This document shows positions 1-32,127 of a stretch of DNA of 32,127 nucleotides, in pieces (the stretch's first letter is position 1; each line of letters opens with the position of its first letter). The notes under the pieces are model-generated. The model was not told the DNA's origin, ran no database searches, and worked only from the letters and a program-made list of their open reading frames with translations. The position numbers and the translations under genes are program-made. The stretch covers positions 1-32,127 of the forward strand of contig CAJQQY010000278.1 in the NCBI GenBank assembly GCA_905480595.1, in the 5' to 3' direction. This stretch comes from an uncultured Saprospiraceae bacterium (GTDB lineage: Bacteria; Bacteroidota; Bacteroidia; Chitinophagales; Saprospiraceae).

Positions 1-1841
1 TTGTCGATGCCAATCAAGGAATCAATACAGTTGAGATTTTTAATTTTGATCGTAATACAGGTACTCTTTATAATCCGATGCTACTCACCAATTTCTTTGG
101 TCCAAGTGGTGTTGAATTTTCGCCAAGCGGCAGGTTTTTATATATTTCTCACGAAGGGATCAACTTCAATAAAGAATTGATTCAAATCGATCTTTTTTTT
201 AATAATCTCATTGATATTATTAACTCTGCAGAAGTAGTCGGAAATCCATTTGGTTTTAGTAATATAGGAGGACTACAACTTGGCCCAGATGGAAAAATTT
301 ATTTAGCCAATACTTTTGATTTTACTTTAGGCGTCATAAATGAACCTGAACTGCAAGGTACTGATTCAGCATTTGATCCATTTGGAGTTTTCCTAAACTC
401 TGGAGAAATCTTATTTGGGCTACCAAGTTTTTTCCACAAATATTTCCAAACTCCTAATTTTAGTTATAATGGTTTTTGTTCTGGAGGAATCACGAGTTTT
501 GAAATTGAATCATTCGACACACCTATTGATTCTGTTTTATGGAATTTCGGAGATCCTTCTTCAGGAAATAACAATACTTCTACATTATTAAATCCTACTC
601 ATAATTATGCGACAAGTGGAGCTTACGAGGTGACCTTAACAATCTATTCTGATAGTCTGGTTTTAATTAATAATGGAATTGTGCATATTGCTCCTCCTTC
701 AATTGATTTGGGAGACGATCAAACTTTTTGCAGCAATCAAGAGTTCACGTTGAATGCATTTACTCCAAATGCAACTTATTTGTGGTCTGATAATTCTAAT
801 CAATCTTTTCTTCCTATTGAGACTCCTGGAACATATTGGGTTGAAGTTTCAATTGGTAATTGTTCCGTTTTAAAAGACACAATTGTAATAGATTATATTC
901 CTGCTCCAGATGCTAATTTAGGAGGAGATGGCGGACTATGCAACGGAGATGCTGTAGTCCTTGATGCTACAAATCCTAACGCAATTTATGAGTGGAGTAC
1001 TGGTTCCACCACATCTCAAATAACTGTATTTTTTGGTGGAACATATTCAGTTACTGTAACTAATCCAAATGGTTGTACCGATACAGATCAAGTTAATTAT
1101 TTTTTTGACCAAGTCGCAGTTAATCCTGCTCAAGCCAACTTAGCTTGCTATGGTGATTCGAATGGAGTAGCATTAGTTTTCCCTGCTCTAGGCCAGTTAC
1201 CCTTTTCATATGAGTGGGATGATGGAGACACCTTATACACTAATAACCAACTTACAGCTGGTAATTATTCCTTAACCATAACTGATAATTGGGGATGCAC
1301 AACTGTTCAAGATTTCACTTTGACCGAGCCATCAGAAATTGAAGTTAATGCTGTGACCAATGTTGACAACCCAAATACAACTGATCCTGACGGAGCGATT
1401 TTACTCCAACCAGCAGGAGGAATCCCACCATATATTTTTGATTGGGAAATGTTTGGAGAGACAACCGACCCTTTGAAAATGGGGTTAGAAAATGGAATTT
1501 ATAACATTACAATTACAGACGACAATGATTGCGAGAAAGTCATTGAAGTAAATGTTGGAGATCTAACTTCGACTGAAGAAATTTCGATTTTAGACAAAAT
1601 AAATGTCTTCCCGAATCCTACCAATGATTTTCTTTTTGTAAAAATTCCAAATTGGCAAACTGAAAATTTCGAAATTTCAGTTTCAAATATTTTAGGACAA
1701 CCAATGCGTGAAGTTTCTTTTTTAAAAAATGGTGAAACGGAATTTTCAATTGATGTAAAAAACTGGTCGAATGGAATTTATTTTTTAAAAATAAAAACGG
1801 AAGAGGAAGAAAGGATTTGGAAATTTAATGTTGTGAAATAA
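1..1841 (+). CDS. Large surface protein, 3' part: propeller-like region, PKD, SprB-type repeats, T9SS sorting domain
   Basis: The reading frame is open from base 3, so the gene starts left of the window; 612 residues are visible. Domains in order: a propeller-like stretch with motifs such as FSPSGRFLYIS and LGPDGKIYLAN; a PKD domain around LWNFGDPSSG and THNYATSGAYEVTLT; two Ig-like repeats, each ending in a GTYxVxV motif; and SprB-type repeats with CYGDSNG, PFSYEWDDG and AGNYSLTITDNWGC. The C-terminal 80 residues, starting near INVFPNPTNDF and containing WSNGIYFLKI, are a type A sorting domain of the type IX secretion system, so the protein is inferred to be secreted or surface attached. It resembles gliding/adhesion proteins of the SprB type, but the ligand cannot be read from sequence. 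A strong terminator follows at once. Domain calls are confident; the function is not. Confidence 0.85.
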   Translation, partial: VDANQGINTVEIFNFDRNTGTLYNPMLLTNFFGPSGVEFSPSGRFLYISHEGINFNKELIQIDLFFNNLIDIINSAEVVGNPFGFSNIGGLQLGPDGKIYLANTFDFTLGVINEPELQGTDSAFDPFGVFLNSGEILFGLPSFFHKYFQTPNFSYNGFCSGGITSFEIESFDTPIDSVLWNFGDPSSGNNNTSTLLNPTHNYATSGAYEVTLTIYSDSLVLINNGIVHIAPPSIDLGDDQTFCSNQEFTLNAFTPNATYLWSDNSNQSFLPIETPGTYWVEVSIGNCSVLKDTIVIDYIPAPDANLGGDGGLCNGDAVVLDATNPNAIYEWSTGSTTSQITVFFGGTYSVTVTNPNGCTDTDQVNYFFDQVAVNPAQANLACYGDSNGVALVFPALGQLPFSYEWDDGDTLYTNNQLTAGNYSLTITDNWGCTTVQDFTLTEPSEIEVNAVTNVDNPNTTDPDGAILLQPAGGIPPYIFDWEMFGETTDPLKMGLENGIYNITITDDNDCEKVIEVNVGDLTSTEEISILDKINVFPNPTNDFLFVKIPNWQTENFEISVSNILGQPMREVSFLKNGETEFSIDVKNWSNGIYFLKIKTEEEERIWKFNVVK

Positions 1842-1879
1842 AAAAAGGAGGTTGATAAAAAATATCAACCTCCTTTTTT
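1841..1879. terminator. Bidirectional intrinsic terminator between convergent genes
   Basis: A perfect 11-bp stem (GGAGGTTGATA at 1847-1857 with its complement at 1863-1873) is flanked by an A run on the left and a T run on the right. It can therefore terminate both the surface-protein gene from the left and the alkaline phosphatase gene from the right. Confidence 0.85.
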
Positions 1880-1899
1880 ACTTTAGGAACTATCAAAAA

Positions 1900-3033
1900 T
1901 TACAACCCCAACGCTTTTTTTATTTTATCATAAATCGCAGTATTTTCATAAATCCCACTAAACTTTTCAGCACCTGGTCCATAAGCAAAAACAGGAATCA
2001 TTTCAGCGGTATGATAATCAGTCGTAAATTCAGTTACCATCGTATCTTGAGTTGTTCCCAAGTTTATAGAAAAACCTCCAGTCTCATGATCAGCAGTTAC
2101 AACCACTAAGGTTTCGCCATCTTTCTCCGCCCAATCCAAAACTGCTCCAATACTTTTATCAAAATCCAACATTTCAGAAATAATATAATTCGCATCGTTG
2201 GCATGTCCTCCCCAATCAATCTGAGCACCTTCGATCATCAAAAAATATCCTTTCCCTTTACTATGTGCTTTCAAAAATCCAGTCGAAATTCTCGTCGCTC
2301 CATACAGATAATCACGTCCACTTGCAACAGGAAGCGGATCATCATCTGCTGTAAAATAAGCAAAGTTTTTATTTGGATCAAATTTGATCGCGCTCATATT
2401 TTCCTTAAAATAATCACTTACGTAATAATCTTTTTCTTCTAATTCTTCATACAAATTACGTTCATCCGTTTCTCTTCGGTCAAAATATTTTTTACCACCT
2501 CCGATAAAAAGATCAACTTCTGTTTTCAAAAAATCAGCAGCAATCTCCTCATACATTTTTCGGCTAGGCTGATGTGCAATAAAACTTGCTGGTGTCGCAT
2601 GTACAATCGTTGATGTAGAAACTAACCCTGTTGCCATTCCTTTTTCTTCACATTCTTCTAAGATGGTTTTTACTGGTTTTTTTCTTGGATTAACTCCGAT
2701 AGCACCATTATAGGTTTTAACACCTGCTGAAAATGCAGTCGCACCTGCCGCAGAATCTGTAATTAAATTATCACTCGAATATGATTTGTGTAAACCAACA
2801 ATTGGGAATCTTTCCAAGTTTAGTCGATTATTATTTTTGATCATCCCTGCTGTAATTTGCGAAACGCCCATTCCGTCACCAATCATCAAGATTACGTTTT
2901 TAGCTTTTCCATGACGAAGAGGTTCAGGTGTACCTGAAGTCATTCCCAACTTTGCAATTGGTGTTGATGTTTCATTTTTGGGATAACATCCAAAAATGAA
3001 AATCATGGAAAAGATTACTATAATATTTCTCAT
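1900..3033 (-). CDS. Alkaline phosphatase, PhoA family, lipoprotein
   Basis: This 377-residue protein would hydrolyse phosphate monoesters outside the cytoplasm. The N-terminus is a lipoprotein signal ending in FIFGC (Cys16). Family motifs are clear: MIGDGMG with metal-binding Asp53, TDSAAGATA with the nucleophilic Ser94, IGGGKKYFD, MIEGAQIDWGGHAND (metal ligands) and TADHETGG near the C-terminus. It is shorter than E. coli PhoA (about 470 residues), as is common for compact homologues in this phylum. It is convergent with the upstream surface-protein gene and has the same orientation as dprA, which ends 52 bases upstream. No Pho-box-like site was identified. The family is confident; the natural substrate is unknown. 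Confidence 0.92.
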   Translation of the reverse strand: MRNIIVIFSMIFIFGCYPKNETSTPIAKLGMTSGTPEPLRHGKAKNVILMIGDGMGVSQITAGMIKNNNRLNLERFPIVGLHKSYSSDNLITDSAAGATAFSAGVKTYNGAIGVNPRKKPVKTILEECEEKGMATGLVSTSTIVHATPASFIAHQPSRKMYEEIAADFLKTEVDLFIGGGKKYFDRRETDERNLYEELEEKDYYVSDYFKENMSAIKFDPNKNFAYFTADDDPLPVASGRDYLYGATRISTGFLKAHSKGKGYFLMIEGAQIDWGGHANDANYIISEMLDFDKSIGAVLDWAEKDGETLVVVTADHETGGFSINLGTTQDTMVTEFTTDYHTAEMIPVFAYGPGAEKFSGIYENTAIYDKIKKALGL

Positions 3034-3057
3034 ATCAATTATTTCATATTTGATCCC

Positions 3058-3088
3058 TAGATTTTTTCTAAGGATAGATTTTTTCTAA
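3058..3088. repeat. Short tandem repeat overlapping the dprA stop
   Basis: The 14-mer TAGATTTTTTCTAA occurs at 3058-3071 and again at 3075-3088, a 17-base period. The second copy contains the dprA stop codon (CTA at 3085-3087 on the plus strand). On the minus strand the distal copy gives a weak CCTTAGA/TCTAGGG hairpin without a T run, so it is not a convincing terminator. Confidence 0.5.
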
Positions 3089-4182
3089 ACTAGCATATAA
3101 CGCTTTCCTGGGAGGGGCTTAATCATACCTTTGAATTCTAATTCTAAAAGCAATGAAGAAACTTCGCTCGGTTGTAATTTTGAAACATAACTCAACTTAT
3201 CAATCGCTACTTCATTCTCATTTCTCAATATATCAACTACCACTTGTTCCTTTTCCGTTAACTCAACGAATAACTGCTTTTGAATATTCTTATTTTTCTC
3301 AAATTGTTCCCAACGCATAATCCCAACTACATCATCTGCACTTTCAATTAACTGCGCTTTATGGCTTTTTATCAATAAATTTCCTCCTCCAAATTTCTTA
3401 TCTCTTGCCCGACCTGGAATTGCAAAAACATCTTTATTATATCCATTTGCTAATTCTGCAGTTATCATGGATCCTCCTCTTTCCTTCGTTTCTACCACAA
3501 TTAATGCATCACACATTCCTGCCACTATTCTATTCCTCATTGGAAAATGCTCTCTATCTGGTCCTTGTCGATGAGTAAATTCGGTTAGAATCCCTCCATT
3601 TTCCATCATTTTCTCTGATACATTTTTGTGCTCGGGTGGATACATCATACTCAACCCATGTCCCAAAACTCCCACCGTTGGTATATTTAATGAGACGGAT
3701 TTTCGATGAGCCGTCACATCTATACCATATGCTAAGCCGCTGATTATCAAAACATTATATTTTTGCAACTCTGCCACCAATTCTTCACAAATTGCTTTTC
3801 CATGAGGACTTGGAGTTCGAGTTCCAATAATTGAAACGATGCGATGATGATTTAATTCGGCATTGCCTTTGAAGTATAACATGGCAGGGCTATCATTAAA
3901 ATGCTTGAGTCTTTGTGGAAATTTTTCATCCGTATAAAAAAGGCATTGAATATCTTTCTTAGCAATAAATTCAAGTTCTTTTTCTGCTTCCTCCAGCACA
4001 TTATGATGTCGAATATTTTCAGCTAATGTTCGTCCAATTCCTGGAATATTCATCAACTCTTTTTGAGAGGCATCAAATACTGCTTTTGCTCCCCCACAGT
4101 AACTTACTAGATTCTTTGCAGTAATCGCTCCGACTTTTGGAACTTTGGTAATTGCAATTTTGTATAGGAGATCGTTATTCAT
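3085..4182 (-). CDS. dprA: DNA-processing protein DprA (Smf)
   Basis: DprA binds incoming single-stranded DNA in the cytoplasm and loads RecA during natural transformation. The 365-residue protein has the expected order: N-terminal helix-hairpin-helix region (VPKVGAITAKNL, IPGIGRTLAENI), a Rossmann-like domain with SIIGTRTPSPHG, ISGLAYGIDVTAH, GHGLSMMYPPEH, FPMRNRIVAGMCDALIVVE and RGGSMITAELA, and a C-terminal winged-helix segment (LTEKEQVVVDILRN onward). Length and all core motifs match the family. No other competence gene is visible in the window; in Bacteroidota dprA commonly stands alone. The start is the ATG preceding NNDLLYKIAITKV. Confidence 0.96.
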   Translation of the reverse strand: MNNDLLYKIAITKVPKVGAITAKNLVSYCGGAKAVFDASQKELMNIPGIGRTLAENIRHHNVLEEAEKELEFIAKKDIQCLFYTDEKFPQRLKHFNDSPAMLYFKGNAELNHHRIVSIIGTRTPSPHGKAICEELVAELQKYNVLIISGLAYGIDVTAHRKSVSLNIPTVGVLGHGLSMMYPPEHKNVSEKMMENGGILTEFTHRQGPDREHFPMRNRIVAGMCDALIVVETKERGGSMITAELANGYNKDVFAIPGRARDKKFGGGNLLIKSHKAQLIESADDVVGIMRWEQFEKNKNIQKQLFVELTEKEQVVVDILRNENEVAIDKLSYVSKLQPSEVSSLLLELEFKGMIKPLPGKRYMLV

Positions 4183-4325
4183 TATCTTGGTTTTCTATAG
4201 GAATAAAAATAATTATAAATGATTCCTATTCCTGAGCGTTTAGTATGTTTAAAATCAGCACAATTTAGCTTTTATTTTTTTTGAATAAAAAGACTACTCA
4301 TTATATTTATTATTAGATCGAAATT

Positions 4326-4333
4326 TATCTTTG
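4326..4333 (+). promoter_or_regulatory. Candidate -7 promoter element TATCTTTG
   Basis: TATCTTTG matches the Bacteroidota -7 consensus TAnnTTTG and lies 20 bases before the start codon of the SH3-domain gene. No good -33 TTG lies about 20 bases upstream, so the call rests on the -7 element alone. Confidence 0.4.
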
Positions 4334-4352
4334 CAAACGAATATGAAATATT

Positions 4353-4898
4353 ATGACTAAGAAAAAAACAGGTTTTTTACCAAAAGTTGAAGTACTCATT
4401 ATTTTAGTTTTCTTTGCCAGTTTTATGGCTTGGGCAATTAGTAAATGTGATGCTACAAAAAAATCATTTGAAGATGATCCGGTAGAAGAAACTACTTTGA
4501 ATGGAGATGGCACTAATGCAATTGATTCCGTAGAGACTTCACCTACTGATCCTTTCCCAAGTGGCGAAGCTCCTCAACTTTCGACAACTACTCCAACTGT
4601 CGGTCAACCTACGGTTAGTCAACAACCTCGATATTCTAAATTATACATCACCATAGATGGCTTGAAAATGCGAAAAGGGCCATCACTAGATAGTGCTGTC
4701 GTTTTGCAAATGAAATTATTTGAACAAGTAGATTTCATGAATGAATTTACTGATTCGACTTACCAAATTAACCTAGGTTACGAAATGGCAGATGAGCCTT
4801 GGTTCAAAATTCAACATCGAGGTAAAGTCGGTTGGGTTTATGGCGCAGGGGTTAATTTTTATAAGAAGAAAAGAGAAGGAGCTTTTCCTGGGAATTAA
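4353..4898 (+). CDS. Membrane-anchored bacterial SH3-domain protein
   Basis: The 181-residue protein has a lysine-rich start, one hydrophobic segment (about residues 11-31, VEVLIILVFFASFMAWAISK), a Ser/Thr/Pro-rich linker (about 45-90) and a C-terminal bacterial SH3 domain. The SH3b motifs are ITIDGLKMRKGPSLDSAVV and WFKIQHRGKVGWVYG. Such domains usually bind peptidoglycan or peptides, so an anchored periplasmic role is likely. The Cys after the hydrophobic segment could suggest a lipoprotein, but there is no proper lipobox, so a transmembrane anchor is preferred. It stands alone, followed by its own terminator. The specific function is unknown. Confidence 0.8.
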   Translation: MTKKKTGFLPKVEVLIILVFFASFMAWAISKCDATKKSFEDDPVEETTLNGDGTNAIDSVETSPTDPFPSGEAPQLSTTTPTVGQPTVSQQPRYSKLYITIDGLKMRKGPSLDSAVVLQMKLFEQVDFMNEFTDSTYQINLGYEMADEPWFKIQHRGKVGWVYGAGVNFYKKKREGAFPGN

Positions 4899-4910
4899 TC
4901 ATGGATTAAT

Positions 4911-4958
4911 AAAAAATGTCCAATAGCCAATGATCTTTTTGGCTATTGGACATTTTTT
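4911..4958. terminator. Strong bidirectional intrinsic terminator
   Basis: A perfect 20-bp stem (4911-4930 pairs with 4939-4958) has an 8-base loop, an A run at the left foot and a T run at the right foot. It separates the plus-strand SH3 gene from the convergent minus-strand T9SS gene and can stop transcription from both sides. Confidence 0.9.
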
Positions 4959-4987
4959 ATTTGATCCTGGTTATTCAAAATGAAATA

Positions 4988-5716
4988 TTATTTCTGAATA
5001 ATTATCTTTTGAATTACCGTTTCTTTCTCTTTTTCAAAAACTAAAAAATAAATTCCTGAAGGAAATTTACTAGTTGAAAGTACTCTCGAAGATTCCGCTT
5101 CTAAAAAATCAGTCTTCCAAATTTTTCCATTCAGATCCATTAACCTCATTACTTTTTTTGACGTCGAAAGATTTTTTATCGTTATAAAGTCTGTTGCTGG
5201 ATTTGGTGCAACCTCAATTTTTCCATCAGAAAATTCTTGCGTTGAAACGACATCAATCCCTTCGTAATTTAAAATTACACTTGATGAATCAGCTGGATTG
5301 TCCGTAACATAAAAAAGATATTTGGCATGAAGTGTACCACTATATCCATTTGGTTTTACGTGCAAAATAAATTTATTCGTTAGCCCTGTAGTGATTGTTG
5401 GCAGATAAAAATCAGCACTATCCAATCCATATCCTGAAGGATGATATTGAGTTGGATCTTGTATCGAAATTCCCCATCCATCATTTCCTGCATGTGACAC
5501 CAAAGGATCTACTTCCAAATACACTTTTTTCCATCTCATGTATAAAGTGTCCGAGGTATTATTTTCAAATAAAACATAATCGTAGAAAAATTCAAACGTG
5601 GCTGGTTTCACTAAATTAATCGTGTCTGGAGTGGTTGAAAATGCCACCTGTGCATTTACTTTTTCTACAGAAAATAAGGCTATCGCGAGTACAATTGTGA
5701 AAATTACTTTTTTCAT
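4988..5716 (-). CDS. Secreted protein with T9SS sorting domain
   Basis: The 242-residue protein starts with a Sec signal peptide (MKKVIFTIVLAIALFSVEKVNA, cleavage expected before QVAF). A beta-rich middle follows with no recognised family (motifs NTSDTLYMRWKK, GWGISIQDPTQY). The C-terminal 75 residues are a type A T9SS sorting domain (IEVAPNPATDFITI, FPSGIYFLVFEKEKE). It lies 21 bases downstream of the MutS-like gene on the same strand and may be cotranscribed with it, although the two products belong to different compartments. It is secreted or surface bound; the role is unknown. Confidence 0.85.
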   Translation of the reverse strand: MKKVIFTIVLAIALFSVEKVNAQVAFSTTPDTINLVKPATFEFFYDYVLFENNTSDTLYMRWKKVYLEVDPLVSHAGNDGWGISIQDPTQYHPSGYGLDSADFYLPTITTGLTNKFILHVKPNGYSGTLHAKYLFYVTDNPADSSSVILNYEGIDVVSTQEFSDGKIEVAPNPATDFITIKNLSTSKKVMRLMDLNGKIWKTDFLEAESSRVLSTSKFPSGIYFLVFEKEKETVIQKIIIQK

Positions 5717-5737
5717 TTCATTTCTTTTTTAACATAA

Positions 5738-7519
5738 TTACTTAATCCGAATACCCATTTGCTTCATCAAAAGTGTCGCATTAAAACTCTGACTTACTCC
5801 TTTCTTAATGGTATAATCAAATTTTAATTTTCCACCTTGTACTTCTACTTCCATACAAAGATTTTCAATTGCACCTTCTGAATTCGCTTCCATACTTCCT
5901 AATTCTAAATCATGTGTGGCAATTAATCCTGATCCTTTACTATTTATAAATTGTTGAATCAGGGCTTTTGAACCGGTGTGCCGATCTGTGGAATTTGTTC
6001 CTTTTAGAATTTCATCTAAGATAAAAAATATGTTTTGTTCAGCATCGACAGCTTCGATAATTATTTTTAACCGTTTGAGTTCTGCATAAAATGAAGAAGT
6101 ACTTTCATGCAAAGCATCGACAGTTCGCATACTCGTATAAACTTGCAAAGGGGGCAATGAAAATTCTTTGGCACAAACCACACTTCCGCTCATCGCTAAT
6201 ATTATATTCAATCCGGCAGTTCGCAAAAAAGTACTTTTCCCTGCCATATTTGAACCTGTAATCAATTTGATATGTGCTTCGGTTGGCATCGTCAAATCGT
6301 TACAAACTCTTTCTTTCCCATTAATCAATGGATGCCCCATTTGCTTGGCTACTAATTCATTTTTGTTTTCTACTTTTGGAAAAACCCAATCTGAATTATT
6401 ATAATAAAGTGTAGATAAACTTAGGACAGCTTCGATTTCTTCCAAGGCATCAAACCATTTTGGCAAATGATCTTTTTGCACAGCTTGCCATTTTTCCAAT
6501 CGATTAACCCAATGCAAATCCCAAAGCGTAAACACATTTAAAATAATCGCAAAAGGATTACTCCGAACATTTAATTGCTGGATGATGTAGGATAACTTTT
6601 TAACACTCGTCGAGGCATTTTCATTTCCAACAAAAAAAACAGACTGTAGTCCATGTAATTTTTTTGATAAAAACTTTTCTCCTTCGATGTGATGGATCAA
6701 GCGAGCGTAATGTGCTAATATTTTTTCTGCTTTGTCAGTTTGCACATGAGTCGCATTTACTTTTTCGACAGTCATTTTTAAAATTATCGCCGCAGGCACA
6801 TAAAATAAAATTGCCAACTGCCAAGGGATATAAAGTAACCAAAGTACCACTCCTGCTATTCCTAAAATTGGAGCAATGTACATCGCCATTTTAAATAAAG
6901 AAGAATTACTGACGAAGGGAGGCATTTGCAACCATTTTTTTAATGCTGTCAAATGATCCTCTGAATCTTCGGTAGACATGCCGAGTGCTTGGAAATTTTG
7001 CCGCCAATCTAATTGCTGTTGTAATTCTTGAACAGACTCTTGGCGAAGCGAAATCTCTTCCATCTTTGCAGGATGACTTAGCCAATTAGCCAAACATTTT
7101 TTCCCAATGGAAGTATTACTTCGATTGCAATATTGGAAAAAAGAATAATCTCCAAACAAATCCATATCGATAGAATTCGGATGTTGTGTATCCATAAATT
7201 GCTCACCAGAATCGAATTGATTGAATTCATAATTCAAATAGTCAATTTCATTTTGGTTGACTTTCGTTAAATTCTCATGATGGATTTGGTCGCGTTGAAT
7301 GGCTTGATGCCAATAGACAAATCTAGCAAAAGCTGCCAAAAACACAAATAGAAAAAGTGCTGCAGCCCAACCATACGACCACAAAAAAACAAATATCGCA
7401 GCTCCAATAAAAAATATGACTAATCGAACAATCGAAAAGCGAATATATTTTTGTTTTAACTCTGCAGCTTTAGCTGCAAAATCATTTTGTCGTTTTTTGT
7501 AAAGTTCTTGTAATTGCAA
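5738..7519 (-). CDS. MutS-like ATPase with predicted membrane segments
   Basis: This 593-residue protein has the C-terminal MutS ATPase domain: Walker A TGSNMAGKST (421-430), the MutS-type segment MRTVDALHESTSSFYAELK (464-482), Walker B FFILDEILKGTN with Asp502-Glu503, and the switch ATHDLELG. The N-terminal mismatch-recognition domain of true MutS is absent. Instead there are two hydrophobic helices at about 29-48 and 50-69 and two more at about 211-248, so it is probably membrane bound. It is a MutS-related family protein rather than the mismatch-repair enzyme, and its role is not established. The start is a TTG: no in-frame ATG lies between it and the upstream stop at 7565-7567. A palindromic REP element separates it from the divergent regulator. 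Confidence 0.85.
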   Translation of the reverse strand: MQLQELYKKRQNDFAAKAAELKQKYIRFSIVRLVIFFIGAAIFVFLWSYGWAAALFLFVFLAAFARFVYWHQAIQRDQIHHENLTKVNQNEIDYLNYEFNQFDSGEQFMDTQHPNSIDMDLFGDYSFFQYCNRSNTSIGKKCLANWLSHPAKMEEISLRQESVQELQQQLDWRQNFQALGMSTEDSEDHLTALKKWLQMPPFVSNSSLFKMAMYIAPILGIAGVVLWLLYIPWQLAILFYVPAAIILKMTVEKVNATHVQTDKAEKILAHYARLIHHIEGEKFLSKKLHGLQSVFFVGNENASTSVKKLSYIIQQLNVRSNPFAIILNVFTLWDLHWVNRLEKWQAVQKDHLPKWFDALEEIEAVLSLSTLYYNNSDWVFPKVENKNELVAKQMGHPLINGKERVCNDLTMPTEAHIKLITGSNMAGKSTFLRTAGLNIILAMSGSVVCAKEFSLPPLQVYTSMRTVDALHESTSSFYAELKRLKIIIEAVDAEQNIFFILDEILKGTNSTDRHTGSKALIQQFINSKGSGLIATHDLELGSMEANSEGAIENLCMEVEVQGGKLKFDYTIKKGVSQSFNATLLMKQMGIRIK

Positions 7520-7567
7520 AGAGAAAAATATTGAGTAAAATGATTTAATATTAATTGGGATAAACTA

Positions 7568-7701
7568 GTAACGTGGTGGTCTGCTTTAACTGACCTAGAA
7601 AGAGCGAAGCGATAAATTTTAAATATTTTTTTTAAGCTTTTCTTAAGAAAAAATTCGCTTCGCTCTTTTTTCAGGTCAGCTAAAGCAGACCACCACGTTA
7701 C
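7568..7701. repeat. BIME-like palindrome of two inverted REP copies (A and B)
   Basis: Copy A (7568-7596, plus) and copy B (7673-7701, minus) are 29-nt inverted repeats that differ at one base (A at 7589). Core: ACGTGGTGGTCTGCTTTA followed by RCTGACCT. Between them a second inverted repeat (7599-7612 with 7655-7668, AAAGAGCGAAGCGA) lets the whole 134 bp fold into one long hairpin. The same core flanks the RAYT transposase gene at 31.2-32.0 kb. The element sits in the 241-base gap between the divergent MutS-like and regulator genes and contains no credible gene. Confidence 0.85.
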
Positions 7702-7760
7702 AATCTGCCGCAAATTTACTATTTTTACCCATGAAGTTTGAAATGTAAAAAAATAAATAT

Positions 7761-9251
7761 TTGAGTACCAAGACACAAAACCATAGAATTATTTTTGGAC
7801 TGAAAGTAAAACAATTACGGACAGAGCTAAAATTGTCATTTGCCCAACTAGCAAAGCAATCAGGACTTTCAGTTTCTTACCTCAATGAGATTGAAAAAGG
7901 GAAAAAATATCCGCGTGCTGATAAAATAGATTTATTGGCAAAAGCCTTGCAGATTGACGTCAAATCTTTGACCTCTACCGAGTTGACCAAGCAATTAGCT
8001 CCTGTTGGAGTTTTATTACAATCGAATTTCTTGAATGAGTTACCATTGGATTTATTTGGAATTGAGTTGTCGAAGGTGACTGAGATTATTGCCAATGCTC
8101 CAATTCGAGTAGGTGCATTTATTTCTACGTTGGTAGAGATTTCAAGAAATTATTCTTTGCTGGATGCTCATTTTTTTACTGGCGCAATGCGTGCGTATCA
8201 AGAGATGCGCTACAATTATTTTGAAGAGATTGAAAAAGCGGTAGATGACTTTTTGAAAAAGGATAAACTACCCATTAATGGAGGAAAGACTGCCGATACT
8301 TTGAAATTTATTTTGCAAAAAAAATATAAGTATCAAGTCATCGAAAATGGGTTGAATGATTATCCTGAGTTAAAAAATATCCGAGCTATTTTTATTCCAA
8401 AAGGGAAAAAGTTATTGCTCAATGAAAACTTATCTTCTACTGAAAAGTTATTTCAACTTGCCAAAGAGTTAGGTTTTAATCGATTAAAAATAAAACAACG
8501 AGGGAATACTTCTTCTCTTTTGAAAATCGATTCTTTTGACATGGTCTTGAATCAATTTAAAGCTTCTTATTTTGCAGCTGCGGTGATTATTCCACGACAA
8601 GCACTTTTGGAAGACCTTACTTCCTTTTTCCAAAAAGAAAAATGGGATGCGGAAGCGTTGATTCAAATCAATCAAAAATACAATGCGTCGCCTGAAATTT
8701 TATATCATCGCTTGACTAATTTATTGCCACAGTTTTTTGGTTTGCAAAAATTATTTTTCCTCAGGTGTATTCATAATACGGAGAAAGATAATTTTGAAAT
8801 TGACAAAGAACTACACCTTAATCACAAACATCATCCACATGGAAATGGGTTATTGGAACATTATTGTCGAAGGTGGTTGTCGATATCTTTGCTCAATGAT
8901 ATGCATGAAATGCAAAAGGTGGGAAAATATGTCAACACATTCGTCGGAGTTCAGCGCTCGAAATATTTTGGAACGAAAGATGAATATTTATCTTTTACGT
9001 TGTCTCGACCTTCGCATCCAAAATCACATTTGAATACAAGTGTGACGATTGGAATTTTAATTGATGATGAAGTAAAAGAGAAGATTAATTTTTTAGATGA
9101 TCCGACTATTCGAACTCTCGAAGTGAATAAAACTTGTGAACGATGTCCTATTACTGATTGTTCGGAAAGAGCTGCGCCTGCAATTGAAGTAAAGAAAAAA
9201 GAGAATCGAAAGGCTGTGCAGGATGCTTTGAAAAAATTGATGGAGGAATAG
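7761..9251 (+). CDS. XRE-family regulator of the ScfR/RamB type (short-chain fatty-acid metabolism)
   Basis: The 496-residue protein has an N-terminal helix-turn-helix (about residues 10-65: KVKQLRTELKLSFAQLAKQ, GLSVSYLNEIEKGKKYPRA), a central region typical of the ImmA/IrrE-linked regulators, and a C-terminal Cys cluster CERCPITDC (Cys459, Cys462, Cys467) found in ScfR/RamB/MccR proteins. Those relatives sense acyl-CoA status and control acetate, glyoxylate or methylcitrate genes. No such target is adjacent here, so this is a stand-alone regulator and its targets are unknown. The start is TTG at 7761; the only in-frame upstream ATG (7731) is closed by TAA at 7746-7748. The BIME lies 60 bases upstream. 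Confidence 0.85.
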   Translation: MSTKTQNHRIIFGLKVKQLRTELKLSFAQLAKQSGLSVSYLNEIEKGKKYPRADKIDLLAKALQIDVKSLTSTELTKQLAPVGVLLQSNFLNELPLDLFGIELSKVTEIIANAPIRVGAFISTLVEISRNYSLLDAHFFTGAMRAYQEMRYNYFEEIEKAVDDFLKKDKLPINGGKTADTLKFILQKKYKYQVIENGLNDYPELKNIRAIFIPKGKKLLLNENLSSTEKLFQLAKELGFNRLKIKQRGNTSSLLKIDSFDMVLNQFKASYFAAAVIIPRQALLEDLTSFFQKEKWDAEALIQINQKYNASPEILYHRLTNLLPQFFGLQKLFFLRCIHNTEKDNFEIDKELHLNHKHHPHGNGLLEHYCRRWLSISLLNDMHEMQKVGKYVNTFVGVQRSKYFGTKDEYLSFTLSRPSHPKSHLNTSVTIGILIDDEVKEKINFLDDPTIRTLEVNKTCERCPITDCSERAAPAIEVKKKENRKAVQDALKKLMEE

Positions 9252-9269
9252 TATAAACTGTCAAAACAG

Positions 9270-9731
9270 TTACTTCATCACCGTAATCACTCCTGTCTCT
9301 ACCTCATTACTCCAATTCCCTGCCCGATCTTTTATTCTAATTTTAAATGTCGTAGTCTCTGAATTATTATTTTCATCAATAATAATTGTATGATTTAAAA
9401 TTACATTTAACTCGCCTGTAATTTTCAGTTCAGAACCTGAAGGTGCTCGTGGAGAAAGGTGATAATCAAATTTCAAAACATCTGGATTTCGAGTGTCAAC
9501 TAATTCAATCGAAGGAACATCTGGATCTTCCGTTCCTAAATCTCCATCTCCATCTGAATAGGAAATTGTAAACGTTAACTCATCTGTATATTGCTGAACT
9601 TGATTAGACTCAGGAATCACTTTGATTAATTCAATCATTGGAACTACTGTCAACAATTCATCTGGATCGTCTTTTCCGCAACTCACAACAAGAAGAACTA
9701 GGGCTAGTAAAAATATATTTTGATACTTCAT
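9270..9731 (-). CDS. Small lipoprotein, last gene of the DUF1501 operon
   Basis: The 153-residue protein has a lipoprotein signal ending in LVVSC (Cys18), then an acidic stretch and one beta-sandwich-like domain with the SYSDGDGDLGTEDPD motif common in Bacteroidota surface lipoproteins. It ends with FKIRIKDRAGNWSNEVET, which looks Ig/cadherin-like. It starts 24 bases after the stop of the cytochrome-like lipoprotein gene, so the two are very probably cotranslated or at least cotranscribed. The acidic DGDGD run may bind calcium (inference). The function is unknown. Confidence 0.8.
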   Translation of the reverse strand: MKYQNIFLLALVLLVVSCGKDDPDELLTVVPMIELIKVIPESNQVQQYTDELTFTISYSDGDGDLGTEDPDVPSIELVDTRNPDVLKFDYHLSPRAPSGSELKITGELNVILNHTIIIDENNNSETTTFKIRIKDRAGNWSNEVETGVITVMK

Positions 9732-9755
9732 TTCTTTTTATTTTTTCCAAAAAAA

Positions 9756-10760
9756 TTACTGTACATAAAATGAAAAATACTGAATCAAATACGCAGGTGC
9801 ATTTTCATTTGGAATTTCAGTTGGATCATCATGGTCAGCATCTTTTACGAACATTCGCATATAAACAACATCACCTGATTCAAATCCTAAGTCAGAAGGT
9901 TTGAAAGTAACTTTTTGATAATAAGGGAGTTGCTCTGGATTATAAGTACTAAAAACGCTATTAATTAAATTTGGAATAATTTCAACTTGCATATCCAATT
10001 CAACTGAATTCGAGAAAGTAAATGGTTCTGTCGAAAATTGAATTTTATTGTAAGTCAATGCATTTCCTAGAACGTAATTTTGATCCGCATCCATATCAAG
10101 GAAAAGTAACCACATTTCCATATTTTCATCGACTGATGTTATAAATGGATTAAAAGCAAAATTATCAATTCGAGCAGTATCCACTCTAAAATCATTGTTG
10201 TCTGGCAAGTAAGCCACTACGCCATAACAGGCTGGTTGAGTGCTCGAAAGCGTTGGCGTATTTCCAAAAATATCTTTTGCTCCATCATTGATCCAATTAG
10301 TGATGAGACCTATTTGATCTTCCGTCAATGGATTTCCACTCGAAGGCATTCTTTCGAAATTTGGTAAAAAATGTTCGGTGATTCTTTTGTACAACATCGA
10401 CTGCTCTGGTTCAAAAGGAGTCACTCGATATGAAAGAGGTTCGCGTCCATCATTTGCCACACTATAATTTTTTACAATGGGATGAAAAACTAAAGAATTA
10501 TAAGAACTTTCAACAGTTCTAAAATCTGGTTCGAAAGTTCCATCATGACATCCTGGACGATTACAACTTGCTGAAAAAATATAATGATGCAAGCCTAAGA
10601 ATCCATTTGAATCTACTGGAATTGTTTCAATCTCTGGTAGCGGATAAGTCAAGGTATCAAATGGATTGAATGGCAAATCCGATGGTTCAGGTGTATTATT
10701 ATCCTTGCATGAATATAAGAGCAAACATAAAATTGAAAACGTAAATATGATTTTTTTCAT
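9756..10760 (-). CDS. Lipoprotein with planctomycete-type cytochrome-c-like domain (CX4CH)
   Basis: The start chosen is the ATG at 10760 (KKIIFTFSILCLLL); nine codons upstream are also open but precede the signal peptide. The lipoprotein Cys is in LLYSC. After about 45 residues comes SASCNRPGCHDGTF, a CX4CH motif in the position where planctomycete-type cytochromes carry their heme site. Typical later motifs follow: SMLYKRITEH, RMPSSGNPLTEDQIGLITNWINDGA. The C-terminal half (about 160-334) is a beta-rich domain with LLFLDMDADQNYVLGN. The fold is recognisable; whether heme binds a CX4CH site here is uncertain. It is the fourth gene of a five-gene operon. Confidence 0.8.
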   Translation of the reverse strand: MKKIIFTFSILCLLLYSCKDNNTPEPSDLPFNPFDTLTYPLPEIETIPVDSNGFLGLHHYIFSASCNRPGCHDGTFEPDFRTVESSYNSLVFHPIVKNYSVANDGREPLSYRVTPFEPEQSMLYKRITEHFLPNFERMPSSGNPLTEDQIGLITNWINDGAKDIFGNTPTLSSTQPACYGVVAYLPDNNDFRVDTARIDNFAFNPFITSVDENMEMWLLFLDMDADQNYVLGNALTYNKIQFSTEPFTFSNSVELDMQVEIIPNLINSVFSTYNPEQLPYYQKVTFKPSDLGFESGDVVYMRMFVKDADHDDPTEIPNENAPAYLIQYFSFYVQ

Positions 10761-10774
10761 CTTTTTAATTGTTC

Positions 10775-10801
10775 TCCCGTGGCACAACTCAAAGCCGTGG
10801 C
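10775..10801. repeat. REP-like imperfect hairpin, unrelated to the RAYT REP family
   Basis: GTGGCACAACTCAAAGCCGTGGCA forms an imperfect stem around a TCAAA loop and also holds CGTGGCA twice as a direct repeat. It lies inside the operon, between the DUF1501-like gene and the cytochrome-like lipoprotein gene. It may be an intra-operon RNA hairpin or a member of another REP family; only one copy was seen. Confidence 0.35.
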
Positions 10802-10874
10802 ATGGATATTATTTAGCAACTATTTTCTCCTAAAAAAGAAATTCTGTTTTTCCGAATTAATCGTGACACGACTT

Positions 10875-12209
10875 TTAAATTAATGCTTCTTCCAATACTC
10901 GTCCTGGCATCAAATTACTCGGTACACTATCTTTAAATCCTAATATATGTGCAATCGTAGGCACCACATCAATTGACTCTGCAACTGGATTATTTGGGCT
11001 CCCCAATGCCTGTCCCTGCACTACTTTATCATCTGGCCCAACGATCATAGTGAAGACTCTTCGGGAGTTATCATCACCTGTATGATCGTACGCTCCCAAT
11101 CCATTCGCATCGACAATATTATTTCTATCCAAGTTTCGACCATGCTCAGGCATGCAAACCATAATCGTATCATTTGCCAAAACTGGGTGACTCTGAATCT
11201 TATTCCACAACCAACCAATTCCATAATCGGCACGATGTAAATAATATAAATACGCACTAAAATTATCATGACAAACATCCAAGTTAGTCGTATTAATTAC
11301 TGTCAATTCAGGTGTAAATTCATCCATCACTTGCCATGCCGCCGAAATATTTATCAAATCACCCGTTAGTAAATTTTGATTATTTCCAGGAGTTGCAACT
11401 TCTAAATTTCCATTTGCTGCATCTTCTATTTTCTGCAATAAAAAGTTTTTAATCTGCTCTCGATTTTCAGGCGTATTTTGAATACCTGGCAACTGCTCCC
11501 CTGCTTGCGCAAAATTATTATCTAAAATATTTTTGATTCGATTAATTCTATTGACATCATCTGGTTGATAGCTTACAGCATTACCTAATTGGCTTTGTCC
11601 TGCATTTCCCAAAATACTTTGTGGGCGCAAATAATTTGCTCCATATTGTGCTCCATAACTATTCGATTGACTATAATTTAACGAAGGATAAGGTCCGAGT
11701 CCCTCGGAAATCCACCAAGCATTCATCGCACTTTCATTCGGATCAGAATGCTTCCGATAGTATTCAAAAATGGTGGGAAAATCTGGATTGATGTTTAAGT
11801 TCAAACCAGTCTCTGTATAATTTCCAGTCATCGCAACTGTGTGACCATTGTAATGCCCGGTTGGTCCATTTTTATAAAGTACTTCTTTGAAAAGCGTTCC
11901 TTGCTCCATCATCGGCGTATTCAAAACTGGTGCCCAAGGATCATGAATGGCATTGCTTGAAGGTGCTGCACCTGTGAGCATATTATTCATCACATTCCCT
12001 TCTGGAAGGGATGCGTTTTGATTCATTAAAAATTGTTGCCCTACCGATTCTTGGTTTCTAATTCCTCCTGCAAACAAAACATAAACAACATGATTAACAA
12101 CTCGACTTCCTGTCGCTGCAAACAATCTCCCTGTCGGTAAAATGTAAGGAACTCCAATTGTTCCTGCTGCAGCTAAACCTGCTTTTTTGATGAAATTTCT
12201 CCTCTTCAT
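10875..12209 (-). CDS. Tat-exported alkaline-phosphatase-superfamily protein, DUF1501-like
   Basis: The 444-residue protein starts with a twin-arginine signal (KRRNFIKKAG, then AAAGTIGVPYIL; cleavage after about residue 32). The body looks like the DUF1501 group of the alkaline phosphatase/sulfatase superfamily: NHVVYVLFAGGIRNQES near the N-terminus, GHYNGHTVAMTGN, MVCMPEHGRNLDRNN, AYDHTGDDNSRR and VDVVPTIAHILGF-like motifs at the end. In Planctomycetes and others DUF1501 proteins are encoded beside DUF1549/DUF1553 cytochrome-type proteins; here small lipoproteins with related motifs lie on both sides. Catalysis is unproven and the substrate unknown. The tatC gene lies 8 kb away in the same window. 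Confidence 0.75.
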   Translation of the reverse strand: MKRRNFIKKAGLAAAGTIGVPYILPTGRLFAATGSRVVNHVVYVLFAGGIRNQESVGQQFLMNQNASLPEGNVMNNMLTGAAPSSNAIHDPWAPVLNTPMMEQGTLFKEVLYKNGPTGHYNGHTVAMTGNYTETGLNLNINPDFPTIFEYYRKHSDPNESAMNAWWISEGLGPYPSLNYSQSNSYGAQYGANYLRPQSILGNAGQSQLGNAVSYQPDDVNRINRIKNILDNNFAQAGEQLPGIQNTPENREQIKNFLLQKIEDAANGNLEVATPGNNQNLLTGDLINISAAWQVMDEFTPELTVINTTNLDVCHDNFSAYLYYLHRADYGIGWLWNKIQSHPVLANDTIMVCMPEHGRNLDRNNIVDANGLGAYDHTGDDNSRRVFTMIVGPDDKVVQGQALGSPNNPVAESIDVVPTIAHILGFKDSVPSNLMPGRVLEEALI

Positions 12210-12264
12210 TTATATTAGATTTAGATTGTTTTAAAAAATAACATTACACTTACAAAACCATTTC

Positions 12265-12765
12265 CTAATAAAACTTATACTCATTAGAAAGTGCAAAAGC
12301 TTGATAAATCATCTCAGGAGTCAATTCGGCATCACCTTCAATCTCTTGTTTTAATTCTAACACTTCGTACGGTGAAGGTTTTCTTAAAAAAAATCTGATG
12401 TAAGTATCTTCTATGAATTGATCGATGCTTGCACGCATTTCTTGATTGGTTGGGGTACTTGCATTTCCACTATTGACAAAATCATTTAGGATCATTTCGT
12501 CTGCCATTTGTTTATCACCAATCGATACACGAACCTCTGCCAATTGACTTAAATCTTGCTGAGGAACTGTTGTCGAAAAAAGATTAGAATATAAAATGGA
12601 AATATATTGCTCGGGAGTTTTTTGCTTCGTCTTTTCAACATTGCTTAGGTAAAGATTTTCTTCATTTACCTCAAAAACATATTGATATTCCTTTTCCTGC
12701 TTGCAGCCAAAAAGAATGGACATACTAAACAAAAAGATTATAGATAATTGAAAAATTCTATTCAT
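12265..12765 (-). CDS. Lipoprotein with one RxPxxxE / SxEY module
   Basis: The 166-residue protein has a lipoprotein signal ending in ILFGC (Cys21). Its C-terminal half carries YIRFFLRKPSPYEVLELK and ends with FALSNEYKFY. This is the same two-part motif found three times in the next gene upstream and reminiscent of the C-terminal end of DUF1553 proteins. It lies 55 bases upstream of the DUF1501-like gene on the same strand, consistent with one operon. No catalytic motif is visible. The function is unknown; a partner or scaffold of the DUF1501-like protein is an inference. Confidence 0.75.
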   Translation of the reverse strand: MNRIFQLSIIFLFSMSILFGCKQEKEYQYVFEVNEENLYLSNVEKTKQKTPEQYISILYSNLFSTTVPQQDLSQLAEVRVSIGDKQMADEMILNDFVNSGNASTPTNQEMRASIDQFIEDTYIRFFLRKPSPYEVLELKQEIEGDAELTPEMIYQAFALSNEYKFY

Positions 12766-12854
12766 GATTTAATATTTTTACTTCATAAAAAATATAGTGA
12801 AGAGTTTCCCAAAAAATAAAAAACAAACCATGGGAAATTAACAATTCACCGTTA

Positions 12855-13736
12855 TCAAAACCCTGCATACTCATCCGACTTCATCACCAATCGCTGAATC
12901 GCTTGATAATCTTGGGTATCGTCAAATATAAAAATCGCATCCACCATCTCTTGAGAACTAGGTTCTCGAACCAAAAGTTGATTATAAATATCTATCGCTA
13001 GGCCTTGATAAAATTCAGAGCTATTCATCAAAATATTGATAAATTCTACTTTATTATTTCCATCTTGCAAAAAGACTAAAGAAGGATTTCCGTTGACCAT
13101 ATTTACGGAAGCATTTAATTCAGCGTCGGTAGGTGTTCTTTTTAAAAAGTTTTCAAAACAAGAGAGGACAAAATTTTCAGCACCCATATTAATTTCATCA
13201 TAAAAACTATTACGGGTGAGAATAAACATAAATTCATTGATCGTGATTTCTCCATTTTGATAATCTCCTCGAGCATTCCGCAAAGCATACATCAACGCTA
13301 ACTCTGCATTGTACAATTGAGCTAAACCATTATTCCCATTTTGAATCGCTTGATCGCGCTCCACTTCGAAAATATAGATAGTAAAATCTAATTCATCATT
13401 AGTTACTCCTGGCAAGTAGCTTGACTGATAAATTTCATAAAACCGTTTGAAGTATTCTTCCGTACTCATCAAATTGGCAAGTAATTGCTCGCGAGAAGTA
13501 TCACTTAAAGAGTTAGATTTTAAATCAGAAGTTGTAGAAGTTAATTCATTATCCAACGGTTCACGCCCCAATAAATCAATGTAAATTTTATTGACATAAT
13601 TTTGAATTTGAACGGTTGTCACTTCATCGTAAGGAGGAGCTGTATTATCTTCAATGATAATATTTTGGACAATCGTATCTTTTTTACAGGAAAAAATAAA
13701 TACCATCATCAACATTAGGTAGAGTATATTCCTCAT
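12855..13736 (-). CDS. Lipoprotein with three RxPxxxE / SxEY modules, first gene of the operon
   Basis: The 293-residue protein has a lipoprotein signal ending in VFIFSC (Cys17). It contains three repeats of a YxxLLxRxPxxxE motif (IDLLGREPLDNEL, FENFLKRTPTDAEL, YNQLLVREPSSQEM), with SxEY/F-type motifs spaced between and after them (LMSTEEYFKRF, LMNSSEFYQGL, LVMKSDEYAGF). The pattern resembles the end of DUF1553/PSD1 proteins and, more distantly, DUF4214 repeats. It is the first gene of the minus-strand operon, and 437 non-coding bases separate it from the divergent peptidase gene. The function is unknown. Confidence 0.75.
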   Translation of the reverse strand: MRNILYLMLMMVFIFSCKKDTIVQNIIIEDNTAPPYDEVTTVQIQNYVNKIYIDLLGREPLDNELTSTTSDLKSNSLSDTSREQLLANLMSTEEYFKRFYEIYQSSYLPGVTNDELDFTIYIFEVERDQAIQNGNNGLAQLYNAELALMYALRNARGDYQNGEITINEFMFILTRNSFYDEINMGAENFVLSCFENFLKRTPTDAELNASVNMVNGNPSLVFLQDGNNKVEFINILMNSSEFYQGLAIDIYNQLLVREPSSQEMVDAIFIFDDTQDYQAIQRLVMKSDEYAGF

Positions 13737-14173
13737 AGGAATTTGGGTTTTAAGGCAATGGTTTAAAATCTCAAGACAACAAAGTTTAAAACATCCCCTA
13801 CGTCAGATAAAATTATTCTTAAGTTTTTATTGTGTATTTGCTGGGATTAAACATAAATCAAAAACTATTCTAATATTTTATTTTCATAATTTTCATGAAA
13901 AAAGCAAGTAAACTACAACCTAAAATTAATAATGAAGTTGATTTTTTTGCGTAAAAATTTGACTGATTTGAAAATAAAAAGTTTAATTCAGGTTGAAAAT
14001 TAAAAGAATAAATCCTCCCAAATAAGAAAATATCAAGCTACTTAAGGAAATGTAGTTTTAAAATCAAAAATCATAGTAACCCTTTTTCAAAAGTTTGTTT
14101 TCTTTGTAGTCGCTGAATTCACTCCGAATTTGGTATCGCTACTTTTTTAATTTTTCAAAAAAAATCAACTAGC
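13737..14173. other. Divergent intergenic region, 437 bases, no gene
   Basis: This very AT-rich stretch lies between the lipoprotein operon and the dipeptidyl peptidase gene and must hold both promoters, but no clear TAnnTTTG element with a correctly spaced TTG was found on either strand. A 19-codon reading frame at 13895-13954 is too short and featureless to call a gene. Confidence 0.6.
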
Positions 14174-16356
14174 ATGTTAAAAAGATTGTACGTATTGACT
14201 TTCATTTTTGTAAGTGTGAGCATTAGTTTAAATGCTCAACAAAACAACACGAAAATTTCAGTCGAAGATATTTGGGAAAAATATGAATTCGTTCCAAATT
14301 CAGTTCCTGGTTTTAATTTCCAAAACGATGGAAAGCATTATACTCGAGTGGAAGAAAATAAAATCAAACAATATGATTTTACGACTGGACAATTTACCAA
14401 AGATATTTTTGATGCTTCTAGCGTAAGTGGAAATTCAGAATTCAATGGTAAAATGGATGACTACACTTTCAGCAAAGACGAAAGTAAAATTTTGATAAAA
14501 ACCGAAACGGAATCAATTTATCGAAGAAGTACTCGAGCTAACTTCTATGTTTGGGATAAAAATAACAATACTCTTACAACTGTCGAGAAAGAAGGGAAAC
14601 AACGTTACACTTCTTTTTCTGACGATGCTACAAAGGTGGCTTTCGTTCGAGAAAATAATATGTATTTTAAAAATCTGATAAATGGAGAAATTACTCAAAT
14701 CACTTTTGATGGAAAATTTAATTCTATCATCAATGGTTCAGCAGATTGGGTTTACGAAGAAGAATTTTCTATAGCCAAAGCTTTTGAATGGTCGCCTGAT
14801 GGAAACAAAATTGCCTTCTTAAGATTTGATGAATCGGAAGTAAAAGAATTTACCATGACTTTATACAACCGAGATTTATACCCTGAATATGAGACCTTTA
14901 AATATCCAAAAGTTGGAGAAAAAAATGCCATTGTTTCTGTTCATGTTTTTGACATAAGAACTGGAAAAACAACTAAAGTGGAAACTGGCAATGAACCTGA
15001 CATGTACTTCCCAAGAATCAAATGGACACTTGACGCCAACAAGCTTTGTATCTTTAAAATGAATCGTCATCAAAATGAATTGGAGTTATTATTGGCTAAC
15101 GCGACGACTGGTAAAACTTCTGTGATGCTCAAAGAAATGAATAAATATTACATCGACATCACCGATGATATGACTTTTTTAGAAGATGGAAAATGCTTTA
15201 TTTGGACGGTGAAAAAGATGGTTTCAATCATATTTATATGTATGAATTGGATGGAAAATTAAAGCGGCAATTAACGAAAGGAAAATTTGATGTAACGAAT
15301 TTTTACGGAGTGGATGAAAAAAGAAAAAAGATTTACTACCAAGCTGCTGAAGATTCTCCTATGGAAAGACACATTTATTCTTTGAGTTTTAAAGGAAAGA
15401 AAAAGAAAAAAATTACTCCTGCAAAAGGAACTAATCAAACTCAATGGAGCAGTAACTTTGATTATTATGTAAATACTCATTCTACTTTAAATTCACCTGC
15501 ATCATATACTGTTTATGAAAATTCTGGAAAAGAAGTTCGAGTGATCGAAGACAATGCTGCGATGAAAGCTACTCAGCAAAATTACGGTTGGAAAAACTTC
15601 GAGTTTTTCAATGTGCCGATCGAAGGTGGTGAAAAACTAAATGGTTGGATATTGAAACCTGCGGATTTTGACCCTAATAAAAAGTACCCAGTTTTCATGT
15701 ATGTTTATGGAGGCCCCGGAAGTCAAACTGTAAATGACTCTTGGGGTGGATTTAATAATTGGTGGTATCAAATGTTAGCTCAAAATGGTTACATCGTCGT
15801 GAGTGTAGATAATAGAGGAACAGGTGCGCGAGGTCAGGAATTTAAAAAAATGACTTACCTCGAATTAGGGAAATATGAAACGATGGATCAAATTTCTGCT
15901 GCAAAATACCTTGGAAATCAATCTTATGTTGACAAAGATCGAATTGGAATCTTTGGATGGAGTTATGGAGGTTACATGTCTTCGCTTTGTCTTTTCAAAG
16001 GAGCAGACATTTTCAAATCTGCCATTGCAGTTGCACCTGTAACGAATTGGAAATGGTATGATACTATTTATACTGAGCGATATATGCGTACGGAAAAAGA
16101 AAATGAAAGTGGCTACAAGGACAATTCGCCAGTCAACTTTACGGACTTGATGAAAGGAAAATATTTGTTAGTTCATGGAGTTGCTGATGATAATGTCCAT
16201 TTCCAAAATACTGCTGAAATGGTCAATGCATTGATTCGATCTAATAAGCAATTTGATACTTATTTTTACCCAAATAGAAATCATGGAATTTATGGAGGAA
16301 CGACTCGTTTACACCTTTATAATAAAATGACGGATTTCATTTATGAAAATTTGTAA
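14174..16356 (+). pseudogene. Dipeptidyl peptidase IV (S9B) interrupted by a one-base frameshift
   Basis: Two overlapping reading frames (14174-15262 and 15193-16356) make up one S9B prolyl dipeptidase, which would remove X-Pro dipeptides from peptides in the periplasm. The first piece has a signal peptide (LYVLTFIFVSVSISLNAQ) and the propeller domain (EDIWEKYEF, SADWVYEEEF). The second has the hydrolase domain: PVFMYVYGGPGSQ, GWSYGGYM with Ser codon 15961-15963, GVADDNVHF and NHGIYGG, all intact. At 15206-15213 the frame moves: the family sequence FIWTSEKDGFNHIY is restored by adding one base between ACG and GTG. Rejoined, the protein is about 727 residues, the normal length. It is either a real inactivating deletion or a sequencing/assembly error. 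Confidence 0.85.
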
Positions 16357-16375
16357 TATTGATCAAAATTTAAAA

Positions 16376-16876
16376 ATGTCAAAGAAACATAACAATATAC
16401 ACACGTCAATATGGGGTTATCCCATCTTGGCGTTTTTTTTATTCAGCTTTATTCTGATTTCTTGCGAGGACACTCCTCCTCCGCCAAAAGATCTTTCTAA
16501 ACTAGATTGGATTCTTGGCTATTGGAAAATAGATGAAGGAGAGGATTTCGAAACTTGGACTAAAATCAATGATCAATATTATTTTGGGAGGAATTTTCGT
16601 GTTTACAGCCCAGGCGATACTGCTGTGCAAGAGACGATCGATTTGGTCATTAGAGATAATGAAATACTTTATATTCCTACAGTCAAAACATCAAAAGGCG
16701 ACCATCAAGTCCCTTTTAATTTGACTTCGAATTCTGGTAAATATTTCATTTTTGAAAATCCAGAAAATGATTTCCCTAAAAAAATAAGCTATACAAAATT
16801 CAATAATAATACTGCTCGAGCTAGAATTGAAGCTGGAAAAAGGAAGGTAGATTTTCAATTTGTACGAATAAAATAG
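16376..16876 (+). CDS. DUF6265-like lipoprotein
   Basis: The start chosen is the ATG at 16376 (SKKHNNIHTSIWG); an upstream ATG at 16343 would overlap the peptidase gene by 14 bases and add a non-signal leader. A hydrophobic segment ends in FILISC, a plausible lipobox, followed by DTPPPPKD. The rest matches the DUF6265 pattern: LDWILGYWKIDEG, FETWTKINDQYYFGRNF, then a beta-barrel-like domain ending RKVDFQFVRIK. Such proteins resemble lipocalin-like small-molecule binders, but the ligand is unknown. It follows the peptidase gene by 19 bases, so cotranscription is likely. Confidence 0.78.
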   Translation: MSKKHNNIHTSIWGYPILAFFLFSFILISCEDTPPPPKDLSKLDWILGYWKIDEGEDFETWTKINDQYYFGRNFRVYSPGDTAVQETIDLVIRDNEILYIPTVKTSKGDHQVPFNLTSNSGKYFIFENPENDFPKKISYTKFNNNTARARIEAGKRKVDFQFVRIK

Positions 16877-17249
16877 TGATTGAACATTGTAGTATTAAGG
16901 CTTTTTTAACAAAAAACAAGGTGACTTTCTTTAATTTTCACGTTAAATATAATATCGATGGCTATGTGATTTTGTAAAATATTAGCATATTTTTTAACAT
17001 ACTTTAAGAATCAGAAAAAACGTTAACATAACTATGTATTTTAATAGCAAAATCAACATCTAGCCAATTAATCTACTAAAAATCAAAACTTAATACATCT
17101 AAAAAATGTAAATTTGATTTTAAAAACTGTCATTTTTCGCTCAATTTTATTTAAAAACTTGACAGACTATTTGATAAAGAGTAGTTTTACATTATAAAGA
17201 AATTCGTTTCTGGCATAAAGTTGGAAACTTATAATAAAAAAAGTAGATC
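16877..17249. other. Intergenic region, 373 bases
   Basis: The stretch is very AT-rich and holds no gene that can be supported. Its only readable signal is a candidate promoter at 17159-17189 near its right end. No terminator hairpin for the DUF6265 gene was seen. Confidence 0.6.
17159..17189 (+). promoter_or_regulatory. Candidate sigma-70 promoter for the DUF4783 gene
   Basis: TTG (17159-17161, part of TTGACA) is followed after exactly 20 bases by TAGTTTTA (17182-17189), close to the Bacteroidota arrangement TTG-N19-21-TAnnTTTG. The gene starts 60 bases downstream. The final G of the -7 element is replaced, so the match is imperfect. Confidence 0.4.
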
Positions 17250-17618
17250 ATGAAAAATCTAATGTTATTATTCCTAATCATTCCATGTATAGCTGCAACT
17301 AGCCAAAACATAGATAGTATTTCAAAAGCTTTGAGTAGAGGTGATGTTGAATCTCTTTCTACATACTTCGATGAAAGTGTTGAAATTGATGATGACTTTT
17401 ATGATAAAAATGAGGCAAAAGCTGAGGTGAAAAAGTTCTTTTCAAAGAATCCTCCCAAATCATTTAGTCTTATTCACAAAGGTACTTCTAAGGGTGAAAA
17501 TTCTAAGTATTTTATTGGAAACTTAAACGCAGGAAGCAGTACTTATAGAGTTTACGTTTATATGAAATTGTCAGGAAGTCAACCACTTATTCAGGAACTT
17601 CGTTTTGACAAAGAATAA
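17250..17618 (+). CDS. Secreted DUF4783 protein
   Basis: The 122-residue protein has a signal peptide (KNLMLLFLIIPCIAATSQ) and a single small domain with SKALSRGDVESLSTYFDESVEI, YDKNEAKAEVKKFFSKNPP, HKGTSKGENSKYFIGNL and a C-terminal LIQELRFDKE. These match the DUF4783 family, which has an NTF2-like alpha+beta fold and is largely restricted to Bacteroidota. No catalytic residues are known. It is a single-gene unit with its own candidate promoter and a strong terminator. Confidence 0.82.
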   Translation: MKNLMLLFLIIPCIAATSQNIDSISKALSRGDVESLSTYFDESVEIDDDFYDKNEAKAEVKKFFSKNPPKSFSLIHKGTSKGENSKYFIGNLNAGSSTYRVYVYMKLSGSQPLIQELRFDKE

Positions 17619-17643
17619 TTTTTTAACGGTTAATTAAAAAAAC

Positions 17644-17681
17644 AAAAAAGGAGCATTCATTAATTTGAATGCTCCTTTTTT
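17644..17681. terminator. Bidirectional intrinsic terminator
   Basis: A perfect 16-bp stem (17644-17659 with 17666-17681, core GGAGCATTCA) has a 6-base loop, an A run on the left foot and a T run on the right foot. It serves the DUF4783 gene and the convergent peroxidase gene. Confidence 0.9.
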
Positions 17682-17712
17682 AGTTGATGTTTTAAACGAT
17701 AATCACTAACCG

Positions 17713-19134
17713 TTAGTTAATTGCTAATTTAATAGCTCTTTGAGTATCTCCTTGTCGAATTTGAATCATATAGATTCCAACTGGTAAGTTAGAAGTATTC
17801 AAAACATATTGGCTTCCCTCGAATGAAGCAGTTTGTAATTGCTTACCTCTCATTGTTGAAAGTCTAATATCGTAAGTTTTCCCTTGAGAATTATTGAAAT
17901 TGATATAAGTGAAATCCGCCGCTGGATTTGGAAATACAGTTACATCTTCAAATAAATGTGGATCTTGAACGGCAGTTCCTCCCTCTTCAATAAATGGATT
18001 TGACCATTTTACATTAGTCAAATAATTTTCATCAGTCAATGTTTTCATAAAATTGACTAAGTTAATTTTTTCTTCATCTGAGAATTGTAACCCAGTAGGA
18101 TCACTCATCCAATTAAAGAATGAATTTGGATGCGGCTGTAATCCTTCGCTATAAAAATCAACTACTTCTTCCAACGTTTCAAATCGGCCATCATGCATAT
18201 ATGGTCCAGTTACTTCGATATTTCTTAAAGTTGGCGTTTTGAAAACACCATCAAAGAAAGGGTCATTGGTCCATCCACCCATTCCCGGATCAGCAGCTAC
18301 TGAATCTAAACCATTGGTAAAGTTTTGTCCTGCAAACATGGAGCTAAAAGTAGATGCTCCAAAATGAGGAGAAGCATGACAAAAACCACATTGCGCTTCA
18401 AACAAATCCATTCCTTCACTTTCACTTGCTGTAAAATCAGCAAATCCATTTTGCAAGCCTTGATCAAACTTAGAATCAAACGATGCATATGATCTAACAA
18501 ATTGGGCTAATGCATCTCCTATTCTTTCTTCAGTTATAGCTGGAGTTCCAAAGGCTTCTGTAAATAAATCAGCATAATAATCTGTCCCTTCCATGATTTG
18601 AATTAATTCAACTATATCTAATCCTAATTCATTAGGGTCTATAATTGGTTGAATAACCATCTCTTCCAATACAGACTGACGACCATCCCAAAATAGTTCA
18701 TTGGAATTTTGCCAAGCAATATCATTGATATGTAAAGAATTACGAGTTGTTTTTGTTTCTTGAATTCCTTCGCTAAATGCTACATCATCAGCAAAACTTA
18801 ACTCTTGTTTATGGCAGCTGGCACAAGAAACTGTACCATCTAAAGACAATTTTTTATCATAAAACAAAACACGACCAAGCGTTGCTCCTTCATTAGAAAC
18901 TAATGAAAAGGTATTTCCACCACCACCACCACCCCAAGGTGTTGGTGCATTTTTGATAAAATCAGGTAAATCAGCAATTTCATAATCTAACATCACATCA
19001 GGTAAATCTAAAACCTGATCAGTCGTAGCAGATGAATAATTAATAGCAGAGATCATTTTTTTGCCGAGAGGAGTCATACTTGTCAAACCTACAAGTAGAA
19101 AGACTGCGATAAAGGAAAGGTAAATTTTCTTCAT
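17713..19134 (-). CDS. Di-heme cytochrome c peroxidase (MauG/CcpA family) with T9SS sorting domain
   Basis: The start chosen is the ATG at 19134 (KKIYLSFIAVFLLVG, a signal peptide) rather than eight codons upstream. Two c-type heme sites are present, CASCH (Cys104/Cys107/His108) and CGFCH (Cys249/Cys252/His253). Family motifs around them include GRVLFYDKKLSLDGTVSC, ELFWDGR, VFKTPTLRNI, TGPYMHDGRFETL and a final helix before the tail. The family reduces hydrogen peroxide or oxidises protein substrates. Unusually, about 75 C-terminal residues form a type A T9SS sorting domain (VTVFPNPAADFTYI, LPVGIYMIQI), so the enzyme should reach the cell surface. A glycine run (PWGGGGGG) follows the mature N-terminus. 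Confidence 0.92.
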   Translation of the reverse strand: MKKIYLSFIAVFLLVGLTSMTPLGKKMISAINYSSATTDQVLDLPDVMLDYEIADLPDFIKNAPTPWGGGGGGNTFSLVSNEGATLGRVLFYDKKLSLDGTVSCASCHKQELSFADDVAFSEGIQETKTTRNSLHINDIAWQNSNELFWDGRQSVLEEMVIQPIIDPNELGLDIVELIQIMEGTDYYADLFTEAFGTPAITEERIGDALAQFVRSYASFDSKFDQGLQNGFADFTASESEGMDLFEAQCGFCHASPHFGASTFSSMFAGQNFTNGLDSVAADPGMGGWTNDPFFDGVFKTPTLRNIEVTGPYMHDGRFETLEEVVDFYSEGLQPHPNSFFNWMSDPTGLQFSDEEKINLVNFMKTLTDENYLTNVKWSNPFIEEGGTAVQDPHLFEDVTVFPNPAADFTYINFNNSQGKTYDIRLSTMRGKQLQTASFEGSQYVLNTSNLPVGIYMIQIRQGDTQRAIKLAIN

Positions 19135-19381
19135 GATGATAGTTTTAGTTGAATACAATTCAATTGAGTAATATAGGATCTATTATAATGTTCCAATTAA
19201 ATGGAAAAAAGCTGCTTAGTTGAAAAAGGAAAAGAAACAATCTATTAAATCATAGCTTCTAAATCAGATGTTTCTAGGAGAGACGAACGGTGTGGAATAA
19301 AATTAACTTTATAATTTTTGATAAAAATAGCAAAATTCCATTTGTCATACAAATGTCAGGAGGGAGGGATTTTGCTAGTTA

Positions 19382-19825
19382 TTAAGCAAATTGCTTAAAT
19401 AGATGTGGATTTTCTTTAATGAATGCATTGAATTTTCGGCGGCTGGCCACAAAGGTGATCTTTTTTCCAAAAGTCCCTGGTTCCTTTAACACTAGATGAA
19501 TAGTTCGAAAAATAACAAAATCACGCTCTTCAATTTTTTCTATATTTGACCACGGATATTTGAAATTTTTAAAATAATTGGTGACAAATATATGAGTCTG
19601 ATCCATCTCAACTCGCTTGAGTTGAAGTACTGTGAAATAAAAAAACACTACTCCCAATAATAAAAATGCCAAAATTCCATATCGAAACGTCTGAATCGGC
19701 ATACCTGCAAAAGTACCTGAGTCTAATAACCAAACTGCCATTGTGAACCCAAAGAAAAATACAGTCCAAAAAATGGGTACAAAAAATTTAAAGAATATAG
19801 TAAGTGAGGTAGAAACTTGTTGCAT
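19382..19825 (-). CDS. Small membrane protein with PH-like domain
   Basis: The 147-residue protein has two transmembrane helices (about 10-33, FFKFFVPIFWTVFFFGFTMA, and 48-68, YGILAFLLLGVVFFYFTVLQ). A C-terminal cytoplasmic domain with LKRVEMDQTHIFVTNYFKNF and YPWSNIEKIEERD resembles bacterial PH domains of the YdbT/YdbS type. It is the last gene of the minus-strand run after tatC, with a 75-base gap. The function is unknown. Confidence 0.72.
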   Translation of the reverse strand: MQQVSTSLTIFFKFFVPIFWTVFFFGFTMAVWLLDSGTFAGMPIQTFRYGILAFLLLGVVFFYFTVLQLKRVEMDQTHIFVTNYFKNFKYPWSNIEKIEERDFVIFRTIHLVLKEPGTFGKKITFVASRRKFNAFIKENPHLFKQFA

Positions 19826-19840
19826 TGATTAATTTTAAAC

Positions 19841-19858
19841 CTGCTTTTGTCGGCAGGG
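19841..19858. repeat. Short hairpin in the tatC / membrane-protein gap
   Basis: CCTGCTTTTGTCGGCAGG can pair CCTGC with GCAGG across an 8-base loop. It lies 16 bases upstream of the small membrane-protein gene. It could be a weak mRNA structure or a lone REP-like unit; no second copy was seen. Confidence 0.35.
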
Positions 19859-19900
19859 AGGTGATTGAATTTTAAATCTTGAATAATTTAAAATTATGGT

Positions 19901-20749
19901 TTATGGTTTTTTCATTAGCGCTTTTTCCTCTGCTGCTTCTTTGGCTGCCGCATTTTTAATTACTCTTCGAGAAATAATAATGCTTACTTCATACAATCCA
20001 AACAATGGAATTCCAATCAAAAATTGAGTGACCACATCTGGTGGAGTGACGATAGCTGCCATCAGTAAAATTATCACAATTGCATGTTTTCGATATGCTT
20101 TTAAAAACTCAGGTGTGATTAATCCTATTTTTGATAAAAAGTAAACTGCAACTGGCATTTGAAAAACAATTCCAACTGGCAAGGTGAAAAGTATTATGGA
20201 AGAAACATAATCAGATAAATTGGGCTCAAAGTCTACTCCTGCTCCAAATTCATAATTGGATAAAAATGTAATCGCAAATGGCGTAAGTACAAAGTAACCA
20301 AATGCAACTCCTGACATAAAAAGTGTGGAGCATGAAAATACAATTCCTCTAGCTGCTCTCAACTCATTCTTATGCAACGCAGGTTTGATAAATCGCCAAA
20401 TCTCCCAAAATAGATAGGGAAACGCCACCACTAAACCAAAAATGACCGATACTCGAATATGTGTCAAGAATGCTTCATGCATTGCTTTTATATCCAAAGA
20501 AAATTCTGGTGGAAAAAAACAAGTCACTTCTGACATATTGCAGAAGAATTCATACGTCGGAAACTCTTTAAGTCGAGGCCAAAACAATATAAACGTAGTA
20601 AAATCTTTTGCTATAAAAAATCCTATGGCAAACACTAACAAGGCTACAACCGACCGCACCAAGTGCCATCGTAAAGCTTCCAAATGATCCAAAAAGGACA
20701 TTTCAGATTCTTCTTTCATATTATCAACATCGACTTGGTCTAGTGCCAT
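19901..20749 (-). CDS. tatC: Sec-independent protein translocase TatC
   Basis: TatC binds the twin-arginine signal of folded precursors and forms the core of the Tat translocon in the inner membrane. The 282-residue protein has the conserved SFLDHLEALRWHLVRS start, six predicted transmembrane helices, the first periplasmic loop, FPYLFWEIWRFIKPAL at the cytoplasmic signal-binding loop, LSDYVSSIILFTLPVGIVFQMPV, and ITPEFLKAYRKHAIVIILLMAAIVTPPD. No tatA is visible nearby. The short acidic N-terminal extension (about 18 residues) may instead begin at the internal Met11. It lies 108 bases after the ABC ATPase gene. Confidence 0.95.
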   Translation of the reverse strand: MALDQVDVDNMKEESEMSFLDHLEALRWHLVRSVVALLVFAIGFFIAKDFTTFILFWPRLKEFPTYEFFCNMSEVTCFFPPEFSLDIKAMHEAFLTHIRVSVIFGLVVAFPYLFWEIWRFIKPALHKNELRAARGIVFSCSTLFMSGVAFGYFVLTPFAITFLSNYEFGAGVDFEPNLSDYVSSIILFTLPVGIVFQMPVAVYFLSKIGLITPEFLKAYRKHAIVIILLMAAIVTPPDVVTQFLIGIPLFGLYEVSIIISRRVIKNAAAKEAAEEKALMKKP

Positions 20750-20857
20750 TTATTTGTAATTTTCCCCAAAAATAGGAATTTTTAATGATGTGCAAAAAAT
20801 GAATGGAAAGGAAGTTTAAGACTTAGATTTTATCTAAATAAAAAATTTAAATTAGAA

Positions 20858-21499
20858 TTATTTTTCAACAGCTATTTTCTTTTTTTTGTAATCTAGAATA
20901 TTCAATGATGCATCGCAAAAATCATAATCCGCTTCAACATTTGAAGCGACAACAATGGAGCGATTTTGACCATATTCCTTGATCAAATCTCGATACCAAT
21001 TCATTCCTTGAGTATCTAAATTTGTGGTCGGTTCATCCAAAAGCAGTAAAGGTGAATCTGAGCAAATTGCTAAAACTAATTTTAACCTCTGCTTCATTCC
21101 CGAAGAGAAAAACCGAACTGGTTTATCCTTCGATTTTTCGAAATTTAAAATTTCAATTAAATCTTCAGGCGATAATTGATTCGCAAACGTTTTAAATTTT
21201 TGGTGAAATTTAATCGCTTCGGTAAGCGTAAATTCTTCGATCAAATCAATATAAGGTGCTGCATAACTAATTTTCCGATATACCTCGTCGATAGGCTGCT
21301 TTTCACCTTCCAATAAAAAATCCACTTTGCCCTTCGATGGTGTCAGATGACCTGACAACACTTTCAGCAAAGTGGATTTACCTGAGCCATTTGGCCCTAG
21401 AATTGCATATTTTTTTCCCGCCTCAAAAGTGAAGTTAACTCCTCGAAAAATCCACTCGTAGCGGTATCTTTTCCCAATATTACGAAAGGAGACTTTCAT
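20858..21499 (-). CDS. ABC transporter ATP-binding protein, no permease nearby
   Basis: The protein is about 213 residues from the ATG at 21499 (KVSFRNIGKRY); an ATG four codons earlier is possible. It has Walker A GPNGSGKST, Q-loop region YAAPYIDL, signature SSGMKQRLKL, Walker B LLLLDEPTTNLD, and a degenerate switch where the usual His is replaced (VVASNVEADYDFCD). Its start overlaps the end of lpxA by 20 bases (32 with the earlier start), so translation is probably coupled. It resembles CcmA-like single ATPases. No membrane partner gene adjoins it, so the exported substrate cannot be named. Confidence 0.85.
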   Translation of the reverse strand: MKVSFRNIGKRYRYEWIFRGVNFTFEAGKKYAILGPNGSGKSTLLKVLSGHLTPSKGKVDFLLEGEKQPIDEVYRKISYAAPYIDLIEEFTLTEAIKFHQKFKTFANQLSPEDLIEILNFEKSKDKPVRFFSSGMKQRLKLVLAICSDSPLLLLDEPTTNLDTQGMNWYRDLIKEYGQNRSIVVASNVEADYDFCDASLNILDYKKKKIAVEK

Positions 21500-22322
21500 T
21501 TCTATTTCCATTAACCTTTATTCGTGGACTAACTTTTCCACCGTTCATGTGTCTATATCCTCTGATGATTCCTCGACTTGTATCTTTGATAAAACCTAAA
21601 ATATTTTCTCTCTCAGGCGTTTCAGACAAAGTTGATTGGATTACTTCCAATGCTTGTGATGTGTTATGTCCTTTTTGATAAAGTAATCTGTATATATCTT
21701 GAATGTTATGAATTTGGTCATCAGAAAATCCTTTTCTACGCAAACCAATTGAATTTACACCTGCATAAGAAAGTGGTTCTCTCGCAGCTTTGATATATGG
21801 TGGAATATCTTTTCGAACTAATGAACCGCCACCGACCATCACATTATCACCAATTCTTACAAATTGATGAACAGCAGTCAATCCTCCAAGTGTCGTTCTT
21901 TGCCCCACTTCAATATGCCCTGCAAGAGTCACATTATTTGCCAAAACACATCTCTCATGAATAATACAATCATGTGCGATATGACAATAAGCCATAATCA
22001 AGCAATTATCTTCGATAACTGTTTTCCAATTGGCAGTCGTTCCGATATTAATAGTACAATATTCTCGGATGGTTACGTTATTTCCTATTTCTAAAAAAGT
22101 ACGTTCTCCTTTATATTTTAAATCTTGCGGAATAGAACCAACGATTGCTCCAGGGAAAACTTTACAATTTTCGCCCATTCGAGTACCATTCATAATAACA
22201 GCATTTGGAGAAATCTCTGTATTATCCCCAATCACAACATCTTTTTCAATCGTAACAAAGGCTCCGATTTTAACATTTTTTCCGATTTTTGCTTCTGGAT
22301 GAATATTTCTTATTGGATTCAT
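21480..22322 (-). CDS. lpxA: Acyl-ACP--UDP-N-acetylglucosamine O-acyltransferase
   Basis: LpxA transfers a 3-hydroxyacyl chain from ACP to UDP-GlcNAc, the first step of lipid A synthesis in the cytoplasm. The 280-residue protein has the left-handed beta-helix built of hexapeptide repeats, with the catalytic His in MAYCHIAHDC (His117), NNVTLAGHIEVG, and the C-terminal helical part starting YIKAAREPLSYAGVNSIGLRRKGF. It is about 20 residues longer than E. coli LpxA (262), with a polar tail. It follows lpxC-fabZ by 87 bases, in the usual Bacteroidota order lpxD, lpxC-fabZ, lpxA. Confidence 0.95.
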   Translation of the reverse strand: MNPIRNIHPEAKIGKNVKIGAFVTIEKDVVIGDNTEISPNAVIMNGTRMGENCKVFPGAIVGSIPQDLKYKGERTFLEIGNNVTIREYCTINIGTTANWKTVIEDNCLIMAYCHIAHDCIIHERCVLANNVTLAGHIEVGQRTTLGGLTAVHQFVRIGDNVMVGGGSLVRKDIPPYIKAAREPLSYAGVNSIGLRRKGFSDDQIHNIQDIYRLLYQKGHNTSQALEVIQSTLSETPERENILGFIKDTSRGIIRGYRHMNGGKVSPRIKVNGNRNESLLS

Positions 22323-22409
22323 GATTGAGCTTCTTTCTGTATTTTATGAAATAAAATTAAGTGAGTAAAAAAACATAACGTGCCATTGCTCAACTTAATC
22401 CGTGTGTAT

Positions 22410-23798
22410 TTAATTCCTTTTTACAATTTGAGCTGTTAACTCTCCTTCTGATACGATCTTATTTCCGACGTAGGCTGTTCCCTGCATATGACAAATTCCT
22501 CTTCTAATTGGAGACAATAATTCCATTTTAAAAATCACCGTATCTCCAGGAACTACTTTTTGTCTCAATTTCACTTTGTCCATTTTCAAAAAATAAGTAT
22601 CCCAATTTTCAGGATCTGGCACAGTTGACAATGCTAAAATCCCACCAGTTTGTGCCATTGCTTCAATTTGCAAAACGCCTGGCATAACTGGGTTCCCTGG
22701 AAAATGTCCTTGAAAAAATTCTTCATTAAAAGTGACATTTTTTACTCCGACTACATGCTTTTCTTCGAGTTCAATTATTTTGTCTATTAATAAAAACGGA
22801 TAACGATGGGGCAAACGTTTGGCAATTTCTACCACATCATAAATTGGGTCTACGTTAGGATTGTATTTCGGTTTATTTTTTAGCTTTTTTTGTTCGACTA
22901 ATTTTTGTTTTAACAGCTTTGCAAATTCAATATTTGCAGTATGGCCTGGTTTAGTTGCAACAATTCTACCTTTAATCGGTTTCCCCACCAATGCCAAATC
23001 TCCCATCACATCTAACAATTTATGTCGAGCTGCTTCATTCTTGAATTTTAATTCAATCGTATTTAAAATTCCCTCTTTATCCACATCTACACTTGGCTTT
23101 CCAAGTTTCTTCGCCAATGCATCCAATTCCTTCTTTTTCATCACTCTATCCACAATAACGATTGCATTATCCAAATCGCCCCCTTTAATTAAATTTTGTT
23201 CTAACAATTGTTCTAATTCATGTAAAAAAACAAATGTTCGACAAGGTGCAATTTCAGTTTGATAATCTTCAATTGACTTCAAAGAAGCATATTGATGACC
23301 TAAAACAGGCGAATTAAAATCAATCATCGTCGTTATCTGAAAGTCATCACTTGGAAAGACCATTAATTCAGCCCCAGACTCCTCATCTTTAAACGAAATT
23401 GATTCTTCTATTTCAAAATAATCTCGGTCTTCTTCTTGCTCCTCAATCCCTGCTTTGCTCAATTTTTCCACAAACTCCCTCGCACTTCCATCCATAATTG
23501 GTGCTTCTGGCCCATCAATATCAATCATCACATTATCGATTTGCAATCCAAGTAATGCTGATAATGCATGTTCTACAGTCGTAACCGACGCATCACCTGC
23601 AGAAATTGTTGTGCTCCGATTAGTGGAACTAACTCGATTCACATCCGCAGTAATAACAGGTTGATTTTCGAGATCAACTCGTTTGAATTTATAGCCGTGA
23701 TTAACTGCTGCTGGATGAAAAGTCATTGTAACTTCTTTACCAGTATGCAATCCAATTCCTTTTACTTTTACCGCTTTCTTGATAGTAGTTTGCTTCAT
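22410..23798 (-). CDS. lpxC-fabZ: LpxC-FabZ fusion: UDP-3-O-acyl-GlcNAc deacetylase and 3-hydroxyacyl-ACP dehydratase
   Basis: This 462-residue bifunctional enzyme starts at the ATG at 23798 (KQTTIKKAVKVKGIGLHTG); a longer open stretch upstream has no family similarity. Residues about 1-305 are LpxC, with IGLHTGK, TVEHALSALLGLQIDNVMID (zinc ligand and catalytic Glu) and HKLLDVMGDLALVG (zinc ligands His and Asp). Residues about 315-462 are FabZ, with LPHRYPFLLIDKI and QGHFPGNPVMPGVLQIEAMAQ (active-site His and Glu). LpxC commits the cell to lipid A; FabZ dehydrates the 3-hydroxyacyl-ACP that LpxA/LpxD compete for. The fusion is a hallmark of Bacteroidota and Chlorobiota. Confidence 0.96.
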   Translation of the reverse strand: MKQTTIKKAVKVKGIGLHTGKEVTMTFHPAAVNHGYKFKRVDLENQPVITADVNRVSSTNRSTTISAGDASVTTVEHALSALLGLQIDNVMIDIDGPEAPIMDGSAREFVEKLSKAGIEEQEEDRDYFEIEESISFKDEESGAELMVFPSDDFQITTMIDFNSPVLGHQYASLKSIEDYQTEIAPCRTFVFLHELEQLLEQNLIKGGDLDNAIVIVDRVMKKKELDALAKKLGKPSVDVDKEGILNTIELKFKNEAARHKLLDVMGDLALVGKPIKGRIVATKPGHTANIEFAKLLKQKLVEQKKLKNKPKYNPNVDPIYDVVEIAKRLPHRYPFLLIDKIIELEEKHVVGVKNVTFNEEFFQGHFPGNPVMPGVLQIEAMAQTGGILALSTVPDPENWDTYFLKMDKVKLRQKVVPGDTVIFKMELLSPIRRGICHMQGTAYVGNKIVSEGELTAQIVKRN

Positions 23799-23838
23799 TT
23801 TTATTCTTTGAAAATTCGACAATTTTTGAAAATTCGCA

Positions 23839-23846
23839 CAAAGATA
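23839..23846 (-). promoter_or_regulatory. Candidate -7 element for lpxC-fabZ
   Basis: On the minus strand TATCTTTG (plus-strand CAAAGATA) matches TAnnTTTG and lies 40 bases before the chosen lpxC-fabZ start. It also supports that start over the upstream one. No correctly spaced TTG was found. Confidence 0.4.
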
Positions 23847-23882
23847 AAGCTTTGTTAAGAAAAAATGAGTTTTTTGTGAACT

Positions 23883-23945
23883 TGAGTATTTTATACTCAT
23901 AAATATTAAAAATAATATTTATCAAAGAAACTGATAAATATTATT
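23883..23945 (-). terminator. AT-rich inverted repeats after lpxD (weak terminator or regulatory hairpin)
   Basis: A perfect 14-bp inverted repeat (23911-23924 with 23932-23945, AATAATATTTATCA) has a 7-base loop, and on the minus strand a T run follows it. A second hairpin (TGAGTAT at 23883-23889 with ATACTCA at 23893-23899) lies just downstream. Together they sit between the lpxD stop and the lpxC-fabZ promoter. The stems are nearly pure A/T, so termination strength is doubtful. Confidence 0.5.
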
Positions 23946-23973
23946 ACTTAGACTGACAAAAATCACTTTTCCC

Positions 23974-24996
23974 CTACGTCGTTTGTTTTTTTAACAAATT
24001 TACTTCCCTCGACAATTCAGGTAAATTCTTAAATACGGCATATGATCTTAAATAATTAGCATAAGCTATCGCCGGAGAACCATAAAGTGACGTATTCTCT
24101 TTTTTCACACTTCTAGCTACTCCAGATTGTGCTTGAATTTTTGCGCCATTAGCTACTTCGATATGTCCAACAAATCCAACTTGCCCGCCAATCATACAAT
24201 TTTCTCCAATTTTAGTGCTTCCTGCTACCCCCGTTTGAGCTGCGATAACTGTATTTTTTCCAATCTCCACATTATGAGCAATCATGATAAGGTTATCTAA
24301 CTTTACTCCTTGCCGGATAATTGTAGATCCCATAGTTGCTCGATCAATGGTCGAATTTGCACCAACCTCAACATTATCTTCTAAAATTGCATTTCCAATT
24401 TGAGCTACTTTTTTAAATGATCCATCAGCTTCTGGTGCAAAACCAAAACCATCTCCTCCAATCACTACGTTTGCATGCAAAATGCAATTGTTTCCTATTT
24501 CACAATCATGATATACTTTTACTCCTGAGAAGAAAGTACAGTTCTCTCCGATTTTGGCATTTCTCCCAACAAAAACTTGCGCTTGTAGGGACGTATTATC
24601 TCCAATCTTAGCACCTTCTTCAACTACCACGAATGGGCCTATATTGACATTTTCTCCAATTTTTGCAGAAGGATGAATAGCAGCTTGAGATGAAATTTCT
24701 CCTTTCTTATCTTCTTTTTGTGCGAAATTTTCTAGCAAAAAAGAAACTGATTTATAAACATCTTCCACGCGAATTAAAGTCGTAGAAATGGGTTGGGATG
24801 GGACAAAATCCTTACTGACTAAAATAATCGCAGCTTTGGTCGTATAAACGTAATGTTCATATTTTGGATTGGCAAAAAAACAAATCGAATCTTCTGTAGC
24901 TTCTTCGATTTTGCTTGGACGACTAACCATGACATCGGGATTACCTTCGATGGTACCATTAAGCGCATGGCTAAGTTCTTTGGCTGAAATTTGCAT
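23974..24996 (-). CDS. lpxD: UDP-3-O-(3-hydroxyacyl)glucosamine N-acyltransferase
   Basis: LpxD adds the second 3-hydroxyacyl chain, to the amino group of the LpxC product. The 340-residue protein has the N-terminal uridine-binding domain ([37 protein letters not shown]) followed by hexapeptide repeats forming a left-handed beta-helix. Family motifs include [33 protein letters not shown] and MIAHNVEIG with catalytic His241, then [10 protein letters not shown] and a C-terminal helix ([14 protein letters not shown]). It is the first gene of the lpx run and is divergent from hemC. Confidence 0.95.
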
Positions 24997-25036
24997 GTTA
25001 AAATACGGGTTTAGCGATAGGTTAAATTTCCACCTA

Positions 25037-25044
25037 CAAAGGTA
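25037..25044 (-). promoter_or_regulatory. Candidate -7 element for lpxD
   Basis: On the minus strand TACCTTTG (plus-strand CAAAGGTA) is a full match to the Bacteroidota consensus TAnnTTTG, 40 bases upstream of the lpxD start codon. The -33 TTG is not evident. Confidence 0.5.
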
Positions 25045-25217
25045 AAAAATAATTACCTCATGGCGTTTTTTTTAGATAAAATGGATTACTTCTACCTATG
25101 AAACGATATTCAACTCTATTTAGCTTACTCTATATTTATAAAAATGAAAACCACTTTCCATATTTTCCTTTTTTTGTAAAAAAAAATCACACAACTATCA
25201 TTCTATTTTCCAATGAT

Positions 25218-25225
25218 TATCTTTG
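25218..25225 (+). promoter_or_regulatory. Candidate -7 element for hemC
   Basis: TATCTTTG (25218-25225) matches TAnnTTTG and lies 61 bases before the hemC start chosen here. Its position inside the longer open frame that begins at 25098 supports the downstream ATG as the real start. Confidence 0.45.
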
Positions 25226-25286
25226 CGCCTCGAAATTGGAATTTTTAAATTCTGATTTTTGTGAAATCTTTTTTAAAAATGCAATT

Positions 25287-26189
25287 ATGGAATTTTCAAA
25301 GAAAATAAAAATAGGTACACGTGGGAGTCGATTAGCTTTGTGGCAAGCTGAATTTCTCAAAAGTCAATTAGCTGAAATTGGGGTTGAATCTGAATTAATT
25401 ATTATTAAAACCAGAGGCGATCAAATTCAACATATCGGTTTTGACAAAATGGAAGGCAAAGGTTTTTTCACTAAAGAAATTGAAGATGCATTGTTGCGAG
25501 GAGATGTTGACATGGCTGTTCATTCAATGAAAGATATGCCCACCAACTCACCTGAAGGATTGGTGATCACCGCTGTTTCTTATCGAGAAGATCCTGCTGA
25601 CTGGCTATTAATCAGAAAAGAATCGATGGATGCAAGTTTGGATTTGAGAATGAAAAAAAATGCTATTGTTGGAACTTCCTCTGCTCGACGGAAGGCGCAA
25701 ATGTTAGATTTCCGAGATGATATTGAGTTAAAAGATATTCGTGGAAATGTGCCAACTCGAATTGAAAAGTTACGAAAAGGTGATTTTGATGCAATTCTTT
25801 TGGCTGGAGCTGGAGTGCAAAGGTTGAAGTTGGATGTTTCGGATTTGGAGGTGATCAAGTTTAATGTTCGAGAATTTGTTCCTGCTCCTGCACAAGGTGT
25901 ATTGGCTTTTCAAACTTGCAGCGACGATAAAGACACTCGGCGGATTTTGAAAAAAATTCATCACTCTGATGTGGCAAAATGTACAAACATCGAACGGAAG
26001 GTTTTGAATCTTTTGGATGGCGGGTGCCAATTGCCAATGGGTGCATATTGTGAAAGAGATGAGGACGGAAATTATCACCTTTGGGTTGCTAAAGCTGATG
26101 CTTGGGATGGTGAAGTAAAACGGGTTCGACTGTCTTCAAGTACTAGTTTTGAATTGGCAGAAGCTGCTATTAAAAAACTTAAGGACTAA
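25287..26189 (+). CDS. hemC: Porphobilinogen deaminase (hydroxymethylbilane synthase)
   Basis: HemC joins four porphobilinogen units into hydroxymethylbilane in the cytoplasmic heme pathway. The start chosen is the ATG at 25287 (EFSKKIKIGTRGSRLALW), giving 300 residues, normal for the family; the frame is open upstream to 25098 but that part has no similarity and contains a promoter-like site. Motifs: IGTRGSRLALWQA, GKGFFTKEIEDALL, DMAVHSMKDMPT with catalytic Asp83, GTSSARRKAQ, DIRGNVPTRIEKL and LLDGGCQLPMGAYC with Cys247, which holds the dipyrromethane cofactor. No other heme-synthesis gene adjoins it. The window encodes c-type cytochrome proteins that need heme. Confidence 0.96.
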   Translation: MEFSKKIKIGTRGSRLALWQAEFLKSQLAEIGVESELIIIKTRGDQIQHIGFDKMEGKGFFTKEIEDALLRGDVDMAVHSMKDMPTNSPEGLVITAVSYREDPADWLLIRKESMDASLDLRMKKNAIVGTSSARRKAQMLDFRDDIELKDIRGNVPTRIEKLRKGDFDAILLAGAGVQRLKLDVSDLEVIKFNVREFVPAPAQGVLAFQTCSDDKDTRRILKKIHHSDVAKCTNIERKVLNLLDGGCQLPMGAYCERDEDGNYHLWVAKADAWDGEVKRVRLSSSTSFELAEAAIKKLKD

Positions 26190-26216
26190 CACTTCGCAGG
26201 TAGTGATCTGCTTCCT
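26187..26216 (+). repeat. Possible decayed REP-like sequence at the hemC stop
   Basis: The hemC stop codon is followed by CAC, a 6-7 base insertion, and GTAGTGATCTGCTT, which matches 12 of 14 bases of the REP core GTGGTGGTCTGCTT. As at the htrA stop, the repeat would begin with the TAA itself. The hairpin-closing half is absent, so this may be chance. Confidence 0.25.
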
Positions 26217-26251
26217 TGTAAATCGAAATAATCTTTTAAAAAAAATAATTT

Positions 26252-26836
26252 ATGTTTTTGTTTTTTCATATCAATGCTACTGGTCGTCCTAAAAAATGGA
26301 ACACTCCTCCAAGTGATACTTTTTTCTGGCCTCGATTATTTCAAATTTCTTGGCAACAATATAATGAGAAAGGAGAAATCCAAAACTCCGCAGATTATAT
26401 TATCAAGCCTCAAGGATTTGAAGTGCCAATCGAAGTGGAAGATTTTACAAAAGTAACTCCCGAGCGAGCAGAGGAAGAAGGTGTAGAATTAGAACAAGTT
26501 TTAAAAGAATTTTCAAAACTTGTGGATGAGTCTGAATATCTGATTGCTCACAATATTAAGTTGGCAGGTAATGTGGTGGAAGCAGAATTTATCCGTACAA
26601 ATATTCCTTCTCGATTGATGGCATCTGACCAATATTCATTGATGCAAGAGGCTACTTATTTTTGTAGAATTCCTGCGAAGGGTGGAACAAAATATAAATG
26701 GCCTTCACTTCAAGATGTCCATATGGCTTGTTATGATTCTAATTTTGCTGATGCATATGATCCGTCAGTTTGTGTACAAGCAGTAGCAAATTGCTTTTTC
26801 TATTTGTTGAAAAAGGAAGAAATAGATGTATTTTAA
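26252..26836 (+). CDS. Catalytically dead DEDDh exonuclease homologue (DnaQ fold)
   Basis: The 194-residue protein aligns along its length with Bacteroidota 3'-5' exonucleases of the DNA polymerase III epsilon type: WPRLFQISWQQYNEKGE, YIIKPQGFEVP, EEEGVELEQVLKEFSKLVDE, YLIAHNI, AEFIRTNIPS, YKWPSLQDVH and NCFFYLLK. All five catalytic positions are replaced: the DTE motif reads HIN (His6, Asn8), the second-motif Asp is Ala105, and the HxxxxD motif is Tyr169 and Cys174. It is therefore most likely a pseudoenzyme that binds nucleic acid or a protein. The reading frame is intact and ends 12 bases before the next gene. It lies 62 bases after hemC and may share its transcript. Confidence 0.8.
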   Translation: MFLFFHINATGRPKKWNTPPSDTFFWPRLFQISWQQYNEKGEIQNSADYIIKPQGFEVPIEVEDFTKVTPERAEEEGVELEQVLKEFSKLVDESEYLIAHNIKLAGNVVEAEFIRTNIPSRLMASDQYSLMQEATYFCRIPAKGGTKYKWPSLQDVHMACYDSNFADAYDPSVCVQAVANCFFYLLKKEEIDVF

Positions 26837-26848
26837 ATTTCAACTCAA

Positions 26849-27532
26849 GTGAACTTACAAAAGATACAACAATACATTTCCAACTACAAAAAACATCTTC
26901 AATCCACGCGTGATTTTGAAGAAGGTTATAAATGGGAATCACTTCAAATCTTCCAAAACAATTGGGATATAGAAGCAGGTGATTTTGGAAAAATGTATGA
27001 CGCTAGTTTTCAAAATAACGAGACTAGAAGACTTTGGAAGGGAGATAATTTTTTTCCAAAAGAAATGATGTTGAAATTTATCGAGATGGCTCCAGACTTT
27101 GTGAGGAATATGTTTCGAGATTTATTTGATGAAAATAAAGATGTAGAAAATCGAATCTCTCGTTTTCAGTTTTGTTGTGATAGTTTGTTGAGCGAGTACA
27201 AGTCTAAATTTCCATTGACGATTGAAAATCGTCATTTCCATTTGGAGAATCATATGATTTCGATGTACTTATGTTTTCGATTTCCAGAACAATATTCACT
27301 TTTTGAATATCCTGCTTTTAAACAAGCGATGATAAATATTGGTGTGACAAATTTGCCAACTCAATTTGACATTACTCGTTTTTTTAAAGTAGCTCGAACA
27401 CTAAATATTTTTTTACAAAAAGACCAACAGTTAGTTAATTTGCAAAAAAAGAAGCTACGTCCACAGATTCATTTTATGGAGAGCACCTTGCTATTAGTGA
27501 ATGATTTTTATATTTTTATTGCTAGATATTAA
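26849..27532 (+). CDS. Stand-alone protein resembling the N-terminal region of McrB-like AAA ATPases
   Basis: The 227-residue protein starts with GTG at 26849; no ATG gives a full-length alternative. The sequence IQQYISNYKKHLQ, YKWESLQIFQNNWDIEAGDFGKMY, FFPKEMMLKFIEMAPDFVRNMFRDLFDE, MYLCFRFPEQYSLFEYPAFKQA and LLVNDFYIFIARY resembles the N-terminal region that precedes the AAA GTPase domain in many Bacteroidota McrB-like proteins. No Walker motif or AAA domain is present here or downstream. It sits 12 bases after the dead exonuclease gene on the same strand, so the pair is probably cotranslated. The similarity is recalled by pattern, not by search; the function is unknown. Confidence 0.6.
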   Translation: MNLQKIQQYISNYKKHLQSTRDFEEGYKWESLQIFQNNWDIEAGDFGKMYDASFQNNETRRLWKGDNFFPKEMMLKFIEMAPDFVRNMFRDLFDENKDVENRISRFQFCCDSLLSEYKSKFPLTIENRHFHLENHMISMYLCFRFPEQYSLFEYPAFKQAMINIGVTNLPTQFDITRFFKVARTLNIFLQKDQQLVNLQKKKLRPQIHFMESTLLLVNDFYIFIARY

Positions 27533-27737
27533 AAATTCTTTTCTCTTCAACCGTTTTCCCACATACCTTATCTTAAATTTTCTTCTTCAAATTAATTATT
27601 TACTCATAATAATTTTATAAATTTATTATAAGTATTTTTCTAATCCCACATTCCACCCGTTTTTTATCATTACTGATTTTTTTCTTAAAAAATCACACTC
27701 ACTTTTTTAAATCAACTTTTACTTAAAAACAAGTATT

Positions 27738-29912
27738 ATGCACTTTCACAAACGATTAAAGGTTATAGCTTTAACCTTCTTGGGATTATCTTTTACATTT
27801 CTTCCTTCTTCCTTTGGACAAGGATTTTCAGATGCTTCATCAGAAGCAGGAATTACATTAGTCCATAATACAACTGGAATTAACGACCATAAAATGGGAA
27901 CTGGTGCTGCATGGTTAGATTACAATAAAGATGGATACTTAGATTTATATGTAACTATGAGAATAGGAGCCAACAAGTTATTTAAAAATAACGGACCTAA
28001 TCCGATGACTGGAATTTATGCTTTCACAGATGTAGCTGTTGATCTTGGAGTTGATGATACCTCTGGTGATGGAGGCGGAATATCTATAGCTGATATTAAC
28101 AATGATGGTTGGGATGATATTTTTTTAGCGAACTGTGATGAAAATATATTATACCTAAATAATGGGCCAGATTTAAGTGGTGATTTTTCTTTTACTGATG
28201 CTACTTCGGATGCATTCCCAAATGGATCAGCTGGAGGAAATTCCAGAAGCCCCTCGGCAAGCTGGGGAGATTATGACAAAGATGGATATCTAGATTTATA
28301 CATTGCCCAGCACTATCCTGTCCTTGGATCTTCTGGGGGAACAAACCAAGATTTTTTGTATCACAATGAGGGACCAAATGCTAGTGGTGTTTTCACCTTT
28401 ACTGATGTTTCTGATTATTTGGAAATAGATAGTTTAATGGGTTATGGCTTCATTGGAGGTTGGTCTGATTATGATAAAGATGGAGATTTGGATATTTTTT
28501 TAATTAATGATTGTCCAATTGCAAATGGAAAGAAAACTAAAGTTTGGAGAAATGATGGAACAAACGGATCTAACCCTTGGAATTTTACAGAGGTGAGTGC
28601 TAGCATAGGTATTGATGATTGTAGAAATGGAATGGGAATAGGTGTTGGAGATTATAACCGAGATGGGTGGATGGATATATTCTATACTAATATTGGAGAA
28701 TGTGTTTTATATAGTAATGATACTGATGGAACATTTAGCGATATGTCTGAAGATACTGGAATTGATATCCAACCTGCACAGCATTTTTCATGGGGAGCTG
28801 CATTTATGGATTATGATAATGATGGATGGCAAGATATAATGGTTTCAATTGGAGCATTAAGCCTTAATCCTAATCCTGCTTTCCCCTTCAACCTTCAACC
28901 TAATATGTTTTTTAAAAATAATGGAGATAGTACTTTTACAAATATAGCAGGAACACTTGGATTAGCTGATGACCGTCAATCAAGAAGTGGAATTTATGGC
29001 GATTATGATAATGATGGAGACTTAGATATATATGTGACTAATTATGAAGATAATTGTGTTTTAAACAAAAACAATTTAAACAATGGTAATCATTGGCTTA
29101 AGATTCACTTGGTGGGGACACAAGGAAACCAAGATGGATTAGGAAGTAAAATAAAATTAACAACCTTTGACGGAACTGTACAGCATTATGAAACTAGAAG
29201 TGGCTCAAATCTCGGTGGTGGAGATTCACCTTATGCCCATTTTGGATTGGATACTAATACCATTATTACAGAAATAGAAGTTACTTGGCTTTCAGGAGAA
29301 GTTCAAACTATCAATAATCCAAGCGTAGATCAGCTTCTTGAGGTGACAGAACCACTTCTTTCTCTTCCTGTTGAATTAGTCAATTTTACAGCTCGTCAAG
29401 AAAATGAAAAAGTAAACTTACAATGGACAACTGCTTCAGAAAATAATAATGATTATTTTATAATTCAAAGTAGTAGTGATGGGGAAGTTTTTTCTGATTT
29501 GGATGAAATCCAAGGTAGAGGAACTACTTCATTTAATACTGAATATCAAACTTATGATTTGAAACCACTTTATGGAGATAATTATTATCGATTAAAACAA
29601 GTTGATTTCGATGGAAAATTTACTTTTAGTGAAATTCGCTTAGTTAATTTTGAAGGAAAAAAAACAACGATCAATGTTTTCCCTAACCCTACGAAAACTG
29701 GAAAAGTAAATTTGAACTTTTTTAATAGTAATAGAAATACAACTATTGAAATTAGAGATTTGCTTGGACGATTAGTTTTTCAAAACAAGGTAGAAAGCAT
29801 TGGAAATCAGCTAATTGAAATTCCAACAAGCCATTGGACGAATGGTATTTTTATAATCCGAGTTTCAAATGCAGCTATGGATAAAAATATCAAAGTGCTG
29901 ATCGACAACTAG
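27738..29912 (+). CDS. FG-GAP/VCBS repeat protein with ASPIC/UnbV domain and T9SS sorting domain (CRTAC1-like)
   Basis: The 724-residue protein begins with a signal peptide (FTFLPSSFG, cleavage before QGFSD). Residues about 30-470 form a beta-propeller with seven calcium-binding loops such as DYNKDGYLD, DINNDGWDD, DYDKDGDLD, DYNRDGWMD and DYDNDGDLD. An ASPIC/UnbV domain follows (NHWLKIHLVGTQGNQDGLGS, HYETRSGSNLGGGDSPYAHF, VTWLSGEVQTI). The end has a fibronectin-like stretch (VNLQWTTASENNNDYFIIQ) and a type A sorting domain (INVFPNPTKTGKVNL, WTNGIFIIRV). It is an extracellular or surface protein, possibly an adhesin or polysaccharide binder; the ligand is unknown. It is a single gene with a strong terminator. 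Confidence 0.92.
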   Translation: MHFHKRLKVIALTFLGLSFTFLPSSFGQGFSDASSEAGITLVHNTTGINDHKMGTGAAWLDYNKDGYLDLYVTMRIGANKLFKNNGPNPMTGIYAFTDVAVDLGVDDTSGDGGGISIADINNDGWDDIFLANCDENILYLNNGPDLSGDFSFTDATSDAFPNGSAGGNSRSPSASWGDYDKDGYLDLYIAQHYPVLGSSGGTNQDFLYHNEGPNASGVFTFTDVSDYLEIDSLMGYGFIGGWSDYDKDGDLDIFLINDCPIANGKKTKVWRNDGTNGSNPWNFTEVSASIGIDDCRNGMGIGVGDYNRDGWMDIFYTNIGECVLYSNDTDGTFSDMSEDTGIDIQPAQHFSWGAAFMDYDNDGWQDIMVSIGALSLNPNPAFPFNLQPNMFFKNNGDSTFTNIAGTLGLADDRQSRSGIYGDYDNDGDLDIYVTNYEDNCVLNKNNLNNGNHWLKIHLVGTQGNQDGLGSKIKLTTFDGTVQHYETRSGSNLGGGDSPYAHFGLDTNTIITEIEVTWLSGEVQTINNPSVDQLLEVTEPLLSLPVELVNFTARQENEKVNLQWTTASENNNDYFIIQSSSDGEVFSDLDEIQGRGTTSFNTEYQTYDLKPLYGDNYYRLKQVDFDGKFTFSEIRLVNFEGKKTTINVFPNPTKTGKVNLNFFNSNRNTTIEIRDLLGRLVFQNKVESIGNQLIEIPTSHWTNGIFIIRVSNAAMDKNIKVLIDN

Positions 29913-29936
29913 TTCTTATCAAAAACTAAAAACTCT

Positions 29937-29984
29937 AAAGAGGTTTAATTAATTGATAATCAATTAATTAAACCTCTTTTTATT
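29937..29984. terminator. Intrinsic terminator of the FG-GAP protein gene
   Basis: A perfect 20-bp stem (29937-29956 with 29960-29979, core GAGGTTTAATTAATTG) with a tiny loop is followed by a T run (29977-29984). The A-rich left foot makes reverse-direction use possible as well. Confidence 0.88.
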
Positions 29985-30163
29985 TAAAAAAGATCGAAAT
30001 AATTTCACCTGAAATGGCAGCTCAAATTATTCTTTTCTGTCAAAATGCTATAGGTACCTAATTTTTTTCTGACAAAAAAAGTATTTCTTGAAACTGGAAT
30101 GTTTTGTGCATACTCGCAAACTAACGCTTTATATTAAGCAAGATGACTTAAAAAAATACAAAC

Positions 30164-31180
30164 ATGGTAGATTTCACTTCAGACGAAAATTCTCCCCAAC
30201 ATCCGTTTAGAACTTCTCACAATGATAATCAACTGCTCGATGCTTATTCAAAAACTGTAATTGGTGTAGCTAAAAAAACGAGTGATGCAGTCGTGCAAAT
30301 TCAAGTTAAGAAAAAACCAACTGCGCGAAAACAACGTACTCGAAAAACACAAAATCCTTTTGGAACTGGTTCAGGTTTTATCATTTCAAGCGATGGTTTT
30401 ATTGTAACCAATAGCCACGTGATCAAAGGTGCTGAAAAAATTCAAGTCAATCTACAAGATGGTCGACATCTTCCTGCACAGCTTATTGGAGATGATCCTG
30501 CAACTGATATTGCCGTTTTGCAAATCAATGCAGAGAACCTTTCTTTTGTTAGCTTTGGAGATTCAGATAATTTGCAAGTTGGACAAGTAGCGATTGCGAT
30601 TGGGAATCCTTTTGGGTTTCAGTATACTTTGACTGCAGGTGTGGTAAGTGCTTTGGGACGAACATTGAGAACTGAAAGTCAGCGATTGATTGATGACGTA
30701 ATTCAAACTGACGCATCTTTAAATCCTGGAAATTCGGGTGGTCCATTATTGAATTCTTTTGGAGAAGTAATTGGTGTAAATACTGCAATCATTGCTTCAG
30801 GGCAAGGACTATGTTTTGCAGTTGCTTCGAACCTAGCTGAGTATATTGTTGGAAAATTAATTATTGATGGAAAAGTGAGAAGAGGTGTGATTGGGATTGC
30901 TGGACAGACTGTTCGATTTAATCCAAGAGTGATTCAACGTTTTCAATTAGAGGTAAAATCAGGAGTACAAATTCAACAAATTGAAGCGAAATCTGCAGCT
31001 TACAATTCTGAATTAAACAATGGTGATATTATTGTTGGATTGAATACGTCAAAAATAAATTCAATTGATGATTTGCATAAATTGTTGGATGAGAAATCGA
31101 TTGGACAGGCGATTCAGTTGGAGATTTTACGACAAGGAAAAAAGGAAAAAGTACGGGTGATTCCAGCGGAACTAAAGTAA
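30164..31180 (+). CDS. HtrA/DegP-like serine protease with PDZ domain, no signal peptide
   Basis: The 338-residue protein has a trypsin-fold domain with the complete S1C triad: His85 in TNSHVIKGA, Asp115 in DPATDIAVLQ and Ser191 in NPGNSGGPL. Supporting motifs are GTGSGFIISSDGFIVTNS, AIGNPFGFQYTLTAGVVSA and QTDASLNPG. A single PDZ domain occupies about residues 235-335 (VQIQQIEAKSAAYNSELNNG). The N-terminus is hydrophilic and no signal peptide or membrane helix is present; in-frame TAA at 30149-30151 rules out a longer start. A cytoplasmic location is therefore inferred, unusual for this family. The stop codon TAA is the first triplet of the downstream REP repeat. Codon use matches neighbours. 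Confidence 0.9.
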   Translation: MVDFTSDENSPQHPFRTSHNDNQLLDAYSKTVIGVAKKTSDAVVQIQVKKKPTARKQRTRKTQNPFGTGSGFIISSDGFIVTNSHVIKGAEKIQVNLQDGRHLPAQLIGDDPATDIAVLQINAENLSFVSFGDSDNLQVGQVAIAIGNPFGFQYTLTAGVVSALGRTLRTESQRLIDDVIQTDASLNPGNSGGPLLNSFGEVIGVNTAIIASGQGLCFAVASNLAEYIVGKLIIDGKVRRGVIGIAGQTVRFNPRVIQRFQLEVKSGVQIQQIEAKSAAYNSELNNGDIIVGLNTSKINSIDDLHKLLDEKSIGQAIQLEILRQGKKEKVRVIPAELK

Positions 31181-31270
31181 CACGTGGCTGTCTGCTTTAG
31201 CTGACCTAAAAGAAATATTACCCAGTATGTATTTTTTTTACGGTCAGCTAAAGCAGACCACCACGTGTTA
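31178..31270. repeat. BIME of two inverted REP copies (C and D) between htrA-like and RAYT genes
   Basis: Copy C (31178-31206, plus) and copy D (31241-31270, minus) face each other across a 34-base spacer. Both begin TAACACGTGG and continue with TCTGCTTTAGCTGACC. Copy C carries two substitutions (CTG for TGG at 31187-31189). The outer TAA of C is the stop codon of the HtrA-like gene; the outer TAA of D is the stop codon of the RAYT gene. The element fills the space between these convergent genes, and copy D shares its tail GACCGTAAAAAAA with copy E. Confidence 0.88.
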
Positions 31271-31930
31271 TATATCAGAACAATCCTTCCAGTAAGTAAA
31301 TTTATAATCTTCCCAATTGTCAACTAATTTGGCCACAACTGGATTTCTAATTACATACCAGATTATATTAGTCAATTCTTTTCCACTTCTAACATAGTGA
31401 TCATAACTTTCTCTTTGCCAAAATTTCCCTTTCCGATTTAAAAATCGGTTTACTTCAAAGGCACTCCCCCCTTTTACTTTTCTCAAAATTTCATTCACTT
31501 GAATATAGTTTTTCAAGTTCAAATTTTCATTCTCTTTTCCTTGAAGTTGGATGGATGTATCAAAAACTAAATGAACATGATTTGGCATAATGCAATAGGC
31601 TAATAGATCATAAAGTTCGCCATCATATAAATGAATTTTACTTGCTATTATCTCTGCAACTTTTTCGTTTTTCAAAAAATCATTTCCATCTATTATTTGA
31701 TCCAATCCCCAATCCATTTTCTTGAAAAATAATTTTCGCTGATTATAAATAGCTTCATTAGCATCTAAATATCGAGATGTCTTTATCTCAAAAATTTTAT
31801 CATTGAGTTCTGATCTAATTTTTTTCAAATACAGAAGTGGCAATGAACCTTTCAATCTAAATGTAATAAAAAATGTTCCGCCAATAGGTTGAATATGTGG
31901 CAAGTTAGAGCGGTAAAATGTTTTCATCAT
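31268..31930 (-). CDS. REP-associated tyrosine transposase (RAYT, Y1/HUH family)
   Basis: The 220-residue protein belongs to the IS200/IS605-related Y1 transposases. It has GGTFFITFRLKGSLPLLYL near the start, the HUH motif in AYCIMPNHVHLVF (His118, His120), and the catalytic Tyr region WQRESYDHYVR (Tyr176 or Tyr179) followed by NIIWYVIRNPVVAKLV. RAYTs are single-strand nucleases that recognise and spread REP hairpins but usually do not move as classical insertion sequences. The gene is bracketed by REP copies D and E, whose heads both point inward; E starts 2 bases beyond the start codon and D supplies the stop codon. The double Met start leaves no room for a leader without the REP. All motifs look intact. 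Confidence 0.92.
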   Translation of the reverse strand: MMKTFYRSNLPHIQPIGGTFFITFRLKGSLPLLYLKKIRSELNDKIFEIKTSRYLDANEAIYNQRKLFFKKMDWGLDQIIDGNDFLKNEKVAEIIASKIHLYDGELYDLLAYCIMPNHVHLVFDTSIQLQGKENENLNLKNYIQVNEILRKVKGGSAFEVNRFLNRKGKFWQRESYDHYVRSGKELTNIIWYVIRNPVVAKLVDNWEDYKFTYWKDCSDI

Positions 31931-31931
31931 A

Positions 31932-31961
31932 GTAACGTGGTGGTCTGCCTTAGCTGACCGT
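31932..31961 (+). repeat. REP copy E, upstream flank of the RAYT gene
   Basis: The copy reads GTAACGTGGTGGTCTGCC then TTAGCTGACCGT. It folds as GGTC (31942-31945) with GACC (31956-31959), a T-T mismatch, GC with GC and a CTTA loop, the mismatched REP hairpin typical of RAYT targets. The tail GACCGTAAAAAAA is shared with copy D. No inverted partner lies within the remaining 165 bases, so E is a single REP. Confidence 0.85.
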
Positions 31962-31970
31962 AAAAAAAGA

Positions 31971-31986
31971 ATTGGCGTAAGCCAAT
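31971..31986. repeat. Small hairpin next to REP E
   Basis: ATTGGC and GCCAAT pair across a GTAA loop and an A run follows. It may be part of the REP element or a weak terminator; nothing else supports a function. Confidence 0.4.
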
Positions 31987-32080
31987 AAAAAATATCATAC
32001 TAAATTTAACACATTTGACACTACGATGAAAATATTGTTTTCACGTATCTATTGAAACAATATCTGAATTTTTAAAAAAT

Positions 32081-32118
32081 AAAAAAGGCTATTTCCATTT
32101 TTGGAAATAACCTTTTTA
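32081..32118 (-). terminator. Intrinsic terminator for a minus-strand gene beyond the window
   Basis: The stem AAAGGCTATTTCC pairs with GGAAATAACCTTT (one G-A mismatch) across a T-rich loop. On the minus strand the stem is followed by a long T run, so it probably ends a gene lying to the right of this window; the T run on the plus side allows weaker use in the other direction. Confidence 0.7.
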
Positions 32119-32127
32119 GAATCTTTT

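Follow-up and report, generated by a model that had tools for sequence, protein, structure and literature searches.

A DEDDh exonuclease homologue of Saprospiraceae that lacks all five catalytic residues is very probably a selected pseudoenzyme

The window (the whole stretch of DNA analysed, 32,127 nucleotides from an uncultured Saprospiraceae bacterium) encodes a DEDDh exonuclease homologue in which each of the five catalytic residues has been replaced, and the sequence comparisons described below make it very probable that this protein is a real pseudoenzyme kept by selection. On balance, we think that it is an inherited pseudoenzyme of the exonuclease line of the Exo-PHP-DnaE polymerases, in which catalysis would have become dispensable and the protein would have been kept for binding or as a scaffold.

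The window gene and its catalytic positions

The gene and the positions of its five catalytic columns, as assigned by alignment, are as follows:

26252 to 26836, plus strand: DEDDh (DnaQ/epsilon-like) exonuclease homologue of 194 aa, catalytic set lost; identified from the ORF, the fold and Saprospiraceae homologues
26267 to 26275, plus strand: codons 6 to 8, His-Ile-Asn, with His6 (codon 26267 to 26269) for the first Asp and Asn8 (26273 to 26275) for the Glu
26564 to 26566, plus strand: codon 105, Ala for the third catalytic residue Asp, fixed in the genus
26756 to 26758, plus strand: codon 169, Tyr for the catalytic His; Y, F or H in the genus
26771 to 26773, plus strand: codon 174, Cys for the last catalytic Asp; C, Y, N or A in the genus

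The open frame runs from an ATG at 26252 to a TAA at 26836, and alignment with intact family members placed H6, N8, A105, Y169 and C174 in the D-E-D-H-D columns, which bears out the claim of the initial annotation that the whole DEDDh set is replaced. Homology was weak by single sequence but secure by fold. The Pfam RNase_T match of the protein was 21.9 bits (under the 24-bit cut-off), a PDB search with the single window sequence gave no match, an NCBIfam search with it gave nothing informative, and its match to PHROG 192 ("DNA polymerase exonuclease subunit") reached no better than 1e-5. The AlphaFold2 model (built from 8 sequences, with a mean pLDDT of 79 and residues 135-166 mostly below 50) gave a Z of 18.8 against DnaQ 8h18 and of 17.7 against E. 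coli epsilon 2gui, and the top matches in Foldseek and VIA-align were DnaQ-type exonucleases, which places the protein in the DEDDh superfamily by its RNase H-like DnaQ fold. A defence-system identity was also considered and was rejected, the best PADLOC match having an E of 0.034.

The same 194-aa ORF was found in four other species of the genus (71-93% identity), with HNAFC, HNAYY, HNAFN and HNAHA in the catalytic columns. Therefore, the ORF without its catalytic set is neither a chance frame nor an assembly error. The same-genus matches to the window were titled as Saprospiraceae metagenome-assembled genomes. His6, Asn8 and Ala105 were fixed in the five sampled species, and across these species position 169 was Y/F/Y/F/H and position 174 was C/C/Y/N/A. 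Thus, the expectation that the same five positions would be non-catalytic throughout a clade held for the set as a whole, which was absent in 5 of 5 species, but positions 169 and 174 drift, and in one species (L011, HNAHA) residue 169 is a His, with the other four sites replaced. Because these two sites vary, Tyr169 and Cys174 do not constitute a replacement active site. As an enzyme class, DEDDh 3'-5' exonucleases are recognised by Asp-Glu-Asp-His-Asp, and the protein, lacking this set throughout the sampled genus, falls outside the class.

Pairwise dN/dS of the exonuclease homologue within the genus, calculated with our own NG86 script, was 0.03-0.16, an approximate range since dS was 0.9-2.3 and near saturation in most comparisons. 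These values were in the range of those of hemC and lpxD, and dN was similar to that of hemC. The selection analysis suggested by the initial annotation thus indicated strong purifying selection, and the recent decay that it had set against its own reading was not seen, the same-genus orthologues being neither intact nor broken. The protein therefore combines the two marks of a pseudoenzyme, the loss of catalytic residues and purifying selection. Because the catalytic columns of the sister genus (support 97) read DEDND and NKDND, the loss near the window's genus appears to have proceeded in steps, probably beginning with the catalytic His.

Relatives in Saprospiraceae and the residues kept and lost

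A profile search of 248 Saprospiraceae genomes found a homologue in 127, nearly always one per genome, and no homologue in about half of the genomes; therefore, the gene is not essential family-wide. The 127 collected rows, which include one duplicate species and one truncated homologue, comprised 30 with DEDHD (intact copies) and 97 without it (dead copies), and the commonest dead states were DSNND (31) and DSNGD (30), or 61 of the 97 rows. In a tree whose far end was set by fused domains from other families, the dead copies formed three maximal clades. Because the lost residues differ between lineages (DECHD, DEDND, DEDYD, DENND/DEDED/DNDQD and DSNxD), the residue letters suggest that the catalytic set was probably lost at least five separate times in Saprospiraceae. 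One genome holds both a DEDYD copy (L050, in which Tyr replaces the catalytic His) and an intact copy (L131).

Two stretches of the window protein stood out in a conservation comparison of intact and dead copies:

26642 to 26656, plus strand: M131, E133 and T135 (M-Q-E-A-T, residues 131-135), at 100% in dead copies
26696 to 26704, plus strand: K149-W150-P151, without variation in the genus and conserved at 97% or more in the remaining dead copies

The dead copies also keep W26-P27-R28, F87, N101, E112 and R115. In the intact copies E133 and T135 are weaker, with Ser the commonest residue at position 133 (38%) and T135 at 76%, whereas the catalytic set, T9, H66 and F104 show the opposite trend, being 97-100% conserved in intact copies and lost or loosened in the dead ones. 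The window's genus follows the dead-copy pattern, and T9, H66 and F104 are replaced there. We take the lost or loosened positions to form the 3'-nucleotide site, a role borrowed from knowledge of the DnaQ fold, and we read this pattern of conservation as a dismantling of that site together with the keeping of a partly new binding face. The present role would then be one of binding, the protein probably binding something rather than cutting it.

The initial annotation proposed that the protein is retained with a non-catalytic role, and this agrees with the genus-wide loss, the strong purifying selection and the large related set of dead copies. Its more specific proposal, nucleic-acid binding or a decoy function through the old substrate groove, fared less well, and we regard it as possible but doubtful. 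The fold is kept, N101 and R115 are invariant, and an RNA-binding role has been proposed for dead proteins of the exonuclease fold in other organisms (Maelstrom, PMC2628886), but T9, H66 and F104 are eroded, whereas the M131/E133/T135, K149-W150-P151 and W26-P27-R28 positions are fixed. The structure prediction recovered the DnaQ fold. The conservation pattern fits a kept binding face, which may or may not coincide with the 3'-end groove.

The best-known examples of dead DnaQ-fold proteins are eukaryotic. The Maelstrom (MAEL) domain (PMC2628886) likewise has a DnaQ-H fold minus DEDHD, with intermediate forms in protists, but it belongs to a eukaryotic germline protein and has a new EHHCHC set, whereas the window's genus has no new conserved set. 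Bacterial Pol I and group-2 PolB also contain inactivated DnaQ-like domains (PMC12926913), which are likewise retained exonuclease domains in bacteria, but they lie inside polymerases and belong to other DnaQ subfamilies, whereas the window protein is free-standing. A single bacterial clade in which some members are intact, some intermediate and some fully dead, together with a likely evolutionary source, makes the order of active-site loss testable, and the same Saprospiraceae clade allows a test of function outliving catalysis.

Fused Exo-PHP-DnaE polymerases and the PHP site

Outside Saprospiraceae, most of the best homologues corresponded to the first ~190 aa of ORFs of ~1450 aa that continue into a PHP domain (Exo-PHP-DnaE). 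The Saprospiraceae family profile matched these fused Exo domains at E values down to ~1e-72, which establishes homology. All of the fused Exo domains read had DEDHD, and none of the fused DnaEs read retained all nine PHP ligands. Exonuclease-DnaE1 fusions have been described in Bacteroidetes only (PMC3919608), and the Exo domain fused to DnaE1 in some Bacteroidetes is of the same sequence family as the window protein. However, these proteins are fused, with DEDHD intact and PHP broken, whereas the window protein is not fused to DnaE and is dead, and it accompanies an intact DnaE PHP motif.

In the 30 Saprospiraceae replicative DnaEs covered by our reading of the PHP site, the protein began directly at PHP with no fused Exo, and the nine-ligand motif HHDHEHCDH, taken in PMC12926913 to mark an active PHP proofreader, was complete (30/30 in both respects). 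By the published rule, inactivation in Pol III has struck the PHP site rather than the DnaQ proofreader (PMC12926913). Saprospiraceae would show the opposite, in that a PHP proofreading site that is apparently active occurs naturally together with a DEDDh homologue that has been disarmed. The intact PHP site of DnaE plausibly let exonuclease catalysis go, which is our proposed reason for the tolerance of the loss. Some stand-alone copies are intact although the PHP site is intact as well, and therefore the loss needs more than an active PHP site as its explanation.

The course of events that we propose is that, in an ancestor of part of Saprospiraceae, the gene for a free-standing protein of the exonuclease line found fused to DnaE in other Bacteroidia would have moved between hemC and hemD. 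The active site would have been lost because DnaE's own complete PHP proofreading site made the exonuclease activity dispensable, separately in several lineages and stepwise near the window's genus. A second, non-catalytic job would have kept the protein, with binding or scaffolding through W26-P27-R28, M131-x-E-x-T135, K149-W150-P151 and perhaps the tail. More tentatively, a former proofreading-type exonuclease, now dead, may be a conserved cellular component of many Saprospiraceae, an inversion of the Pol III rule, in a new binding role unrelated to the hem operon.

The tail in question is short and is typical of copies at the hem locus:

26816 to 26833, plus strand: C-terminal tail EEIDVF, acidic/hydrophobic and ending in F

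In a pattern count, a short tail ending in a hydrophobic residue and F (for example QLEDLF, EAIELF and EEIDVF) was present in 71 of 85 hem-locus copies, compared to 4 of 26 intact copies elsewhere, and it is possible that this tail is a partner-binding or clamp-binding peptide.

Its loose resemblance to a clamp-binding peptide, and the fact that the closest homologues outside the family are Exo domains fused to DnaE, would fit a non-catalytic subunit of DNA polymerase III, in which the dead exonuclease, still bound in trans to DnaE or to the sliding clamp, would be a structural counterpart of epsilon without proofreading. E. coli epsilon (DnaQ) has the fold in common with the window protein, as do other DEDDh exonucleases, and it binds the PHP domain by a long C-terminal tail. 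However, the window protein differs from epsilon in having no catalytic residue left and no such tail, the stand-alone proteins stopping at ~194 aa, and there is no conserved Gln in the short tail. Furthermore, no association of the homologue's gene with dnaE loci was seen, and the gene is missing from the search results for about half of the genomes. We therefore consider a polymerase subunit unlikely.

The hem locus and independence from haem synthesis

The neighbours of the gene in the window are as follows:

23974 to 24996, minus strand: lpxD, divergent neighbour, conserved across genera
25287 to 26189, plus strand: hemC (porphobilinogen deaminase) with catalytic residues intact, a conserved neighbour 62 nt upstream; start codon inferred from relatives
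26849 to 27532, plus strand: 227-aa protein with no family match, directly downstream, at the place of hemD in other genera

The usual locus of the dead copies consists of lpxD on the minus strand followed by hemC, the exonuclease homologue and hemD, the last three being same-strand genes with short gaps; no description of the hemC-exonuclease-hemD arrangement was found in the literature searched, the coverage of which was incomplete. In the window genome hemD sits elsewhere (G000:C429:11708-12301), and the 227-aa protein was confined to the window's genus among the loci examined, with a dN/dS of ~0.07-0.18. Proximity to hemC or hemD was found for 81 of 95 dead copies versus 4 of 30 intact copies (Fisher p 7e-13), although few independent changes underlie these counts and an independent-pairs phylogenetic test had no power.

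The HemC next to the exonuclease homologue was itself without its catalytic Lys-Asp pair, Arg residues and cofactor Cys at 21 loci, which belong to seven genera:

Dead-HemC loci: L039, L040, L066, L067, L073, L079, L082, L083, L087, L091, L096, L098, L105, L107, L111, L117, L122, L130, L134, L142, L145

HemB was absent in 17 of these 21 genomes, and the other four had HemB and a second, intact HemC elsewhere. The identity of the dead HemC between congeners was 26-57% (94% in one very close pair), whereas that of the adjacent dead exonuclease homologue was 62-97% within genera, similar to or above that of lpxD in most pairs. Because it is conserved where the neighbouring HemC is dead and fast-evolving, this comparison indicates that the dead exonuclease homologue is under a constraint of its own and that its job is not haem synthesis. 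Dependence on HemC was also rejected from the other side, a degenerate HemC occurring without the exonuclease homologue (L235). The dead HemC at the lpxD-adjacent locus is still a full-length or near full-length ORF despite its fast evolution.

These results bear on the idea of an accessory protein of tetrapyrrole synthesis that assists or regulates HemC or HemD, which would explain the place in the operon, since most dead copies lie between the two genes. However, the homologue remains conserved in genomes with a dead HemC and no HemB, it survives at loci without detectable hemC, and in several related genomes without it hemC is followed directly by hemD, which makes such a role distinctly improbable. 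A decaying pseudogene on its way out would fit the step-by-step disappearance of the catalytic set around the genus (DEDND, NKDND and finally none) and the patchy presence in Saprospiraceae, but it is contradicted by the purifying selection on full-length ORFs in five species and by the residues fixed at 100% across dead copies, the HemC of the haem-less genera showing by comparison how weak constraint looks, and we regard it as very improbable. There is equally little chance that the old site has acquired a different catalytic activity (an "active site switch"): D1 and D5 are still at 94-98% in the dead copies outside the genus, where metal or ligand binding is conceivable, but both are gone in the window's genus, where sites 169 and 174 are variable.

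Elsewhere in the window, a Y1/IS200-like transposase-type protein is encoded at 31268-31930 on the minus strand, with a match just under the Pfam cut-off.
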